Below are positions 1 through 64,000 of a stretch of 64,000 nt of DNA, one piece after another. The position numbers were made by a program, and so were the translations under genes. Positions within the stretch are counted from its first letter, which is position 1, and each line of letters starts with the position of its first letter. Source of the DNA: Caulobacter sp. 17J80-11 (GTDB taxonomy: Bacteria > Pseudomonadota > Alphaproteobacteria > Caulobacterales > Caulobacteraceae); NCBI RefSeq assembly GCF_014349105.1, contig NZ_JACSJI010000006.1:62001-126000 (forward strand), in the 5' to 3' direction. Below the pieces are notes generated by a model, which saw only the letters and a program-made list of their open reading frames with translations, had not been told where the DNA came from and searched no databases.

Positions 1-3000
1 CTGGCCCATACGTTCGAGAACTCCGGGACCGTGCGGGCCTGGGCGACCGGCGCCGTCTACGCCGTGCAGGCGTTCGACTTCACCAACTCGGGCGTGATCG
101 AGGCGTTCGGCCTGGACGCGGTGGCCGTCGCGGTCAACCAGGGGCCCTTCTACAATTCCGGAACGATCCGGGCCCAGGACAGCGCCGCCCTCTCCCGCGA
201 GAGCATCGCGGTTCAGATCATCGCGCAGAGTTCGGACGCCACCGCCACCTATGTAAACAACGGCCTGATTGAGGGCGACTACGCGATCCGCGTGTGGAAC
301 CCCTTCATCACCTCGAAATTGGTCACGTCGGAGGTCGTGCAGAACGACGGCGTGATCCGCGGGATCGTCGATCTCGATCTCGGCGACGACCGGGTGATCA
401 ACACCGGCGAGATCGTCGGCCGCATCGAGCTCGGCGCCGGCGCCGACGTCTACGACGGGACCGGCGGGACCCAGACCGGCGGCGTCCACGGCGGCTTTGG
501 GGCCGACCGGCTGACCGGCGGCGACGGGACCGAGGTCTTCTTCGGCGAGAGCGGCGCGGACGTCATCTCGGGCGGCGCCGGCGACGACCTGATCGACGGC
601 GGTCTGGGCTCCGACCAGCTCGACGGCGGGGCCGGCTACGACACGCTGTCCTTCGAGACCGCGATCACGACCGTCACGGTGGATCTGGCGGCTGGGACCG
701 CGTCGTCCACGGGGACCGACGCCGTGACCGGCTTCGAGCACGTGATCGGCGGGCGCTACGACGACACCCTCGCAGGGGCGTCCGGCGCCGAGCGGCTGGA
801 CGGCGGCGAGGGGAACGACGTCCTCGACGGCCGCGCCGGCGCCGACCAGCTGGCGGGCGGCCGCGGGGAGGACGTGCTGACCGGCGGGGCCGGCGACGAC
901 GCCTTCGTGTTCGTGGCGGGCGACGGCCGCGACGTGGTCGCCGACTTCACCGCCGGCGGCGGCGAGGACCGGCTGGTCGTCTACGGCTACTCGGGCTACC
1001 GCGAACTGCGCCAGGTCGGGGCTGACACCCTGGTGGTGCTGTCGCCCTTCGACTCGGTCCTGCTGAAGAACGTGCAGGCGTCGTCGCTGACAGCCGCGGA
1101 CTTCAGCTTCAATCCGCAAGCGCCGGCTCAGACGCCCTCGGCGCCCCGGCCGGCCGGCGGGGGCGAGCCGACGGTCGACTACGCGGACGACCTGTGGGTG
1201 GCGTCGGGCGAGACCGTTCGGATCACCGGTTCGATCCGCGGCTTCACGGCCATGGGCGGCGCGGATCTCGTCAACGAAGGGATCGTCACCGTCGAGACCG
1301 AGCTGATCGGCACGGGCGGCATCCTCGACGCAGGGGGCGGCGTTTTCGACAACCGCACCGGCGCCGTCTTCCACGTCGAGGGGCCGCACGCGACCGGCGT
1401 CGCCTCGTACTCCGGTGGAATGCAGATCAAGAACGCAGGATTGTTCGAGATTCTGACGACCGGCTTCGCGACTGGATACTACTCCGCATTCGGCGTCCTG
1501 CAGAACTTAGGTACCTTCCGCGTCGTAGGGGACGACGCTACGGGCGTGTACTCCATCAACGATCTGAGCTTCTCGAATACAGGCCTGATCGAGGTGGTCG
1601 GCGAGACGCGGGCGGTCGGTATCGAGATCGAGATGCCCGATCATTGGTCGTCTTTCGCCAACTACGGCGAGATCCGCGTGGCCGCCGGATCGGCGGGCGA
1701 GAGCGTCGGCGTGCTGTTCGGCGAAGCTCGTTCGACCCCGAACATGCCGAAGGTGTTCGAAAACTACGGGCTGATCGAGGCCGAGTGGGCGTTCATGGCC
1801 TCCGCCTGGTCCAGCACGCCGGGCGGGCCGATCTCGATCGTCAACGCCGGCGTCATCCACGGCCGCATCTCGCTGCTCGCCGAGCAGGACCAGATCCTCA
1901 ACACCGGTGAGATCGTCGGCCGCATCGACCTGTACGGCGGGAACGATGTCTACGACGGGGCCGCGGGCCTGCAGTCCGGCGGCGGGATCTACGCCGGCGA
2001 CGGCAATGACGTCGTACGCGCCGGCGCCGGCGCGCAGGAGCTGTTCGGCGGGGCGGGGGACGACCTGCTCGCCGGCGGCGCGGGGGACGACCTGCTCGAC
2101 GGCGGCGCCGGCTTCGACATCGCCGACTACACCGCTGCGGACGGGAACCTGACCATCAGCCTGGCGATCGAGAGCCAGGACGTGGGGGCCGACCTCGGGA
2201 CCGACCGGCTGGTGGGGATCGAGGGCCTGTTCGGCGGGCGCGGCGCCGACCGGCTCACCGGCTCCGGCGGCGCGGACCTGCTGGCCGGCGGTCTGGGCGA
2301 CGACGTGCTGACCGGCGGCGCCGGCGCCGACCGTTTCATGTTCAAGCTGGACGGCGGGAACGATGTCGTCACCGACTTCCAGGTCGGCGTGGACGTGATC
2401 GACCTGTCGGGCCAATATGGATTCCTGCGCTATGTCGAACTGCGTCAGGTCGGCGCCGACACCCTGGTGGTGCTCTCGAATTCCCAGAGCGTCCTGCTGA
2501 AGAACGTGACGGCGTCGTCGCTCACCAACGCGTCCTTCCGCTTCGTCAGCGAAACCGATCCACGTGACATCACCGGAACGGCGGCGGCGGACGTCCTCAC
2601 CGGCGCGTCCGGCGACGACACTCTGACCGGCTTGGAGGGCGACGACGTTCTCTACGGGCGCGCGGGCCGGGACGTGCTGTCGGGCGGCGCCGGCAACGAC
2701 TTCCTGCATGGTGGCACGGGCAACGACCGGCTCGACGGCGGCGACGGCGACGACACGGTCGACTACTCCGACGCCGGCACCCAGGTGCTCGTCTGGTTGG
2801 GGAGCAACAACACCGCCAGCAATACAGAGGGCAGCGATGTTCTCGTCTCCATCGAGAACGCGATCGGCTCCTACACTGACGACTTACTCTCCGGCAACGA
2901 CGCCGCCAACCGGCTGTCGGGCCTCGCGGGGCCTGACAGGCTCTATGGGTTCGGCGGCGACGACCTGCTGACAGGCGGCGCGGGCGATGACAGGCTCGAC

Positions 3001-4992
3001 GGCGGCGATGGCGTGGACACGGCCAGCTATTCGGACGCCACGTCCGGCGTGACGGTGAGCCTCGCCCTGCCGGGCGTGGCGCAGGTCACCGGCGGGGCCG
3101 GGACCGACACCGTGACCGCGATCGAGAACCTGATCGGCTCGGCCTACGCAGACACCCTCACCGGTACGGACGGCGTCAACGTCCTGACCGGCGGGGGCGG
3201 GAACGACGTGTTGACCGCCCTGGGTGGCGACGACGTGCTGAACGGCGGGGCCGGGGCGGACGTGCTGGACGGCGGGGCCGGGGTCGACACCGCCACTTAC
3301 GCCGACGCGACCGCCGGGGTCACAATCAGCCTGACCAAGACCGGGGCCCAGGTCACCGTCGGGTCCGGCTCCGACACCCTGATCTCGATCGAGAACCTGA
3401 CCGGCTCGGCCTTCGCCGACAACCTGCGCGGCAATTCCGGCGCGAACGTGCTGATCGGCGGCGCCGGCGACGACGTGATCGAGGGCGGCGGCGGGGCCGA
3501 CCGGCTGGACGGCGGCGTGGGCGCGGACACCGCGACCTACGCCAACACCGCCGGCGGAGTCGGCGTGAACGTCAACCTGCGGCTCACCGGCCAGCAGAAC
3601 ACCGTCGGGGCCGGCATGGACGTGCTGATCGGGTTCGAGAACCTGACCGGCTCGCGCTACGACGACCGGCTGACGGGCGACGCCGGGGCGAACGTGCTGG
3701 TCGGCGGCTCGGGCGCGGACGTGCTGTGGGGCGGGGCCGGGAACGACCGGCTGGACGGCGGCATCGGGGCGGACACCGCGGTCTATTCGGACGCGGCCTA
3801 CGGCGTGAACGTCAACCTGAACATCCTGGACACGGCCCAGGACACCGGCGGGGCGGGGATCGACACCCTGCTGTCGATCGACAACGTGGTCGGCTCGGTC
3901 TTCGCCGACAGCCTGCGCGGCAATTCGGGCGCCAACACCCTGGAGGGCGGCGCCGGAAACGACGTGCTTGAGGGCGGCGGCGGCTCGGACCGGCTGATCG
4001 GCGGGGAGGGGATCGACACCGCCTCCTACGCCAATTCGGCCGCGGCGGTGACGGTGCGTCTGACCAACCCGAACGCGCAGGTCACCGGCGGGGCGGGTTC
4101 CGACACCCTGAGCGGGATCGAGAACCTGACCGGTTCGCGCTACGCCGACCGGCTGACCGGCGACGACGGGAACAACGTGCTGACCGGCGGGTCGGGCGAC
4201 GACCTGCTGGACGGCGGGGCCGGCAACGACACCCTCGACGGCGGCCTGAACTTCGACACGGCCACCTACGCCGGCGCGAGCGGCGGCGTGACGGTGAACC
4301 TGACTCTGTCCGGCGCGCAGAACACTGGCGGCGCGGGCGTCGACACCCTGATCTCGATCGAGAACGTCACCGGTTCGGCCTTCAACGACTCCCTGCGCGG
4401 CAACACCGGGGCCAACACCCTGATCGGCGGTGCCGGCGACGATATCCTCGAAGGCGGCGGCGGCGAGGACCGGCTGGACGGGGGGGGCGGGATCGACACC
4501 GCCTCCTATGCGCACTCTGCGGCGGCGGTGACCATCAACCTCAACGCCGGCGGCACGCAGCCCACCGGCGGCGCGGGGACCGACACCCTGATCTCGATCG
4601 AGAACGTCACCGGCTCGGCCTTCGCCGACACCCTGCGCGGCAACGCCGTGACCAACGTGCTGGACGGCGGCGCCGGCGCCGACGTGCTGCTCGGCGGGGG
4701 CGGGAACGACGTGCTGATCGGCGGGGCCGGCGACGACGTGACGAGCGGCGGGACCGGCGACGACCTGTTCGTGTTCGGGCCGGGCTTCGGCCAGGACCGG
4801 ATCGACGACTTCGTCGCCGGCGGCGTGGAGGACCGGCTGGACTTCTCCGCCTACACCGGCACGGGCGTGACCTGGACGCTCACCCAGGTCGGCGACGACG
4901 CGGTGTTCAGCTTCTCGGACGGGTCGACCCTGACCCTGGCGCACGTGCAGGCGACCAGCCTGGCGCAGACCGGGGCCTGGGGCTGGGGGTGA
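1..4992 (+). CDS. RTX/beta-helix secreted protein, 5' truncated by the window edge
   Basis: The reading frame is open to base 1, so the N-terminus lies outside the window; 1,663 codons are visible. Codons 1-155 hold short repeats of the form N-S/N/T-G-x-I with a spacing typical of beta-helices. RTX nonapeptides (GGxGxDxLx) follow, then a module containing ELRQVGADTLVVLS. The whole arrangement (beta-helix, RTX, module) is repeated at about codons 396-860, and a long tail of roughly 80-residue RTX units runs to the end. The C-terminus GAWGWG matches those of the two downstream RTX proteins and probably belongs to a type I secretion signal. RTX repeats bind calcium outside the cell. No protease motif is seen in the visible part. 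The function could be adhesin or surface layer-associated; this is inference. Confidence 0.9.
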   Translation: MAHTFENSGTVRAWATGAVYAVQAFDFTNSGVIEAFGLDAVAVAVNQGPFYNSGTIRAQDSAALSRESIAVQIIAQSSDATATYVNNGLIEGDYAIRVWNPFITSKLVTSEVVQNDGVIRGIVDLDLGDDRVINTGEIVGRIELGAGADVYDGTGGTQTGGVHGGFGADRLTGGDGTEVFFGESGADVISGGAGDDLIDGGLGSDQLDGGAGYDTLSFETAITTVTVDLAAGTASSTGTDAVTGFEHVIGGRYDDTLAGASGAERLDGGEGNDVLDGRAGADQLAGGRGEDVLTGGAGDDAFVFVAGDGRDVVADFTAGGGEDRLVVYGYSGYRELRQVGADTLVVLSPFDSVLLKNVQASSLTAADFSFNPQAPAQTPSAPRPAGGGEPTVDYADDLWVASGETVRITGSIRGFTAMGGADLVNEGIVTVETELIGTGGILDAGGGVFDNRTGAVFHVEGPHATGVASYSGGMQIKNAGLFEILTTGFATGYYSAFGVLQNLGTFRVVGDDATGVYSINDLSFSNTGLIEVVGETRAVGIEIEMPDHWSSFANYGEIRVAAGSAGESVGVLFGEARSTPNMPKVFENYGLIEAEWAFMASAWSSTPGGPISIVNAGVIHGRISLLAEQDQILNTGEIVGRIDLYGGNDVYDGAAGLQSGGGIYAGDGNDVVRAGAGAQELFGGAGDDLLAGGAGDDLLDGGAGFDIADYTAADGNLTISLAIESQDVGADLGTDRLVGIEGLFGGRGADRLTGSGGADLLAGGLGDDVLTGGAGADRFMFKLDGGNDVVTDFQVGVDVIDLSGQYGFLRYVELRQVGADTLVVLSNSQSVLLKNVTASSLTNASFRFVSETDPRDITGTAAADVLTGASGDDTLTGLEGDDVLYGRAGRDVLSGGAGNDFLHGGTGNDRLDGGDGDDTVDYSDAGTQVLVWLGSNNTASNTEGSDVLVSIENAIGSYTDDLLSGNDAANRLSGLAGPDRLYGFGGDDLLTGGAGDDRLDGGDGVDTASYSDATSGVTVSLALPGVAQVTGGAGTDTVTAIENLIGSAYADTLTGTDGVNVLTGGGGNDVLTALGGDDVLNGGAGADVLDGGAGVDTATYADATAGVTISLTKTGAQVTVGSGSDTLISIENLTGSAFADNLRGNSGANVLIGGAGDDVIEGGGGADRLDGGVGADTATYANTAGGVGVNVNLRLTGQQNTVGAGMDVLIGFENLTGSRYDDRLTGDAGANVLVGGSGADVLWGGAGNDRLDGGIGADTAVYSDAAYGVNVNLNILDTAQDTGGAGIDTLLSIDNVVGSVFADSLRGNSGANTLEGGAGNDVLEGGGGSDRLIGGEGIDTASYANSAAAVTVRLTNPNAQVTGGAGSDTLSGIENLTGSRYADRLTGDDGNNVLTGGSGDDLLDGGAGNDTLDGGLNFDTATYAGASGGVTVNLTLSGAQNTGGAGVDTLISIENVTGSAFNDSLRGNTGANTLIGGAGDDILEGGGGEDRLDGGGGIDTASYAHSAAAVTINLNAGGTQPTGGAGTDTLISIENVTGSAFADTLRGNAVTNVLDGGAGADVLLGGGGNDVLIGGAGDDVTSGGTGDDLFVFGPGFGQDRIDDFVAGGVEDRLDFSAYTGTGVTWTLTQVGDDAVFSFSDGSTLTLAHVQATSLAQTGAWGWG
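2999..4716 (+). repeat. Tandem ~80-residue RTX units in the first RTX gene
   Basis: Seven consecutive units of about 235-245 bp each contain GGxGxD nonapeptides, a D-T-A-S/T-Y motif, a short valine-rich strand, and the phrase SIENLTGS or a close variant. They encode calcium-binding beta-rolls separated by a conserved strand pair. The units are also similar at DNA level, so recombination between them is likely. Confidence 0.8.
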
Positions 4993-4993
4993 G

Positions 4994-5012
4994 GGCGGCG
5001 GCGACCGCCGCC
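4994..5012. terminator. GC-rich hairpin between convergent genes
   Basis: A perfect 8-bp stem, GGCGGCGG (4994-5001) with CCGCCGCC (5005-5012), and a 3-base CGA loop lies two bases after the RTX stop codon and just before the stop of the convergent small gene. There is no T-run, so termination strength is uncertain. A similar hairpin with a GCGA loop follows the second RTX gene. Confidence 0.5.
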
Positions 5013-5016
5013 GGCG

Positions 5017-5358
5017 TCACTCCCGGAAGCCGTACTTCTCCACCAGTTCGCGGCGGGTGAACCGCGCGGGCGGTTGGCCGCGGGGGCGGCGGCCGCTCAC
5101 CCGTTCGTACACGCCCGGCTCCACCTCGCGATACCAGGGGATGTCGTAGGCCCCCAGGGCCTCGAGGTGGGCGAGGTAGGCGTCGAGGGTCGGGAAGGTC
5201 TTGCCGCGCGCGAAGGGCAGGTCGGCGACCGGTTGAGCTGACACGCTGTGCTCCTGTGCGGGGACGCCGGCCTTGGCGGGCGCGTCCGGGGCCTTCGCTG
5301 CGCACGGGCCGGCGGCCAGGGCGAACAGGCTCGCCGTCACCACAAAAGACCTGCTCAC
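5017..5358 (-). CDS. Small secreted protein, function unknown
   Basis: This 113-residue product starts at GTG 5358. It has an N-terminal signal peptide with a hydrophobic stretch (VVTASLFALAAG) and a probable cleavage site after CAAKA. The mature part contains LPFARGKTFPTLDAYL and ends with RRELVEKYGF, with several Trp, Tyr and Arg residues; no known catalytic motif is recognised. The same frame stays open far beyond the start, antisense to the RTX gene, but that extension is a codon-bias artefact. The signal peptide and good start position support a real gene. It converges with the first RTX gene and diverges from the second, sharing the 5359-5478 intergenic region with the latter. Its role is unknown. 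Confidence 0.65.
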   Translation of the reverse strand: MSRSFVVTASLFALAAGPCAAKAPDAPAKAGVPAQEHSVSAQPVADLPFARGKTFPTLDAYLAHLEALGAYDIPWYREVEPGVYERVSGRRPRGQPPARFTRRELVEKYGFRE

Positions 5359-5450
5359 CGCCGCCGTCCTTCCGCCGAACCGGCCGCAGCCTAGGCGCGA
5401 CGGGCGCGCGGGCGCAAACGGAAGCTTGGCTCTAGGCGAAACCCATGTTT

Positions 5451-5474
5451 TCCTCCCTGCAACTTGGGGGAGGA
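5451..5474 (+). promoter_or_regulatory. Hairpin that can mask the ribosome-binding site of the RTX protease
   Basis: TCCTCCC (5451-5457) is fully complementary to GGGAGGA (5468-5474). The second arm is the Shine-Dalgarno sequence of the GTG start at 5479. Folding would hide the ribosome-binding site. Whether this is regulated is unknown. Confidence 0.45.
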
Positions 5475-5478
5475 TTGC

Positions 5479-8400
5479 GTGCGTATTTCCCGTGTTGAGC
5501 GAGCTTTTGCCTTGACGACCGGCGATACGGCCGCTCCGGCCGAATCCGCCCCCGCCGAGACCGCCCGGGTCGTCTCCACCGCCGTCGCGCCGTCGTATGC
5601 GGAACCCGCCGGGTTCGACCGGGTCGGAGCCTCGACCTCGAGCGCCCAGCAACTGTTCAACGCGGGCGCGCCGGCCAGTGCGACCGGCTTCGTCAACACG
5701 TCCGGCGACAAGGACTGGTACGCGGTCACCCTCACCGCCGGCCAGACCTATCAGTTCTCCCTGGACGGGACCTCGGGCCTCGACGCCTATCTGGAGCTGC
5801 GCAATTCGAGCGGCGTTCTGCTGGCGTCCAACGACGACGGCGGCAGCGGAACCGACTCGACGCTGTCCTACACCGCCGTCGGGGGCGGCACCTTCTACGT
5901 CTCCGCGGGCGGCTTCGGCTCGAGCACCGGCGCCTACACCCTCGACGTCGCGCCGATCGACGTGGTGGACACCATCGACTGGGGCACGAAGATCGCCGAC
6001 GCCGCGGTGATCAACGTCTACTTCGCCCCGGCCGGGCAGCAGTTCGACGGCGAGACCTCGCTCGGCTGGAATTCCTATGAAATCCAGCAGGTGATGAACG
6101 TTCTCCAGCAGTACGAGAACGTCTGCGCGATCGACTTCGTGATCACCACCGACCCGGCGGTCGCGGACCTCAAGCTGCTGATCGCCGCCACCTCCGACGA
6201 GGCGCTGGGCTACTTCAACCCACCCGGCGAGCCGGATGCCGGCTGGGGCGTGTTCTATCGCGCGGGAACGGGCTGGGACGAGGCCGGCGGCGGCGGCCTG
6301 CAGCAGGGCGGGTACGGCTACGTCACCCTGCTGCATGAGCTCGGCCACGGTCTGGGCATGGCCCACCCGCATGACAACGGCGGCGGCTCGCCGATCATGC
6401 CCGGGGTCACGGACTCGTTCGATTCCTACGGCGTGAACAACCTGAACCAGGGCGTGTTCACGGTCATGACCTACAACGACGGCTGGGCGCTGTCGCCGAC
6501 GCCGCTGCCGTCGTACATCGTCGGCTACGGCTACGAGGGCACCCCGATGGCCCTCGACATCGCCCTGCTGCAGCAGAAGTACGGCGCCAACACCACCTAC
6601 AACAGCGGCGACAACACCTACGTCCTGCCGTCCGGCGACAAGGCCGGCACGTACTATTCGTGCATCTGGGACACCGGCGGGATCGACACCATCGTCGCCC
6701 AGGGCTCGAACCGCGCGGTCATCGACCTGCGGGCGGCCACCATCGACTTCAGCGCCACCGGCGGCGGCGTTGTGTCCTACATGTTCGGGACCCACGGCGG
6801 CTTCACCATCGCCCAGGGCGTGGTGATCGAGAACGCCACCGGCGGCGACGGCTACGACTCCATCACCGGCAACGACGCGGATAACATCCTGCGCGGCGGC
6901 GGCGGCGACGACACCCTGACTGGCGGCCTGGGCGCGGACCTGCTGGACGGCGGCGCCGGCGACGACACCCTGACCGGCGGCGAGGGCGACGACACTTATC
7001 TGGTGGACGGTCTCGGCGACCGCCTCACCGAGACCGGCGCAGGCGTGGACACCGTTCGCGCCTCCGTCTCCTGGACGCTGGCCGCCGGCTTCGAGAACCT
7101 GGTGCTGACCGGCTCGGCGCTGAACGGGACGGGCAACTTCCTCGCCAACACCATCACCGGCAACGACGGCGCCAACACGCTGGACGGCGGCCTGGGCGAC
7201 GACGTGCTGAGCGGAGGCCTCGGAAGCGACCTGCTCGACGGCGGCTACGGCGACGACGTGCTGGACGGGGGCCTGGGCGACGACACCTACGTGATCGACG
7301 TCGGCTCCGACCGGATCGCGGCCGACGCCGGGGGCGTCGACACGGTTCGCTCGGCCGCGGCCGCCTGGACGCTGGGCGCCGGTCTGGAGAACCTGATCCT
7401 GACCGGCTCCGGGTCGATCAACGGCACGGGCAACGCCCTGGCCAACACCATCACCGGCAACGACGGCGACAATCTGCTGGACGGCGGCGCGGGCGACGAC
7501 GTGCTGCAGGGCGGCCTGGGCAACGACACTTACGTGGTGGACAGCCTGGGCGACGTGATCAGCGACACCGGCGGCGTCGACACGATCCGGACCAGCTTCG
7601 CCTGGACGCTGGGCGCGGACTTCGAGAACCTGGTGCTGACCGGTACGGCGGCGCTGAACGGGACCGGCAACGAGCTGGCCAACCTCATGACCGGCAACGC
7701 CGGCGCCAACCGTCTCGAGGGCGGGCTGGGCGCGGACCAGCTCTTCGGCGCGGACGGGGCGGACCAGCTGATCGGCGGCGACGGCGACGACGTGCTGGAC
7801 GGCGGCGTCCTGGCGGACCTTATCGACGGCGGGGCGGGCAAGGACACCGCCAGCTACGGCTCGGCCGCGGCCGGCGTCACGGTCAACCTCAACAAGACCA
7901 CCGCCCAGGCCACGCTCGGCGCCGGCTCCGACACCCTGGTCTCGATCGAGAACCTGGCCGGCTCGGCCTTCAACGACAACCTGCGCGGCAACGCCGGGGC
8001 CAACCGGCTGATCGGCGGCGCGGGCGACGACGTGATCGAGGGCGGCGGCGGGGCCGACGTGCTGGACGGCGGGGCCGGGATCGACACTGTCAGTTACGTC
8101 AACACCGCCGGCTCGGGCGTGGTCGTGAACCTGCTCACCGGCGCGACCGGCGGGGCCGGAACCGACGTGCTGAACGACTTCGAGAATGCGACCGGTTCGC
8201 GCTACGACGACCAACTGACCGGTCACGACGGCGCCAACGTCCTGTCGGGGCTCGGCGGCGCCGACGTGCTCGTCGGCGGCCTCGGCGACGACACCCTCGA
8301 CGGCGGCACCGGCGCGGACACGGTCTCCTACGCCGGGGCCACGGGCGCCGTGACGCTCAGCCTCAACAGCCTCGGCGTCGGCCAGCAAACAGGCGCCGCG

Positions 8401-11400
8401 GGCGTCGACACCCTGCTGTCGATCGAGAACGTCATCGGTTCGGCCTTCAACGACAGCCTGCGCGGCAACTCCGGCAGCAACGCGCTGACCGGCGGGGCGG
8501 GCGACGACGTGCTGGAGGGCGGCGGCGGGCACGACAAGATTGACGGCGGCGCCGGGATCGACACCGCCAGCTACGCCAACACCGCCGGCGGCGTCGGCGT
8601 CACGGTCGACCTCACCAAGACCGGCGCCCAGGTCACCGGCGGGGCGGGCTCGGACACCCTGTCCGCAATCGAGAACCTGACCGGCTCGCGTTACGCCGAC
8701 GTGCTGCGCGGAGACGCGGGCGCCAACGTGCTGATCGGCGGCTCGGGCGACGACGTGCTGGAGGGCGGCGCGGGGAACGACACCCTGGACGGCGGGCTGA
8801 ACGTCGACACCGCCTCCTACGCCGGCGCGAGCGCCGGGGTGAGCGTGAACCTCGGCCAGGCGGGCGCGCAGAACACCGGCGGGGCCGGCGTCGACACCCT
8901 GACCTCGATCGAGAACCTGACCGGCTCGGCCTTCGCCGACTCGCTGCGGGGGACCAGCGGCGCCAACGTGCTGATCGGCGGCTGGGGCGACGACGTGCTG
9001 GAAGGCGGCGGCGGCGACGACCGGCTGGAGGGCGGGACCGGAACCGACACCGCCAGCTACGCCAGCGCCGGCGCCGCGGTGACGGTGAACCTGAACGCCG
9101 CCGGCGGCGTCCAGGCCACCGGCGGGGCGGGCACGGACACCTTCGTGTCGATCGAGAATGTGACCGGCTCCGCCTTCAACGACAGCCTGCGGGGCAACTC
9201 CGGGGCGAACGTGCTGGTCGGCGGGGCCGGAGACGACGTGCTGGAGGGCGGGGGCGGGGACGACCGGCTGGACGGCGGGGCTGGGGCGGACACGGCCTCC
9301 TACGCCGCCGCGGGCGCCGCGGTCAGCGTCGACCTGAGCCTGACCGGGGCGCAGGCCACCGGCGGGGCGGGCGCCGACACCCTGGTCTCGATCGAGAACC
9401 TGACCGGCTCGGCCTACGCCGACACCCTGCGCGGCGACGCAAACGCCAACACCCTGACGGGCGGCGCCGGCGCGGACGTGCTGATCGGCGGCGGCGGCGG
9501 CGACATCTTCGTCGGCGGGCTCGGCGCCGACACCATGACCGCCGGCGCGGGGGCCGACATTTTCCGCTTCGCGGCCGGCGACGGCCAGGACGTGATCGAA
9601 GGCTTCGATCCGGACACCGATCAGCTCGTCGTCACCGGTTACGCGACCTGGACGGAGATCCGACAGGTCGGCGCCGACGTGCTCGTGGTGTTCTCCGCGA
9701 CCGACAGCATTCTCGTCCGGAACGCTTCGGCGGCGGCGTTCGCGCCGGTGATCCTCGGCACCGCGGCGGCCGACACGCTCGCGGGCGGGAGCGCCATGGA
9801 CGTCATTCGCGGCCAGGGCGGCGACGACGCGCTGTCGGGCGGCGGCGGGGACGACGTGCTGGAGGGCGGCGACGGCAACGACCGGCTTTCGGGCGGCGCC
9901 GGCGACGACATGATCGACGGCGGCGCGGGCAGCGCCTCGGTCGACGCCGCGGGCGCCTGGCCGGGGGACACGGCCGAATACGCGGCGGCTGTGGCCGGCG
10001 TGAGCGTCGACCTCGCGATTTCGGGCGCGCAAGACACGGTCGGCGACGGCGTCGACACCCTGCGCGGGATCGAGAGCCTGCTCGGCTCTGACTTCGCCGA
10101 CAGCCTGAGCGGCGACGCCGGCGTGAACCGGCTGAGCGGCGGCGGCGGCGACGACGTCCTGCAGGGCCGGGACGGCGACGACGCCCTGGTCGGCGGGGCG
10201 GGGGACGATCTGCTGGACGGCGAGGCCGGGAACGACACTGCGATCTTCCTGGACGCGGCCGCGGGCGTGACCGTGGACCTGTCGGTCAGCGGGGCGCAGG
10301 CCACCGGCGCGGGGCTCGACACCCTGGTCTCGATCGAGAACCTGATCGGCGGCCACGGCAACGACACTCTGCGCGGCGACGCCGGCGCCAACATCATTCG
10401 CGGCCACGACGGCAACGACGTGATCGAAGGCGGCGCGGGCGACGACACCCTGATCGGCGGTGGAAATATCCTCGACGGCGGTTCCGGGAACGACGTCCTG
10501 CGCGGCCAGGACGGGGACGACACCCTCATGGGCGGGCGGGGGAACGACACCCTCGACGGCGGCGTCGGCATCGACACGGTGAGCTACGGGCGCGACGCCG
10601 CCACCGCCGGCGTCACGGTGAACCTGTCGCTGAGCGGGGTGCAGAACACCGGCGGCGCCGGGAAAGACACCCTGATCGGGATCGAGAACCTGGTGGGAAG
10701 CGCCTGGGCCGACACCCTGACCGGCGACGCGGGCGCCAACCGCCTCGACGGCGGCGCCGGCGGCGACACCCTGATCGGCGGGCTGGGCGACGACATCTAC
10801 GTGGTCGACATGTTCTCGGACAACGTGGTCGAGCTGACCAACGAAGGGACGGACACCGTCCTGACCAGCATGTTCAGCTACGCCCTGGGCGCCGGCGTCG
10901 AGGTGCTGACCGGCACGTCCGCGACCGGCCAGCAACTGACCGGCAACAGCCTCGCCAACACCATAAACGGAGGGGCGGGCGACGACGACCTGCGCGGGGG
11001 CGGCGGCAACGACCTGCTGATCGGCGGAGCCGGGAACGACGTCCTGGGCAGCGGCCTCCAAAATGACGTGCTGGCGGGCGGCGACGGCGTCGATACCGCC
11101 GACTACTTCGCCGCCTCGGCGGGCGTGACGGCCGACCTGTCGGTCGGGACCGCCCAGAACACCCGCGGGGCCGGGTTCGACACCCTGACCGGGATCGAGA
11201 ACCTGCTCGGTTCGGCCTATGGAGACACCCTCCGCGGCGACGCCGGCGTCAACGTCCTGAACGGGCTCGCCGGCGCCGACGTGCTGCGGGGCAAGGCTGG
11301 CGACGACGTCCTGACCGGCGGGGTCGGCGACGACACATTCGTGTTCGCGGCCGGCGACGGCCAGGACACGATCACCGACTTCACCTTCGGCTCCTTGGAG

Positions 11401-12585
11401 GACCGCATCCAGGTGATCGGCTACAGCGGCTATCAGGAACTGCGCCAGATCGGCTCGGACACCCTGGTCGTGTTCTCGGCGACCGACAGCATCCTGCTCA
11501 AGGGGGTGCTGCCGGGATCGCTGACCGCGGCCGACTTCGTCTTCAACACCGCCACGATCACCGGAACGTCGGCCGGCGAAGCCCTAGCCAGCGGCGCGGA
11601 TGCCGACGTCATCCAGGCGCTCGGTGGGGACGACTTGATCACCGGCGGCGCCGGCAACGACCTCATCTTCGGCGGCGACGGCAACGACCAGATCGGAGAC
11701 GTGGGCGGCGACGACACGTTCGACGGCGGGAATGGGTCCGACTGGTTGAGCTACGAAGGGGCGGCCGGTGGCGTGACGGTCAACCTGACGCTGACCGGCG
11801 CCCAGAACACCGGGGGCGCCGGGGTCGACACCCTAGTGAGCATCGAGACCCTGTTCGGCACGGCGTTCAACGACGTCCTGACCGGCAGCGCCGCGAGCAA
11901 CGCGCTCTTCGGACGCGACGGCGACGACATCCTGAGCGCCGGAGCGGGTTCGGACGCGCTGGTCGGCGGCGACGGGGACGACCAGCTGTTCGGCGGCGAC
12001 GACAGCGACTCGTTCGACGGGGGGAACGGCGACGATTTCATCGACGGGGGGGCGGGCGTCGACACGCTCACCTACGCGACCGCCTCTGCAGGCGTCACCG
12101 TGAGCCTCTCGGTGACCGGCCCCCAGAACACGGGCGGAGCGGGCGTCGACACACTGACGAGGATCGAAAGCGTCTACGGATCCAATTACGCGGACGTCCT
12201 GACGGGCGACTGGCTCAACAACGACCTGCTGGGGAACGACGGCGCGGACGTCCTGATCGGCGGGGGCGGCATGGACAACCTCTACGGCGCGGCGGGCGAC
12301 GACCGGATCGAAGGACAGGGCGGTTCGGATACGCTGAGCGGCGGGACGGGCAACGACCTGTTCGTGTTCGCGGCCGGTTCAAACCAGGACCGCATCGCCG
12401 ATTTCGTCGCCGGCGGAACCGAGGACACGCTCGACTTCTCCGCCTACGAGGGGTCGGGCTACACCTACTCAGTCGCCCAGAACGGCGCGGACACGGTGTT
12501 CACCTTCACCAACGGCGACGTCGTGATCCTGACCGGTGTGACCGCCACCGACCTGGTCCAGATCGACGCTTGGCACTGGGGCTGA
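5479..12585 (+). CDS. Serralysin-type (M10) RTX metalloprotease with PPC domain
   Basis: This 2,368-residue protein starts at GTG 5479, which has a strong GGGGGAGGA five bases upstream; TTG 5464 lies within that ribosome-binding site. Residues about 56-157 form a PPC (pre-peptidase C-terminal) domain. The zinc motif HELGHGLGMAH gives H286, E287, H290 and H296, and the Met-turn is M330 with Y332 nearby, as in serralysins and astacin-like metzincins. RTX repeats start near residue 455 and fill the rest. Two internal copies of the E-L/I-R-Q-V/I-G module occur near DNA 9,650 and 11,440. The C-terminus is IDAWHWG. The likely role is a calcium-stabilised extracellular protease exported by type I secretion. 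It is far longer than typical serralysins (about 480 residues). The substrate is unknown. Confidence 0.92.
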   Translation: MRISRVERAFALTTGDTAAPAESAPAETARVVSTAVAPSYAEPAGFDRVGASTSSAQQLFNAGAPASATGFVNTSGDKDWYAVTLTAGQTYQFSLDGTSGLDAYLELRNSSGVLLASNDDGGSGTDSTLSYTAVGGGTFYVSAGGFGSSTGAYTLDVAPIDVVDTIDWGTKIADAAVINVYFAPAGQQFDGETSLGWNSYEIQQVMNVLQQYENVCAIDFVITTDPAVADLKLLIAATSDEALGYFNPPGEPDAGWGVFYRAGTGWDEAGGGGLQQGGYGYVTLLHELGHGLGMAHPHDNGGGSPIMPGVTDSFDSYGVNNLNQGVFTVMTYNDGWALSPTPLPSYIVGYGYEGTPMALDIALLQQKYGANTTYNSGDNTYVLPSGDKAGTYYSCIWDTGGIDTIVAQGSNRAVIDLRAATIDFSATGGGVVSYMFGTHGGFTIAQGVVIENATGGDGYDSITGNDADNILRGGGGDDTLTGGLGADLLDGGAGDDTLTGGEGDDTYLVDGLGDRLTETGAGVDTVRASVSWTLAAGFENLVLTGSALNGTGNFLANTITGNDGANTLDGGLGDDVLSGGLGSDLLDGGYGDDVLDGGLGDDTYVIDVGSDRIAADAGGVDTVRSAAAAWTLGAGLENLILTGSGSINGTGNALANTITGNDGDNLLDGGAGDDVLQGGLGNDTYVVDSLGDVISDTGGVDTIRTSFAWTLGADFENLVLTGTAALNGTGNELANLMTGNAGANRLEGGLGADQLFGADGADQLIGGDGDDVLDGGVLADLIDGGAGKDTASYGSAAAGVTVNLNKTTAQATLGAGSDTLVSIENLAGSAFNDNLRGNAGANRLIGGAGDDVIEGGGGADVLDGGAGIDTVSYVNTAGSGVVVNLLTGATGGAGTDVLNDFENATGSRYDDQLTGHDGANVLSGLGGADVLVGGLGDDTLDGGTGADTVSYAGATGAVTLSLNSLGVGQQTGAAGVDTLLSIENVIGSAFNDSLRGNSGSNALTGGAGDDVLEGGGGHDKIDGGAGIDTASYANTAGGVGVTVDLTKTGAQVTGGAGSDTLSAIENLTGSRYADVLRGDAGANVLIGGSGDDVLEGGAGNDTLDGGLNVDTASYAGASAGVSVNLGQAGAQNTGGAGVDTLTSIENLTGSAFADSLRGTSGANVLIGGWGDDVLEGGGGDDRLEGGTGTDTASYASAGAAVTVNLNAAGGVQATGGAGTDTFVSIENVTGSAFNDSLRGNSGANVLVGGAGDDVLEGGGGDDRLDGGAGADTASYAAAGAAVSVDLSLTGAQATGGAGADTLVSIENLTGSAYADTLRGDANANTLTGGAGADVLIGGGGGDIFVGGLGADTMTAGAGADIFRFAAGDGQDVIEGFDPDTDQLVVTGYATWTEIRQVGADVLVVFSATDSILVRNASAAAFAPVILGTAAADTLAGGSAMDVIRGQGGDDALSGGGGDDVLEGGDGNDRLSGGAGDDMIDGGAGSASVDAAGAWPGDTAEYAAAVAGVSVDLAISGAQDTVGDGVDTLRGIESLLGSDFADSLSGDAGVNRLSGGGGDDVLQGRDGDDALVGGAGDDLLDGEAGNDTAIFLDAAAGVTVDLSVSGAQATGAGLDTLVSIENLIGGHGNDTLRGDAGANIIRGHDGNDVIEGGAGDDTLIGGGNILDGGSGNDVLRGQDGDDTLMGGRGNDTLDGGVGIDTVSYGRDAATAGVTVNLSLSGVQNTGGAGKDTLIGIENLVGSAWADTLTGDAGANRLDGGAGGDTLIGGLGDDIYVVDMFSDNVVELTNEGTDTVLTSMFSYALGAGVEVLTGTSATGQQLTGNSLANTINGGAGDDDLRGGGGNDLLIGGAGNDVLGSGLQNDVLAGGDGVDTADYFAASAGVTADLSVGTAQNTRGAGFDTLTGIENLLGSAYGDTLRGDAGVNVLNGLAGADVLRGKAGDDVLTGGVGDDTFVFAAGDGQDTITDFTFGSLEDRIQVIGYSGYQELRQIGSDTLVVFSATDSILLKGVLPGSLTAADFVFNTATITGTSAGEALASGADADVIQALGGDDLITGGAGNDLIFGGDGNDQIGDVGGDDTFDGGNGSDWLSYEGAAGGVTVNLTLTGAQNTGGAGVDTLVSIETLFGTAFNDVLTGSAASNALFGRDGDDILSAGAGSDALVGGDGDDQLFGGDDSDSFDGGNGDDFIDGGAGVDTLTYATASAGVTVSLSVTGPQNTGGAGVDTLTRIESVYGSNYADVLTGDWLNNDLLGNDGADVLIGGGGMDNLYGAAGDDRIEGQGGSDTLSGGTGNDLFVFAAGSNQDRIADFVAGGTEDTLDFSAYEGSGYTYSVAQNGADTVFTFTNGDVVILTGVTATDLVQIDAWHWG
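7831..9480 (+). repeat. Tandem ~80-residue RTX units in the large metalloprotease
   Basis: Seven consecutive units share the D-T-A/V-S-Y ... SIEN-L/V-T/I/A-GS ... LRGN pattern of the first RTX gene. More divergent units follow up to about 12,300. They form calcium-binding beta-rolls. Confidence 0.75.
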
Positions 12586-12591
12586 GCCGGC

Positions 12592-12615
12592 GGCGCGGCG
12601 GGCGACCGCCGCGCC
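12592..12615 (+). terminator. Hairpin after the RTX metalloprotease gene
   Basis: A perfect 10-bp stem, GGCGCGGCGG (12592-12601) with CCGCCGCGCC (12606-12615), with a GCGA loop starts seven bases after the stop codon. No T-run follows. It resembles the 4994-5012 hairpin, so it is probably a transcript-end structure. Confidence 0.55.
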
Positions 12616-12742
12616 CTGGCGCGTTGAGCGTGCCCCAAAGGGCATAGTCGGCGGCAATCCGAACGCGGATACGCACGCCGCGGCTGTCAAGCTTGGCTGT
12701 TCGGCCTAGGCTCCCCCAAACACGTCTCTGGGGGGCGCCGGC

Positions 12743-15700
12743 ATGGGCCAGTTCGACAGCATCGCGTGGGCTGAATCCGCGGCCGCGGCCGCCGGCGCCG
12801 CGCCCGGTGAAAAGCCGGTCTTCAACCTGAACCAGGTGATCGCCAATTTCGAGCGCTGGGGGATCTCCTGGGGGCCGGGGGCGGTGGTGCCTTACGCCTT
12901 CCTGACCGCCGTGCCGTCCGCCCTGGGCGGCGATCCGGACTACGCCGGCTTCCAGGCCCTGAGCGACATTGAGCAGGGCTTCGTGCGTATGGCGTTCCAG
13001 ATGATCGCCGACGTCGCCAACATCAGCTTCGTCGAGGTGCCGGACAACGGCTCTTTCTTCGGCCGCCTCACCTTCGGCAGTTCGTCGACCATGCCGGACT
13101 TCGTGTGGGGATGGGCCGACGTGCGCGACGCCGGGACCAGCGTCCTCGCTTCCAGCATCTGGCTGAACACCGAGACGGTGGGCACGCGCAGCTGGGTCGT
13201 CGGCGGCTATAACTTCATGGCCACCATGCACGAGATCATGCACGGTCTCGGCTTCCCGCATCCGGGCGAATACAACGCCGACGGCTCGGACATCACCTAC
13301 GCCGCCGACGCTGAGTATTTCCAGGACAGCCGTCAGTACACGGTGATGTCCTACTTCGCGGCCGCCGAGACCGGCGCCTTCCACATGCGGTCGGGGCTCA
13401 CCTATTCCGGCGCCACCCTGCTGCTGCACGACATCGCCGCCATCCAGGCGGTCTACGGCGCCAATACGACCACCCGCACGGGCGACACGGTCTACGGCTA
13501 TCACTCGACCGCGGGGCTGGTGTCCTACGACTTCAGCGCCAATACCAACCCGATCGTCTGCATCTGGGACGCCGGCGGGATCGACACCATCGACCTCTCC
13601 GGCTCGGCCACCGCGATCAATTTGGACCTCAACGAAGGCGCCTTCAGCGACGTCTGCGGCTTCACCGACAACCTGTCCATCGCCTACGGGGCTCAGGTCG
13701 AGAACGGAATCGGATCGGCCCTGGCCGACTTCATTCTCGGCAACGCCCTGAACAACCAGCTGTCCGGCGGGGCCGGCGACGACCAGCTGACCGGCGGCGC
13801 CGGCGACGACGTGCTGATCGGCGGAACCGGTGCGGACACCATGCTCGGCGGCGCCGGCGACGATCTCTACGAGGTCGAGAACTTCGGGGACGTCGCCGTC
13901 GAACAGGCGGGCGGCGGCGTGGATACGGTTCGCGCCTCGCTCACCCATGTCCTGGGCGCGAACGTGGAGAACCTGGTGCTGATCGGGACCGCCCTCAACG
14001 GAACCGGCAACGGCTTGAGCAACGCGCTGACGGGCAACGCTCTGAACAACAGCCTGGACGGCGCGACCGGCGACGACGTGCTCGAAGGCGGCCTGGGCGA
14101 CGACGTCCTGGTCGGCGGGACGGGGACGGACACGGCCTCCTACGCCGGGGCGTCGGGCGCGGTCACCGCCAGCCTCACGGCTGGCACGGCCAGCGGCGCG
14201 GCGGGGACCGACACCTTCAGCTCGATCGAGAACCTGACCGGGTCCGGCTTCGCCGATTCCCTTCGCGGCGACGCCAACGCCAACGTGCTGAACGGCGGCG
14301 GCGGCAACGACCTGCTGGACGGCGGGGCGGGCAACGACACCCTGGTCGGCGGGAGCGGGAACGATACGGCGACCTACGCCAACACCACGGGCGGGGTCGG
14401 GGTGAGCGTCGACTTGAGCCTGGCGGGCGCCCAGGCCACCATCGCCGCCGGGCTGGACGCGTTGGCGGAGATCGAAAATCTGATCGGCTCGTCCTACGCC
14501 GACACCCTCAAGGGGGACGCGGGGGCCAACATCCTGACCGGCGGCGCGGGCGCGGACGTGCTGGACGGACGCGGCGGCGACGACAAGTTGGACGGCGGGA
14601 CCGGCGTCGACACCGCCGACTATTCGTCGGCGACGGCCGGGGTGACGCTCAACCTCAACGACATGGGCCAAGCCCAAAACACGGGCGCGGCCGGGATCGA
14701 CACGCCAAAGTCGATCGAGAACATCAACGGCTCGGCCTTCAACGACAACCTGCGCGGCCACGCCGGCACCAACTACCTGTACGGCGGGGGCGGGGACGAC
14801 GTGCTGGAGGGCGGCGGCGGCCACGACCACCTGATCGGCGGCGCCGGGATCGACACCGCTTCCTACGTCAACTCGGCCGCGGCGGTGACGGTGCGTCTGA
14901 CCACCACCGACGCCCAGGTCACCGGCGGGGCGGGCTCCGACACCCTCACCGAGATCGAGAACCTGACCGGTTCGCGCTACGACGACCGCCTGACCGGGGA
15001 CGCGGGCGACAACGTACTCTCGGGCCTCGGCGGCGACGACCTGCTGGACGGCGGGGCCGGCAACGACACCCTGGACGGCGGCCTTAACTTCGACACCGCC
15101 ACCTACGCCGGCGCCGCGTCGGGCGTGACGGTGAACCTGACCGTCTCGGGCGCCCAGAACACTGTCGGGGCCGGGATCGACACCCTGATCTCGATCGAGA
15201 ACGTCACCGGCTCTGCCTTCAACGACAGTCTGCGCGGTAACACCGGGGCCAACACCCTGGTCGGCGGCGCTGGCGACGACGTGCTGGAAGGCGGCGGCGG
15301 CGAGGACCGGCTGGACGGCGGGACCGGGAACGACACGGCGACCTACGCCCATGCGGCGGCGGCGGTGAGCGTCAACCTGAACGCCGGCGGCACGCAGCCC
15401 ACCGGCGGGGCCGGCACCGACACCCTGGTGTCGATCGAGAACGTCACCGGTTCAGCCTTCAATGACTCGCTGCGCGGCAATTCTGTCGCCAACGTGCTGG
15501 ATGGCGGGGCCGGGAACGACGTGATCCTCGGTGGCGGCGGCGCCGACATCATCGTGGGCGGCGGAGGCGACGACGCCCTGACCGGAGGGACCGGCGACGA
15601 CCTGTTCATATTCGCCGCCGGCTTCGGTCACGACGCCGTCGCCGACTTCGTGGCCGGCGGCGCTGAGGATCGGCTGGACTTTTCCGCCTACGCCGGCTCA

Positions 15701-15829
15701 GGCGTGACCTACAACCTGGCCCAGGTCGGGGCGGACGCGGTGTTCACCTTCTCTGACGGCTCGACCGTGACCCTGACCGGGGTCACCGCGGCGAACCTGC
15801 ATCAGATCGACCCGTGGGGCTGGGGCTGA
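12743..15829 (+). CDS. Second serralysin-type (M10) RTX metalloprotease
   Basis: This 1,028-residue protein starts at ATG 12743. It has no PPC domain and no classical signal peptide, as expected for type I secretion. The zinc motif HEIMHGLGFPH gives H163, E164, H167 and H173; the Met-turn is M202 in YTVMSYF. Catalytic and linker sequence runs to about residue 320, followed by GGAGDDxLxGG RTX repeats, six roughly 80-residue units, and a C-terminal domain ending in IDPWGWG. The last 140-170 residues of the repeat region are nearly identical to the matching part of the first RTX protein. It lies 157 bp after the larger protease. The AAGCTTGGCT sequence 54 bp upstream is also found 57 bp upstream of the larger protease, which suggests shared control. 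Confidence 0.92.
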   Translation: MGQFDSIAWAESAAAAAGAAPGEKPVFNLNQVIANFERWGISWGPGAVVPYAFLTAVPSALGGDPDYAGFQALSDIEQGFVRMAFQMIADVANISFVEVPDNGSFFGRLTFGSSSTMPDFVWGWADVRDAGTSVLASSIWLNTETVGTRSWVVGGYNFMATMHEIMHGLGFPHPGEYNADGSDITYAADAEYFQDSRQYTVMSYFAAAETGAFHMRSGLTYSGATLLLHDIAAIQAVYGANTTTRTGDTVYGYHSTAGLVSYDFSANTNPIVCIWDAGGIDTIDLSGSATAINLDLNEGAFSDVCGFTDNLSIAYGAQVENGIGSALADFILGNALNNQLSGGAGDDQLTGGAGDDVLIGGTGADTMLGGAGDDLYEVENFGDVAVEQAGGGVDTVRASLTHVLGANVENLVLIGTALNGTGNGLSNALTGNALNNSLDGATGDDVLEGGLGDDVLVGGTGTDTASYAGASGAVTASLTAGTASGAAGTDTFSSIENLTGSGFADSLRGDANANVLNGGGGNDLLDGGAGNDTLVGGSGNDTATYANTTGGVGVSVDLSLAGAQATIAAGLDALAEIENLIGSSYADTLKGDAGANILTGGAGADVLDGRGGDDKLDGGTGVDTADYSSATAGVTLNLNDMGQAQNTGAAGIDTPKSIENINGSAFNDNLRGHAGTNYLYGGGGDDVLEGGGGHDHLIGGAGIDTASYVNSAAAVTVRLTTTDAQVTGGAGSDTLTEIENLTGSRYDDRLTGDAGDNVLSGLGGDDLLDGGAGNDTLDGGLNFDTATYAGAASGVTVNLTVSGAQNTVGAGIDTLISIENVTGSAFNDSLRGNTGANTLVGGAGDDVLEGGGGEDRLDGGTGNDTATYAHAAAAVSVNLNAGGTQPTGGAGTDTLVSIENVTGSAFNDSLRGNSVANVLDGGAGNDVILGGGGADIIVGGGGDDALTGGTGDDLFIFAAGFGHDAVADFVAGGAEDRLDFSAYAGSGVTYNLAQVGADAVFTFSDGSTVTLTGVTAANLHQIDPWGWG
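14116..15540 (+). repeat. Tandem ~80-residue RTX units in the second metalloprotease
   Basis: Six units of about 240 bp carry the same D-T-A-S/T/D-Y and SIENLTGS signatures as in the two neighbouring genes. The last two units are almost the same as those at about 4,200-4,660, which points to duplication or gene conversion. Confidence 0.75.
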
Positions 15830-15955
15830 TCCCGCCCCTGCTTGAGCGCGTGTCGGCACAGGCGTCCGGAGCGAGTTCGAACACGTCCGGTCGCGTCCGG
15901 CCCCCCGGCGCGCGGCCGTCCGAGGGCCGAGGCCGCTCGGGTCGCTCGGTCCCGC

Positions 15956-17095
15956 CTACCCCCCGCCGGGGAGCTCCCCGAGGAACGCCCGATTAGCTTC
16001 GCGTAGCTGCGCGGCCGCCTCGTCGTAGAGGAACGGCAGGAAGGCGTAGCGCCGCCCCCGGGTGACCGGCGTCACCGTGTGCAGCAGCGAGCAGGAGAAC
16101 ACCACCGCGCCCCCGACCGGCGGCTTGAAGGTGCGCGGGCCGTATTCCGGAAAGCCGATCTCGCCGCCGTCGAAGTCGGCGTTCAGGTTGATGGACACGG
16201 CGAAGCGGCGGTGGGCTGTGCCCTTGGTGGTGTTGTCGCGATGCGGCCGGAAGTGGCCGCTGTCTTCGGCGCTGTAGCAGGCCACCAGGTAGCGCTCCAT
16301 GCGCGTGACCTCGAACTGGTAGGCGCGCCGGATCTCCGGCACGAGCCGCCGCAGGACGCGCTGCTGCGCCTCGCGGATGAGGCTCTCGTCGGTCAGGGTG
16401 TGGTCGGCGCGGCGCTTGTGGCGGGGGTCGTGGACCACGACTGTCTTGCCGCCCACATCGCGCATGAACCCCGACGTCTCGCCGCCGTGCGCGGCGTAGG
16501 CGTCGGTGAGCTGCCGACAGAACTCCGCTTCGAACACGCCGGGCAAGTAAAGGACGGGCGCCTGGATCTCGGGGCCGGCGTATCGCGCGACCGGCGGCAG
16601 TGCCTCGAGGAAGGCGGACAACTCGGCGCGGTCGGCTCCGTCGTCGGCGAACGGCGCGACCTTGAGCACCCTGAGCGCCGGGTCGAGCACGATCCACAGA
16701 CGACGGGCCCGAACGCTCGACTCGTCGCCGGCCTCGGGCGCTGCGCCGTAGAGTCGGCTGACCTTGGCGTCGAGATCCCAGAAGTAGCGAACGCCGGGCA
16801 GGCTGTCGGTGAGCCGGTCACGGTCGTGGGGATCGAGGCTGACCCCGAAGAACGAGAAGCGCTCGTCATCGAACAGCTGGCGGTGCTCGTCGATCAGAGA
16901 CAGCGCCGATCGCCCCGCCGCGTCTCCTGCCGTCGCGAAGAAGCAGAGCACGATGTACCGGCCGGCCGTGGTGTCGAAGACGTACCGGGGATTTCCCGTG
17001 GCCTGCGCGGTGAACCACGGCGCGGGGTCGCCCGGCTGCAACAGGCGATAGCGCTGATCCAAGGGAGACGTCACAATTTCAGGAACGCCATTCAT
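15956..17095 (-). CDS. Redoxin-like / 2-oxoglutarate-Fe(II) oxygenase fusion
   Basis: This 379-residue product starts at ATG 17095; an upstream ATG at 17113 is possible. Residues about 15-165 have an AhpC/TSA (peroxiredoxin-like) fold pattern, but the position of the peroxidatic cysteine reads ATAGDAAG without cysteine, so peroxidase activity is doubtful. The C-terminal half is a prolyl 4-hydroxylase-type 2OG-Fe(II) oxygenase: iron ligands H285 and D287 in HFRPHRD, distal H339 in LLHTVTP, and the 2-oxoglutarate-binding Arg in RGRRYAF. Such enzymes hydroxylate proteins or small molecules. The substrate is unknown; the adjacent RTX proteins are one possible target (inference). The start codon overlaps the stop of a short upstream ORF (TGATG). 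Confidence 0.85.
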   Translation of the reverse strand: MNGVPEIVTSPLDQRYRLLQPGDPAPWFTAQATGNPRYVFDTTAGRYIVLCFFATAGDAAGRSALSLIDEHRQLFDDERFSFFGVSLDPHDRDRLTDSLPGVRYFWDLDAKVSRLYGAAPEAGDESSVRARRLWIVLDPALRVLKVAPFADDGADRAELSAFLEALPPVARYAGPEIQAPVLYLPGVFEAEFCRQLTDAYAAHGGETSGFMRDVGGKTVVVHDPRHKRRADHTLTDESLIREAQQRVLRRLVPEIRRAYQFEVTRMERYLVACYSAEDSGHFRPHRDNTTKGTAHRRFAVSINLNADFDGGEIGFPEYGPRTFKPPVGGAVVFSCSLLHTVTPVTRGRRYAFLPFLYDEAAAQLREANRAFLGELPGGG

Positions 17096-17244
17096 CAAGC
17101 CAACTCTCGCCATTTGCGCAAGGGGGGCTGATGCAACGCCCCCCCCTCGGCGGGGCATTCCATCGCCTTCTCGCCAATGGCAATTCGGTATTGCTGCGAC
17201 TCACGGCTGGCGCAGAGCGCCCGCAGAAACTCCGGGTGAACCAT
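17095..17244 (-). CDS. Possible 49-residue ORF coupled to the oxygenase gene
   Basis: This short frame starts MVHPEFLRALCASRESQQYR and ends KWRELA. Its TGA overlaps the ATG of the oxygenase gene by one base (TGATG), a layout typical of translational coupling. It has two cysteines and no recognised family. No clear Shine-Dalgarno is seen, and a GTG at 17277 would extend it by 11 residues. It could be a real small protein or peptide, or chance. Confidence 0.25.
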   Translation of the reverse strand: MVHPEFLRALCASRESQQYRIAIGEKAMECPAEGGALHQPPLRKWRELA

Positions 17245-17398
17245 CGCGGATCGCCGTAGGCTTCCGCGAGAGCCCACGGCTCAGGTGGGGTTCAGCCCGG
17301 CTGAGGTACAGAGCGAACGCGCCCAGAGCAAGGCCTGCAGGTGTCCACCACTGGTGCGAGCAAGACTTCCGGCCGTAGCGAAGGGGCTACAATGGGTC

Positions 17399-17421
17399 CC
17401 CCGTTCGAGCCGGGGAGGCGG
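17399..17421 (+). repeat. tRNA 3'-end-like repeat, copy 1
   Basis: CCCCG-TTCGAGC-CGGGG has the exact geometry of a T-arm (5-bp stem, 7-base TTCGAGC loop). It is followed by AGGCGGT, one A and CCA, like the acceptor 3' strand and tail of a tRNA. No matching acceptor 5' strand, D-arm or anticodon arm is found upstream, so this is not an intact tRNA. The identical 23 bases occur at 21913-21935. The rest of the 17096-17534 gap shows only minor hairpins. Confidence 0.55.
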
Positions 17422-17534
17422 TACCACTCCCCAACGGCCGTGCTGCGCGGGGGAAATGCGAGTGCGCTGAGCCAGCGCCCTCGGCCTCATTCTCACTTTT
17501 GACGCGCCCCCGCATTCGGTTCGCAGACGGGCGC

Positions 17535-18695
17535 TCACATCAGTCGGGCCGTGCGCAGCGCGCTCGCGATCACTCCCTGGACGTCGCCGGGCACGTGCTT
17601 TTCGAGCGCCGCCATCACCTGGTCTCCGAGCGAGGCGGGGACCGGATGCCGGCGTCCAAGCTCGGGCGCGTCCGCAAGGGCCGGTCTCGGCGTGGCCGCT
17701 TCGCTGGCGGCGACAGGGGACGCGGTCTCGGGGAGGTCCCAGAAGCGGGCGATCTCCCGCGAAGAAGACACCCCCGCTTCCAGCATGAACGCCCCGGCCG
17801 CGCCCACGCCCTCAGGCGCGCCCGTCGCCAGCGGCGTACCGTGCCCGAGGCCCTGGATCAGGTTGAGCTCGATCAGCACCTCGTCGCTCCCGGGGCCGCG
17901 CCAGACCGCGCGGGTGCGGCCGGACAGGGCGTGGGTCTCGTCGGGCTCGGACGCCAGGCCGTGCGCGGCCGCCCACTGCCGGGCCGTGTCCGTGGCGGCG
18001 CGGGGCTTGACCGTGGTGTCGGCGCTCCCGTGCCACACCGACAGGCGCGGAAGCGGTGAGCCGGCCGGCGCGGCGCGGCGCACCCGGGCGCCCAAGTCTG
18101 CGGCGGCGTGGGCGCGGCCGCCGTGCATCGCGGCCAGCGCCTCCTGTACGTTGGCGGCCACGCCATAGGGCAGCCCCGCGACGACGGCCCCGGCGGCGAA
18201 CACCTCGGGATAGGTGGCGAGCATCACGGAGGTCATGGCCCCGCCGGCCGACAGGCCGGTGACGAACACGCGTCTAGAGTCGAGCCCGTGCGTGCGAATG
18301 GCGTGAGCGACCATGGCGCGGATCGAGGCCGCCTCGCCCCGGCCGCGCGTCGCGTCCTCGGGCTGGAACCAGTTGAAGCAACGGTTGGGATTGTTGGCCT
18401 GCGTCTGTTCCGGCGCGACCACGGCGAAGCCGCAGCGGTCGGCCAGGGTCAGCCAGCCCGCGGCGTGCGCGTGCGCCTCGGCCCGCTGGGTGCAACCGTG
18501 CAGGACCACCACCAGCGGCGCGCTCGGCGCGAGCCCCTCGGGAACGTAGGTGAGCATGCGTAGCGCGCCGGGGTTGTCGCCGAAGTCGAGCGTCTCCTTG
18601 AGCCGGGTTTCGCCTGCATACGGGGTGGCGGGGCCGTTTTGCGCCCGCCGTCGCAGGCGCGCCAACAGCTCGGTGCTCTCTCCCAGGCTCGGCAT
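17535..18695 (-). CDS. PHB depolymerase-family esterase
   Basis: This 386-residue alpha/beta hydrolase resembles the esterase family that includes extracellular poly(3-hydroxybutyrate) depolymerases and feruloyl/acetylxylan esterases (LpqC-like). It shows the oxyanion segment VVLHGCTQ, the nucleophile S149 in GLSAGG, and a late histidine H285 in GLGHGTP. WHGSADTTV supplies a probable acidic residue. No signal peptide is evident, so an intracellular esterase or polyester depolymerase is possible. The ATG at 18695 is preceded by GGAGTGATC. It is divergent from the hemerythrin gene. The substrate cannot be fixed from sequence. Confidence 0.85.
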   Translation of the reverse strand: MPSLGESTELLARLRRRAQNGPATPYAGETRLKETLDFGDNPGALRMLTYVPEGLAPSAPLVVVLHGCTQRAEAHAHAAGWLTLADRCGFAVVAPEQTQANNPNRCFNWFQPEDATRGRGEAASIRAMVAHAIRTHGLDSRRVFVTGLSAGGAMTSVMLATYPEVFAAGAVVAGLPYGVAANVQEALAAMHGGRAHAAADLGARVRRAAPAGSPLPRLSVWHGSADTTVKPRAATDTARQWAAAHGLASEPDETHALSGRTRAVWRGPGSDEVLIELNLIQGLGHGTPLATGAPEGVGAAGAFMLEAGVSSSREIARFWDLPETASPVAASEAATPRPALADAPELGRRHPVPASLGDQVMAALEKHVPGDVQGVIASALRTARLM

Positions 18696-18737
18696 GATCG
18701 ATCACTCCGTCTCGGGGCAAGGGGTGGACTGTTGCGA

Positions 18738-18777
18738 TGCAGCATTCCGCTCGCAAGGGAGGGATATAAATGCTGCA
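18738..18777. promoter_or_regulatory. 9-bp inverted repeat upstream of the esterase gene
   Basis: TGCAGCATT (18738-18746) and its exact reverse complement AATGCTGCA (18769-18777) are separated by 22 bases. The element lies 42-82 bp upstream of the esterase start and includes the only AT-rich patch there (GATATAAA). It could be an operator or a leader hairpin. Confidence 0.35.
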
Positions 18778-18802
18778 GTGCGGCGTAAAACCCCGAGGGG
18801 CG

Positions 18803-18822
18803 AAAAACCGCCCGCTCGGGCG
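18803..18822 (-). terminator. Hairpin with T-run reading toward the esterase gene
   Basis: On the minus strand CGCCCG-AG-CGGGCG is followed by GTTTTT, the form of an intrinsic terminator. A second small stem, CCCCTCGGGG then TTTT, follows at 18791-18800. Together they would stop antisense transcripts from the hemerythrin side before the esterase gene. Confidence 0.4.
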
Positions 18823-18850
18823 CCCTTCGCTCAGGCGAGAATTCGTCGAC

Positions 18851-18875
18851 GGAACCGCGCCGGACGCGCGGCGTT
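18851..18875 (+). promoter_or_regulatory. EcfG/SigT-type stress promoter of the hemerythrin gene
   Basis: GGAAC (18851-18855), a 16-base spacer, then CGTT (18872-18875) matches the consensus for the alphaproteobacterial general stress sigma factor exactly. It sits about 30 bp before the ATG at 18906, with GGAG close to the start. Confidence 0.75.
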
Positions 18876-18905
18876 CACCGGGGTTCCCTATGGAGTACAC
18901 GCGTC

Positions 18906-19451
18906 ATGGCGGAACCGACGAAGCTGAACGCCCTGCAACTGCTCAGCGCTGATCACCGCAAGGTGGAGGCCCTGTTCGAAACCTTCGAAAAGGCCCGCGG
19001 GGCCGAGCGCAAGCACGCTCTGGCGCAACAAATCTGCACCGAGCTAAGGGTGCACGCCCTCATCGAGGAAGAGATTTTCTATCCGTCGCTGCGCGGCGAG
19101 GTCGATGAGGACATGTTGAACGAGGCTTATGTCGAGCACGACGCGGCTAAGGTGCTGATCAACCAGATCGAGGCGGCTACGCCGGACGACGACTACTTCG
19201 AGGCCAAGGTGACGGTCCTGCAGGAGGAAATCGCGCACCACGTCAGCGAGGAGGAGCGTCGTCACGGAAGCCTGTTCGCCCAGGCGCGTAAAGCGGGTCT
19301 CGACCTCGAGGCTCTGGGGGAGCGGATGAATGCGCGAAAGCTCGAGTTGACGGCCCTGGCCAAGCGCGGCGAGTTGCCCCCGGCACGGCCGACCACCTTT
19401 GGCGCGTCATCCCTGACGGGTGACGCCATGGCGGACGCGCGACGTCGTTAA
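18906..19451 (+). CDS. Hemerythrin HHE-domain protein
   Basis: This 181-residue, mostly helical protein has an HHE cation-binding domain in residues about 10-140. Candidate di-iron ligands are H17 (DHRKVE), H50 and E54 (HALIEEE), H78 (EHD), and H112 and E116 (HHVSEEE), spaced as in the four-helix bundle. Such proteins bind oxygen, nitric oxide or iron and often act in oxidative or nitrosative stress. The acidic, soluble sequence has no signal peptide. A perfect EcfG-type promoter precedes it and a catalase gene follows, so a general stress role is likely. Confidence 0.9.
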   Translation: MAEPTKLNALQLLSADHRKVEALFETFEKARGAERKHALAQQICTELRVHALIEEEIFYPSLRGEVDEDMLNEAYVEHDAAKVLINQIEAATPDDDYFEAKVTVLQEEIAHHVSEEERRHGSLFAQARKAGLDLEALGERMNARKLELTALAKRGELPPARPTTFGASSLTGDAMADARRR

Positions 19452-19461
19452 TCAGCCTCGA

Positions 19462-19521
19462 CGAGCCGCCCGCCACCTTCTCCGCCTCGCTGGAGCCGGG
19501 TGCCCCCTACCGGGCGGCTCG
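19462..19521 (+). terminator. Long-stem inverted repeat after the hemerythrin gene
   Basis: CGAGCCGCCCG (19462-19472) pairs perfectly with CGGGCGGCTCG (19511-19521) around a 38-base loop. It starts 11 bases after the hemerythrin stop. No T-run follows, so it may be a 3'-end or processing structure. Confidence 0.35.
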
Positions 19522-19622
19522 ACCGCCTCGAGCGTCTGACCGAAATTTCGCCCCGCCTGGACCTAACCCTCCGCTCACAGGTTCGCCGTCCCGCAGTCCT
19601 TGTAAGCGCGTGGGAGCGAAAT

Positions 19623-21776
<2,154 letters not shown>

Positions 21777-21778
21777 GG

Positions 21779-21801
21779 GCGCCTCCGTCAAGGGGGGCGC
21801 C
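21779..21801 (+). terminator. Weak hairpin after the catalase gene
   Basis: GGCGCC (21779-21784) and GGCGCC (21796-21801), self-complementary hexamers, can form a 6-bp stem with an 11-base loop just after the catalase stop. There is no T-run. Confidence 0.3.
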
Positions 21802-21912
21802 GTACTCGCGGTGCGCGCCGGTCCGGCCGGCCTCGCAAGCTTCCCGGCGCTAGGCCGATGGTTCTAAGCCCCTGAGTTCACTGAGTGTCCCCTGGATTGG
21901 CGGTCTAGAGGT

Positions 21913-21935
21913 CCCCGTTCGAGCCGGGGAGGCGG
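21913..21935 (+). repeat. tRNA 3'-end-like repeat, copy 2
   Basis: These 23 bases are identical to 17399-17421: T-arm-like CCCCG-TTCGAGC-CGGGG plus AGGCGG, here followed by CGCCA. No intact tRNA surrounds it. It lies in the 335-bp gap between the catalase and SIMPL-domain genes, which otherwise shows only the weak hairpin after catalase. Confidence 0.55.
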
Positions 21936-22111
21936 CGCCATCGCAGGGTCGCCCCTGACCTGAGGCCCGCGGCTGACGGCCCCGGTGGCTGTCTCCCTTC
22001 CGCTACAGCCGTCGGCTGTCCGGCCGGCTTGGTCGCAGGGCGCGCCCGCGCAGCTTTACGGCGAAGCTTCGCCACGCCAGACTTTTTCCGCAAAAGCAGG
22101 GGAGGGGCGCC

Positions 22112-22999
22112 ATGTCCCGCGGAATGTTGAGGGCCGCGCTCGCGGTCGGCGTGACGACGAGTGTGCTTGCGGCCTGGTCGATCGCCGCGGCCCAGACGCC
22201 GCCGGCCCAGATGGGCGCGCGTTACGTCCCGGCGCCGTGGTGGATGCAGGAGCCGGTGATCGCCTCGATCGGCCTGGTGCGCACCGAGCTTCCGGCCAAC
22301 CGGGCGTCCTTCTCGGCCCAGTTCCAGGCGGTCGAGCGCACGTCCGCCGCGGCCCAGCAGGCGGCCGCCGCCAAGGTCCGCGAGATCGACGCGGCGCTGC
22401 GGTCTTACGGCGCCGACAAGGTGCGGATCGAGACCACCCTGTCGACGCGGCCGCTCTACGAGCAGTATCGCGACAAGGACGGCAACATTCTGGAGAACCA
22501 GCGGGCCGACAAGATCGACCGCTTTGAGGTCTCCGCCAGCCTGCGCATCGACGTCCGCGACATGGCGGTGCTGGAGCGGGCGTACGCGGCCGTGCAGGCC
22601 GCCCAGCCGACCAGCGTCGGCCCCGTCGGCTTCCGGCTGGAGCCGGACAACGAGGTCAGGACCTGGCTGTCCAAGGAGGCGGTCAAGGACGCCGCTCGCC
22701 GGGCCACGCTGGCGGCCGACGCGGCCGGGTCCAAGCTGGGACGTGTGAAGGTGATCGATCCGACCGGCCGGGCCTGCCAGACCGACGTGCTGGCCGGCTG
22801 GCCCAGCTACGGCTCCGGCGGCGCGCCGGTCGACGTCGCCTACGACGGGCCCGCCATGGCCTCGCCGCCGCCGCCGCCTCCGCCGCCGCCTGCGCCCATG
22901 TCGGCGCGCGGCGGCCAGGCCGAGCCCATGCAGTTCACCCTGCAGCCGCCGCGTCAGTGGCTGCAGGAGGAAGCCTGCGTGGTTTACGGGCTGATGTGA
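22112..22999 (+). CDS. SIMPL-domain (DUF541) periplasmic protein
   Basis: This 295-residue protein has an N-terminal signal peptide (hydrophobic residues about 8-26, cleavage after AAA). A SIMPL/DUF541 domain spans residues about 50-230; it includes the R-x-E-T-T-L-S-T-R-P-L-Y-E segment and a helix rich in alanine. A stretch of nine prolines at about residues 252-260 precedes the C-terminal tail. SIMPL proteins are periplasmic and associated with stress or envelope functions, but the biochemical role is unclear. The GGGGAGGGG Shine-Dalgarno fixes ATG 22112. It converges on the metX-metB gene across a strong hairpin. Confidence 0.85.
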   Translation: MSRGMLRAALAVGVTTSVLAAWSIAAAQTPPAQMGARYVPAPWWMQEPVIASIGLVRTELPANRASFSAQFQAVERTSAAAQQAAAAKVREIDAALRSYGADKVRIETTLSTRPLYEQYRDKDGNILENQRADKIDRFEVSASLRIDVRDMAVLERAYAAVQAAQPTSVGPVGFRLEPDNEVRTWLSKEAVKDAARRATLAADAAGSKLGRVKVIDPTGRACQTDVLAGWPSYGSGGAPVDVAYDGPAMASPPPPPPPPPAPMSARGGQAEPMQFTLQPPRQWLQEEACVVYGLM

Positions 23000-23006
23000 G
23001 GACGCC

Positions 23007-25193
23007 TCAGGCCGCGGGCGACAGTTCCGCGGCCTGGGCCTGCTCCACGAGCGCGTCCAGGGCCCCGATCAGGTCGCGGACCAGATCGTCCTCGTGCTCC
23101 AGCCCGACCGAGACGCGAAGCAAGGAGTCGCCGATGCCGGCGCGGCGACGCGCGTCCGGATCCATGGCCGCATGGGTCATGGTGGCCGGGTGGGCGATCA
23201 GGCTCTCCACCCCGCCCAGCGACTCCGCCAGGGTGAAGACGCTGACGCCTTCGACGAGACGGCGCACGTCGTCGACGCCGCCGGCCAGCTCGAAGCTCAG
23301 CATGGCCCCGAAGCCGGACTGCTGGCGCTTGGCGATCTCGTGGCCCGGATGGCCGGGCAGGCCGGGATAGTGCACCGCGCGCACGGCCGGATGGACGGCC
23401 AGGGCCTCGGCCAGCTTCTGGGCGGTGACCTGCTGGCGCTCGACCCGCGCGAACAGGGTGCGCACGCCGCGGAGCGTCAGGTAAGCGTCGAACGGCGAGC
23501 CGGTCACGCCCAGGCAGTTGGCCCACCAGGTCAGGCGCTGGACGTCGTCCGGATCGGCCGCCACGACCGCGCCGCCGACCACGTCGGAGTGACCGTTCAC
23601 GTACTTGGTGGTGGAGTGGATCACGAGGTCCGCGCCCAGCCGGATCGGCTGCTGCAGGGCCGGCGACAGGAAGGTGTTGTCGACCGCGACCTTGGCTCCG
23701 ACCGCCTTGGCCTTGCGGCAGACCTCGGCGATGTCGACCAGGCGCATCAGCGGGTTGGACGGGCTTTCGATCAGCACCAGTTTCGGCCGTAGCGCCAGGG
23801 CGGCGTCCAGGGCCGCCGCGTCGGTCTGGTCGACGAACTCGACCTGGAAATGGCCCTTGCGCTGGCGGGCGCAGAGCAGGCGGTGGGTGCCGCCGTAGCA
23901 GTCATGCGGGGCCAGCAGCAGGTCGCCGGGCTCCAACTCGTGCAGCGCCAGGTCGACGGCGGCCATGCCGGTGGCGACCACCACCGCGCCGGCGCCGCCC
24001 TCGAGCTCCGCCAGGGTCTCGCCCAGCAGGTCGCGGGTGGGGTTGCCCGAGCGGGTGTAGTCGTAGCGCCGCTTCTGGTCGAAGCCGGCGAAGCTGTAAT
24101 TGCTGGACAGGTGCAGCGGCGGCATCACCGAGCCGAACGCCGGATCGCGATCGACGCCGGAGCGCGCCGCGGCGGTACAGGGGTGGATCGGCTGGGACAC
24201 GGCGGACTCCTGGGAGGCGGGAATGACGGCGGGGGAGGGCGCTGCGCCCTCGGCGAAGAAGCGGCGGAGGACGGAGGCGACCGCGTCGTCCTCCTTCAGG
24301 AAGGCGTCGTGGCCGTAGAGCGAGGGGCGCACGACCAGATCGGTCAGGGCGGGCAGGCGCCGCGCCAGGTCCTGCATGTCGGCCAGCGGCACCAGCCGGT
24401 CGGTGTCGAAGGCCAGCAGGGTGGTGGGCGCGACGACCGCCTCGGGGCGCACCCGGTGGCGGTCCATGCTGTCGGACAGGGCGATCCAGCGCGCCTCGGC
24501 CATCAGCTCGGGATAGGCCCGGCCCCGCGCGATCAGGTAGTCGCAGACCGGGTAGGCGCCGCCGGCCTCGGCCGGGGCCTCGCCGGCGAAGCGCTGCGCG
24601 AACTCGTCTGGCGTGCGGTAGGTGGTCATGGCCAGCTCGCGGGCCAGGGCGATGCCGTCGGCCGGGCGGCCGACTTCGCGGGCGAAGGCCAGGATGCGGC
24701 GCTGAATGCCGCGCCAGGCAGTGGCCATCGGGTGGGCCCGGTGGGCGGCGGAGATCACCAGCAGCCGTTCCAGCCGTTCGGGAAACCGCTCGGCGAAGGC
24801 CAGGCCGACCATGCCGCCGTAGGATGCGCCGACCCAGGCCGCCGCGCGTTCAACGCCGGCGGCGTCCAAGGCCAGGGCCAGCAGGCGGGCCTGGTCGCCG
24901 GTCGTCAGCGTCGGCGGCGTGCTCGCGCCTTCCGGGACGAAGTCGAAGCCCAGCACCTGCAGGCGCTCGAGATCGACCGGGCCGCCGGGGCGCACCACCT
25001 GCGGCCACCAGTCGGCCGCGTCGCGGCCGCTGGACACGCCGCCGGCGACGACCACGACGGGGGCGCCCGCCCGACCCTGCAGCCGGGCGCGGATATGCGT
25101 CTGCTCCAGCCGGCCGCCGGCCTCCAGCCGGAAGCTGTCGGGGATGGCGACTTCGAAGTCGCGTGCGCCGGTTTGTTCGTTCGCCGAAGTCAT
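23007..25193 (-). CDS. metX-metB: MetX-MetB fusion: homoserine O-acyltransferase / cystathionine gamma-synthase
   Basis: This 728-residue protein starts at ATG 25193 (upstream GGAGGCGGAAGAAGG). Residues about 1-325 form a MetX-type alpha/beta hydrolase that acylates homoserine: nucleophile S124 in GASYGGM, D265 in FDTDRLVP, H295 in YGHDAF. After a linker, residues about 345-725 match cystathionine gamma-synthase closely: VMPPLHLSSNYSF, ARSG-like YDYTRSGNPTRD, APHDCYGG, and PLP lysine K530 in HSTTKYVNGH. One polypeptide would thus make the acylated homoserine and use it with cysteine. Whether the acyl donor is acetyl- or succinyl-CoA is not decided here. A SAM-I riboswitch precedes it, and metL is divergent. 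Confidence 0.92.
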   Translation of the reverse strand: MTSANEQTGARDFEVAIPDSFRLEAGGRLEQTHIRARLQGRAGAPVVVVAGGVSSGRDAADWWPQVVRPGGPVDLERLQVLGFDFVPEGASTPPTLTTGDQARLLALALDAAGVERAAAWVGASYGGMVGLAFAERFPERLERLLVISAAHRAHPMATAWRGIQRRILAFAREVGRPADGIALARELAMTTYRTPDEFAQRFAGEAPAEAGGAYPVCDYLIARGRAYPELMAEARWIALSDSMDRHRVRPEAVVAPTTLLAFDTDRLVPLADMQDLARRLPALTDLVVRPSLYGHDAFLKEDDAVASVLRRFFAEGAAPSPAVIPASQESAVSQPIHPCTAAARSGVDRDPAFGSVMPPLHLSSNYSFAGFDQKRRYDYTRSGNPTRDLLGETLAELEGGAGAVVVATGMAAVDLALHELEPGDLLLAPHDCYGGTHRLLCARQRKGHFQVEFVDQTDAAALDAALALRPKLVLIESPSNPLMRLVDIAEVCRKAKAVGAKVAVDNTFLSPALQQPIRLGADLVIHSTTKYVNGHSDVVGGAVVAADPDDVQRLTWWANCLGVTGSPFDAYLTLRGVRTLFARVERQQVTAQKLAEALAVHPAVRAVHYPGLPGHPGHEIAKRQQSGFGAMLSFELAGGVDDVRRLVEGVSVFTLAESLGGVESLIAHPATMTHAAMDPDARRRAGIGDSLLRVSVGLEHEDDLVRDLIGALDALVEQAQAAELSPAA
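23008..23036. terminator. Hairpin at the convergent SIMPL / metX-metB junction
   Basis: CAGGCCGCGG (23008-23017) and CCGCGGCCTG (23027-23036) form a perfect 10-bp stem with a 9-base loop, nine bases past the SIMPL stop and inside the last codons of metX-metB. It is a likely transcript end for the upstream gene. Confidence 0.5.
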
Positions 25194-25201
25194 CGGCCTT
25201 C

Positions 25202-25259
25202 TTCCGCCTCCCACTCAGGAGAGCTCCGGCGGAAACGAAAGACCGTGAAGCGCGCACGG
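25202..25259 (-). promoter_or_regulatory. Candidate expression platform of the SAM riboswitch
   Basis: Two alternative structures lie between the aptamer and the metX-metB start. On the minus strand CCGTG and CACGG (25259-25243) form a short stem followed by the T-rich TCTTTCGTTT, terminator-like. TTCCGCC and GGCGGAA (arms 25228-25234 and 25202-25208) form a 7-bp stem that would mask the ribosome-binding site. Which one operates is not decided by the sequence. Confidence 0.45.
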
Positions 25260-25280
25260 CCCTTGGGCGGCATGCGCTCC

Positions 25281-25385
25281 ACTCATCTGTCGCGGACCTG
25301 AGGTCCCCGCAGGAGTTGGCACCTTGCGCGAAGCGCAGGTTGCCCCGGCGTCAAAGGGCCTGTCCCTCAGCCGGTCTCGATGAGT
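25281..25385 (-). ncRNA. SAM-I (S-box) riboswitch
   Basis: The minus strand carries the S-box core in order: P1 arm ACTCATC, GAG, the conserved GAGGGACAGGCCC segment, GACGCCGGGGCAACC, a small stem with a CGCTTCGCG loop, AAGGTGCCAACTCCTGC, and GACAGATGAGT closing P1 with seven perfect pairs. These conserved blocks are diagnostic of the SAM-I class. It lies 88 bases upstream of the metX-metB start and should lower expression when S-adenosylmethionine is high. Confidence 0.93.
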
Positions 25386-25391
25386 GAGTTC

Positions 25392-25421
25392 ATGCTGCGG
25401 CGCGGCGACCGACTTCGTCAA
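25392..25421 (-). promoter_or_regulatory. Promoter of the riboswitch / metX-metB transcript
   Basis: On the minus strand TTGACG (25421-25416), an 18-base spacer and CAGCAT (25397-25392) place transcription start about at the first base of the riboswitch P1 helix. TTGACG is the usual -35 of Caulobacter housekeeping promoters; the -10 match is weaker. Confidence 0.5.
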
Positions 25422-25447
25422 GCGGGAAAAATTTTGCGCCGAGGGCC

Positions 25448-25482
25448 TTGACGATCGGATCGGCTTGCGTCGTTCCTAGAGA
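25448..25482 (+). promoter_or_regulatory. metL: Possible metL promoter
   Basis: TTGACG at 25448-25453 is followed 21 bases later by CCTAGAGA, which partly matches the Caulobacter -10 GCTANAWC. Spacing is not ideal. The rest of the 25,422-25,639 gap shows nothing else certain. Confidence 0.3.
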
Positions 25483-25639
25483 CGCGCCGATTTGATCATC
25501 AGCTTGCGGGCGCGGTAGAAATGCAGCTAAAGCGGGATGTGCGGCGCGTGAAATCGCGCCTGCACTCTGGCTCGACAGCTATTTCTCCGTCATCGCAGTT
25601 GGATTTGTTTGCGGCGCGCCGGCCTGTTGGAGCGCTGTC

Positions 25640-27352
25640 GTGACCAAACCTGTGATCGTCCTGAAATTCGGCGGATCTGTTCTTCGTGGCGAAGAATCCG
25701 TCGCGTCGGCCGTTTCCGAAATCTACCGCTACGTCCGCCAGGGCAGCGCCGTCGTGGCCGTGGTGTCGGCCTTCCACGGTGAGACGGATCGGCTGCTGCG
25801 CCACGCGGCGACCTACGGCGCCGCACAACGCGGCCGGGCCACGCCCTACCTGGTGGCGCTTGGCGAGACGCGGTCGGCGGCGCTGCTTGCGCTGGCGGCC
25901 GAGCGCGTCGGCCTGCAGACCCGCCTGCGGCCCCCGCACGAGATCGGCCTGCGGGCCGGCGGCGACCGGCATGACGCCTCGCCGGTCGACGTGGACACGG
26001 ATCGCCTGCGCCGCGACCTCGACGAGGCCGACGTGGTCGTGGTCCCGGGCTTCGTCGCGGTCGGCGAGCACGGCGAGACGGTGCTGCTGGGGCGCGGCGG
26101 CACCGACCTCAGCGCCGTGTTCCTGGCCGCGCGGCTGGGGGCGCGGGTGCGCCTGCTGAAGGACGTGGACGGGGTCTACGACCGCGACCCGGCGCTGAAC
26201 CGGGCCGGGGCGCGCCCGTTCGCCCGCATCACCTGGGCCGAGGCCGAGCGGCTGGCCCATCCCCTAGTGCAGGACAAGGCGGTGCGCCTGGCTGCGGCCG
26301 TCGAGTTGCCGATCGAGGTGGCGGCGCTTGGAGCGGCCTACGAGACGGTGATCGGGCCCGACACCGCCGTGCGCATCGCCGCCCCGCCGGCGGGCGAGGC
26401 CTTGCGGGTGGCGCTGCTGGGCTGCGGGGTGGTCGGCGGCGGCGTGCTGGAGCGGCTGCTGGACGATCCGGAGCGGTTCGAGCCGGTGGCCGTGCTGGTC
26501 CGAGACGTCGGGCGGCGCGCCTGGCACCGGGCCGGCGGCCTGTTCACCGACGAGGTGGAGGAACTGGCGAGCGCCGACGCCGACGTGCTGGTCGACACCG
26601 GCTGCGGGCTGGAGCCGAGCTCGGACCTGATCGAGGCGTACCTCGCCCGCGGCGGCGCCGTCGTCAGCGCCAACAAACAGGCGGTCAACGCCGCACGGAC
26701 CCGTTTCGCCGCAGCCATAGGGGCCGGCGGCGGACGGCTGCTGCACTCGGCGGCCGTCGGCGGCGGCGCGCCCTTCCTCGAGGCCGCCGCGCGATGTCGT
26801 CCCGACGGCGTCGTCGGGATTGAGGGCGTGGTCAACGGCACCTGCAACTTCGTGCTGGAGCGCCTGGCCGAGGGCCTGACGCTGGACGCGGCCGTGCACG
26901 CCGCCACCCGCGCGGGCTTCGCTGAGGCCGATCCGTCGGCCGACCTGGAAGGGCGTGACGCGGCCGCGAAGCTGGAGCTGCTGGCCCGCGCCGCGGCGCC
27001 TGACGCGCCGTTCGTGTTCAAGGGCGCCGACGTGCTCGACGCCAGCGTCACGACGCCGGCGCAGGGGCGCCTGAAACAGGTCGCCCGCGCCGTGCTCGGG
27101 CCGCACGGCTGGACCGGCGAGGTTCGCCTGGTCGCCTTGCTCGATAGCGATTTCCTGGCCGGAGCGGAGGCGGAGGAGAACCGCCTGCGCCTGACCCTGG
27201 CCGACGGCCGGCAGGTGCACACGGCCGGCAAGGGCGCCGGCCGCTGGCCTACGGTTGAGGCGGTGATGGCCGACCTCTACGACCTGCGCCGCGAGGGCCG
27301 CGCCGCCGCCGTCAGCCGAACGGCGCCTCGAGCGAAGGCGACGGCTGGGTGA
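25640..27352 (+). CDS. metL: Bifunctional aspartokinase / homoserine dehydrogenase without ACT domains
   Basis: This 570-residue fusion starts at GTG 25640, with GGAG eight bases upstream. The aspartate kinase part (residues about 5-245) has KFGGS at 9-13 and LLKDVDGVYDRDP. The homoserine dehydrogenase begins with a Rossmann motif GCGVVGGG near residue 261 and continues with NKQAVN, VNGTCNF and the catalytic-lysine segment GRDAAAKLELL. It supplies homoserine for methionine, and possibly threonine. Enterobacterial ThrA/MetL proteins have about 810 residues with an ACT-type linker; here the kinase leads directly into the dehydrogenase, so allosteric inhibition by threonine or lysine through ACT domains is not expected. 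It is divergent from metX-metB. Its 3' end overlaps the convergent peptidase gene by 41 bp. Confidence 0.93.
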   Translation: MTKPVIVLKFGGSVLRGEESVASAVSEIYRYVRQGSAVVAVVSAFHGETDRLLRHAATYGAAQRGRATPYLVALGETRSAALLALAAERVGLQTRLRPPHEIGLRAGGDRHDASPVDVDTDRLRRDLDEADVVVVPGFVAVGEHGETVLLGRGGTDLSAVFLAARLGARVRLLKDVDGVYDRDPALNRAGARPFARITWAEAERLAHPLVQDKAVRLAAAVELPIEVAALGAAYETVIGPDTAVRIAAPPAGEALRVALLGCGVVGGGVLERLLDDPERFEPVAVLVRDVGRRAWHRAGGLFTDEVEELASADADVLVDTGCGLEPSSDLIEAYLARGGAVVSANKQAVNAARTRFAAAIGAGGGRLLHSAAVGGGAPFLEAAARCRPDGVVGIEGVVNGTCNFVLERLAEGLTLDAAVHAATRAGFAEADPSADLEGRDAAAKLELLARAAAPDAPFVFKGADVLDASVTTPAQGRLKQVARAVLGPHGWTGEVRLVALLDSDFLAGAEAEENRLRLTLADGRQVHTAGKGAGRWPTVEAVMADLYDLRREGRAAAVSRTAPRAKATAG

Positions 27353-28514
27353 ACCAGGCCGCCCCGTCCTCGGTGACGTGGAAGTGGTCTTCCAGGCGCA
27401 CGCCGAACTGGCCCGGCACCACGATCATCGGCTCGTTGGAGAAGCACATGCCGGGCGCGAGCGGGGTCTTGTCGCCGCGCACCAGATAGGCCGGCTCGTG
27501 GATGCTGAGGCCGATGCCGTGGCCGGTGCGGTGCGGCAGGCCCGGCAGCTTGTAGTCGGGGCCGAAGCCGTTCGCCTCCAGCACCCTGCGGGCGGCGTCG
27601 TCGACCGCCTCGCAGGCCACGCCCGGGCGCACGGCGTCGAACGCCGCCAGCTGGGCCTCGCGCTTGATCCGCCAGACCCGGGCCAGCGCCTCGGTCGGTT
27701 CGCCGAACACGTAGGTGCGGGTGATGTCGGAGTTGTAGCCGTCGACCTGGCAGCCGGTGTCGATCAGCACCAGGTCGCCTTCCTTCAGCACCTGCTCGCC
27801 CGGCACGCCGTGCGGATAGCTGGTCGCCTCGGCGAATTGCACGGCGCAGAAGGTGTTGCCGCCGTCCGCGCCCATGGCCCGGTGGGCGGCGTCGATGAAG
27901 CGGCGCACGTCGCCGGTGGTGACGCCCGGCGCCAGCATCAGGGCCGCGCGGCGCTGGGCCTCCAGGGTCATGGCCTTGGCCTGAGACAGCAGGGCCAGCT
28001 CGGCCGGCGACTTGATCATCCGGCAGCCGTCGATCACCGGCGCGCCGTCCACCAGCTCGACGCCGGCCGCCGCCTTGCGCAGGCCGTCGAAGGCGAAGAA
28101 GGGCAGGGCGGGGTCGATCGCCAGCGTGCGCGCGCCCTTGTCGGCCAGGGTCTGGGCGACCAGGCGATAGGGGCTCTCGTGCTCCTCCCAGGTGCGGATC
28201 TCGGCCGAGATCCCGAGCGAGGCCTCCAGCGAGCCCAGTTCGAAGGTCGGGCAGATCATCACCGGGTCGCCGTGGCGCGGCAGGACCATCGCCACCAGCC
28301 GCTCGGTCGCGCCCCAGGCCATGCCGGCGAAATAGCGCAGGCTGGCCCCGGCGTTGACGATCAGGGCGTCGGCGCCGATCGTCGTCATCAGCGCGCGGGC
28401 GCGCTCCATCCGCCGCTCGCGCTCGGCCGCATCGATGCGCGGGGCCGGCGCGGCCCAGCGGCCCAGTCCAGCCAGTTCACGCTCCGCCGTTGAGCCGCCG
28501 ACGCCTTTGGTCAT
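27312..28514 (-). CDS. M24-family Xaa-Pro peptidase
   Basis: This 400-residue metallopeptidase has a creatinase-like N-terminal domain and a C-terminal pita-bread fold. Metal ligands typical of M24 are visible: D252 in LIDTG, D263 in NSDITRT, H332 in GHGIG, and the two glutamates in SNEPM and VRLEDH. It probably cleaves Xaa-Pro bonds in peptides as a dinuclear-metal aminopeptidase or dipeptidase in the cytoplasm. Start ATG 28514 follows GGGAAGGCG. The last 41 bp overlap metL convergently. Confidence 0.9.
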   Translation of the reverse strand: MTKGVGGSTAERELAGLGRWAAPAPRIDAAERERRMERARALMTTIGADALIVNAGASLRYFAGMAWGATERLVAMVLPRHGDPVMICPTFELGSLEASLGISAEIRTWEEHESPYRLVAQTLADKGARTLAIDPALPFFAFDGLRKAAAGVELVDGAPVIDGCRMIKSPAELALLSQAKAMTLEAQRRAALMLAPGVTTGDVRRFIDAAHRAMGADGGNTFCAVQFAEATSYPHGVPGEQVLKEGDLVLIDTGCQVDGYNSDITRTYVFGEPTEALARVWRIKREAQLAAFDAVRPGVACEAVDDAARRVLEANGFGPDYKLPGLPHRTGHGIGLSIHEPAYLVRGDKTPLAPGMCFSNEPMIVVPGQFGVRLEDHFHVTEDGAAWFTQPSPSLEAPFG

Positions 28515-28554
28515 GGTACGCCTTCCCGATCGAGGTCGGCGCTATCGGGCCTGT

Positions 28555-30270
28555 TCAGGAGGCGTCGTCAAGCTGGTTCGTGGACGCCCCGGCCGGCGCG
28601 CGGGTGAGCTCCCGGGCGCGGGCGACCAGTTCCTCGACCGAGGGCGTGGGTTCGGCCGGCTCGGCGCGCAGGCCCTCGAAGGCGTCGGCCTCGGCGCAGG
28701 CGGTGGCGATGCGGTGGGCGTTGGCCATGATGGTCAGGGTGACGGTCGGCGCCGGCACGGTCGGGAAGACGCTTGAATCCACGCAGTGCACGCGCTCGAA
28801 GCCCGTCGGCCGGCCCAGCAGATCGGTCTCCAGGACGCCTGGCTCGGCGCGCATGGGGAAGCTGCCGCCGACGTGCACGCCGCTGCCGGGGAGGCCGATC
28901 CGGGTCCCGAAGCCGAGCGGCATGGCTCCGATGCGCGAGGCGTTGCGCTTCAGCGTTCGCGCCGCCGATCGGACCAGGGCGGCCGCGGCCGGATTGGCCC
29001 GCGCGCTCAGCTCCAGGTGCGGGCCGCGCTGGCCGCGCTCGAGCGTGGCCTCGATGGCCGCGGAATCGTCGGAGTGGAGGTAGCCCTTGATCAGCACCAG
29101 GCGCTCGAACGCCCGTTCCAGCATCGGCCGCAGCAGGCCGTAGAGTCCGCCCAGCTTCGCCTTGGCCATGCGGCCGTAGAAGTCGTTGTAGCCGTAGACC
29201 TGCAGGTGGACCTTGTGCGGCGAGCGCTTGCGGTCGGTCAGCTCCAGGAAGATCTGGCTGAGCGTGTGCTGGCGCTCCTGAGCCGCGCGCGGGGCCGACG
29301 CGGTCAGCCACATGGGCATCAGGAAGTGCTCGCTCTGGCGAATGGTCACCGGGCGGCCGTAAACCCCTAGTGATTCCAGCAGGATACGGGTCGAACTGAA
29401 CACCCCGGCGGCCAGCAGCACGCGAGAGGCCTGGAACACGGCGTTCTCGCCGCCCTCGCGCGAGACGGTGTGGATCTCGACCCGTCCGTCCTTCTCGACC
29501 AGCCGGCGCACCACCTGGCCGGGCAGGTAGCGGAAGCCCGGCGCTGTAGCCGTCAGGTCGGCCACCGTCGTGTGCGCCGCGTAGATCTGGTCGTAGGCGC
29601 AGCCGTACAGGCACAGGCCGCACAGGCGGCAGCCGTCGGCGGGCGCCTGCGGGCCCTTCACCGCCAGGCGCGCCTTGCCGAACCAGATCCCCTGACCGCG
29701 CAGGGCGCGCGCGTGTTTGCGCAGTCGCTCCAGCAGGGCCTGGGCCTGGCCGCTGGCGGGCAGGTCGGCGGTCGGCTCGACGTGCAGCGGAAACAGGACC
29801 TCCAGGTCGTCGCGCGTCGCCGACAGCCCGGTCAGGCCCAGAGCGGCGGCGTAGTGCGGGGCCAGGTCGGCGGCGCCCAGCGGCCAGCCGTCCAGGTCTT
29901 CGTCGCCGTAGGGCAGGACCGAGGCGCCCCAGAGCCGGCTGAGGCCGCCCAGCGCGAAGCTGCGATAAGCGTCCACCTCGCGGGCGTAGAGCGGTTCGTG
30001 CCGCTCGACGTCGCGATAGGGGAAGTCCGAGCCGAACAGCAGCTTCAGCGGCGCGCCTTCGGAATTGAAGCGCAGCGGGCCGCGGACGGCGGCGTGGTCG
30101 TCAGCCGACCAGCTTTCAGGCGCTTGCTCCCCCAGCCGCGCCATGCGCTGGCGGACGTCCGGCTCGAGTTCGCCGCCGGCGTCCAGCATCACGACCGGCT
30201 GTCCGCGACCGGCCAGTGCGGCCGCGGCGGCCGCGCCGGCCGGGCCCGATCCCACCACGAAGGCGACCAT
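28555..30270 (-). CDS. GMC-family FAD oxidoreductase with a cysteine cluster
   Basis: This 571-residue flavoprotein starts at ATG 30270, preceded by GGGAGGAACC. The FAD-binding motif is FVVGSGPAGAAAAAAL near the N-terminus, and the C-terminal GMC region contains CVDSSVFPTVPAPTVTLTIM. An inserted motif CRLCGLCLYGC (C214, C217, C220, C224; CxxCxxCxxxC) could bind an iron-sulfur cluster or zinc. GMC enzymes oxidise alcohols and sugars; the substrate is not predictable here. No signal peptide is present. The M24 peptidase gene follows on the same strand after 40 bp, so they may be co-transcribed. Confidence 0.85.
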   Translation of the reverse strand: MVAFVVGSGPAGAAAAAALAGRGQPVVMLDAGGELEPDVRQRMARLGEQAPESWSADDHAAVRGPLRFNSEGAPLKLLFGSDFPYRDVERHEPLYAREVDAYRSFALGGLSRLWGASVLPYGDEDLDGWPLGAADLAPHYAAALGLTGLSATRDDLEVLFPLHVEPTADLPASGQAQALLERLRKHARALRGQGIWFGKARLAVKGPQAPADGCRLCGLCLYGCAYDQIYAAHTTVADLTATAPGFRYLPGQVVRRLVEKDGRVEIHTVSREGGENAVFQASRVLLAAGVFSSTRILLESLGVYGRPVTIRQSEHFLMPMWLTASAPRAAQERQHTLSQIFLELTDRKRSPHKVHLQVYGYNDFYGRMAKAKLGGLYGLLRPMLERAFERLVLIKGYLHSDDSAAIEATLERGQRGPHLELSARANPAAAALVRSAARTLKRNASRIGAMPLGFGTRIGLPGSGVHVGGSFPMRAEPGVLETDLLGRPTGFERVHCVDSSVFPTVPAPTVTLTIMANAHRIATACAEADAFEGLRAEPAEPTPSVEELVARARELTRAPAGASTNQLDDAS

Positions 30271-30395
30271 GCGGGCGGTTCCTCCCTGGAGCCGTCCCGT
30301 CACGGCTCTCCCCGCAAAGCTCAACTGTCCGCGAACGCTGAAGGTTGCGGTCCGCCGTTAAGGGGCCGGGAAGGCTGCCGCGGGAGACTGGGGCC

Positions 30396-30833
30396 ATGCA
30401 GGACGCGCTGCAGACCCTCGCCGCTCCCGTCGCGCCGAACGCGCGGATCACCGACGCCTACGCCGTCGAGGAGCTGCCTGGAGTCACCCGCGACGGGCGC
30501 GCGGTGGTGCGCTTGGTGCGGCCGCTGGAATACCGGGTGGGCTCGAAGGATTCCGACGAGGTGATCGTGGTGCCGGTCGGGTTCGAGACCGACTTCGCCT
30601 CGGTGCCGTGGGGCTTTCGCGAGCTGTTTCCCCAGCTGGGCCCGTGGGCGCGGCCGGCGATCATCCACGACTGGCTCTACGCCAACCGCGGGCTGGGCCG
30701 TTACAGCCGCGCCGACGCCGACCGGATCTTCCTCGAGGCCATGGAGGTGGTGGGCGTGCCGGCCTGGCGGCGCGCGCCGATGTACTTGGCGGTGCGGGCG
30801 GGCGGCGCGCGCGGCTGGGGCCGCTCGGGCTAG
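30396..30833 (+). CDS. DUF1353 protein
   Basis: This 145-residue protein has the DUF1353 signature: VGFETDFASVP, RPAIIHDWLY and a conserved DADRIFLEAM helix. The family occurs in phages and bacterial chromosomes and has no firm function. The start at ATG 30396 is chosen over an upstream in-frame codon because CGGGAG lies close to it. The gene is divergent from the GMC gene. Its last four bases overlap the convergent small membrane-protein gene. Confidence 0.85.
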   Translation: MQDALQTLAAPVAPNARITDAYAVEELPGVTRDGRAVVRLVRPLEYRVGSKDSDEVIVVPVGFETDFASVPWGFRELFPQLGPWARPAIIHDWLYANRGLGRYSRADADRIFLEAMEVVGVPAWRRAPMYLAVRAGGARGWGRSG

Positions 30834-31147
30834 CGCAAACGGGTCGCCAGGGTGAAGACCACCTGGCCCACGCCCAGCAGCATCAGAACGACGCCGACCA
30901 CCATCAGCGACCGCAGCGTTCCGGAGAACAGGGCCGCGGCGGCGCCCACGGCCAGACAGCCCAGACCGGGCAGGTAGGCGGCGACCGCCTTTGCCAGGCG
31001 CGCCACGATCACCAGGGTCCCGAGGACCATGAGCGCCACCCCGCCGAACTCCATCCACCTGGAGTCGGCTCGCACGCCCAGGAACTCCAGGCCGACGCCG
31101 GCCGCCAGGCAGATAAGTCCCAAGGTGTAGGCGAAGCGCGGGCCCAT
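30830..31147 (-). CDS. Small four-helix membrane protein, stress-controlled
   Basis: This 105-residue protein consists almost entirely of four hydrophobic helices (about residues 5-24, 35-52, 57-76 and 80-98) with short polar loops, resembling HdeD/DUF308-type inner-membrane proteins. No enzymatic motif is seen. An exact EcfG-type promoter (31186-31210) lies about 40 bp upstream, so it is probably part of the general stress regulon. Confidence 0.75.
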   Translation of the reverse strand: MGPRFAYTLGLICLAAGVGLEFLGVRADSRWMEFGGVALMVLGTLVIVARLAKAVAAYLPGLGCLAVGAAAALFSGTLRSLMVVGVVLMLLGVGQVVFTLATRLR

Positions 31148-31185
31148 GGCGCCGCATCCTTCTGCAAACGCCGTCCCCGAGGCGG

Positions 31186-31210
31186 AACGCGGCCTGGAGA
31201 GCCGTGTTCC
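31186..31210 (-). promoter_or_regulatory. EcfG/SigT-type promoter of the small membrane protein
   Basis: Minus strand: GGAAC (31210-31206), 16-base spacer, CGTT (31189-31186). This is an exact match to the general stress sigma factor consensus, at suitable distance from ATG 31147. Confidence 0.75.
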
Positions 31211-31217
31211 CGTAGCT

Positions 31218-32276
31218 TTACTGCCGCTGCGGCGTGATCGGCACGGTCCCGGTGCGGCCGTCGCGCACGACCGAGAAGCTTAGGGCCCGACCTTGCGGCG
31301 CGCTGGTCACGCGGCGGATCACGTCGGCCGCGCCGGTCACCGCCTGGCCGTCCACCGCGGCGATCTGGTCCCCAGGGCGCAGGCCCGCGCGGGCCGCGGG
31401 GCCGCCCGGCACCACGGCGGCCACGACCACTCCCGGCGCGCCGCCAGGCTGGGACGGTGGGACGTCGCCGATGCTGGCGCCGATGAAGCCGCGCTCGACG
31501 CGGCCACTGGCGATCAGCTGGCGGGTGACCTCGGCGGCGGTGGCGGCGGGAATGGCGAAACCGATGCCGACCGACCCGCCCGAGGGCGAGAAGATCGCGG
31601 TGTTCACGCCGACGACTTCGCCGCGCCTGTTGAAGGTGGGGCCGCCGGAATTGCCCTGGTTGATGGCCGCATCCAGCTGCAGGAAGTTGACGTAGGCCGA
31701 GCCGATGTCCCGCCCCAGGGCCGAGACGATGCCGGTGGTGGCGGTGGTCCCCAGGCCGAACGGATTGCCGATGGCGATCACCTCTTCGCCCACGCGCGGC
31801 GGGGCTGCAGCGGCGAAGTTCACGAACGGATATCCGCGGCCGTCGACCTTCAGCACCGCCAGGTCGGTGGCCGGATCGCGGCCCACCAGGCGGGCCGGCA
31901 GCTGCTTGCCGTCGCGCAGCACGACCGCGACCCGGTCGGCCCCGCCGATCACGTGGTTGTTGGTGACGATCAGGCCGTCGGCGGAGATGAAGAAGCCCGA
32001 GCCGGCGGACATTTCGGATTCCGACGGCGGCCCGCGGCGCGCGAAGGGGGAGTCGGACAGGGCCGAGCGCCGCGGCGTGGTCGCGGCCAGGATCGAGACG
32101 ACGGCCGGCGCGACCCGGTCATAGACGTCCGGGAAGGCCATCTCCGCGCCGGCCGCCGCCGGCGCGGTCGTGACCGGCCGGCCGGGCGCGGGCTGTTGGG
32201 CGGGCCGCTCCGACGGCCGGCATGCGGCGACCGCCACAGCCAGGACGGCGCCGAGCGCGTAGACGGCGCGTTTCAT
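31218..32276 (-). CDS. HtrA/Deg-family serine protease lipoprotein
   Basis: This 352-residue trypsin-like protease has a lipoprotein signal (LAVAVAAC lipobox, Cys19), so it is probably membrane-anchored in the periplasm. The catalytic triad is H108 (NNHVIGG), D138 (ATDLAVLKV) and S210 (QGNSGGP). One PDZ domain follows (about residues 255-350; GFIGASIGDV, RAGLRPGDQI). With a single PDZ domain it resembles DegS more than DegP/DegQ. Such proteases sense or degrade misfolded envelope proteins. Confidence 0.92.
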   Translation of the reverse strand: MKRAVYALGAVLAVAVAACRPSERPAQQPAPGRPVTTAPAAAGAEMAFPDVYDRVAPAVVSILAATTPRRSALSDSPFARRGPPSESEMSAGSGFFISADGLIVTNNHVIGGADRVAVVLRDGKQLPARLVGRDPATDLAVLKVDGRGYPFVNFAAAAPPRVGEEVIAIGNPFGLGTTATTGIVSALGRDIGSAYVNFLQLDAAINQGNSGGPTFNRRGEVVGVNTAIFSPSGGSVGIGFAIPAATAAEVTRQLIASGRVERGFIGASIGDVPPSQPGGAPGVVVAAVVPGGPAARAGLRPGDQIAAVDGQAVTGAADVIRRVTSAPQGRALSFSVVRDGRTGTVPITPQRQ

Positions 32277-32347
32277 GCGGCCTCCATGCCCCTCGCGCAG
32301 GGGATCGGCAGGTCAACCGCGCGCCGCCTACTCGCGTTGCGCAGGCT

Positions 32348-32821
32348 TCAGCGGTTCACGCGGACGTTCTCGCCCTGGCCGGTCACCCGCACGCGGTCGC
32401 CGATGCGGAAGTCGTTCGGCGTGCCGGGCTGGACTACGGCGATGGTCGAGCCGTCGTCGAGCTTCACGGTCAACTCCAGGCCGGCGGTGCTCTGCGAGCC
32501 CTGCAGGGCGCTGCCGGCCGCCGCGCCGGCCGCCGCGCCGGCCACGCCGCCGGCGACGTTGGCCGCGGTGCCGCCGCCGATCTGGCTGCCGCCGATGGCG
32601 CCGAGCGCCCCGCCGGTGATCATGCCCAGATGGGTCTGGCCGGGACGGATGTTCACCGGGCGGACGTTCTCGATCTCGCCCAGCCGCACGGTCTGTTCCG
32701 TGCCGACCTCGTTGCGGGCGAAGGAGGAAGGGGTGGGCTGCGGCGTGCAGCCGGCGGCGATCAGGGCGGCGGCGCAGGCCGCGGCCGGAAACGCGAAGGC
32801 GGGAACGGAAATCTGACGCAT
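32348..32821 (-). CDS. Glycine-zipper lipoprotein (SlyB/17-kDa antigen-like)
   Basis: This 157-residue outer-membrane lipoprotein has a signal peptide with lipobox LIAAGC. Glycine-zipper segments (GMITGGALGAIGG, and GGVAGAAAGAAAG) form the central membrane hairpin typical of SlyB/PcP and rickettsial 17-kDa antigen proteins. A small beta-rich C-terminal domain follows (LTVKLDDGSTIAVVQPG, DRVRVTGQG). Such proteins stabilise the outer membrane. It lies between the HtrA-like gene and the stress-linked small membrane genes. Confidence 0.88.
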   Translation of the reverse strand: MRQISVPAFAFPAAACAAALIAAGCTPQPTPSSFARNEVGTEQTVRLGEIENVRPVNIRPGQTHLGMITGGALGAIGGSQIGGGTAANVAGGVAGAAAGAAAGSALQGSQSTAGLELTVKLDDGSTIAVVQPGTPNDFRIGDRVRVTGQGENVRVNR

Positions 32822-32904
32822 GGGGCACCTCGTTCAGCCCCCAACCCGCGCGTGCCGTCCGTGGGTTCGACGTGGACGAAATTTCATGCGTCGGCGCGGA
32901 CGGC

Positions 32905-33108
32905 TCAGTGCGTCGGGCGGTTACGGGCGATGATCTTCAGCACGATCAGGAAGGCGCCCAGCGCCGCGATGGCGAAGCCGATCAGGATGGTCCCGTGGGC
33001 CGCGTTGAACACGCCGACCAGCAACACGGCCAAGCCCAGCACCAGGCAGAGCAGGCCGACCAGATACTTGCCGAGGAGGGCGCCCGCCCCCGGTCGTGCA
33101 GGGTCCAT
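32905..33108 (-). CDS. 67-residue membrane protein, paralog A
   Basis: This small protein has two hydrophobic helices (about residues 14-36 and 38-58) and a basic C-terminus. It is a clear relative of the 64-residue protein encoded divergently at 33294: both contain L-x-K-Y-x-x-G-L-x-L-x-x-x-G-L-A and a later LIG-F/L. No function is known. An EcfG-type promoter with a 17-base spacer lies upstream, which suggests a stress role. Confidence 0.75.
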   Translation of the reverse strand: MDPARPGAGALLGKYLVGLLCLVLGLAVLLVGVFNAAHGTILIGFAIAALGAFLIVLKIIARNRPTH

Positions 33109-33164
33109 CGCCTGACTCCCTCACTAGTGTGCGGCCTTGGACGGCCGCGACTTCAACTGAGGAA

Positions 33165-33190
33165 AACGGCGCCCGCGAATTGGCGGTTCC
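33165..33190 (-). promoter_or_regulatory. EcfG/SigT-type promoter of membrane protein paralog A
   Basis: Minus strand: GGAAC (33190-33186), 17-base spacer, CGTT (33168-33165), followed by TTCC. Both boxes match exactly. Confidence 0.7.
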
Positions 33191-33206
33191 GCGGCGTGAC
33201 GGGGGC

Positions 33207-33231
33207 GGAACCTCGCGCCGGACGGACGGTT
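33207..33231 (+). promoter_or_regulatory. EcfG-like promoter of membrane protein paralog B
   Basis: Plus strand: GGAAC (33207-33211), 16-base spacer, GGTT (33228-33231). The -10 has one mismatch to CGTT. It sits back-to-back with the EcfG promoter of paralog A; the two -35 boxes are 16 bases apart. Confidence 0.55.
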
Positions 33232-33293
33232 TTGCGCTCGCCCCGGCAGAGGCGTGCGACGTGCGGCCGGGCTCCGACAGGAGATCCGCCGCA

Positions 33294-33488
33294 ATGGCGC
33301 CTGACCCCAAGACCACGTCCCTCGCCAAATACTTCCTCGGCCTGATCCTGCTGTTCATCGGCCTGGCGCTGGAGGCGGCCGGGCTGCTGAACCACTCGCG
33401 CAACGTGATGCTGATCGGCCTGGTGTTCATCGTCGCGGGGGCCGCCCAGATCGCCTGGCGGCTCGCACAGGAAAAGCGGGCTCCATAG
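33294..33488 (+). CDS. 64-residue membrane protein, paralog B
   Basis: The start at ATG 33294 has AGGAG 8-12 bases upstream. Two transmembrane helices (about residues 12-31 and 37-55) carry LAKYFLGLILLFIGLALEAAG and VMLIGLVFIVAGAAQ, similar to the divergent paralog A at 32905-33108. The gene is followed after 9 bp by the META-domain gene and then a PNPOx-like gene, a probable three-gene operon under an EcfG-like promoter. No function is known. Confidence 0.75.
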   Translation: MAPDPKTTSLAKYFLGLILLFIGLALEAAGLLNHSRNVMLIGLVFIVAGAAQIAWRLAQEKRAP

Positions 33489-33497
33489 GAGGCTCTG

Positions 33498-33932
33498 ATG
33501 CGCGTGACGCGGACTTGGGCGCGGACCGGAGCGGTGACGGCGGCGTTGTTCGGGCTCACAGCCTGCGCGTACCAGGCCTGGCATGAGTCCGGCGGCGAGC
33601 AACTGACGGGATCGGCGTGGGTGTTGCGCGACGCGACGGGCTTGCCGCCGCTGCGCGGCTCGAGCCTGACCCTGCTGCTTTCGCCGGACGGCCAGGTCTC
33701 CGGCAGCGGCGGCTGCAACCGCTTCGTCGGGCGCTGGACCAAGCAGCGCGGCCGCCTGATCATGAGCGGCATGGCCTCGACCATGATGGCCTGCGCCGAC
33801 AACGCGGTGATGGAGCAGGAGCAGGCCTTTCTGAAGGCGCTGGAGGGCACGAGCCTGGCCACCGCGACGCCCGGCAAGCTGGTTCTGCAGACCCACGACG
33901 GTCATGTCTTCACCTTCGCGTCGGCGCCGTGA
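33498..33932 (+). CDS. META-domain lipoprotein (HslJ-like)
   Basis: This 144-residue lipoprotein has a signal peptide ending in lipobox GLTAC. A META domain follows: GSAWVLRDATG, the conserved SGSGGCNRFVGRW segment, MSGMASTMMAC, and MEQEQAFLKAL. META/HslJ proteins are envelope proteins linked to heat shock or stress resistance. It lies 9 bp after the small membrane gene and 24 bp before the next gene, consistent with one operon. Confidence 0.9.
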   Translation: MRVTRTWARTGAVTAALFGLTACAYQAWHESGGEQLTGSAWVLRDATGLPPLRGSSLTLLLSPDGQVSGSGGCNRFVGRWTKQRGRLIMSGMASTMMACADNAVMEQEQAFLKALEGTSLATATPGKLVLQTHDGHVFTFASAP

Positions 33933-33956
33933 CGCCGCCGGGCTGAGGAGGCGGCG

Positions 33957-34406
33957 ATGGAAATCGACCAAAGGGCGCGAATCCTGGCGATCCTCGAATC
34001 CGCCAACGATCTCGCGCTCGCGACCCTGCGCGAGGACGGCTGGCCCCAGGCGACGACGGTCAGCTTCGTCAACGACGGGCTGAACGTCTATTTCGGCACG
34101 AACGCGGGGTCGCAGAAGGCCAGCAACATCGCCCGCGACCCGCGCGTGTCCGCCACCCTCACGCTTCCCTACAGGACCTGGGACGACATCAAGGGCCTGT
34201 CCCTGGCCGCGCGTGCGGAACGCGTGGGGGATCTCCTGGAGATGCAGGACGTCGCCGCCCTGGTCCTCAAGAAGTTCGCCGATGTCGGGAAATATGTGCG
34301 CGACGACCCGCTCGACCAGCTGGCCGTATTTCGCCTTCGGCCGGTGGTCTTCTCGATCCTCGACTACAGCCGCGGGTTCGGCTGGACGGAGCTTGTGACC
34401 GTCTGA
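33957..34406 (+). CDS. Pyridoxamine 5'-phosphate oxidase-like flavin-binding protein
   Basis: This 149-residue protein has the split-barrel PNPOx-like fold: ATLREDGWPQATTVSFV, VYFGTNAGSQKASNIARDPRVS and a C-terminal FRLRPVVFSILDYSRGFGWT. Family members bind FMN, F420 or heme and reduce varied substrates; it is too short and divergent to call PdxH. GGAGGCGGCG precedes ATG 33957. It appears to be the third gene of the stress-linked operon starting at 33294. Confidence 0.85.
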   Translation: MEIDQRARILAILESANDLALATLREDGWPQATTVSFVNDGLNVYFGTNAGSQKASNIARDPRVSATLTLPYRTWDDIKGLSLAARAERVGDLLEMQDVAALVLKKFADVGKYVRDDPLDQLAVFRLRPVVFSILDYSRGFGWTELVTV

Positions 34407-34464
34407 GCCGCGCACGCGCCAATGCTGGGCGGCCCGTCGGGTTCGATCTGATCTGGGGAAGAGA

Positions 34465-34539
34465 TGGTGGACGCGACAGGGATTGAACCTGTGACCCCCT
34501 CGGTGTGAACGAGGTGCTCTCCCGCTGAGCTACGCGTCC
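34465..34539 (-). tRNA. tRNA-Val (anticodon CAC)
   Basis: The minus strand folds into a full cloverleaf: acceptor GGACGCG/CGCGTCC, D-arm with GCTCAGCGGGAGAGC, anticodon stem CCTCG/CGAGG with loop TTCACAC (anticodon CAC, reading GUG), variable loop, T-arm ACAGG-TTCAATC-CCTGT, discriminator A and an encoded CCA. Length is 75 bases including CCA. Confidence 0.97.
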
Positions 34540-34596
34540 GCCCGGGGAGGCGGTCAAATAGCCGGGTCCGTTTCGGACCGCAAGGCCCGATTTGTC

Positions 34597-35280
34597 TCAG
34601 CTCGACAGACGGCGCACGACGGCGGGAAGTTCGGCGAAATCGCCGATCACCACGTCGGCGCCCAGCAAGGCGGCCGGGGTTTCCGTATAGCCGAACGGGA
34701 CCAGCACGACCGGAACGCCCGCCGCGCGGCCGGTCGCCACGTCCGTGTGCGAATCTCCGACCATCACCGACAGGCACGGATCGCCGCCGGCGTCGGCGAC
34801 GGCGCGCTGGAAGTGCTGGGGATCGGGCTTGCCGCGCGCGACCGCGTCGGCGCCCACGACCGCGCCGAACCGGGCGCGCAGGCCCAGTTGTTCGAGCAGG
34901 GCGTCCGCCAACGCAGTCGGCTTGTTGGTGCAGATCGTCAGGCGCGCGCCCTCGGCCAGCAGCGAATCGAGCGCGGCTTCGACGCCGGGGTAGGGACGGC
35001 TCTCCCGCGCCACCCGGGCGCCGTAGACCTCCATGAAGCGGGCGACGCGGTCGGGCGTGTCGCCGGCGAAGGCCGCGCCGGCCTCGGCGAAGCCGCGTTC
35101 GAGCAGCCGGCGCACGCCGCCGCCGATCAGCCGCCGGCCGGCCTCGACGGGAGCCGTCGGCAGGCCGGCCTCGGCCAGCAGGACGTTGAGCGCACCGATG
35201 ATGTCGGGGGCGGTGTCCACCAGGGTGCCGTCGAGGTCGAACACGACCGCGACACCGGACAGGGACGGGACCTGGGACAC
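34597..35280 (-). CDS. gph: Phosphoglycolate phosphatase
   Basis: This 227-residue HAD-family hydrolase starts at GTG 35280, eight bases after CGGAG. HAD motif I is FDLDGTLVDTAPDI, motif II is TICTNKPT, and motifs III and IV are GKPDPQHF and VGDSHTDV. The helical cap domain follows motif I. It dephosphorylates 2-phosphoglycolate formed by DNA repair or oxygenase side reactions. It is divergent from glmU with about 70 bp between them. Confidence 0.92.
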   Translation of the reverse strand: MSQVPSLSGVAVVFDLDGTLVDTAPDIIGALNVLLAEAGLPTAPVEAGRRLIGGGVRRLLERGFAEAGAAFAGDTPDRVARFMEVYGARVARESRPYPGVEAALDSLLAEGARLTICTNKPTALADALLEQLGLRARFGAVVGADAVARGKPDPQHFQRAVADAGGDPCLSVMVGDSHTDVATGRAAGVPVVLVPFGYTETPAALLGADVVIGDFAELPAVVRRLSS

Positions 35281-35353
35281 GAATGCGCTCCGCGACTGTC
35301 GCAACCCCCGCCGTTTCGGCTAAATCCCGCGCGGTCGCAACGGAGAGTCGTTC

Positions 35354-36700
35354 ATGAGACAGCGCGCCGCCGTGATCCTGGCCGCCGGTCAGGGCACGCG
35401 CATGAAGTCGCCCACGCCCAAGGTCCTGCACAAGGTCGGGGGGCGGACCATGCTGGACCGCGCCATCGACGCGGCTGAGGCGCTGGGCTGCGCGCGCATC
35501 GTGGTGGTGGCCGGCGCGCATTCGCCGCAGGTGGCCGAGACCGCCCGAAAGCGCCTGGGCGACGGCGCTGTCGCCATCCAGGACCCGCCGCTGGGCACCG
35601 GCCACGCCGTGCGCGCGGCCGAGGCTGCCCTGGCCGGCTTCGACGGCGACGTGATCGTCACCTACGCCGACTGCCCGCTGCTGGACGCCGAGGCCATCGC
35701 CCCGCTGTTCGCCCTCCGCGACGCCGGCGCCGACGTGGCGGTGCTGGGCTTCGAGCCGGTCGACGCGGGCGCCTACGGCCGCCTGATCCTGGGCGGGAAC
35801 GCGGAATTGCTGCGCATCGTCGAGGCCAAGGAAGCGACGCCGGAGGAGCTGGCGGTGCGCGCCAGCAATTCGGGCGTGATGGCCGCCGACGCCAGGACCC
35901 TGTTCTCGCTGCTGGCCGAGGTCACCAACGACAACGCCAAGGGCGAGTACTACCTGACCGACGTGGTCGGCCTGGCCCGCGGCCGGGGCCTGTCGGCGCG
36001 TGTCGCCTTCGCCTCGGAAGAGGCGGTGATGGGCGTCAATTCCCAGGTCGAGCTGGCCGAGGCCGAAGGCGTGTTCCAGCGCGCCTTCCGTCGGCGGCTG
36101 ATGGTCGAGGGCGTGACCATGGTCGCCCCCGAGACCGTCTTCCTGTCCTGGGACACCAAGATCGCCGGCGGCGTGACGGTCGAACCCAACGTGGTGTTCG
36201 GCCCCGGCGTGACGGTGGAGACCGGCGCGGTGATCCGCGCCTTCAGCCACCTGGAGGGCGCCACCGTGCGCTCCGGCGCCCTGGTCGGCCCGTATGCGCG
36301 GCTTCGGCCCGGCGCCGAGATCGGCGCGGAAGCGCACGTCGGCAACTTCGTCGAGGTGAAGAACGGCAAGCTGGGCGCGGGCGCCAAGGCCAACCACCTG
36401 GCCTATATCGGCGACGGCGAGGTCGGCGCGAAGGCCAACATCGGCGCCGGCGTGATCTTCTGCAATTACGACGGCTTCGACAAACACCGCACGTCCGTGG
36501 GCGAGGGAGCCTTCGTCGGCTCCAACAGTTCGCTGGTGGCGCCGGTCAGCGTCGGCGCCGGCGCCTACGTCGGCTCGGGCTCGGTGGTGACCAAGGACGT
36601 CGCCCCCGACGCCCTGGCGTTCGAACGTTCGGCGCAGACCGAGAAACCCGGCTGGGCCGAGCGCTTCCGCGCGGCCAAGCGCGCCCGGAGGGCCAAATGA
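35354..36700 (+). CDS. glmU: Bifunctional GlmU (GlcNAc-1-P uridyltransferase / glucosamine-1-P acetyltransferase)
   Basis: This 448-residue enzyme makes UDP-GlcNAc for peptidoglycan and lipopolysaccharide. The N-terminal nucleotidyltransferase has [19 protein letters not shown], the conserved TYADCPLL and the G-E-Y-Y-L-T-D block. The C-terminal left-handed beta-helix acetyltransferase has hexapeptide repeats and [25 protein letters not shown] and [11 protein letters not shown]. Start ATG 35354 has CGGAGAG upstream. It overlaps rpiA by four bases (ATGA), so translation is coupled. Confidence 0.97.
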
Positions 36701-37389
36701 GCGACACCCAGAAGCGCGCCGCCGGCGAAGCCGCCGCGGCGCTGGTCGAAGACGGCATGATCGTGGGCCTGGGCACGGGCTCGACCGCCGCCTGGTTCGT
36801 GAAGGCGCTCGGCGAACGCGTGAAAGGCGGGCTGAAGATCAAGGGCGGCGTGCCGACCTCGGAGGCCACCGCCGCGCTCGCCCGTGAGCTGGGCATTCCG
36901 CTGCTGACGCTCGACGAGGCGCGCGAGCTGGACCTGACGGTCGACGGCGCCGACGAGATCGGGCCGGGCCTCAGCCTGATCAAGGGCGGCGGGGCGGCCC
37001 TGCTGCGCGAGAAGCTGGTCTGGGAAGCGTCCAAGCGCTGCGTCTGCATCGCCGACGCGGCCAAGAAGGTGCCGGTGCTGGGCAGGTTCGCCCTGCCGAT
37101 CGAGGTGGTCGCCTTCGGCCACGTCACCACCGCCAACCGCATCGCCGACGTGCTTTCCGAGCACGAGATCGGCGTCGGCCCGCGGCTGCGGATGAAGGAC
37201 GGCGAGCCTGTCCTCACCGACGGCGGCAACGTCATCTACGACGCCGCCTGCGGGGCCATCCCGAACCCGTCGGCCCTGGCCGCCGACCTGAAGAGCCTGA
37301 CCGGGGTGGTCGACCACGGCCTCTTCCTGGATCTCTGCGACGAGGCCCTGGTGGCTTCCGATAGCGGGGTGGAGCGCCTAACTCCCTAG
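36697..37389 (+). CDS. rpiA: Ribose-5-phosphate isomerase A
   Basis: This 230-residue enzyme interconverts ribose 5-phosphate and ribulose 5-phosphate in the pentose phosphate pathway. The phosphate-binding loop is GLGTGSTA, the catalytic region is [12 protein letters not shown] with [14 protein letters not shown], and the length is standard. It overlaps glmU by ATGA and is followed after 43 bp by gor. Confidence 0.96.
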
Positions 37390-37432
37390 CTTGCGGCCGC
37401 GGCCGGACCGAAATTCGCGTGAGGAGCCCCTG

Positions 37433-38821
37433 ATGTCCCAGTACGACTACGACCTCTTCGTCATCGGGGCCGGCTCCGGCGGGGTGCGCGCCTCGCGCCT
37501 GGTCGCCATGACCGGCGCGCGCGTCGGCGTGGCCGAGGAGCACCGCGTCGGCGGCACCTGCGTGATCCGCGGCTGCGTGCCCAAGAAGTTCATGGTCTAC
37601 GCCTCGGACTTCTCGCACCAGTTCAAGACCGCCCAGGGCTACGGCTGGACCGTTCCCGAGCCGAGCTTCGACTGGAAGCAGTTCATCACCGCCAAGGACG
37701 TCGAGATCGCTCGGCTGTCGGGCATCTATGCCTCCAACCTGGCCAAGGCCGGGGCCGAGCTGGTTCACGCCCGCGCGAAGCTGGTGGACGCCCACACGGT
37801 CGAGCTGGTCGGCAAGAACCGCACGGTCACCGCCGACAAGATCCTGATCGCCGTCGGCGGCCGGCCGTGGATGCCCCAGGATCTGCCCGGGATCGAGCAC
37901 GCCATCACCTCGGAGGAGGCCTTCCACCTTCCCGAGCTGCCCAAGCGCATCCTGATCGCCGGCGGCGGCTACATCGCCGTGGAGTTCGCCGGCATCTTCG
38001 CCGGCCTCGGCGTGGAGACCACGCTCGTCTACCGCGGCCCGAACCTGCTGCGCGGCTTCGACGACGACGTGCGCGCGCACCTGGCCGAAGAGCTGAAGAA
38101 GCGCGGCATCCGGGTCATCCTGGGGACCCAGCATGAGCGGATCGAGAAGACCGAGACCGGCCTGGTCAACGTGCTGGACGACGGCATCCGCTGCGAGAGC
38201 GACGTGGTGCTGTTCGCCACCGGCCGGCGGCCCTACGTCGGCGACCTGGGCCTGGACAAGGCCGGGGTGGAGCTGACCCCGGAAGGCGCGATCAAGGTCG
38301 ACGAGCTGTCGCGCACCACGGTGGAGAACATCTGGGCGATCGGCGACGTGACCGACCGGATGAACCTGACCCCGGTCGCCATCCGCGAGGCCGTCGCCTT
38401 CGCCGAGACCGCCTTCAAGAACAACCCGTGCCACTTCGACTATGTCGACGTGCCCACCGCCGTGTTCTCCCAGCCGCCGGTCGGCGTGGTCGGCCTGAGC
38501 GAAGCCGAGGCGCGGCGGCTGTACGGCAAGGTCGATGTCTACCTGACCCGCTTCCGGCCGATGAAGTACGCCTTCATCGGCGGCGACGAACGGGTGCTGA
38601 TGAAGCTGGTGGTCGAACCGCAGAGCGACCGGGTGGTCGGCGCCCATATCGTCGGCCCCGACGCGCCGGAAATGATCCAAATGGCGGCCATTGCAGTTAA
38701 GGCGGGCGTGACCAAGCGTCAGTGGGATTCCACGTGCGCCCTGCATCCTACGGTGGCCGAAGAGATCGTGACGATGCGCGAGAAATTCGTGCCGCCGGAT
38801 CTGCTGCAAGCGGCCGAATAA
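37433..38821 (+). CDS. gor: Glutathione-disulfide reductase
   Basis: This 462-residue flavoprotein reduces glutathione disulfide with NADPH. It has the FAD motif GAGSGG, the redox-active disulfide GTCVIRGCVPKK, an NADPH-binding motif GGGYIAVEFAG followed by YRGPNLLRGFD (arginine favours NADPH), and the C-terminal interface segment CALHPTVAEEIVTM with the catalytic His-Glu pair. The start at ATG 37433 has GAGGAG upstream. Its TAA overlaps the presumed AUA start of the next gene. Confidence 0.95.
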   Translation: MSQYDYDLFVIGAGSGGVRASRLVAMTGARVGVAEEHRVGGTCVIRGCVPKKFMVYASDFSHQFKTAQGYGWTVPEPSFDWKQFITAKDVEIARLSGIYASNLAKAGAELVHARAKLVDAHTVELVGKNRTVTADKILIAVGGRPWMPQDLPGIEHAITSEEAFHLPELPKRILIAGGGYIAVEFAGIFAGLGVETTLVYRGPNLLRGFDDDVRAHLAEELKKRGIRVILGTQHERIEKTETGLVNVLDDGIRCESDVVLFATGRRPYVGDLGLDKAGVELTPEGAIKVDELSRTTVENIWAIGDVTDRMNLTPVAIREAVAFAETAFKNNPCHFDYVDVPTAVFSQPPVGVVGLSEAEARRLYGKVDVYLTRFRPMKYAFIGGDERVLMKLVVEPQSDRVVGAHIVGPDAPEMIQMAAIAVKAGVTKRQWDSTCALHPTVAEEIVTMREKFVPPDLLQAAE

Positions 38822-40077
38822 GCCTCCGCTTCGCCCCGCCGGCGGTCCAGGCCGCGCCCTGGCGCGGGTGGGTGCTGACCGGCGCGGCGGTGCTGGCGCC
38901 GGCCCTCGCCTGGCTGTCGCCGCTGGGCTTCCTGCCGCTGGCCGTGGTCGCGGGCCTGCTCTGCCTTCACCTGTGGCGGAAACCGCCTGCACCGCCGTGG
39001 GCCCTGGTCTTGCTGCTGGTCGCGCTCGCGGTCTGGGCCGCTGTGGCCGGTCTGGGCTCGCCCCCGAAAGAGGCCGGCCTGCTGGCCGGCTTCGCCGACC
39101 TCGAGCGGCGCAGCCCGCTGAAGCTGCTGCTGGAAGTGGTGGTCTTCATGCCCCTGGTGCTGGCCGCCCGGAGCCTCGACCCGCGCTCGGCCGAACGGGC
39201 CGCCCGCGTCCTGACCGTCGGTGCCGTGGCGCTGGGGGTGGTGCTGCTGGTCGAGGGCGTTAGCGGGGCGGCGCTCTACCGCGCCTTCGCCCTGGCCATC
39301 GGCGAGGCCGACCGGCCCGACCTGATGCAGCGCCACGCCGCCCAGAGCGGCTACGTACTCGCGCTGATGTACTGGCCGGCGGCGGCCTTCCTGCTGCGCG
39401 AACGTCAGAAGCGCATGCTGGTGGTGCTGACGGCCGGCGTCGTCGTTCCGGCGATCCTGCTGCACGCGGCCGCCCCGGTCCTGGCCCTCGTTCTGTCGAC
39501 CGCGGCCTTCGTCCTGGTGCGATCGACGGGGCGCGCGGGCGCCACGGCGCTGGCGATCGCGGCGGGGCTGTTCGTGGCGGTCGCGCCGCTGCTCGTGCAC
39601 CTGGCTGACCTGGCGGGTCTGACCGGTTCGGCCAAGGTGGGCGCGCCGGCCTCGTGGGCGGCGCGGCTCGACATCTGGACCTTCGCGGCCGAGCGGGTGT
39701 CGGAGCGCCCGTTCCTCGGCTGGGGCCTGGACGCCAGCCGCACCTTCCGCCCGTACCTGATCCTGCATCCGCACGACGCGGCCATTCAGATCTGGCTGGA
39801 GCTCGGCGCGGTCGGCGCGGCCCTTGTGTCGCTCCTGTGGGTCTGGATCTTCCGCGCGTCCGGCGACGTGCTGCCGGCCGACCGGACCATGTGCGGCGCG
39901 GCCTGCGCCGCGGCGATCGTCTACTTCGTGATCGGCGCGCTCAGCTTCGGCGTCTGGCAGGAATGGTGGGTGGCGCTGGGCGCGCTGACCGCCGCCTGGA
40001 CCCTCACGGTGGGGCGGGTGAGGGCCGCTCCGTTGCCGCCGCGCTTACGTCAGGAGGTGCTGGAAACTGTGCGCTAA
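38818..40077 (+). CDS. O-antigen ligase-like polytopic membrane protein
   Basis: This protein of about 419 residues has 10-12 hydrophobic helices. A Wzy_C/O-antigen ligase-type region contains ARLDIWTFAAERVSERPFLG, then LGWGLD and HPHDAAIQIWLELGAVG. Such proteins join O-antigen or polysaccharide to lipid A or act as polymerases in the inner membrane. The start is unusual: codon use with G/C in third position begins exactly at ATA 38818, which overlaps the gor stop as ATAA. Other candidates are GTG 38872 inside the first helix, or GTG 38722 or 38734 inside gor; none has a clear Shine-Dalgarno. Function is by family resemblance. Confidence 0.8.
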   Translation: MSLRFAPPAVQAAPWRGWVLTGAAVLAPALAWLSPLGFLPLAVVAGLLCLHLWRKPPAPPWALVLLLVALAVWAAVAGLGSPPKEAGLLAGFADLERRSPLKLLLEVVVFMPLVLAARSLDPRSAERAARVLTVGAVALGVVLLVEGVSGAALYRAFALAIGEADRPDLMQRHAAQSGYVLALMYWPAAAFLLRERQKRMLVVLTAGVVVPAILLHAAAPVLALVLSTAAFVLVRSTGRAGATALAIAAGLFVAVAPLLVHLADLAGLTGSAKVGAPASWAARLDIWTFAAERVSERPFLGWGLDASRTFRPYLILHPHDAAIQIWLELGAVGAALVSLLWVWIFRASGDVLPADRTMCGAACAAAIVYFVIGALSFGVWQEWWVALGALTAAWTLTVGRVRAAPLPPRLRQEVLETVR

Positions 40078-40136
40078 GCGTCGCCGGGCGAAGATGCTCC
40101 ATTGAGACCAGCCGCTCGCAGGACTAAGTCTGTAGC

Positions 40137-41510
40137 GTGACCCAGAGATGGACGCCGCAATCCTGGCGGAACCGGCCCGCCACCCAGATCCCGACGGACT
40201 ACCCTGATCCGGCGGCGCTCGCGCGCGCCGAGGACCGTCTGCGGGCCATGCCGCCGCTCGTGTTCGCGGGCGAAGCGCGGCGCCTCAAGTCGCGCCTGGC
40301 CGACGTGGCCGAGGGCCGCGCCTTCCTGCTGCAGGGCGGCGACTGCGCCGAGAGCTTCAAGGAGTTCCACGCCGACAACGTGCGCGACACCTTCCGCCTG
40401 ATCCTGCAGATGGCGGTGGTGCTGACCTTCGCGGGCGGCAAGCCGGTGGTGAAGGTGGGGCGCATCGCCGGCCAGTTCGCCAAGCCGCGCTCCAGCCAGG
40501 TCGAGACCCAGGGCGACGTCACCCTGCCGGCCTATCGCGGCGACATCGTCAACGGCATGGGCTTCACCGCCGAGGAGCGCGTGCCGGATCCGGAACGGCT
40601 GCTGCGCGCCTACTCGCAGTCGGCCGCGACGCTGAACCTGCTGCGGGCGCTGGCCGGCGGCGGCTTCGCCGACCTGTACAACGTGCACCGCTGGACGCTG
40701 GGCTTCATCGCCGACAGCCCGCAGAGCGCGCGCTACCGCGAGCTAGCCGACAAGATCAGCGAGACCCTGGCCTTCATGGCCGCCATCGGCGTGACCCCGG
40801 AGACCCATCCGGACATCCGCCAGGTCGAGCTGTTCACCAGCCACGAGGCGCTGTTGCTGAACTACGAGGAGGCGCTGACCCGCGTCGATACGACCACCGG
40901 CGACTGGTACGACACCTCCGCCCACATGGTCTGGATCGGCGAGCGCACCCGTCAGCCCGACGGCGCGCACCTGGAGTTCGTGCGCGGCATCAAGAACCCG
41001 ATCGGGATGAAGTGCGGCCCGACCATGGAGCCGGTCGAGTTGCTCCGCCTGATCGACCAGATCAACCCGAACAACGAGCCGGGTCGCCTGACCCTGATCG
41101 GCCGCTTCGGCGCGGACAAGATCGCCGACCGCCTGCCGCGCCTGATGGCCGCGACCAAGCGCGAAGGCCGTTCGGTCGTGTGGTCGACCGACCCGATGCA
41201 CGGCAACACGCTGAAGGCCGCCAACGGCTACAAGACCCGGCCCTTCGACCGCGTGCTGTCCGAGGTGAAGACCTTCGTCGAGGTCGCGGGCGGGGAGGGC
41301 GTCCACCCCGGCGGCGTGCACCTGGAGATGACCGGCCAGGACGTCACCGAGTGCCTGGGCGGGGCCCAGGCCCTGACCGAGGACGACCTGTCCAGCCGCT
41401 ACCACACCCACTGCGATCCGCGGCTGAACGCCGACCAGGCGCTGGAGCTGGCCTTCCTGGTCGCCGAGAAGCTGCGCGCCGGGCGCGGCGAGCGGTCGGC
41501 CGCCGCATGA
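40137..41510 (+). CDS. aroG: Class II 3-deoxy-7-phosphoheptulonate synthase (DAHP synthase)
   Basis: This 457-residue plant/mycobacterial-type (class II) enzyme condenses phosphoenolpyruvate and erythrose 4-phosphate, the first shikimate step. Motifs include [43 protein letters not shown] and [10 protein letters not shown]. The start is GTG 40137. It overlaps the prephenate dehydratase gene by four bases (ATGA), so entry into and exit from the aromatic pathway are translated together. Confidence 0.95.
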
Positions 41511-42070
41511 GCGAAGGCGGGGGCGTGATCGCCTACCAGGGCGAGCCCGGGGCTTTCAGCCACGAGGCGTGCCTCGCCTTCTTCCCCGACTACGAGCCGC
41601 GGGCCTGCGCCACCTTCCAAGCGGCGGTGGACGCGGTCGAGCGGCGCATGGCCGATCTGGCCCTTCTGCCGGTGGAGAACTCCATCGCCGGTCCGGTGCC
41701 GGAGATGGAGGCGATCCTGCGCGCCACCCAGCTGAAAGTGCTGGGCGAGCGCACCTGGCCGATCCGTCTGCAGCTGCTGGGCGTGCCGGGCGCGGAGCTT
41801 GAGCACGTGCGCGTGGTGCGCAGCCACCCGATGGCCCTGAAGCAGTGCACGCGCCTGCTGGCCGATCTCGGCGCCAAGGCGGAGCCCGTCCACGACACCG
41901 CCGGCGCGGCGCGCGCCTTGTCGCAGGCGCCGGACCCGCACGTGGCCGCGGTGGCCTCGGCCAAGGCCGGCCAGCTCTATGGATTGCAGGTGTTGCGCGC
42001 CAATATCGAGGACGTCCACTCGAACGCCACGCGCTTCGTGGTGCTCGCCCGCGAGCAGGCCCCCGCTTGA
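41507..42070 (+). CDS. pheA: Prephenate dehydratase without ACT domain
   Basis: This 187-residue enzyme converts prephenate to phenylpyruvate. It has the catalytic fold signature [30 protein letters not shown] and the terminal [10 protein letters not shown] with the Thr-Arg-Phe motif. Typical bacterial prephenate dehydratases have about 280 residues with a C-terminal ACT domain for phenylalanine inhibition; here the protein stops right after the catalytic domain. No ACT-like sequence is seen in other frames downstream. It is coupled to the DAHP synthase gene by ATGA. Confidence 0.9.
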
Positions 42071-42096
42071 CAGCTTCCCGCGGCGCCTGACAGGGT
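42067..42096 (+). promoter_or_regulatory. Possible promoter before the aromatic leader
   Basis: TTGACA (42067-42072) overlaps the pheA stop codon. A weak -10, CAGGGT (42091-42096), follows after 18 bases. It is well placed to start transcription about 40 bases before the leader ORF, but the -10 match is poor. Confidence 0.3.
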
Positions 42097-42142
42097 CACG
42101 TCGCCGGAATTTCTCGGCGCGCCCACACCCGGGAGCGGACCC

Positions 42143-42256
42143 ATGACCAAGCAGGGGACTGTTTCGACCGACACGCAAGTGCGGACGGGTGAATTCTATT
42201 TCTATTTTAGCACCTATTACTTTCGATACGCCGGCGAGGCGGTCGTACGAGGCTAG
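42143..42256 (+). CDS. Candidate Phe/Tyr leader peptide
   Basis: This 37-codon ORF has a good Shine-Dalgarno (GGGAG, about 8 bases upstream). Codons 18-29 read FYFYFSTYYFRY: four Phe and five Tyr in twelve residues, many as TAT or TTT, which are uncommon in this GC-rich sequence. It ends 146 bases before the chorismate mutase gene. Such runs mark leader peptides that sense charged tRNA(Phe) and tRNA(Tyr). The peptide has no other recognisable feature. Confidence 0.75.
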   Translation: MTKQGTVSTDTQVRTGEFYFYFSTYYFRYAGEAVVRG

Positions 42257-42300
42257 GCGAGCCTAAGCTCCTCCCTCCGATCCCAGCCGGCGACCGCCTC
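42236..42300 (+). promoter_or_regulatory. Leader stem-loop downstream of the aromatic codons
   Basis: GAGGCGGTCG (42236-42245), starting seven bases after the last Tyr codon, pairs perfectly over 10 bp with CGACCGCCTC (42291-42300). A smaller stem, AGGCT/AGCCT, lies inside the loop. Six T residues follow at 42322-42327, too far for a canonical terminator. A ribosome stalled on the aromatic codons would affect folding of the first arm. The rest of the gap to 42402 shows no other feature. Confidence 0.55.
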
Positions 42301-42402
42301 TGAAGAGCGCGGCCCATCCCCTTTTTTGAGCGCTGAACATCCCTTGCGGACGCCCGCCCTGAACGCGCGCGGACTCCGCCCGAATTCTACGAGTCCATTC
42401 CC

Positions 42403-43191
42403 ATGCTGAACGCCGCCCTCGCCGAGCCGATCACGGCCGCCGAACCCGCCTCCGCTACTACTGAAGCCCTCTCCGTCGCCGACCTGCGCGCCGAGATCGA
42501 CCGCATCGACGACGCCCTCCTCGAACTGGTCGAGCAGCGCCAGGCCCTGGCCCGCCGGGTCGGCACGGCCAAGGGCGGCGACGACGGCCGCCTGCGCCTG
42601 AAACCCGACCGCGAAGCCGCGGTGGTCGAGCGGCTGGTCCGCAAGGCCCAACCCTGGTCCAAGCGCCTCGTCGCCGCCCTGTGGCGCGAGCTGATGTCGG
42701 CCGGCCTGTCGACCCAGTCGGAAGTCGAAGTGGTGGTCTGGGCCGGCGCCGATCCCGCCCGCCGGCTGGACGCCGCGCGCCGCCGCTTCGGCTCCTCCGC
42801 CGACTACCGGCTGGTCGCCACCGCTCAGGAGGCGCTGGACGCGGCCGAGCAGGGCGGAGCGGTGGCCGTGCTGGCGGTCGAGCCCGACGCGCCCTGGTGG
42901 ACCGACCTGCCCGAGCGCGAGGACCTGTGGATCTTCGACGCCCTGCACGGCCCGCGCGCGGCCGAGCCGACCGCGCTGGCGGTCGGCCGGGTCAGCGAGA
43001 ACGCCCTGGCCCGCGGCCAGGTGTTCCGGATCTCCACCGGCGGCGACGGCGACGACACCGGGGCGCGTCCCCGGCTGGTGGCCATGGACCAGGGCGTGCG
43101 CCTCTACGCGGTGACCGAGACCTCGGCCGCGACGGCCAAGCTCGATCGCGCCCGCGGCTATGTCGGCCGCTGCAGCCGGGCGCTGGCTTAA
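42403..43191 (+). CDS. Chorismate mutase with C-terminal extension
   Basis: The N-terminal part (residues about 27-110) of this 262-residue protein is an AroQ-class chorismate mutase: LRAEIDRIDDALLELVEQRQ (first helix), LARRVGTAKGG and a later LWRELMSAGL. It converts chorismate to prephenate for Phe and Tyr. The remaining 150 residues (VVVWAGADPARRL, AVEPDAPWWTDLP, GVRLYAVTE) are not recognised with certainty; they could be a degenerate prephenate dehydratase-like or regulatory domain. The Phe/Tyr leader ORF immediately upstream probably controls this gene. Confidence 0.88.
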   Translation: MLNAALAEPITAAEPASATTEALSVADLRAEIDRIDDALLELVEQRQALARRVGTAKGGDDGRLRLKPDREAAVVERLVRKAQPWSKRLVAALWRELMSAGLSTQSEVEVVVWAGADPARRLDAARRRFGSSADYRLVATAQEALDAAEQGGAVAVLAVEPDAPWWTDLPEREDLWIFDALHGPRAAEPTALAVGRVSENALARGQVFRISTGGDGDDTGARPRLVAMDQGVRLYAVTETSAATAKLDRARGYVGRCSRALA

Positions 43192-43253
43192 ACGAAAGGT
43201 TGGTCGTCGGGGGATTGCGCCGCCTCGGCGGCTCGTACAGGTTCCCCGACCCC

Positions 43254-44618
43254 ATGCTTCAGCAGATCGTCCCGACCAAAACCGCCCGCTTGCGCCTTCC
43301 TGACGGCACGGGCGAGTTGCTGCGCCTGGCCTGGCCGGTGGTGCTGGCGCGTCTGGGCATCATGACCATGGGCCTGACCGACGCCATCGTGGTCGGGCGT
43401 CATTCGGCCGAGCAACTGGGCTTCCACGCGCTCGGATGGGCTCCGACCTCGGTCATGCTGACCACGGCGGTGGGCGTGTTGCTGGGCGTGCAGGTGATGA
43501 CCGCGCGACGCATCGGCGAGGGCCGGCGCGACCTGACCGGGGCTGTGCTGCGGCGCGGCCTGGTCTACGGCGCCTGGCTGGGCGTGGCGGCCATGCTGGC
43601 CCTGGCCCTGCTGGGGCCCGTGTTCCTGCACCACGCCGGCCTGGGTGAGGCGCTGGCCGACGGGGCGACCGGTCCTCTGCGGGTCTTCTCGCTGTCGCTG
43701 TTCCCGTATCTGATCTCGGTGGTCTGCACCTACTTCCTCGAGGCGCTGGGCCGGCCCAAGCCCGGCATGGTGGCCATGTGGGTGGCCAACGGCGTCAACC
43801 TGGCCGCCAACCTGTGGCTGGTGCCGGGGACTTCGGGGCTGCCGGTGGAGGGTGCAGTGGCCTCGGCCTGGGCGACCTTCATCGCCCGGGTCGTGCTGGC
43901 CGGGTGGCTGCTGGTCTTCATCGCCCGCCTGCCCGAGGCGCGCGATCTCGGCGTTTTCAAGAAGCCGACCGACGGCTCTGAAGTGGCGCGCGAGCAGCGC
44001 AAGATCGGCTACGGCGCGGGCGCGTCCTACTTCATCGAGGTCGGCGCCTTCGCCGGCATGACCATCATCGCCGGCCAGTTCGGCGGGGTGGAGGTGGCGG
44101 CCTGGAACGTGGTGCTGAACGTCTCGGCGATCATCTTCATGGTCCCGATGGGCCTGGCCGCCGCCACCGGCGTGCTGGTCGGCCGCGCCTACGGCGCCAG
44201 GGACCGCCACGGCGTGGTCCGCGCCGGCCTGGTCGGCTTCGGGGTGACCGCGGCGCTGAGCCTGCTGGTCTGCGCCGTCGTCTGGCCCGGCGCCTCGCTG
44301 ATCGCCGGCGCCTACACCCGCGATCCGGCCCTGCTGGCGGTGGCCGTGCCGGCCCTTGTGCTGGCCTGCCTGTTCTTCCTCGCCGACGGCCTGCAGGTGG
44401 TCGCCGCCCAGGCCCTGCGGGCGCGCGCCGACGTCTGGCTGCCGACCGCCTTCCACCTGACCAGCTACGGGCTGGTCATGCTGCCCTTGGGCTGGCTGTT
44501 CGCCCACACCCTGGGCTTGGGCGTGAACGGCATCGTCTGGGCGGTGATCGTCGCCAGCCTGGTCTCGGCCGCCCTGCTGTGCGGCCGCTTCCTGCTGCTG
44601 GCGCGGCGGGAGCTCTGA
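43254..44618 (+). CDS. MATE-family efflux transporter
   Basis: This 454-residue protein has twelve hydrophobic segments in two related halves, the pattern of MATE (NorM-type) sodium- or proton-driven multidrug exporters. Conserved pieces are LAWPVVLARLGIMTMGLTD with DAIVVGRHSA, and in the second half GQFGGVEVAAWNV and VPMGLAAATGVLVGRAYGA. It exports cationic or toxic compounds across the inner membrane; the substrate is unknown. It starts 62 bp after chorismate mutase and converges on the next gene. Confidence 0.92.
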   Translation: MLQQIVPTKTARLRLPDGTGELLRLAWPVVLARLGIMTMGLTDAIVVGRHSAEQLGFHALGWAPTSVMLTTAVGVLLGVQVMTARRIGEGRRDLTGAVLRRGLVYGAWLGVAAMLALALLGPVFLHHAGLGEALADGATGPLRVFSLSLFPYLISVVCTYFLEALGRPKPGMVAMWVANGVNLAANLWLVPGTSGLPVEGAVASAWATFIARVVLAGWLLVFIARLPEARDLGVFKKPTDGSEVAREQRKIGYGAGASYFIEVGAFAGMTIIAGQFGGVEVAAWNVVLNVSAIIFMVPMGLAAATGVLVGRAYGARDRHGVVRAGLVGFGVTAALSLLVCAVVWPGASLIAGAYTRDPALLAVAVPALVLACLFFLADGLQVVAAQALRARADVWLPTAFHLTSYGLVMLPLGWLFAHTLGLGVNGIVWAVIVASLVSAALLCGRFLLLARREL

Positions 44619-44624
44619 CGAGGT

Positions 44625-44644
44625 CCTCCCCTGGGCGGGGGAGG
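44625..44644. terminator. Hairpin between convergent MATE and unknown genes
   Basis: CCTCCCC (44625-44631) and GGGGAGG (44638-44644) form a 7-bp GC stem with a 6-base loop between the two stop codons. It may serve both strands; no T-run. Confidence 0.45.
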
Positions 44645-44651
44645 TCCGGCG

Positions 44652-45557
44652 TTACGCTCCCAGGATCCAGCCTTCCTCACGCTCGACCACCGCCACATCG
44701 GCATCGCTGGTCCCGGCCGGCGGGGCGAACAGGGCGCCCAGGCGGTCGGCGTCGTCCAGCTTGGCGAAGGCCTCGGCCGCGCCGCGCACCTGGGTGGCGT
44801 CCTTGACCTCGCCGGGCTCCGGCGCGGTCGGCTGCAGCACCGGATAGACCTCGGCCACCACTACCGACAGCGGCTGCACGTCGGCCGGCGTCAGGGCCCG
44901 CCAGCCGGTGCCGAACGGCCAGACCGCAGCGGCCGGACCCAGCTCCTCGACCAGCCGGCGCACGGCGGCGATGCCGACCAGGCTCTGGCCGCCGACCGCG
45001 CCGGCCCCGTGCATCTGCCAGACGCTCTTGGCCATGGACTTCGCGCCCAGCTTGCGGGTGGCCAGCTCGCAGCGGCGGTATTCCGGGATGTCGCCCAGGC
45101 TGTCGGGCTTGGTGGTGGACAGCCAGCGCTGGGCCTGGCGGGCCGGCCCGCCCCAGAACGGCCGCGCCTCGTCGGTCATCAGCCGGTTCATCTTGGCCGC
45201 GACCTGGAAACGGTTGTTGGAATTGTCCGGCTTGTCGACGACGTTCTGGCCCAGGAATTTCCAGGTCGCCGTCCACGGCTCGCCCTCCAGGCCCAGCCGT
45301 GCGGCCGTGCCTTCCGGCAAGCCCAGGCAGAAGTCGAAGCCCACCAGCACCTTCTCGCCGCGGCGGCGGAAGTCGGCCAGCAGGTTGCGCAGCAGCGCCT
45401 CGGCCTCGGCGCGGGTGGCGGGATTGTGCGCCTCGTAGGACAGGCGGAAGCGCACGTCGCGCTTCATCACCCCGATCCACACGGAGTCCGCGCCGGTCTT
45501 GCGGCCCTCGGCCGCGCTCCAGTCCACGATCACGTAAGCGTCGAACAGGCGCGGCAC
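44652..45557 (-). CDS. Conserved protein of unknown function, DUF429-like
   Basis: The start is GTG 45557, preceded by GTGAGGACC; GTG 45572 is possible. This 301-residue soluble protein begins with VIVDWSAAEGRKTGADS and continues with VGFDFCLGLPEG, KFLGQNVVDKPDNSNNRF and WPFGTGWRALTP. The VDWSA and FDFxLG segments resemble DUF429-type predicted nuclease-fold proteins. No experimentally defined function is recognised. It converges on the MATE gene. Confidence 0.75.
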   Translation of the reverse strand: MPRLFDAYVIVDWSAAEGRKTGADSVWIGVMKRDVRFRLSYEAHNPATRAEAEALLRNLLADFRRRGEKVLVGFDFCLGLPEGTAARLGLEGEPWTATWKFLGQNVVDKPDNSNNRFQVAAKMNRLMTDEARPFWGGPARQAQRWLSTTKPDSLGDIPEYRRCELATRKLGAKSMAKSVWQMHGAGAVGGQSLVGIAAVRRLVEELGPAAAVWPFGTGWRALTPADVQPLSVVVAEVYPVLQPTAPEPGEVKDATQVRGAAEAFAKLDDADRLGALFAPPAGTSDADVAVVEREEGWILGA

Positions 45558-45725
45558 GGCGGCGGTCCTCACGAAGGCTTAAAGCGGCTGCGCTTGTATC
45601 GCGCGCGGCTCCCGGCAACAAACCGCGACCTAACGTGATCGTTCGCAATCTTGCGCGCGAAGCTTCCGGACGGCAGGTTCCGCCCCGCCTTAGGGGGGCG
45701 TCCCTGCAGGCGTCGAAGAGACGAA

Positions 45726-46646
45726 ATGAGCAAGATTCTCAAAGCCGGCGTGGCCGGCGCAGGCGTGTTCGGCGGTCACCATGCGCGCAAGTACGCGCAG
45801 AGCGAGGGCGTCGAGCTGGTCGGCGTCTACGACCGCGGCACCGGCCGGGCCCTGGCCTTGGCCGAGCAGATCGGCGCGCGCGGTTTCGAAGCGGACGAGT
45901 GGGACGCCTTCGTCGACGGGCTGGACGTGCTGACCGTCGCCGCCCCTGCCGTCGCCCACGCCCAGCTGGCGGTGCGCGCGCTGGAACGCGGCGTCCACGT
46001 CTATGTCGAGAAGCCGCTGGCGGCCTCCGTGCAGGAGGCCGAGGCCATTCGCGCCGCCGCCCAGGAAGCCGGCCGCGTGCTGGCCTGCGGCCACCAGGAG
46101 CGGATCGTGTTCGGCGAGATGGGCCTGCTGTCCACGCCCGAGCGCCCGATCCGGCTTGAAGCCGTGCGCAAGGGCCCCTGGACCGGCCGCAGCGACGACG
46201 TCTCGGTCGTGCTGGACCTGATGATCCACGACCTCGATCTGGCCCTGTCGCTGGCCGGCTCCGAGCCGTCGGCGGTGCGGGCCAAGAGCGACACCATCCA
46301 CGGGCCGCGTCCCGACCACACGCGCGCCGAGATCGCCTTCGCCGGCGGCATGCAGGCCGTGTTCGAGGCGTCGCGCGCCGCCGAGGCGCGCGAGCGCACC
46401 ATGCGGGTGGTCTATCCCTCGGGCGAGGTGAACATCGACTTCCTGGCCCGCACCTTCGAGAACACCACCCCGTTCGCGCTGAACGCCGGCTTCGCCGACA
46501 CGCCGCGCGGCAAGGATCCGCTGGGCGCCAGCGTGGGCGACTTCCTGGCCGCCGTGCGCGGCGAGGCGTCCCGTCCCGCCGTCACCGGCGAAGAAGCCGC
46601 CCGCGCCCTGGCGCTGGCCCTGGCCGTCGACGACGCGGCCGCCTGA
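45726..46646 (+). CDS. Gfo/Idh/MocA-family NAD(P)-dependent sugar dehydrogenase
   Basis: This 306-residue protein has an N-terminal Rossmann fold (GVAGAGVFGGHHARKY), the conserved EKPLA catalytic-lysine motif, ACGHQERI, and a C-terminal dimerisation/substrate domain with LDLMIHDLDLALSLAG. Such enzymes oxidise or reduce sugar nucleotides. It is followed after 20 bp by a DegT-type aminotransferase, the same pairing as in WbpB/WbpE-type pathways for amino-sugar nucleotides, so a role in surface polysaccharide synthesis is likely (inference). Confidence 0.88.
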   Translation: MSKILKAGVAGAGVFGGHHARKYAQSEGVELVGVYDRGTGRALALAEQIGARGFEADEWDAFVDGLDVLTVAAPAVAHAQLAVRALERGVHVYVEKPLAASVQEAEAIRAAAQEAGRVLACGHQERIVFGEMGLLSTPERPIRLEAVRKGPWTGRSDDVSVVLDLMIHDLDLALSLAGSEPSAVRAKSDTIHGPRPDHTRAEIAFAGGMQAVFEASRAAEARERTMRVVYPSGEVNIDFLARTFENTTPFALNAGFADTPRGKDPLGASVGDFLAAVRGEASRPAVTGEEAARALALALAVDDAAA

Positions 46647-46666
46647 AATCCAACGAGAGGCCTGAG

Positions 46667-47800
46667 ATGCCCACGCCCCCGTCCCCGATCGCCTACATCG
46701 ACCTGAAGACCCAGCAGGGCCTGATCCGCAAGCAGGTCGAGCAGCGCTTCACCGCCATCCTCGATCACGGCGCCTACATCAACGGCCCGGAGGTGAAGGA
46801 GCTGGAGGACGCGCTGTGCGCCTACACCGGCGCCAAGAAGGCGCTGGCCATCGGCAACGGCACCGACGCCCTGATCGTGCCGATGATGGCCATGGACCTG
46901 AAGGCCGACGACGCGGTCTTCATCCCGGCCTTCACCTACAACGCCACCTGCAGCGCCGTGATGATCGCCGGCGCCACCCCGGTGTTCGTCGACGTGCGCG
47001 CCCGCGACTTCTCGATGGATCCCGCCGACCTGGAGAAGCAGATCGCGGCGGCCAAGGCCCGCGGCCTGAACCCGCGCCTGATCATCGCCGTCGACCTGTT
47101 CGGCATCCCGGCCGACTACGAGGCGATCTTCGCCATCGCCGAGACGCACGGCCTGCAGGTCATGGCCGACGCCGCCCAGTCGTTCGGCTGCCGCTGGAAG
47201 GGCAAGTACGCTGGCGCCATCGCGCCGGTCACCGGCACCAGCTTCTTCCCGGCCAAGTCGCTGGGCTGCTACGGCGACGGCGGCGCGATCATGTTCGCCG
47301 ACGAGAGCCTGTACGAGGCCTGCGAGCAGATCCGCTGGCACGGCACCGACGCCAACCGCAAGGAGAGCGTCCGCGTCGGCTTCAACGGCCGCCTGGACTC
47401 CATCCAGTGCGCCATTGTCACCGAAAAGCTGAAGCTGTTCCCGGGCGAGCTGGCCCGCCGGCACGAGATCGCCGCGGTCTACAACGAGAAGCTGGCCGGC
47501 GCCTTCGACGCCCAGGACTTCGGCCCGGACCGCGACAGCGGCTGGGGCTACTACACCGTGGCCATCGACGACCGCGACGGCGTGCAGGCCAAGCTGAAGG
47601 ACGACGGCGTGCCGACGGCGATCTACTATCCGCAGCCGCTGCACACCATGAAGGCGTTCAAGCACCTGGCTCCGGAGGGCGGCTGCCCCGAGGCCGAGCG
47701 CCTGACCGCGCGCGTGCTGTCGCTGCCGTTGCACCCCTACATGACCGACGCCCAGGTCGACTACGTGGTCGAGCGCTTCCTGGCCGCGGTCGGCCGCTAA
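46667..47800 (+). CDS. DegT/DnrJ/EryC1-family PLP aminotransferase
   Basis: This 377-residue sugar aminotransferase has PLP lysine K197 in FFPAKSLGCYGDGG, the phosphate-binding IGNGTDAL, and the DAAQSFG segment. It resembles aminotransferases acting on UDP-3-keto sugars (WbpE/WlbC-like). It probably works with the upstream Gfo/Idh dehydrogenase to add an amino group to a nucleotide sugar for lipopolysaccharide. It converges with the transporter gene; only three bases separate the stops. Confidence 0.9.
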   Translation: MPTPPSPIAYIDLKTQQGLIRKQVEQRFTAILDHGAYINGPEVKELEDALCAYTGAKKALAIGNGTDALIVPMMAMDLKADDAVFIPAFTYNATCSAVMIAGATPVFVDVRARDFSMDPADLEKQIAAAKARGLNPRLIIAVDLFGIPADYEAIFAIAETHGLQVMADAAQSFGCRWKGKYAGAIAPVTGTSFFPAKSLGCYGDGGAIMFADESLYEACEQIRWHGTDANRKESVRVGFNGRLDSIQCAIVTEKLKLFPGELARRHEIAAVYNEKLAGAFDAQDFGPDRDSGWGYYTVAIDDRDGVQAKLKDDGVPTAIYYPQPLHTMKAFKHLAPEGGCPEAERLTARVLSLPLHPYMTDAQVDYVVERFLAAVGR

Positions 47801-47803
47801 CCG

Positions 47804-48673
47804 TCAGGACGGTGCGCCGGCCTTCAGCCGGCGCTTCACCCAGACTTGGTAGGCCAGCGTCACCAGCGAGCCGATCAGGAAGAACAGCAGCACGGCCGAG
47901 ACGGCGTGCTCGGTGCGAAGGCCGGCGCTCGACTTGGCGATCAGCAGGGCCAGCCCCGGCTGGCGGGCGGCGGTGGAGATGGCCAGGGCGGAGCTGTGGC
48001 TGAGGTCCGGGCCGGCCAGGACGTGGCCGGCCACGAGGCCGCCGATCACCACCAGGGCCATGGCCAGCACCGTGCCGTCGCCGATCAGCTTCAACGTCGC
48101 CGGAAGCACGACGAACAGCAAGGGCAGGGCGCCCAGGACCAGCAGGGCGAGGGCCGCCTTCAGCAGCCGCGGCGCGATCCGTTGGGCGAGGGCGGGCCGC
48201 CAGTGGTGCACCGCCATGCCGATCGCGAGCGGGATCAGAATGGTGGTGGCGAGCGAGGTCGCCACCTTGCCCATCGGCGCGGCGGCTTCCACCCCGAAGA
48301 ACCAGGCGGCTAGCGCCACCGTCAGGGGCACCAGCACGATGCTGAGCAGGCTGACGACGGCGAAGAGGCCGTAGACGTACTGTTTGTGGGCGCCGAGCTT
48401 CAGCTCCCTGGTCAGCAGGAACGGCCCCACCGGCGCCACGGACATCAGCATGATGCCCAGCGCCGCTTGCGGCGTCAGCGGCATGAGCTTGACCACGATC
48501 GTGGCCAGCACCGGCACGACCACGTAGATCGCCAGCACCGAGCGGAGCAGCAACAACGGCCGGCGGACCACGTAGGTGACGTCGCTCCAGCCGGCGCCCA
48601 GGCTCATGGCGACGACGGTGAGCGCCAGGCTACCGGCCAGCACAACGGGGAGCAGCTCCTTGAGGAGTTCCAC
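47804..48673 (-). CDS. Bile acid:sodium symporter (BASS)-family transporter
   Basis: This 289-residue membrane protein (start GTG 48673; TTG 48700 also possible) has about nine hydrophobic helices. Family-typical segments are LGIMLMSVAPVGPFLLTRE and STAARQPGLALLIA, with a polar residue-rich core as in sodium-coupled BASS transporters. The substrate is likely an organic anion and cannot be specified. An 8-bp hairpin (47814-47834) in its last codons may also end the convergent aminotransferase transcript. Confidence 0.85.
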   Translation of the reverse strand: MELLKELLPVVLAGSLALTVVAMSLGAGWSDVTYVVRRPLLLLRSVLAIYVVVPVLATIVVKLMPLTPQAALGIMLMSVAPVGPFLLTRELKLGAHKQYVYGLFAVVSLLSIVLVPLTVALAAWFFGVEAAAPMGKVATSLATTILIPLAIGMAVHHWRPALAQRIAPRLLKAALALLVLGALPLLFVVLPATLKLIGDGTVLAMALVVIGGLVAGHVLAGPDLSHSSALAISTAARQPGLALLIAKSSAGLRTEHAVSAVLLFFLIGSLVTLAYQVWVKRRLKAGAPS

Positions 48674-48771
48674 GGCGACCTCGGCGACCAACTGCGCCAA
48701 GGTCGCGCGCCCGCCGTCCGCGGCCTATCGGGAAACGCCTGATTTCGGGGGGCGGAATCCCGGATGGGCGG

Positions 48772-48951
48772 TCAGAGGCCCTTGGCGAACACGCCCAGGG
48801 CCAGCACGCCCCAGCCGCCGGTGACCAGCCAGAAGCGGTTGGCGACGACTTCGGGGGGCAGCAGGTCGGGGCGGAACTGGGCCAGCACGCCCGCGCCGGT
48901 CAGGGCCAGCGAGACCAGAAACAGAAGCAGGGTCGCCGCGTTCGGCCGCAT
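48772..48951 (-). CDS. 59-residue membrane protein
   Basis: A short frame begins MRPNAATLLLFLVSLALTGA and ends GVLALGVFAKGL. It has two hydrophobic helices (about residues 6-25 and 42-57) joined by a polar loop with FRPDLLPPEVVANRFW. Third-position G/C use matches real genes here, and GGGGGGA lies close before the ATG. The function is unknown. It lies between the BASS transporter and the next membrane-protein gene, all on the minus strand. Confidence 0.65.
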   Translation of the reverse strand: MRPNAATLLLFLVSLALTGAGVLAQFRPDLLPPEVVANRFWLVTGGWGVLALGVFAKGL

Positions 48952-49021
48952 GGAGGTCCCCCCCGGAACTAACCCTGCGAATTAACCTCGGCGGCGCGGC
49001 CAAGACAACGGCGTTCGCGCG

Positions 49022-49654
49022 TCAGACGGCTTCCGCTTCGTCCTCGTCCTCTTCCCACGGCGGGCGTTCGCGCGGCGGGCGAGCAGGGGCCGTCGCCTGG
49101 GCGGACTTCGGTTTCATGGCTAGCGGCCCGCCGGTGCGCTTCAGCACGTTCTCGACGTGCGACAGCCATTTACGGCCGAAGCGGACCGCTTCCTTGGCCG
49201 CGCCCGGGGCGGCGGTGCGGGCGATCTCCGGGCTCCAGAAGTCGAGTTCGAACTCCGGCCACTGGGCGTCGGAGAACAGCAGGCGAAGCGTGACGCGCTC
49301 GGCGTCCTTGGGGATCGAGTCCATCTGCTTGCGCTGCTCGTCGCGGCGGACGCGGGCGACCACGACTTCGTCGACGATCAGCTCGGCCCCGTCCAGTTCG
49401 ACGAAATCGTAGACCAGGCCCATGGCGCTCTTGTCCCAGAGCACCGCGACCCGGCCGGTGGCGAAGCGCATGCCGGCCGCGCGGCCCTGGGGCACGGCCA
49501 TGACCTCGGCGTCGGATGGACCACCCAGCGACTGCTTGAGCGCGCGGCGCAGGCGCCTGCCGGTCTCCATCCACCAGCCGGCCCCCAGGCCGACCGTGGT
49601 CAGGACGCCGGCGCCGAGCGCCAGCAGCAGCAGGGTGCGCAGCGCCTCGCCCAC
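49022..49654 (-). CDS. Membrane-anchored protein of unknown function
   Basis: This 210-residue protein starts at GTG 49654, one base after the xthA stop, so it is translated together with xthA. One N-terminal transmembrane helix (about residues 6-27) is followed by a soluble domain with VAVLWDKSAMGLVYDFVELDG-like strands, then SDAQWPEFELDFWSPE, and a disordered acidic C-terminus rich in Pro, Glu and Asp. No family function is recognised. Confidence 0.8.
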   Translation of the reverse strand: MGEALRTLLLLALGAGVLTTVGLGAGWWMETGRRLRRALKQSLGGPSDAEVMAVPQGRAAGMRFATGRVAVLWDKSAMGLVYDFVELDGAELIVDEVVVARVRRDEQRKQMDSIPKDAERVTLRLLFSDAQWPEFELDFWSPEIARTAAPGAAKEAVRFGRKWLSHVENVLKRTGGPLAMKPKSAQATAPARPPRERPPWEEDEDEAEAV

Positions 49655-49655
49655 C

Positions 49656-50435
49656 TCAGTCCCGCAGGTCGATCATCACCGGCACGTGGTCGGAGGGCTT
49701 GTCGCGCCCGCGCACGTCGCGGTGGATGTCCACGCCCGCCAGCCGGTCGGCGGCCTGGGGAGAGAGCAGCAGGTGGTCGATGCGGATGCCGTTGTTCCGC
49801 TGCCAGGCGCCGGCCTGGTAGTCCCAGAAGGTGTAGTTGTGCGGCCGGCCGTCCGCCGCCTCGTAGGCGTCGGTCAGGCCAAGCCACTTCATGGCGCGCC
49901 AGGCGGCCCGGCTCTCCGGCTGGAACAGGGCGTCGCCGGCCCAGGCGGCGGGCGAATAGCAGTCCTCGGGCTCGGGGATGACGTTGTAGTCGCCGGCCAG
50001 CACCAGGATCTCCTCGTGCGTCAGCAGCTCGGCGGCGTGGGCGCGCAGGCGCTCGAACCAGCGTAGCTTGTAGGCGAACTTGTCGGTGCCGATCGGATTG
50101 CCGTTGGGCAGGTAGATCGAGGCCACCCGCACCGGCGTCGGCGCCTCGACCAGGGCTTCGATGTAGCGGGCCTGCTCGTCGTCGTCGGAGCCGGGCAGGG
50201 AGCGGCGCACGTCCGACAGCGGGTGCTTCGAGAGGATGGCCACGCCGTTGTAGGTCTTCTGGCCGAAGGTCTCGACGTTGTAGCCGAGCGATTCAAAGGG
50301 CTCGCGCGGGAACTTCTCGTCCACGCACTTCAGCTCCTGCAGGCAGGCGACATCCGGCTGGGCTTCGCGGAACCACTCCAGCACGGTCTCGAGCCGGGCG
50401 TTGACCGAATTGACGTTCCAGGTGGCGATCCGCAT
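49656..50435 (-). CDS. xthA: Exodeoxyribonuclease III
   Basis: This 259-residue AP endonuclease / 3'-5' exonuclease acts in base excision repair. The start is ATG 50435 (MRIATWNVNSVNARL), preceded by GAAGAGAG. Catalytic motifs of the exonuclease-endonuclease-phosphatase fold are present: CLQELKC (metal-binding Glu), YLPNGNP, LAGDYNV, RIDHLL and the final SDHVPV with the catalytic Asp-His. Confidence 0.95.
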   Translation of the reverse strand: MRIATWNVNSVNARLETVLEWFREAQPDVACLQELKCVDEKFPREPFESLGYNVETFGQKTYNGVAILSKHPLSDVRRSLPGSDDDEQARYIEALVEAPTPVRVASIYLPNGNPIGTDKFAYKLRWFERLRAHAAELLTHEEILVLAGDYNVIPEPEDCYSPAAWAGDALFQPESRAAWRAMKWLGLTDAYEAADGRPHNYTFWDYQAGAWQRNNGIRIDHLLLSPQAADRLAGVDIHRDVRGRDKPSDHVPVMIDLRD

Positions 50436-50503
50436 CGACTCTCTTCGCGTGAACTCGCCCAAAGGCTAGGGTTCGAGCGGCGCCGCCTCAAGAGGGAGGG
50501 GGG

Positions 50504-50806
50504 ATGAGCCGCACCGTTCATGTCCTGGCCCTGACCGGCGCGACCGTGCTGCACGTCGCGCTGTCCCCGGTCGCCTTCGCGCTGGCGGTGCTGTCGCCGG
50601 CCTGGTTCTCGGTCGGCGGGACGGGGGCCGGGTGGACCATGGCCCTGCTGTCGTACAGCTTTCTCGTCGCCGTGATCGCCGCGCCGTTCGCCGCCTGGGC
50701 GGCGTTCTTCATGCGTCGGGTGAAGCTGGCCTGGGCCGTCGCGGCCGCGCCGGTCGCCTGGATCGCGGCGTTCGGCGTGGCCTACCTGTTCATCGCCGAG
50801 CTTTGA
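50504..50806 (+). CDS. 100-residue membrane protein of unknown function
   Basis: Three hydrophobic helices (about residues 8-30, 45-68 and 74-97) make up almost all of this protein. GAGGGAGGGGGG before ATG 50504 is a strong ribosome-binding site. No known family is recognised. Its 3' end overlaps the convergent hydrolase gene by 17 bp. Confidence 0.7.
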   Translation: MSRTVHVLALTGATVLHVALSPVAFALAVLSPAWFSVGGTGAGWTMALLSYSFLVAVIAAPFAAWAAFFMRRVKLAWAVAAAPVAWIAAFGVAYLFIAEL

Positions 50807-51752
50807 CGAAGTCGGCGACCGCCTCGACGACGCCCGGGGCCAGCGGCAGGTTCGGGTCGGCGTAGGTCGCCTGGTTGGCGGCGCGCTCGGCCGAGGCGAC
50901 CTTCAGGACGTGGTTCACGCCCTCCAGCCTGACCAGCTTGGCGTCGGAGCGGGCCGCGGCCAGCCGCTCGGCGTCGGCCATGCCGATCTGGATGTCGGTG
51001 GTGCCCTGCACGATCAGCACCGGGCCGTGGACGGTCTTCACCAGCTCGGCCGGATCCAGCGGCAGCCAGGAGATCAGGTAGGGCTGCACCGACGGGCGGA
51101 AGAGGGCGGCCAGGGCCGGCGGCGGGTTCGCGACCGTGCGGCCGGCCTCCAGCTCGGCGAGCGTCTTGAAGGCGTCGGCCTGCATCGCCTGCGGCAGGCC
51201 GGCGGTCAGCTGCTCACGCAGCACGTCGGCCGCCTTGCGCCCGGCGCCGGAGATCAGCACCACGCCGCAGACGTCCTTGTTGTCCTGGGCGGCGACCTCG
51301 GCGACCAGGGCGCCTTCGCTGTGGCCGACCAGCCAGACGCACTTCGCGCCGGTCTGGCGCTTCAGTTCGGCGGCCCAGGCGCGGGCGTCGTCGGAATAGG
51401 TTTGGAAACGGAGGTCCTCTTCCTTGGTGGCGGCGGCCATGCTGGCGGCGATGCCGCGCTTGTCGACCCGCAGGCTGGTGACGCCGCGCTCGGCCAGGCC
51501 GTGGGCGAGCAGCCTGTAGGGGGCGGCCTGCACGCCGATCGGGCTGTTGCCGTCGCGGTCGGTCGGCCCGGAGCCGGCCAGGATCAGCACGACTGGGCCC
51601 TTGGCGCCCTTCGCCGGGGTGGTCAGCGTGCCCTTCAGGTCGCCAGGCTGGCTCTTCAGATCGAGCCCGCGTTCGGTGAAGGCGTCTCCCGCTGCAGCCG
51701 GCGTGACCAGACCCGCGGCCAGGACGCCGGCGAGAACGAGCGATTTCAGCAT
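50790..51752 (-). CDS. Secreted alpha/beta hydrolase
   Basis: This 320-residue protein has a signal peptide (LVLAGVLAAGLVTPAAAG). The alpha/beta hydrolase domain contains ILAGSGPTDRDGNSP (oxyanion region), the nucleophile in GHSEGAL, the acidic residue near VQGTTDIQI and the histidine in EGVNHVLK. It probably acts as a periplasmic esterase or peptidase-like hydrolase; the substrate is unknown. The start is fixed by GGGGGAGG upstream of ATG 51752. Confidence 0.87.
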   Translation of the reverse strand: MLKSLVLAGVLAAGLVTPAAAGDAFTERGLDLKSQPGDLKGTLTTPAKGAKGPVVLILAGSGPTDRDGNSPIGVQAAPYRLLAHGLAERGVTSLRVDKRGIAASMAAATKEEDLRFQTYSDDARAWAAELKRQTGAKCVWLVGHSEGALVAEVAAQDNKDVCGVVLISGAGRKAADVLREQLTAGLPQAMQADAFKTLAELEAGRTVANPPPALAALFRPSVQPYLISWLPLDPAELVKTVHGPVLIVQGTTDIQIGMADAERLAAARSDAKLVRLEGVNHVLKVASAERAANQATYADPNLPLAPGVVEAVADFVKARR

Positions 51753-51860
51753 GTCAGGAGCCTCCCCCGAGAACGCGGGCAAGCTACGCCGTTTCCGGAA
51801 GGCGGGCGAATTAAATGCCTGTCAGACGCCAGGGGGCGGCGTCGAGCCAGCCTGAAGCGC

Positions 51861-52193
51861 TCAGATCGAGAAGCTGACGCCGCAGCCGCAGCTGGACTTG
51901 GCGTTCGGGTTCACAACCCGGAACTGGGCGCCGATCAGCTCGTCGACGAAGTCCACGGCAGAGCCGGCCAACAGAGGCAGGGAGATCGGATCGACCAGGG
52001 CGGTCGAGCCGGAACGCTCGATCCGCAGGTCGTCGTCCTCGGCCGCGTCCACCAGTTCGAAGCGGTACTGGAAGCCCGAGCAGCCGCCGCCGTCCACCGC
52101 CACGCGCAGCATCAGCGGCCGGCCTTCGGCTTCGGCCAGCTCCCGGATCCGCCGCGCGGCCGGTTCGGTGAGGGTTACGGAATCGACGGTCAT
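51861..52193 (-). CDS. erpA: Iron-sulfur cluster insertion protein ErpA
   Basis: This 110-residue A-type Fe-S carrier has three conserved cysteines: one in GGGCSGFQY and two in SSCGCG near the C-terminus. It delivers [Fe-S] clusters to apoproteins. It is divergent from the dGTPase gene with only about 45 bp between the starts. Confidence 0.93.
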
Positions 52194-52239
52194 GACTTGG
52201 CGCTATATGAGGGCGGCCGCAGCCGTGGAAAAGACCCTG

Positions 52240-53430
52240 ATGAGCGTGCCCGTCACTTGCTTCCCCCTCGCCACCTTCTCGGAGTCCGCGGAGACCTCCA
52301 AGGGGCGTCGTCATCCCGAGGCGGAAAGCCGTACGCGCAACGCCTTCGCCCGTGACCGCGACCGGATCATCCACTCGGCCGCCTTCCGCAAGCTGAAGGA
52401 GAAGACCCAGGTCTTCGTGGCGCACGAGGGCGACACCTTCCGCACGCGCCTGACCCACAGCCTGGAAGTCGCCCAGATCGCCCGCTCGCTGGCCCATGCC
52501 ATGGGCGTGCACGTCGACCTGGCCGAGACCATCGCGCTGGCCCACGACCTGGGCCACCCGCCGTTCGGCCACGCCGGCGAGGACGAGCTGCAGATCCAGA
52601 TGAAGGAGTTCGGCGGCTTCGACCACAACGTCCAGACCTTCCGGGTCTGCACCAAGCTGGAGCGCCGCTATCCCGCCTTCGACGGCCTGAACCTGACCTG
52701 GGAGACGGTCGAGGGCGTCGTGAAGCACAACGGCCCCGTCGACGACCGGCTGGACGAGCCGGCATGGAAGGCGGTGGTGGAATACGCCGCCGGCTGGGAC
52801 CTGCGGCTGGACACCTTCGCCTCGGTCGAGGCGCAGATCGCCGCCATCTCCGACGACATCGCCTACAACAACCACGACGTGGACGACGGCCTGCAGGCCG
52901 GCCTGTTCACCATCGGCGACCTGCTGGAGATCCCGCTGATCGGCCCGCTGCTGGGCGACGTGCGCCGCGACTGGCCGGCCATCGACGACCGCATGCTCCG
53001 CCTTGAGGCGGTGCGCCGGATGATCGGCGCCATGATCGACGACGTGCTGGCCGAGACCGCGCGCCGTGCCAAGACCGAGGGCGTCGAGACGGCCGAGGAC
53101 GTGCGCCGGATGAAGCGGCCGCTGGTCGGCTTCTCGTCCCAGATGGCCGAGGATCTGGCCCGCCTGCGCCAGTTCCTGCACACGCGGATGTACCGGCATT
53201 ACCGGGTCAACCGCACGCGCAGCCAAGCTCGCCGCATTTTGGCCGAGATGTTCAATCTTTTCATGGCGGAACCGGAGGTTTTGCCCACTGAGCTGTATGA
53301 ACGGGTGAAGGGCCGCGACCAGGGTGGACGGGCGCGCGTGGTCTGCGACTACGTCGCCGGCATGACCGACCGATACGCCATTGAGGAGCATCGGCGGTTG
53401 TTCCACCTGGAGATCGGCCGCGAGGTGTGA
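52240..53430 (+). CDS. dgt: Deoxyguanosinetriphosphate triphosphohydrolase-like protein
   Basis: This 396-residue HD-domain enzyme hydrolyses dNTPs to deoxynucleoside and triphosphate. Metal-binding residues are visible in RLTHSLEV (H73) and [11 protein letters not shown] (H102, D103), with a further Asp in [10 protein letters not shown]. The start at ATG 52240 is chosen; ATG 52207 would add 11 residues. It helps control nucleotide pools and replication fidelity. Confidence 0.93.
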
Positions 53431-53435
53431 GTCGT

Positions 53436-53454
53436 TCCGCCGCGTTCCGGCGGA
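53436..53454 (+). terminator. Hairpin after dgt
   Basis: TCCGCC (53436-53441) pairs with GGCGGA (53449-53454) around a 7-base loop, five bases past the dgt stop. No strong T-run follows. Confidence 0.4.
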
Positions 53455-53529
53455 GCTTCGCCTTCGGTAGAGTGTCGACCAACTGCGTCGCGATTCGGAA
53501 ATTCGCGCCGCCCCGGAGGTTTCGTGCCC

Positions 53530-54306
53530 ATGTCCGATCAAGAACGCGGCGCCTACACGCCGCCCACCGACGAGCCCCTGGCCTTCGACGCGCGCCGCAC
53601 CACCGGCGAACGCCGGCCGGTGCCGATGACGCTGGTCGCCAGCGCCGTGGTGCTGGTGGTGCTGGTCGTCGCCGTGGTGCTGTTCTACCGCTCGGGCGTG
53701 CGCAGCCGTAACGAGGCCCCGAACGTGGGCGAGCCGGTGGCCGCGGTGAAGACCGCGCCGGCCCAGGACGCTCAGCCGGTCGACGAGGCCGCGGGCCTCG
53801 ACGTCTACGTGGCCGAGCCGAACGCCCCGGCGCCGGCCCAGCCGACCTTCGCCCCCGGTCCGGAGCAGCCCGCCCCGCGTCCGGCCCCGCAGGCGACCCC
53901 GACCGCGCCGGTCGCTGCTCCGACCCAGCCCGTGACCTCCGGCGCCCTGCGCCCGGCCCAATCGGCCGCCGCCCAGCCGCAGGCGCCGGTCACGGCCGCG
54001 CCGAAGCCGACCCCGGCCGCCCCGATCCAGACCGCCCAGACCCCGACGCCCGCGCCGTCCGCCGCCGGCGGCTCCGCGGCCGTGCAGATCGGCGCCTTCT
54101 CCTCGACGGCCATCGCCGACGCCGAGTTCGCCAAGGTGGCCAAGGCCTTCCCGCAGTTCGCCTCGGGCAAGGCCAAGCGGGTCGAGCCGGTCGAGCGCGA
54201 CGGCAAGACCCTGTACCGCACCGCCTTCACCGGCTTCTCGAAGGCCGACGCCCAGGCGTTCTGCTCGGCCCTGAAGGCCGCCGGCAACGCCTGCTTGGTG
54301 AAGTGA
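53530..54306 (+). CDS. SPOR-domain membrane protein
   Basis: This 258-residue protein has a short cytoplasmic N-terminus, one transmembrane helix (about residues 34-53), a long Pro/Ala-rich periplasmic linker, and a C-terminal SPOR domain (about residues 185-258: VQIGAFSSTAIADAEFAKV ... LYRTAFTGFSKADAQAFCSA). SPOR domains bind denuded peptidoglycan glycans at the division septum. GGAGG precedes ATG 53530; GTG 53524 is a less likely start. nagZ, also linked to peptidoglycan, follows after 24 bp. Confidence 0.9.
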   Translation: MSDQERGAYTPPTDEPLAFDARRTTGERRPVPMTLVASAVVLVVLVVAVVLFYRSGVRSRNEAPNVGEPVAAVKTAPAQDAQPVDEAAGLDVYVAEPNAPAPAQPTFAPGPEQPAPRPAPQATPTAPVAAPTQPVTSGALRPAQSAAAQPQAPVTAAPKPTPAAPIQTAQTPTPAPSAAGGSAAVQIGAFSSTAIADAEFAKVAKAFPQFASGKAKRVEPVERDGKTLYRTAFTGFSKADAQAFCSALKAAGNACLVK

Positions 54307-54330
54307 TCTGAGACAGAGAGGGGGTTGGAC

Positions 54331-55374
54331 GTGACGCTCGCCTGCATCCTGGGCTGCTCGGGTCCGACCCTCACGCCGGACGAACGCGACTTCTTCCGCG
54401 ACGTCCGCCCCTGGGGCTTCATCCTGTTCCGCCGGAACGTGGAGACGCCTGAACAGGTGCGCGCCCTGGTGGACGCCCTGGTCGAGACCACCGGGCGCAC
54501 CGACGTCCCGGTCCTGATTGACCAGGAGGGCGGCCGGGTGCAGCGCCTGCGTCCGCCGCACTGGCCGAAGTACCCGCCGGGCCGCGCCTATGGCCAGGTT
54601 TCGGCCAACGATCCCCTCGTGCAGCGTGAACTGACCCGGTTGGGCGCGCGTCTGATCGCCCACGACCTGCGCCAGCTCGGCATCAACGTCGACTGCCTGC
54701 CGGTGCTGGACGTGCCGGTGCCCGGCGCCCACGACATCATCGGCGACCGCGCCTACGCCGAGGACCCGTACACCGTCTCGGTGCTGGGCCGTGCGGCGGC
54801 CGAAGGCTTGATGGCCGGCGGCGTTCTGCCGGTGGTCAAGCACATTCCCGGCCACGGCCGCGCCTTCGCCGACAGCCACGAGGCCCTGCCGACGGTCGAC
54901 ACCGCGCTGGAGGAACTGGACGCGTGGGACTTCCAGCCGTTCAAGGCGCTGTCGGACATGCCCGCCGCCATGACCGCCCACGTGGTCTACACCGCCATCG
55001 ACAAGAAAAAGCCGGCCACCACCTCGAAGAAGGCCGTGCGCCTGATCCGCGAGGAGCTGGGCTTCGGCGGGCTGCTGATGTCCGACGACCTGTCGATGAA
55101 CGCCCTGTCGGGCGGTCTCGGCGAGCGGGCCCGCGACGCCCTGAAGGCCGGCTGCGACGTGGTCCTGCACTGCAACGGCGTCATGGCCGAGATGCAGCAG
55201 GTGGTTTCGCACACCGGAAAGCTGAAGGGCGACGCCAAGCGCCGGGCTGAGGCGGCCATGGCCCGCATCGTGCGTGCGCCCGAGCCGTTCGACCCGGCCG
55301 AAGCCCGCGCCCGCTTCGACGAGGCCTTCGCCGGGATCGACGCCGCCGCCGGTCCCAAGGTCGGCGAGGCGTGA
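54331..55374 (+). CDS. nagZ: Beta-N-acetylhexosaminidase NagZ
   Basis: This 347-residue glycoside hydrolase family 3 enzyme removes N-acetylglucosamine from recycled muropeptides in the cytoplasm. Signatures are IDQEGGRVQRL, the catalytic-loop KHIPGHG (K170, H171, H175) and the nucleophile segment MSDDLSM (about D252). Start GTG 54331 has GAGAGGGGG upstream. It overlaps scpA by four bases (GTGA). Confidence 0.94.
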   Translation: MTLACILGCSGPTLTPDERDFFRDVRPWGFILFRRNVETPEQVRALVDALVETTGRTDVPVLIDQEGGRVQRLRPPHWPKYPPGRAYGQVSANDPLVQRELTRLGARLIAHDLRQLGINVDCLPVLDVPVPGAHDIIGDRAYAEDPYTVSVLGRAAAEGLMAGGVLPVVKHIPGHGRAFADSHEALPTVDTALEELDAWDFQPFKALSDMPAAMTAHVVYTAIDKKKPATTSKKAVRLIREELGFGGLLMSDDLSMNALSGGLGERARDALKAGCDVVLHCNGVMAEMQQVVSHTGKLKGDAKRRAEAAMARIVRAPEPFDPAEARARFDEAFAGIDAAAGPKVGEA

Positions 55375-56204
55375 GCGAGGCCTTTCAGCCTCAGCTGGAC
55401 TTCGAGGCCGTCGACAACGCCGTCGAGGACGGCGAGGCGCTGGTCGTCGACCTGGAGGGCTACGAAGGCCCGCTGCACGTGCTGCTGGCGCTGGCCCGCA
55501 CCCAGAAGGTGGACCTGCTGAAGCTGTCCATCACCAAGCTGGCCGAGCAGTACCTGAAGTTCGTGCAGGAGGCGCGCCGGCGCCGGTTCTCGCTGGCCGC
55601 CGACTACCTGGTGATGGCCTCCTGGCTGGCCTACCTGAAGTCCCGCCTGCTGCTGCCCAAGCCCGAGCGCAAGCAGGGCGAGGAGCCGCCGGCCGAAGAG
55701 ATGGCCGCCGCGCTCGCCTTCCGGCTGATGAAGCTGGAGGCCATGCGCCGGTCAGTCGACGAGCTGAAGGCCCGGCCGCAGCTGGGTCGTGACGTCTTCA
55801 CCCGCGGCGACCCCGAGGCCATGGTCGTGATCCCGTCCTCGCGGGTCGAGGCCACCCTCTACGAGCTGATGCAGGCCTACGTCACCCAGCGGGTGCGCGA
55901 GAGCCAGCGTACCTACAATCCCGGCCAGCGGGTCGAGGCCTACCAGCTGGACGACGCGCGCAAGCGGCTGCGCGGCCTGCTGCCGCGAATGGAGAGCTGG
56001 ACCACGCTGAAGAGCGTCGCGCCGGAACCCGAGGCGGACGGTCCGGACGGCCCGACCGGCGCCTCCTACCTGGCTTCCACCTTCGCCGCGACGCTGGAAC
56101 TGGCCAAGGAGCGGGCGCTGGAGGTCAAGCAGCTCGAGGCCTTCGCCGATCTTTACCTGCGCCGCATCGAGCGCCCGGCCGAACCGCTGGAACTGACGCC
56201 GTGA
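55371..56204 (+). CDS. scpA: Segregation and condensation protein A
   Basis: This 277-residue kleisin subunit of the SMC-ScpAB condensin complex contains GYEGPLHVLLALARTQKVDL and ADYLVMASWLAYLKSRLLLP near the N-terminus and a C-terminal winged-helix-type region. It bridges SMC heads and works with ScpB in chromosome compaction. It starts at GTG within the nagZ stop and ends with a GTGA overlap into scpB. Confidence 0.94.
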   Translation: MSEAFQPQLDFEAVDNAVEDGEALVVDLEGYEGPLHVLLALARTQKVDLLKLSITKLAEQYLKFVQEARRRRFSLAADYLVMASWLAYLKSRLLLPKPERKQGEEPPAEEMAAALAFRLMKLEAMRRSVDELKARPQLGRDVFTRGDPEAMVVIPSSRVEATLYELMQAYVTQRVRESQRTYNPGQRVEAYQLDDARKRLRGLLPRMESWTTLKSVAPEPEADGPDGPTGASYLASTFAATLELAKERALEVKQLEAFADLYLRRIERPAEPLELTP

Positions 56205-56854
56205 GCGAAGACCTCATCGAAATCGAACGCATGATCGAGGCCCTGCTGTTCGCGGCGGCCGGCCCGTTGTCGGCGCACGACCTGGCGCGGCGCTTGCCGG
56301 AGGGCGCGGACGTCGGCCGCGGCCTGGCGGCGCTGAAGGCGCGCTACGCCGGACGCGGCGTGGAGCTGGAGTGCGTGGCCGACCGCTGGCGCTTCCGCAC
56401 GGCCGCCGACCTGGCCGGCCTGATGACCGAAGAGCGCGAGGATCCGCGCCGGCTGTCCAAGGCGGCGCTCGAGACGCTGGCCATCATCGCCTACCACCAG
56501 CCGGTCACCCGCGCCGAGATCGAGCAGATCCGCGGCGTGAGCCTCAGCAAGGGCACGCTCGACGTGCTGCTGGAGATGAACTTCGTGCGCCTGCGCGGCC
56601 GCCGGCGCACGCCGGGCCGGCCGGTGACCTACGGCACCACCGACGGCTTCCTGGAGCACTTCGCCCTGGCCAGCCTCGCCGACCTGCCGGGCGCGGCCGA
56701 GATGCGGGCCGCCGGCCTGCTCGACGTCGGCGTGCCGGCCGGCTTCGAAGTGCCCGACCCGTCGGGCGCGCGCGACGGCGAGGACCTGCTGGACGCCATC
56801 GACGAGGACGCGCCGGAGTTTCAGATGGACTTCGTGGGCGAAGGGGAGGGGTGA
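56201..56854 (+). CDS. scpB: Segregation and condensation protein B
   Basis: This 217-residue protein with two winged-helix domains partners ScpA. Typical segments are IEALLFAAAGPLSAHDLA, then ALETLAIIAYHQPVTRAEIE and GRPVTYGTTDGFLEHFAL. The coupled start (GTGA) assures balanced synthesis with ScpA. Confidence 0.94.
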   Translation: MSEDLIEIERMIEALLFAAAGPLSAHDLARRLPEGADVGRGLAALKARYAGRGVELECVADRWRFRTAADLAGLMTEEREDPRRLSKAALETLAIIAYHQPVTRAEIEQIRGVSLSKGTLDVLLEMNFVRLRGRRRTPGRPVTYGTTDGFLEHFALASLADLPGAAEMRAAGLLDVGVPAGFEVPDPSGARDGEDLLDAIDEDAPEFQMDFVGEGEG

Positions 56855-56859
56855 GCCTC

Positions 56860-56890
56860 TTCTCTTCCTCCGCGTCGCAGGGGAAGAGAA
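56860..56890 (+). terminator. Hairpin between scpB and tatA
   Basis: TTCTCTTCC (56860-56868) pairs perfectly with GGAAGAGAA (56882-56890) around a 13-base loop, starting five bases after the scpB stop. The arms are less GC-rich than other hairpins here. No T-run follows on this strand. Confidence 0.4.
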
Positions 56891-56920
56891 AAGTGACTCG
56901 CGGCCGCGTCGATAGGTTCC

Positions 56921-56949
56921 TTGGCTCGACGCCGTCCTTGCGCCTATAT
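56921..56949 (+). promoter_or_regulatory. Candidate tatABC promoter
   Basis: TTGGCT (56921-56926), 17-base spacer, CTATAT (56944-56949). The spacing and both boxes fit a housekeeping promoter, about 60 bp before tatA. Confidence 0.5.
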
Positions 56950-57007
56950 GACCGCCGACAGGAATTGCGGCCGCCTGAGTCTTTCGCGGCCATAGGGAGA
57001 CAAGCCC

Positions 57008-57214
57008 ATGGGCTCCATGAGCATCTGGCACTGGCTCATCGTCGCGCTCGTCGTGATGCTGCTCTTCGGCGGCCGCGGCAAGCTGTCCGGCCTGATGGGC
57101 GACGCCGCCAAGGGCATCCGCGCCTTCAAGGAAGGTCTGAAGGGCGAGGATGAAGCGCCGCGCGCCGGCGAACTGCCGCGCACCGACGCCGAAAAAGAAG
57201 ACCTGAAGCGCTGA
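57008..57214 (+). CDS. tatA: Twin-arginine translocase subunit TatA
   Basis: This 68-residue protein has one N-terminal transmembrane helix ([16 protein letters not shown]), the conserved FG at its end, and an amphipathic helix ([19 protein letters not shown]) followed by an acidic tail. It oligomerises to form the Tat pore for folded proteins. tatB and tatC follow. Confidence 0.95.
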
Positions 57215-57247
57215 CCGCCCGCGTCCCCGTTGCGTGAGGCTTAAGCC

Positions 57248-57706
57248 ATGATGCCCTCCGTCGGGGGTTTCGAACTCGTCGTCATCGCGATCGTCGCCCT
57301 GCTGGTCGTCGGTCCGAAAGACCTGCCCGTCCTGATGCGCAAGGTCGGCCACGTCATGGGCCGCATGCGCGCCATGGCGGCCGACTTCCGCGCCAGCTTC
57401 GACGAGATGGCGCGGCAGTCGGAGCTCGACGAGCTGCGCCGCGAGGTCGAGGCCCTGCGCACCGGCCGGCTCAACGATCCGCTGGGGCGTGACGCCGACG
57501 CCCTGGTCCATGAGATCGACGAGGGCCTGCGCATCCAGCCGGACTACCAGCCGCCGGCCCTGCCGGACGCAGGCGAGATCGCCTCGCCGGACGCGGCCGA
57601 AGACGTCACGGAAGAGGCGGCGCCCGCCGTCGAAGCCGTCCCGGCGCCCGAGGCCGCTCCGGCCGACGCGCCTGTGAAGAAATCCCGCCGGAAGAAGACC
57701 GCGTGA
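57248..57706 (+). CDS. tatB: Twin-arginine translocase subunit TatB
   Basis: This 152-residue protein has the TatA/B-type membrane helix (GFELVVIAIVALLVVGPKDLP), an amphipathic helix (LMRKVGHVMGRMRAMAADFR) and a long Pro/Ala/Glu-rich C-terminus. The GPKDLP motif after the helix is TatB-like. It forms the substrate receptor with TatC and overlaps tatC by four bases (GTGA). Confidence 0.94.
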   Translation: MMPSVGGFELVVIAIVALLVVGPKDLPVLMRKVGHVMGRMRAMAADFRASFDEMARQSELDELRREVEALRTGRLNDPLGRDADALVHEIDEGLRIQPDYQPPALPDAGEIASPDAAEDVTEEAAPAVEAVPAPEAAPADAPVKKSRRKKTA

Positions 57707-58590
57707 CCCAGGCCTACGACGACGAAGCCGACCTCGAGTCGTCGCGCGCGCCGCTGCTCGATCACCTGATCGAGCTGCGCTCGCGGCTGCTGATCTGCGT
57801 GGTGGCGGTGGGCCTGGCCTTCGCGCTGTGTTTCGCCTTCGCCAACCAGATCTACCTGTTCCTGCTGCACCCGTTCGAGGTGGCCGGCGGCCTGCTGGCG
57901 GCGCAGAAAGCCTCGGGCGGCAAGCATGGGCCGTTCGACCTGCTGCTGGCCCTGATGGGCCTCAAGGACGTCCCCCGGATGGCGGGCGGCGAGCTCAAGC
58001 TGGTGTTCACCGCGCCGCTGGAGTTCTTCTTCGCCAAGTTGAAGCTGGCCGGCTTCGGGGCGGTGATCCTGGCCTTCCCGGTGATCGCCTGGCAGCTGTA
58101 TCGCTTCGTCGCGCCGGGCCTCTACCGGCGCGAGCGCAAGGCCTTCCTGCCGTTCCTGGTCGCCTCGCCGGTGCTTTTCGTGATGGGCGCGGCGCTGGTC
58201 TACTTCGTCATGCTGCCCTTCGTGCTGTGGTTCTCGCTGAACCAGCAGATCGTCGGCCCGGGCAACGTGCAGGTCGAGCTGCTGCCGAAGGTCTCGGAGT
58301 ACCTGACCCTGGTCACCACCCTGGTGCTGGCCTTCGGCCTGTGCTTCCAGCTGCCGGTGGTGCTGTCCCTGCTGGGCATGTCCGGCATCATCGACTCCAA
58401 GGCGCTGGCCTCCGGCCGCCGCTACGCCATCGTCGGCATCGTCGTCGTCGCCGCGGTGGTCACGCCGCCCGATCCGATCAGCCAGCTGATGCTGGCCGCG
58501 CCGCTGGTGCTGCTCTACGAGGTCTCGATCTGGTGCGTGCGCCTGATCGAAATGCGCCGCCGCCGCCAGGAGCGGCTGGAGCAGGGCTAA
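57703..58590 (+). CDS. tatC: Twin-arginine translocase subunit TatC
   Basis: This 295-residue membrane protein with six helices binds twin-arginine signal peptides. Conserved parts are LLDHLIELRSRLL near the N-terminus, YRFVAPGLYRRERKAFLPF and VVTPPDPISQLMLAAPL. An insertion after the first helix (GGLLAAQKASGGKHGPFDLL) is somewhat longer than in E. coli TatC. It starts at GTG inside the tatB stop. Confidence 0.95.
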   Translation: MTQAYDDEADLESSRAPLLDHLIELRSRLLICVVAVGLAFALCFAFANQIYLFLLHPFEVAGGLLAAQKASGGKHGPFDLLLALMGLKDVPRMAGGELKLVFTAPLEFFFAKLKLAGFGAVILAFPVIAWQLYRFVAPGLYRRERKAFLPFLVASPVLFVMGAALVYFVMLPFVLWFSLNQQIVGPGNVQVELLPKVSEYLTLVTTLVLAFGLCFQLPVVLSLLGMSGIIDSKALASGRRYAIVGIVVVAAVVTPPDPISQLMLAAPLVLLYEVSIWCVRLIEMRRRRQERLEQG

Positions 58591-58593
58591 TTC

Positions 58594-58741
58594 CTCCCCC
58601 TGGCGAAGCGCTGGGGGAGGGGGACCGCCCGTAGGGCGGTGGAGGGGGCTGGGTTCGCGCGACGGCCGCCGTCCCACTCCGCTGGAGCCCCCACGGCGGC
58701 TTGCGCCGCCTGCTCCCCCCAGCGCTTACGCTCGGGGGGAG
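58594..58741. repeat. 148-bp REP-like palindromic element
   Basis: Two imperfect inverted arms of about 58 bp (starting CTCCCCC and ending GGGGGGAG) flank a 31-bp centre. Inside each arm are smaller palindromes, such as CCGCCCGTAGGGCGG and GGCGGCTTGCGCCGCC, and both arms contain AAGCGCT followed by G-runs. The structure is typical of intergenic repetitive palindromes that spread as non-autonomous elements. It fills most of the tatC-serS gap. Confidence 0.7.
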
Positions 58742-58821
58742 ATCTTCGGAGCGCCCTTGGCGAGCGACTCGGCGCGACGTAAACAGGCCGCTTTCCTCCG
58801 CTCAAGCCAACCGAGGCGGCC

Positions 58822-60117
58822 ATGCACGACATCCGCGCCCTCCGTGAGACTCCCGACGTTTACGTGCGCGGGTGGTCGTCTCGCGGCATGGCCGACGCGG
58901 AAAGCGTGGTCGCCGGCCTGCTGGATCTGGACCGCAAGCTGCGCGCCGCCCAGACCGCCTTCCAGGAAGGCCAGGCCCGCCGCAATGAAGCCTCCAAGCT
59001 GATCGGCCAGGCCAAGGCCAGGAAGGACGAGGCCGAGGCCCAGCGCCTGATGGCCGAGGTCGAGCGCCTGAAGGGCGCCATCGCCGCGGCTCAGGACGAC
59101 GAGCGCGCGCTGGGCGAGGAGCTGCGCGAGAAGCTGGCCGCCCTGCCGAACCTGCCGGCCGAGGACGTGCCCGTGGGCGAGGACGAGACCGGCAACGTCG
59201 AGCAGCGCCGCTGGGGTGATGCGGCGATCCTGCCGGCCGGCCGCAGCGGCGCGACCAAGGACCATGCCGACCTGGGCGAAGCGCTGGGCCTGATGGACTT
59301 CGAGGCGGCCGCGCGCATGTCGGGCGCCCGCTTCGTGGTGCTGAAGGGCCAGCTGGCGCGCCTGGAACGGGCCATCGGCCAGTTCATGCTGGACCTGCAG
59401 ACCAACGAGCACGGCTACACCGAAGTGAACCCGCCCGTGCTGGTGCGGGACGAGGCGGTGTTCGGCACCGGCCAGCTGCCGAAGTTCGCCGAGGACCTGT
59501 TCCACACCACCGACGGCCGCTGGCTGATCCCCACCGCCGAGGTGTCGCTGACCAACCTGGTGCGCGAGCAGATCACCGCCGAGGAGGAGCTGCCGCTGCG
59601 CCTGACGGCGCTGACCAGCTGTTTCCGCGCCGAGGCCGGCTCGGCCGGGCGCGACACCAAGGGCATGATCCGTCAGCACCAGTTCCAGAAGGTGGAGCTG
59701 GTCTCGATCACCACGCCGGAATCGTCGAACGAAGAGCACGAGCGCATGACGCAGTGCGCCGAGGCGGTGCTGAAGAAGCTGGAGCTGCCGTTCCGCACCA
59801 TGCTGCTGTGCTCGGGCGACATGGGCTTCACCGCGCGCAAGACCTACGACCTGGAGGTCTGGCTGCCCTCGCAGGGGACCTATCGCGAGATCTCGTCCTG
59901 CTCGAACTGCGGCGACTTCCAGGCCCGGCGCATGGACGCTCGCGGCCGCAAGGCCGGCGAGAAGGGCACGCGCTTCCTGCACACCCTGAACGGCTCGGGC
60001 CTGGCCGTCGGCCGCACCCTGGTCGCCGTGCTGGAGAACTACCAGGACGAGGGCGGCCGCATCGCCGTGCCGGCGGCGCTGCAGCCGTACATGGGCGGCC
60101 TGACTCACATCGGCTGA
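58822..60117 (+). CDS. serS: Serine-tRNA ligase
   Basis: This 431-residue class II aminoacyl-tRNA synthetase has an N-terminal coiled coil (about residues 25-105) that binds tRNA-Ser. Class II motif 2 is [15 protein letters not shown] with QHQFQKVEL, and motif 3 is [16 protein letters not shown]. It charges tRNA-Ser, and tRNA-Sec where present. It is followed after four bases by surE. Confidence 0.97.
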
Positions 60118-60121
60118 TCCC

Positions 60122-60922
60122 ATGCGCGTCCTGCTCACCAACGACGACGGCTGGGATGCGGAGGGCTTCCACGTCCTGCAGCGCATCGCCGCCCAGCTCA
60201 GCGACGACGTGTGGATCTGCGCGCCGGAGCAGGAGCAGTCGGGCGCCTCGCGCGGCGTGACCCTGGCCAACCCCTTGCGGGTGCGCCGGTTCGGGCCGCA
60301 GGCCTGGGCGGTGTCGGGCACGCCGACCGACTGCGTGCTGCTGGCGGTCAACGACCTGATGGAGCAGAGGCCCGACCTGATCCTTTCGGGCGTGAACCGC
60401 GGACAGAACCTGGGCGAGGACGTCACCCTGTCCGGGACGGTCGCGGGCGCCCTGCAGGGCATGGCGCTGGGCATCCCGTCGATCGCCCTGTCGCAGGCGA
60501 TGATGGTCTATCCGGAGCGCCGGGCGGACCTGTTCGCGCCGGCCGAGGCGTTCGGGGCGGGGATCGTCTCGCGCCTGATCGAGGCCGGCTGGGCCTCCAA
60601 CGTGGTGATGAACGTCAACTTCCCCGACCTGCCGCCCGAGCTGGTCAAGGAGGTCGAGGTCACCACCCAGGGCTTCCGCGACGTGCACCACATGCACGCC
60701 GAGCGCCGCACCGACCTGCGCGGGCGCGACTACTACTGGATGGGCTTTCGCGGAAAGCTGTCCAACCCGCAGGAGGGCACCGACCTCAGGGCCGTCTACG
60801 AGGGCCGCATCTCGGTCACGCCTCTGCACATCGACATGACCCACATGCCCAGCGTCCACGACCTGAAGGGCGTTCTGGGCGGCGCGCCGCCGAAGGGCCC
60901 GCGCGAGGGCGCCGCGGGATGA
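60122..60922 (+). CDS. surE: 5'/3'-nucleotidase SurE
   Basis: This 266-residue metal-dependent phosphatase has [12 protein letters not shown] (metal-binding Asp pair), [27 protein letters not shown] and LSGTVAGAL, all standard for SurE. It dephosphorylates nucleoside monophosphates and is commonly paired with pcm, as here. Confidence 0.95.
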
Positions 60923-60995
60923 CGCGCACTTCCGGCCTCGCAATCCGTACGCGTCCTGATACGACGGGCGCCGAGCACCTCTGAATCGCACCCGC

Positions 60996-61667
60996 ATGTC
61001 CGACCGCCCCGAAGACCGCGACGAAGCCAGTCCCCGCGCCCGCATGGGCCGGCTGATCATGGCGCTTCGCGCTCAGGGCGTGACCTCGCCCAAGGTTCTG
61101 AACGCCGTCGAGGCGACCCCGCGCGAGATCTTCGTGCCGGAGCTGTTCCAGGAGCGCTCCTGGGAGGATTCGGCCCTGCCGATCGACTGCGGCCAGACCA
61201 TCAGCCAGCCGTTCATCGTCGGCCTGATGACCCAGGCCCTGAACGTCGAGCCGCGCCACCGCGTGCTCGAGATCGGCACCGGATCGGGCTACCAGACGGC
61301 GATCCTCTGCAAGCTGGCCCGCTACGTCTACACCATCGAGCGCTACCGCACCCTGCTGACCGAAGCGGAAGGCCGCCTGCGGCAGCTGGGGGTCGAGAAC
61401 GCCGTCACCCGCTTCGGCGACGGCTCGCTGGGTTGGCCCGAGCAGGCGCCGTTCGACCGCATCATGGTCACCGCCGCCGCCCCGACCGAACCGAAACGCC
61501 TGCTCTCGCAGTTGAAGCCTAACGGCGTGCTGGTCGCGCCGGTCGGCCGTGGGCCGGTGCAGAGCCTGGTGCGCTACGTGGGCGACGGCGAGGGCGCCTT
61601 CCTGCGCGAGACGCTGGGCGAGGTGCGGTTCGTGCCGCTGGTCGAAGGCGTCGCGCGCGAACTTTGA
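60996..61667 (+). CDS. pcm: Protein-L-isoaspartate O-methyltransferase
   Basis: This 223-residue SAM-dependent enzyme repairs damaged aspartyl/asparaginyl residues. It shows the family motif DCGQTISQPFIVGLMT, the SAM-binding EIGTGSGYQTAIL, and ERYRTLLTEAE. It lies 73 bp after surE and before an envelope lipoprotein gene, the classical surE-pcm-nlpD order. Confidence 0.95.
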   Translation: MSDRPEDRDEASPRARMGRLIMALRAQGVTSPKVLNAVEATPREIFVPELFQERSWEDSALPIDCGQTISQPFIVGLMTQALNVEPRHRVLEIGTGSGYQTAILCKLARYVYTIERYRTLLTEAEGRLRQLGVENAVTRFGDGSLGWPEQAPFDRIMVTAAAPTEPKRLLSQLKPNGVLVAPVGRGPVQSLVRYVGDGEGAFLRETLGEVRFVPLVEGVAREL

Positions 61668-61679
61668 ACCGAGGCTGAA

Positions 61680-61705
61680 CGCCGCGTTAACCCCGTTAAG
61701 CGGCG
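61680..61705 (+). terminator. Hairpin between pcm and the LysM/M23 gene
   Basis: CGCCGC (61680-61685) pairs with GCGGCG (61700-61705), extended by TTAA with TTAA across a single bulged G, with a CCCCG loop. It begins 13 bases after the pcm stop. There is no T-run. Confidence 0.4.
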
Positions 61706-61802
61706 TTGGCGCTAAGGTGGAGCTTCGGGGATGTTTTCTCGAACCTCTTTGACGACTCGACGGCCGGCTGGCCGATCGACGCTTTCCGATGGTTGGATCG
61801 GC

Positions 61803-63080
61803 ATGACGACGACGCTTTCACGGCTGCTTCTGCTGGGCGCTTCCGCGGCGGCGCTTTCCGCCTGCACCACCGTGGACCTCGCGTCCCTGCCGCAGCCCAA
61901 GTATGCGACCCGGATCGAGGACGTCGTGCCGGGCGGGCAGCCTGCGCCGCCGCCCACGCCCGTCTACGCGGCGCCGTCCGAGCCTGCGCCGGCCCCGCCG
62001 TCGGCCGAACCGGTCCCGCCGACCGTGCGCGCCGCGCCGGCGCCTTCGGGCCGGGTGACCAGCGAGGCCCTGCCGCCGCCCGCCCCGTCGGCCCAGGCGT
62101 CGAGCTATCCGGCCGACCACACGCCGCCACCGCCGCCGCCGCCCGTCAAGGGCGCGACCAAGCCGGCCACGACCGTGTCGGCCCCCAGGCCGGCGACGGC
62201 CACGACCGGCGGCCTGCGCTACACCGTCCAGCCGGGCGACACCCTGTCGGGCGTCGGCCGGCGCTTCGCCGTGCCGGTGCGCGCCCTGATCGACCTGAAC
62301 GGCCTGCCGGCCGAAGGCGGGATACGCTCGGGCCAGAAGCTGAAGCTGCCGCCGGAGGCCACGGACCGCGGCACGGACCCCTACGCCTCGGGTCCGGTCA
62401 CCGGCGAACCCGTCCGCCAGGTGGCCGAGGCCACGGCGCCGAAGCCGGTCACGCCCGCGCCCACCCGGCGCGAGCCGACCCCGGTCCGCACCGATCCCGC
62501 GCCGGTCGCTGTCCAGCCGGCCGAGACACGGCCGGTCCCGCCGACCGGCAAGGGCGTAAAGCCCTCGACCCCGCGCGCCGAAGTCTCGACGCCGGTCGCC
62601 CAGGCGCCGGTTCCGCCGTCCGGCCCGGCCGCCCCGATCATCGCCAGCGGCCCGCCGATCGACCCCGACGCTGTGATCGCTTCCGCACGCGGCCGCTTCG
62701 CCTGGCCCCTGAAGGGCGAGATCCTGTCGCGCTATGGCTCGATGGGGCAGGGGCTGCGCAACGATGGCATCAACATCGGCGCCTCGTCGGGCGCCCCGGT
62801 GAAGGCCGCCGACGCCGGCGAGGTGGTCTATGCCGGCGACTCCGTGCCGGGCTTCGGCAACCTGGTGTTGATCAAGCACGCCGACGGCTGGGTCACGGCT
62901 TATGGCCACCTGGCCAAGATCGACGTGAAGATGCGCCAGCAGGTCGCCCGCGGCGCGGTCATCGGCCAGGTCGGCCAGACCGGCGGGGTGGACCGGCCGC
63001 AACTGCACTTCGAGATGCGTTACGCCACCAGCCCCGCTGAAAAGGCGCGCCCGATGGACCCGCTGCCGCTGCTGCAATAG
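61803..63080 (+). CDS. LysM / degenerate M23 (LytM) lipoprotein, NlpD-like
   Basis: This 425-residue lipoprotein (lipobox ALSAC) has a long Pro/Ala-rich linker, a LysM peptidoglycan-binding domain (residues about 140-183; YTVQPGDTLSGVGRRFAVP), a second linker and a C-terminal M23/LytM fold from about residue 300. The metal-binding His and Asp of active M23 peptidases are replaced by N320 and N324 in NDGIN, and HxH is reduced to QLH. It is therefore probably a non-catalytic activator of amidases at the division site, like NlpD/EnvC. The position after surE-pcm matches nlpD in other bacteria. Confidence 0.88.
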   Translation: MTTTLSRLLLLGASAAALSACTTVDLASLPQPKYATRIEDVVPGGQPAPPPTPVYAAPSEPAPAPPSAEPVPPTVRAAPAPSGRVTSEALPPPAPSAQASSYPADHTPPPPPPPVKGATKPATTVSAPRPATATTGGLRYTVQPGDTLSGVGRRFAVPVRALIDLNGLPAEGGIRSGQKLKLPPEATDRGTDPYASGPVTGEPVRQVAEATAPKPVTPAPTRREPTPVRTDPAPVAVQPAETRPVPPTGKGVKPSTPRAEVSTPVAQAPVPPSGPAAPIIASGPPIDPDAVIASARGRFAWPLKGEILSRYGSMGQGLRNDGINIGASSGAPVKAADAGEVVYAGDSVPGFGNLVLIKHADGWVTAYGHLAKIDVKMRQQVARGAVIGQVGQTGGVDRPQLHFEMRYATSPAEKARPMDPLPLLQ

Positions 63081-63184
63081 TCGCGGTGGTGTCGGCGCTC
63101 GTTGCAAACGCGGCCTTCGCATCATAGCTTCCGCGCCTGCTTTCGCCGGGACGCCTGCGCCCGGCGCCTTCTCATGGAGTGCCC

Positions 63185-63511
63185 ATGGCTCCCGCTGATG
63201 CCGGCCCGATGGCTTTCGTCGTCCAGTTCGCGCCGCTGCTGCTGATCTTCGTCCTGTTCTACTTCCTGCTGATCCGCCCACAGCAGAAGAAGGCGAAGGA
63301 GCACCAGGCGCTGGTCGAAGCGGTTAAGCGCGGCGACACCGTGGTGCTGTCCAACGGCATGATCGGCAAGGTGACCCGCGTCGAGGACGCCGAGGCCATG
63401 GTCGAGATCGCCCAGGGCGTGAACGTCCGCGTGGTCAAGTCGATGATCGCCGACGTCCGCAACCGGACCGAGCCGGCGCCGGCCAACGACGCCAAGGCGT
63501 CGTCGCGCTAA
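63185..63511 (+). CDS. yajC: Preprotein translocase accessory subunit YajC
   Basis: This 108-residue protein has a single membrane helix (FAPLLLIFVLFYFLLIRPQQ) followed by KKAKEHQALVEAVKRGDTVV and the VNVRVVKSMIADV strand. It belongs to the SecDF-YajC complex. GGAG precedes ATG 63185; GTG 63179 is possible. secD follows after 27 bp. Confidence 0.94.
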   Translation: MAPADAGPMAFVVQFAPLLLIFVLFYFLLIRPQQKKAKEHQALVEAVKRGDTVVLSNGMIGKVTRVEDAEAMVEIAQGVNVRVVKSMIADVRNRTEPAPANDAKASSR

Positions 63512-63538
63512 GGCGCGGCTTCGGGGGATTTCACGCCA

Positions 63539-64000
63539 ATGATTCAGGTTTCACGGTGGAAGGTGACGGTCGTCGCGCTGGCGACCGTCTTCGGCATTCT
63601 GTTCGCCCTTCCCAACGTCTTGCCGGCCGACGTGCGCGCGCGCATGCCGGGCTGGCTGCCGTCCAAGACCCTCAACCTCGGCCTCGACCTTCAGGGCGGC
63701 TCCTACCTGCTGCTCTCGGTCGACACCGAGGCGCTCAAGCGCGAGCGGGTGACCAACCTGATGGAAGACGTGCGCCAGGTGTTGGGCACGGATCAGATCG
63801 CGTTCAGCGGTCTGCAGAAGCTGCCGGACGGCGTGCGCGTGCGGATCAACGATCCCGCTCAGGTGAAGCAGGCCAAGAAGACGCTCGGCAACCTGGCGGT
63901 GATCAATCCCCGCACCGGCAAGCCTGAACTGGCGGTCGGCGACGCCGGCGACCAGAACGTGACCCTGCGGTTCACGCCGGAGGCGCTGTCGACCATCGGG
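63539..64000 (+). CDS. secD: Protein translocase subunit SecD, 3' truncated by the window edge
   Basis: 154 codons are visible. The N-terminal membrane helix (VTVVALATVFGILFALPNVL) is followed by LPSKTLNLGLDLQGGSYLLL, the hallmark SecD segment, and the start of the periplasmic P1 domain. SecD with SecF uses proton-motive force to help secretion. The gene continues past base 64,000. Confidence 0.94.
   Translation, partial: MIQVSRWKVTVVALATVFGILFALPNVLPADVRARMPGWLPSKTLNLGLDLQGGSYLLLSVDTEALKRERVTNLMEDVRQVLGTDQIAFSGLQKLPDGVRVRINDPAQVKQAKKTLGNLAVINPRTGKPELAVGDAGDQNVTLRFTPEALSTIG

Follow-up and report, generated by a model that had tools for sequence, protein, structure and literature searches.

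The SAM-II riboswitch (RF00521) is presented by Corbino et al. (2005, PMC1273637) as one stem plus a pseudoknot, with conserved GAUUUG, CUUGC and GCUAAA blocks, located upstream of methionine genes. In Xanthomonas campestris (Tang et al. 2020, PMC7270179), an S box (SAM-I) riboswitch heads the met operon, in which homoserine acyltransferase, metB and homoserine dehydrogenase genes lie together under one switch. It has no intrinsic terminator but carries a hairpin masking the Shine-Dalgarno (SD) sequence, which persists when SAM is absent. Arrangements of two SAM classes in series on one transcript have also been recorded, and a 2022 review in RNA Biology (PMC9481103) gives seven cases of SAM-II followed by SAM-I/IV and two in the inverse order. 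An earlier survey (Barrick and Breaker 2007) found both SAM classes in no single species.

The locus examined here lies in a 64,000 nt stretch (the window; G000:C26:62001-126000) of the 3.8 Mb genome of Caulobacter sp. 17J80-11. It resembles the published tandem arrangements in that two SAM classes are found near each other in one genome. However, the two unrelated aptamers are back to back in the 446 base intergenic region between metXB and metL, on opposite strands, pointing apart and 87 bases from each other (cmscan), and each precedes a separate gene; hence they do not share one transcript as tandem riboswitches do. Whereas X. campestris has a single operon, the window has a metX-metB fusion and a divergent metL behind a second switch of another class. 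No report of SAM-I and SAM-II placed on the two strands of a single intergenic region was found in the open literature, covered mostly as titles and abstract openings. The features of the locus are as follows.

23007-25193, minus strand: metX-metB fusion (metXB), homoserine O-acyltransferase plus cystathionine gamma-synthase, 728 aa (Pfam, NCBIfam).
25197-25211, minus strand: SD region of metXB, GGAGGCGGAAGAAGG (coordinates, state folds).
25211-25231, minus strand: candidate switching strand, predicted to pair with aptamer nt 1-18 in the ligand-free state or to join the SD-masking hairpin (duplex, state folds).
25250-25279, minus strand: GC-rich hairpin directly 3' of the SAM-I aptamer, without a T run (fold with the aptamer enforced).
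25280-25386, minus strand: SAM-I (S box) aptamer, P1 strands CACUCAUC and GAUGAGUG (RF00162, 90 bits).
25392-25421, minus strand: possible metXB promoter, TTGACG, 18 bases, CAGCAT (by eye).
25474-25551, plus strand: apparent SAM-II-type aptamer upstream of metL (RF00521, 32.0 bits; model R3, 72.9 bits).
25484-25513, plus strand: SAM-II P1 helix, GCGCC (25484-25488) with GGCGC (25509-25513), and its loop (cmscan, R3 alignments).
25497-25539, plus strand: SAM-II pseudoknot, CAUC within 25497-25503 with GAUG within 25532-25539 (helix test).
25539-25565, plus strand: hairpin GUGCGGCGCG and CGCGCCUGCAC, 3' of SAM-II (coordinates; duplex prediction).
25640-27352, plus strand: metL, aspartokinase-homoserine dehydrogenase fusion, 570 aa, GTG start (Pfam).

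The initial annotation had placed a SAM-I riboswitch at 25281-25385, ahead of a metX-metB fusion with metL divergent, and these assignments were borne out. RF00162 matched over its full length (1-108) and scored 90 bits, the cut-off being 44.4 (E 4e-20 over the 64 kb; cmscan, Rfam 15); the match reached one base further at each end and was the best-scoring member of Rfam clan CL00012 at the site. The SAM-II model RF00521 gave no competing match on this stretch; it matched 25474-25551 on the plus strand instead. The aptamer is in sense orientation upstream of the fusion, in which the MetX part (residues 3-314) exceeded the cut-off of NCBIfam NF006449 and the MetB part (residues 339-713) that of TIGR02080, cystathionine gamma-synthase. 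The closest named relative of the fusion, with 93% identity, was found in the sister species Caulobacter sp. 17J65-9 (L028), in which both aptamers are conserved.

The divergent gene on the plus strand was confirmed to encode an aspartokinase-homoserine dehydrogenase fusion, with AA_kinase, NAD_binding_3 and Homoserine_dh as its only Pfam domains. As no ACT domain was detected in this protein by Pfam search, even at E 10, feedback control of the MetL step, the first step, probably rests on RNA. A DNA similarity search against plasmids returned no match spanning the whole locus. Elsewhere in the window, a tRNA gene was detected at 34468-34539 on the minus strand (67.1 bits).

The distribution of RF00162 was examined among related genomes. 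Matches occurred in 23 of 119 relatives, a count that includes the genome of the window, in 75 of the 299 Caulobacterales genomes (the order), and in only 8 of 385 genomes of the class at E<=1e-3, 7 of them over the cut-off. SAM-II (RF00521) was found in 190 genomes of the same class sample, 166 over the cut-off. These figures agree with the initial annotation, which had regarded SAM-I as unusual and SAM-II as common in alphaproteobacteria and had correctly taken the host for a member of that class. Behind 27 SAM-I loci of the order (L001-L027) lie a metX-like ORF in 23 cases, metN in two and a TonB receptor gene in two, and tblastn confirmed MetX homologues at 19 of the metX loci and at the sister of a twentieth. 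Among the 344 relatives found for the MetX-MetB fusion, 80 loci were kept, and a model trained on 25 Caulobacterales aptamers placed SAM-I directly upstream in 77 of these, two of which (L028 and L047) had been used to build it; in the other three the match begins no more than 10 bases from a contig end. SAM-I before metX was found in three families, and is ordinary for Caulobacterales.

The window's genome carries three SAM-I riboswitches, before metXB, metNIQ and a gene for a TonB-dependent receptor, and an identical set was found in G001, the only other genome of the genus in the comparison set. The second is located at G000:C7:84346-84453 (L002, L177), where the MetN, MetI and MetQ families were matched under their curated cut-offs. 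The third, at G000:C6:56114-56224 (L003, L176), precedes the receptor gene followed by one for a sodium:dicarboxylate-type symporter, a unit that may serve to take up methionine or some related compound. No report of SAM-I with a TonB receptor was found in the open literature, for which mostly titles and abstract openings were available. In other alphaproteobacteria (L121, L122, L123) the SAM-I matches are short, at 83 bases, seemingly without P4, and the ORF behind two of them (L121 and L123) encodes what we take to be an OsmC-family protein.

Two expression platforms, a terminator and a hairpin masking the ribosome-binding site, had been proposed for the SAM-I leader; the second is predicted by the folds, but the first was not recovered. 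A scan for intrinsic terminators returned 0 terminator-like sites. The segment 25231-25211, which forms the 5' part of the predicted SD-masking hairpin, could form a duplex with aptamer nt 1-18 of -22.1 kcal/mol (z of -2.75 and p of 0.005 relative to dinucleotide shuffles). The mean unpaired fraction predicted at the metXB SD was 0.63 when this duplex was imposed as the ON state, 0.43 when the aptamer was enforced as the OFF state and 0.31 in the unconstrained fold, and the corresponding leader energies were -99.8, -101.7 and -107.8. Folding with and without the aptamer constraint recovers the SD-region hairpin, but as the unconstrained fold masks the SD even without ligand, the thermodynamic model alone gives no clean switch. 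Among 91 SAM-I leaders, which are mutually related, complementarity of aptamer nt 1-18 with the platform reached p<=0.05 in 20 (mean z -0.83), against 4, 5 and 4 for other aptamer segments, and the signal was weak in most Brevundimonas leaders and in that of the sister species (L006, z -0.97). A consensus promoter scan of the locus found no promoter.

The element before metL was absent from the initial description of the locus. It first surfaced when relatives were searched with RF00521 (SAM_alpha), at C26:87474-87551 on the plus strand of the window's own genome. The match covers model positions 1-79, the full length, and scores 32.0 bits where the cut-off is 36 (E 2e-5 within 551 bases and 3.3e-5 genome-wide). 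As this is under the curated cut-off, the element is named a SAM-II-type subtype and not an Rfam member. It points at metL, immediately upstream, and G001 carries an element at the equivalent position (31.6 bits). Seven more genomes of the order gave RF00521 matches of the same kind, with 28-41 bits. A model, R2, was built from nine sequences (the window, G001 and these seven), and another, R3, from 31 relatives with the window's genus left out. R3 scored the window element at 72.9 bits (E 8e-19 for the window alone, 4.8e-17 genome-wide), as the only match in 3.8 Mb. It therefore appears, from its sequence, that 25474-25551 is a SAM-II-type aptamer facing metL that has been missed by database cut-offs.

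Like RF00521, the subtype has one stem, a pseudoknot and the GAUUUG, CUUGC and GCUAAA blocks, and its alignment retains an invariant core (GCGCCGAUUUGA...UCAGCUUGCGGGCGC...AAAU...GCUAAAG). It differs from RF00521 in its GCGCC/GGCGC P1, in a short, movable pseudoknot helix, in having metL as a target and in scores mostly under or near the Rfam cut-off. P1 is nearly invariant and is therefore silent on covariation. The pseudoknot covaries: over 38 distinct loop/tail pairs the mean best helix score was 10.68, against 8.69 +/- 0.39 in sets with redealt tails, of which 0 of 1000 were as high, a statistic that ignores kinship. The helices include CCCCUUC/GGAGGGG, AUGCUC/GAGCAU and GCUUC/GAAGC as well as the CAUC/GAUG of the window, and helices of only three pairs occur in 7 of 41 rows (L134, L148, L162, L164, L166, L167, L172).

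R2 matched 91 of the 299 Caulobacterales genomes, in 26 of 55 genera. The subtype was found upstream of metL (L116, L118, L119, L154, L161, L162, L164, L166, L167), metX (L112, L113, L114, L170, L171) and a homoserine dehydrogenase gene (L117, L120, L158, L159), and all of these MetL, MetX and Hom labels except that of L171 are backed by tblastn. Genes resembling metL also follow it in G091, G087, G608, G681, G682, G695 and G710. By eye, the ORF of L172 reads as a LysR-type regulator and that of L115 as metZ-like, the latter with no NCBIfam match and with coordinates possibly out of frame. No met gene was seen behind the subtype in L155, L156, L168 or L169, and none was recognisable downstream of the R2/R3 match in G090. 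Weak matches in G014, G687 and G700 were judged spurious, as no met gene lies behind them. Within the window's own family, R3 matched 5 of the 299 genomes, weakly in G014 and G824, and only G000 and G001 carry the SAM-I/SAM-II pair; G841 lacks SAM-I. When R2 was applied to 100 loci, meaningful scores were obtained only in the window and the sister species. A search of viral contigs for the core pattern returned 0.

Downstream of the aptamer, the 3' arm of the hairpin 25539-25565 could, according to prediction, pair instead with the P1 3' strand (25505-25514). The duplex between core and platform in the window had a z of -2.76, and 0 of 100 shuffles were as good. In 35 SAM-II leaders, predicted pairing of the core with the platform reached p<=0.05 in 16 (mean z -1.40), that of the aptamer 3' part in 12 and that of the 5' half in 0. 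The exact complement CCCGCAAGC is present in 18 of the 35, and the window core finds its match in the hairpin arm 25555-25565. In L161, L164, L166 and L167 (family f4), the metL start codon lies within about 20 bases after the GCUAA block, which would put the ribosome site there under the pseudoknot itself.

SAM-I and SAM-II avoid each other in the order. When the two surveys were treated as one set of 299 genomes, both classes were found at E<=1e-3 in 11, against 22.8 expected if independent (P 3e-4), and in 8 against 22.1 expected without the three spurious matches (11 of 91 and 8 of 88, respectively), a statistic that ignores relatedness. In the class sample, both were found in 3 of 385 genomes (G000, G404, G469). 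In the order, G087, G608, G682, G695 and G710 carry both; SAM-II is at metL in all five, and SAM-I is at metX in G087 and G608. A second head-to-head case was identified in another family (G681), with SAM-II/metL on one strand, SAM-I/metX on the other and one small ORF between. The back-to-back form with only promoters between was seen in two closely related species. Two further loci with the divergent metXB/metL pair (L023 and L033) lack SAM-II before metL. The MetX tree mixes SAM-I and SAM-II rows, with L011 grouping with L113 and L114 (support 97).

Nine Brevundimonas metL leaders also lack SAM-II (L050, L054, L057, L060, L061, L075, L077, L079, L107). By eye, these contain a short ORF with many Thr, Ile and Met codons followed by a GC-rich inverted repeat and a T run, and have the look of leader-peptide attenuators.

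Taken together, it is likely, with a probability of about 0.8, that the metXB-metL intergenic region contains two SAM-sensing OFF switches of unrelated fold, SAM-I shutting metXB and the SAM-II-type element shutting metL. The aptamers, their genes and, by covariation, the pseudoknot are read from sequence, from which SAM binding and switching are inferred. When SAM is plentiful, the minus-strand SAM-I aptamer would close metXB and the plus-strand SAM-II-type aptamer would close metL. Without SAM, 25231-25211 would invade the 5' strand of the SAM-I aptamer, breaking the SD-masking hairpin; with SAM, the aptamer would retain this strand, the hairpin would form and translation of metXB would stop. 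In the SAM-II-type leader, P1 and the pseudoknot would hold when SAM is present and the hairpin 25539-25565 would form, and without SAM the 3' arm of that hairpin would pair with the P1 3' strand instead. Rho, stalled transcription or access to the ribosome-binding site are candidate routes by which this hairpin could silence metL.

An alternative for metXB is that the SAM-I platform works through premature transcription termination, for which the strong GC hairpin immediately 3' of the aptamer might be cited. However, both a T run and a terminator-like site are absent, and the X. campestris homologue acts chiefly at translation (PMC7270179), making termination unlikely; on the predicted folds, the evidence leans towards masking of the ribosome site as the better fit. 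That homologue also raises the possibility that the metXB leader senses uncharged initiator tRNA in addition to SAM. The two share a gene set, and an SD hairpin is present without SAM in both, in the predicted fold here and in PMC7270179 there, but the tRNA site reported for Xanthomonas is a specific anti-SD sequence, and such sensing is considered improbable here. For metL, only SAM-I might work and the SAM-II match might be a decayed remnant, with metL unregulated or otherwise controlled. The score under the Rfam cut-off would fit this, as would the Brevundimonas leaders with a leader peptide and terminator in place of SAM-II, which indicate that the element can be lost, and metL is divergent from metXB in 33 of the 80 named loci, of which only L028 has SAM-II. 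However, the core blocks are all intact and score highly with R3, which excludes the genus; the core is identical over 60 aligned columns in the sister species, although the stretch between the aptamers is what changed most; and intact relatives with covarying pseudoknots likewise fall under the Rfam cut-off. There is accordingly little reason to expect a remnant, and two working switches are the preferred reading.

The initial annotation had also raised lateral acquisition of the locus, and a gain of the SAM-I-metXB unit from a xanthomonad-like gammaproteobacterium was considered. In its favour, SAM-I precedes a fused MetX-MetB in contigs of Rudaea, Lysobacterales and other gammaproteobacteria and is rare among alphaproteobacteria; the two proteins form one chain in the window's genus and the gammaproteobacterial loci (L028, L029-L046) but are encoded in different frames in Brevundimonas. 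However, in the MetX tree the window lies inside a Caulobacterales clade beside Brevundimonas (SH-aLRT 98 for the order-level group); this tree and that of MetL were quick, midpoint-rooted and made without bootstrap. The MetB half is 72-77% identical to Brevundimonas, whereas the whole is only 46-53% identical to gammaproteobacterial fusions, and the SAM-I/metX arrangement occurs in three Caulobacterales families. The MetL tree puts the window on a long branch beside the family f4 rows (support 90), flagged as long branches meeting, and therefore nothing was drawn from its placement. As MetX is nested inside the order, recent lateral acquisition is not supported; the tree together with the order and class surveys, including the 23 of 27 SAM-I loci before a metX-like ORF, disfavours acquisition by this organism, and such a gammaproteobacterial source is improbable. 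An exchange in the more distant past, at the base of the order or below it, may have occurred, because the SAM-I and metX-metB unit is also found in gammaproteobacterial, acidobacterial and gemmatimonad contigs. In a contig labelled Bordetella sp. (MAG; L104), MetL groups within Brevundimonas, and the label is probably a binning error.

The core of the window's SAM-II element also matched six plasmid records, including Paracoccus, Legionella, Burkholderia, Rhizobium and Saccharopolyspora. Elements in four records were examined (Rhizobium and Saccharopolyspora were left out), and scored 77.4, 65.4, 39.5 and 38.2 bits with R3. The Burkholderia elements (L184, L187) are upstream of metZ, identified as O-succinylhomoserine sulfhydrylase over the cut-off in L184 and by eye in L187, and an inverted repeat ending in or accompanied by a T run lies behind them (by eye). 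In the gammaproteobacterium Legionella adelaidensis, a plasmid element (L186, 1996-2076) is upstream of a metN homologue, its ORF cut by the locus end and its score under the cut-off. The ORF behind the Paracoccus element had no family match.

RF02424 (Bp2_287), a Burkholderia sRNA family, matched the opposite strand of both Burkholderia elements over its whole length (1965-2138, minus strand; 205 and 204 bits). It covers exactly the metZ leader of the SAM-II subtype but models the reverse complement as an sRNA gene, and the family is probably explained as the antisense strand of the subtype. An RF02424 match is also listed at 25485-25589 on the minus strand of the window. Leyn et al. (2014, PMC4239095) described an orphan metXZ element before metX and metZ in beta-proteobacteria. 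It shares with the subtype a pseudoknot, four conserved regions, its position before metX/metZ and a terminator behind; its ligand is not named there. The comparison was made with the text description, by which the subtype may be this metXZ element. No link of metXZ or RF02424 to SAM-II was found in the open literature, again mostly titles and abstract openings.

The finding is the back-to-back pair and an under-annotated SAM-II subtype; the SAM-I assignment itself is correct. A wider reading, held tentatively and at somewhat less than even odds, is that a SAM-II subtype widespread in alpha-, beta- and gammaproteobacteria has been overlooked, under the cut-off or filed on the wrong strand as RF02424, and includes the metXZ element, which would thereby gain its ligand. 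In the window's genus it would be paired with SAM-I, two folds of different affinity closing both methionine entry steps in sequence and not together. As orthologous metX and metL genes carry SAM-I, SAM-II or a leader peptide depending on the genus, riboswitch replacement is traceable gene by gene. With the window pair, two RNA solutions to one sensing task can be compared side by side in a natural setting, within one cell, and through the SAM-II subtype annotation would reach many methionine genes of proteobacteria.

Follow-up and report, generated by a model that had tools for sequence, protein, structure and literature searches.

Between pheA and the chorismate mutase gene of Caulobacter sp. 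17J80-11 stands a short open reading frame (ORF) crowded with phenylalanine and tyrosine codons, and the question raised by this locus is what such a leader does there. In the window, the 64-kb stretch of DNA that was analysed, the gene order at the locus is class II DAHP synthase, pheA, leader, chorismate mutase, and MATE transporter. The leader ORF encodes MTKQGTVSTDTQVRTGEFYFYFSTYYFRYAGEAVVRG, with Phe at codons 18, 20, 22, and 27 and Tyr at codons 19, 21, 25, 26, and 29. The first-pass annotation had described a ribosome-binding site and four Phe and five Tyr codons between codons 18 and 29 of a 37-codon frame, all of which was confirmed in the sequence (Table 1). In the window, 12-codon stretches with at least six Phe/Tyr codons occurred in this ORF only; in control loci totalling 149 kb, no such stretch had eight or more. 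The aromatic cluster of the leader ORF is not due to chance.

Table 1 Features of the leader-chorismate mutase locus, in window coordinates.
Feature	Position	Strand	Remark
Class II DAHP synthase	40137..41510	+	Upstream neighbour
pheA, prephenate dehydratase domain alone, no ACT domain	41513..42070	+	
TTGACA, -35-like hexamer across pheA stop codon	42067..42072	+	
GGGAG, Shine-Dalgarno of leader ORF	42131..42135	+	Read from sequence
Leader peptide ORF (37 codons), with four Phe and five Tyr between codons 18 and 29	42143..42256	+	
Element A, TTT CGA TAC GCC GGC	42221..42235	+	Near-invariant in 106 leaders
P1 hairpin, CGCCGGC (42229-42235) with GCCGGCG (42286-42292)	42229..42292	+	Minimum-energy fold of window
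10-bp stem, GAGGCGGTCG (42236-42245) / CGACCGCCTC (42291-42300)	42236..42300	+	Alternative to P1 + P2
P2 hairpin, CCGCCTC-TGAA-GAG(C)GCGG, directly 3' of P1	42294..42312	+	Minimum-energy fold of window
T6 run, no terminator hairpin alongside	42322..42327	+	Not conserved
Local hairpin GGACTC / GAGTCC just upstream of chorismate mutase start	42371..42396	+	Two species only
Chorismate mutase (regulated gene), CM_2 domain at residues 28-105	42403..43191	+	

Some further features of the locus and its surroundings were recorded. About 150 residues follow the CM_2 domain of the chorismate mutase without any Pfam match, and the best NCBIfam model for this C-terminal part was a 'hypothetical protein' family, below its cut-off. 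The same genome carries a second, divergent chorismate mutase-like gene (contig 11, L245 1840-2544), directly 5' of an apparent histidinol-phosphate/aromatic aminotransferase gene. Elsewhere in the window, a SAM-I (S box) riboswitch (90 bits; 25280-25386, minus strand) was identified upstream of the ORF at 23007-25214 (minus strand, 735 aa). The latter is an apparent metX-metB fusion, its halves, as judged by eye, resembling homoserine acetyltransferase and a PLP-dependent cystathionine/homocysteine synthase.

In the relatives inspected, a TTGAC sequence overlapping or close to the pheA stop codon was common at the place matching the hexamer of the window. This conserved box may be the -35 element of a separate promoter; a sigma-70 scan at the leader locus found no promoter site. 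Two relatives, L107 and L051, carry two copies of TTGACGG, spaced 17 nt apart, where pheA ends. In one group of Brevundimonas (L048, L041, L053, L056, and L067), the start of the TTGAC box precedes the leader ATG by only about 37 nt, and the leader peptide of this group may be translated from a leaderless mRNA.

The pheA product was confirmed to lack an ACT domain, as had been noticed earlier from the sequence, and is the sole prephenate dehydratase in the genome. ACT-less PheA was found in all four genera bearing the leader and also in genus g17, which has no leader before chorismate mutase, and the association is accordingly imperfect. The PheA proteins sampled from four leader-free genera possessed the ACT domain. 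The coincidence of ACT-less PheA and the leader fits a shift of regulation to the RNA level; it is only suggestive, and the genera concerned may be a single clade.

We compared 106 distinct orthologous leaders, all located before the same chorismate mutase gene. An alignment of related sequences had been proposed as a check on the aromatic run, and the run was kept in these leaders. They belong to four genera of the Caulobacteraceae: the genus of the window (2 genomes), Brevundimonas, in which nearly all genomes searched have the leader, and two further genera. The 15-mer TTTCGATACGCCGGY occurred in 134 of 390 genomes of the family, almost all of them Brevundimonas, and the matches inspected from other genera than these four had no leader. 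A covariance model was trained on 48 leaders, with the window and its sister L003 left out, and its best match in the genome of the window was the window copy (E = 0.0044). The 15-mer and the covariance model found the element in only four genera; the order-wide model search was run with strict filters, at which weak matches are lost, and left even the window's own copy unreported, and diverged copies may be missed. In the genera without the leader, the chorismate mutase is more distant; that of the window is approximately 95% identical to the enzyme of Caulobacter sp. 17J65-9. No Rfam family matched the window or five relatives, even at E = 1. The literature searched, which covered few subscription papers and not the proteobacterial attenuator survey of Vitreschak et al. 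(2004), contained no description of the element.

The codon content of the leaders was consistent with the sensing of both Phe and Tyr. Both amino acids were present in the last 15 codons of all 106 leaders (means 2.8 and 3.8, respectively), and none of the leaders had a Trp codon. This supports the view of the first-pass annotation that the region may be a ribosome-mediated attenuator responding to the two amino acids. The most conserved aromatic positions, at -9, -6, 0, and +6 relative to the invariant TTT, were aromatic in 97 to 106 of the leaders and are those nearest the leader end. The codon at -9 was TTC, TTT, or TAT depending on the lineage, the residue at -3 was Gly, Tyr, Asp, Glu, or Ala, and that at +6 was sometimes His or Arg. 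From -3 onward the bases were nearly fixed as GGC TTT CGA TAC GCC GGC TGA, wobble positions included, which points to RNA pairing besides coding. The family therefore shows an ORF with clustered codons for the end products Phe and Tyr upstream of a pathway gene, and the translation of this ORF is predicted.

Element A appears to have two roles in relatives: pairing with the ribosome-binding region of chorismate mutase through its 5' part, and supplying the 5' arm of hairpin P1 through its 3' part. P1, the pairing of the latter with element B, was paired in 98.3% of cells among 48 relatives, in which GCCGGC-UGAGGC of the leader, stop codon included, is matched by GCCUC-CCGGC downstream. P2 was paired in 95.8% of cells in the same relatives, with compensatory changes on both sides in four of its seven pairs. 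The minimum-energy fold of the window uses both hairpins, and its overall stability was unremarkable (z = -0.92). A perfect 10-bp stem, which had been put forward as the key element, is present where it was reported; it is mismatched in L003, with P1 and P2 in its place, and was rejected as a conserved element.

The 5' part of element A also reaches the start of the regulated gene in relatives. GGCUUUCGAUACG of the leader is complementary to a stretch lying shortly before the chorismate mutase start, namely AUCGAAA and/or, over the GAAAG Shine-Dalgarno, CGAAAGCC. The codons involved are the last ones, GGC-UUU-CGA-UAC, and their target lies next to or over the Shine-Dalgarno. At least seven exact complementary bases were found in 96 of the 106 leaders, whereas dinucleotide shuffles predicted approximately 10. 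In a subset of 12 leaders that share less than 60% identity with one another, a complement of at least seven bases was present in 10 (background 4.6% per sequence, p ~3e-12), and different lineages used different parts of it. As such divergent leaders keep the complementarity, it is not due to relatedness. Two leaders (L111 and L153) can form 13 perfect base pairs across the Shine-Dalgarno, and L107 offers a compensatory case, with GAG instead of GGC in the leader and GAAACTC as the target. In the relatives' alignment, the A:D1 helix was paired in 92.9% of cells. The whole structure was 96% paired and dropped to 33-52% when slid by one to three columns; the corresponding values for the arm near the Shine-Dalgarno alone were 86% and 21-64%. 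The A:D helices were almost without covariation because element A, the leader side, is invariant. The conservation of the leader, its codons, the helices, and the complementarity was thus established computationally.

To describe the effect of stalling, a stalled ribosome was modelled as a blocked footprint, and the opening cost of the chorismate mutase start region was taken as the readout. For A-site positions from -12 to +6, the median cost fell from 8.0 to about 5 kcal/mol; stalls further upstream did little. At -6, the median fall was 4.3 kcal/mol, compared with 0.15 kcal/mol when the target was shuffled (values uncorrected for the kinship of the leaders). A ribosome stalled at -9, -6, 0, or +6 covers element A, and the most conserved aromatic codons are those at which modelled stalling opens the site. 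In the model, a ribosome at the stop codon also opens the start site, so that the regulatory logic depends on dwell times.

Taken together, the element is probably a leader-peptide attenuator that couples chorismate mutase expression to the supply of charged Phe- and Tyr-tRNA, and its action in the family is most likely translational. Transcription of the region, ribosome stalling, and the sign and size of the response are parts of this reading that we infer. When Phe and Tyr are ample, element A would form P1 with element B, and GGCUUUCGAUACG would pair with AUCGAAA and/or CGAAAGCC at the Shine-Dalgarno, keeping chorismate mutase closed; the leader codons would then lock the start site through the helix GGCUUUCG:CGAAAGCC. 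When Phe or Tyr is scarce, the ribosome would stall at the conserved aromatic codons just before or inside element A and mask it, the ribosome-binding site would be freed, and chorismate mutase would be turned on. The dual sensing fits this gene, since chorismate mutase stands before the Phe/Tyr branch.

The window's own copy departs from this scheme. Judging by its position, leader sequence, P1, and P2, it belongs to the family, and together with the sole sister L003 it keeps the leader, the FRYAG codons, and both hairpins. The leader ends with GFRYAG-stop in nearly all relatives; the window and L003 have lost this TGA stop, whose T is absent, and in the window the stop has moved eight codons downstream and the peptide is longer by that number. 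The longest exact run matching the pairing arm in the window and L003 was four bases. In the window, the stretch preceding the chorismate mutase start is instead covered by a local hairpin, which the sister retains with one G-U pair, and a modelled stalled ribosome did not open the start region (-1.3 kcal/mol). Two other partners for the leader were considered and rejected. One is GGTCGTACGAGG, just 3' of element A and able to pair with it (42212-42262; approximately -11 kcal/mol in the window and L003); this target would compete with P1, and the fold does not favour it. The other, a 7-bp match of leader codons to the start codon in the minimum-energy fold, was weaker in the sister and had no effect in the stall model. 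The output step of the window copy may be Rho-dependent, structurally different, or decayed.

For the genus of the window alone, the element might be a degenerating relic, in which the leader persists without controlling chorismate mutase. The lost stop codon, the absence of the pairing arm in both genomes, and the lack of effect of modelled stalling on the start region would agree with decay. On the other hand, element A, P1, and P2 are retained, and the aromatic run of the window is the longest seen (nine codons) and still aromatic in the sister despite nucleotide changes. We regard a relic as unlikely.

Rho-dependent attenuation would act differently: untranslated RNA would be exposed to Rho once leader translation terminates, and a stalled ribosome or P1 would prevent this. 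Such a mechanism is consistent with the absent terminator and with an untranslated gap of 110-180 nt, and it could operate in the window, where pairing to the ribosome-binding site is missing. No sequence feature bears on it, however, and it leaves the conserved pairing at the start region of relatives unexplained, which makes it quite improbable. The first-pass annotation had named Rho-dependent and translational control side by side; the pairing to the ribosome-binding region favours the translational one for the family, and in the window the arm that would support this choice is not recognisable.

Still less probable is classical transcription attenuation of the E. coli pheA kind, in which P1 would serve as antiterminator and P2 would be the intrinsic terminator. 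In its favour, a leader ORF with regulatory codons is followed by two adjacent hairpins, and for ilvBN of C. crescentus, transcriptional attenuation by a leader coding sequence (CDS) has been reported (PMC4117421). The two hairpins lie side by side, however, and do not exclude each other, and the conserved complement at the gene start would remain unaccounted for. A terminator search of 42000-42450 recognised no intrinsic terminator, in agreement with the earlier remark that no canonical terminator hairpin adjoins the T-run. The T6 run does lie where it had been reported; as a functional element it was not supported, being unique to the window and replaced by T3 in the sister. In 105 of the 106 leaders, the stretch from the hairpins to the gene had no T-run of more than four bases, and an intrinsic terminator was rejected. 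The earlier suspicion of a non-transcriptional mechanism is thus likely to be right, as neither a U-run nor a terminator is found.

The least probable alternative is nascent-peptide arrest by the conserved C-terminus GFRYAG, sensing Phe or Tyr directly: GFRYAG-stop is almost invariant and the window keeps FRYAG though no pairing arm was found there, but residue -3 varies among five amino acids, +6 can be His or Arg, the invariance reaches wobble bases as RNA pairing predicts, and the window peptide extends eight residues past FRYAG.

Returning to the translational attenuator, we give about an even chance to the full reading, namely that an undescribed Phe/Tyr translational attenuator occurs in more than 100 genomes of Caulobacteraceae, that its sensing codons lock the next ribosome-binding site, that two amino acids are read at the branch point, and that in the genus of the window it has lost the stop codon and the arm and acquired a different output. 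The element is short and clearly delimited, and its Phe and Tyr codon content matches the position of chorismate mutase before the branch. It occurs where the partner enzyme PheA has lost the feedback (ACT) domain, and the divergent window copy illustrates how such an element can be rewired. The specific mechanism can be tested with a handful of reporter mutants.

The pheA/pheL attenuator of gamma-proteobacteria uses Phe codons only, works through an intrinsic terminator and antiterminator, and governs a bifunctional chorismate mutase-prephenate dehydratase. The present element likewise places a leader with aromatic codons in control of the chorismate mutase/prephenate branch; in contrast, it contains both Phe and Tyr codons and matches no Rfam Phe leader. 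The terminator that defines the classical pheA attenuator was searched for and not found, which sets the element apart from that class. In erm and cat leaders, a ribosome stalled by an antibiotic on the leader ORF opens the downstream ribosome-binding site via local hairpins (see PMC5118997). The opening of a downstream ribosome-binding site by a stalled leader ribosome is proposed here as well, with amino-acid shortage instead of an antibiotic and with pairing of codons to the Shine-Dalgarno instead of local hairpins.

Among related bacteria, leader CDSs before trpS and ilvBN of C. crescentus have been seen by ribosome profiling, and the ilvBN case was ascribed to a terminator-based transcription attenuation; neither chorismate nor phenylalanine is mentioned in that paper (PMC4117421). 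These leaders resemble the present one in their amino-acid-specific codons and differ in the genes controlled.

Few cases have been described of translational attenuation upon amino-acid starvation by direct codon-to-Shine-Dalgarno pairing. In the LEU element of actinobacterial leuA, the Shine-Dalgarno of leuA is the predicted pairing partner of leucine codons in the leader, and the element as described includes no terminator (PMC1262725). Conserved complementarity of this type between codons and the ribosome-binding region was found in the relatives studied here and, when sought, not in the window copy. In both systems, pairing is predicted between leader codons and the Shine-Dalgarno of the biosynthetic gene under control, in the present case in relatives, and no terminator is involved. 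The LEU element concerns leucine and leuA in Actinobacteria and has a pseudoknot inside a base stem, whereas the present element concerns Phe/Tyr and chorismate mutase and has the adjacent hairpins P1 and P2. Leucine codons, leuA, and the pseudoknot, which mark membership in the actinobacterial LEU group, are lacking here, and no sequence relation was seen. By our comparison, the Caulobacteraceae element is not a LEU member, yet in its predicted working the LEU element is the closest known system.
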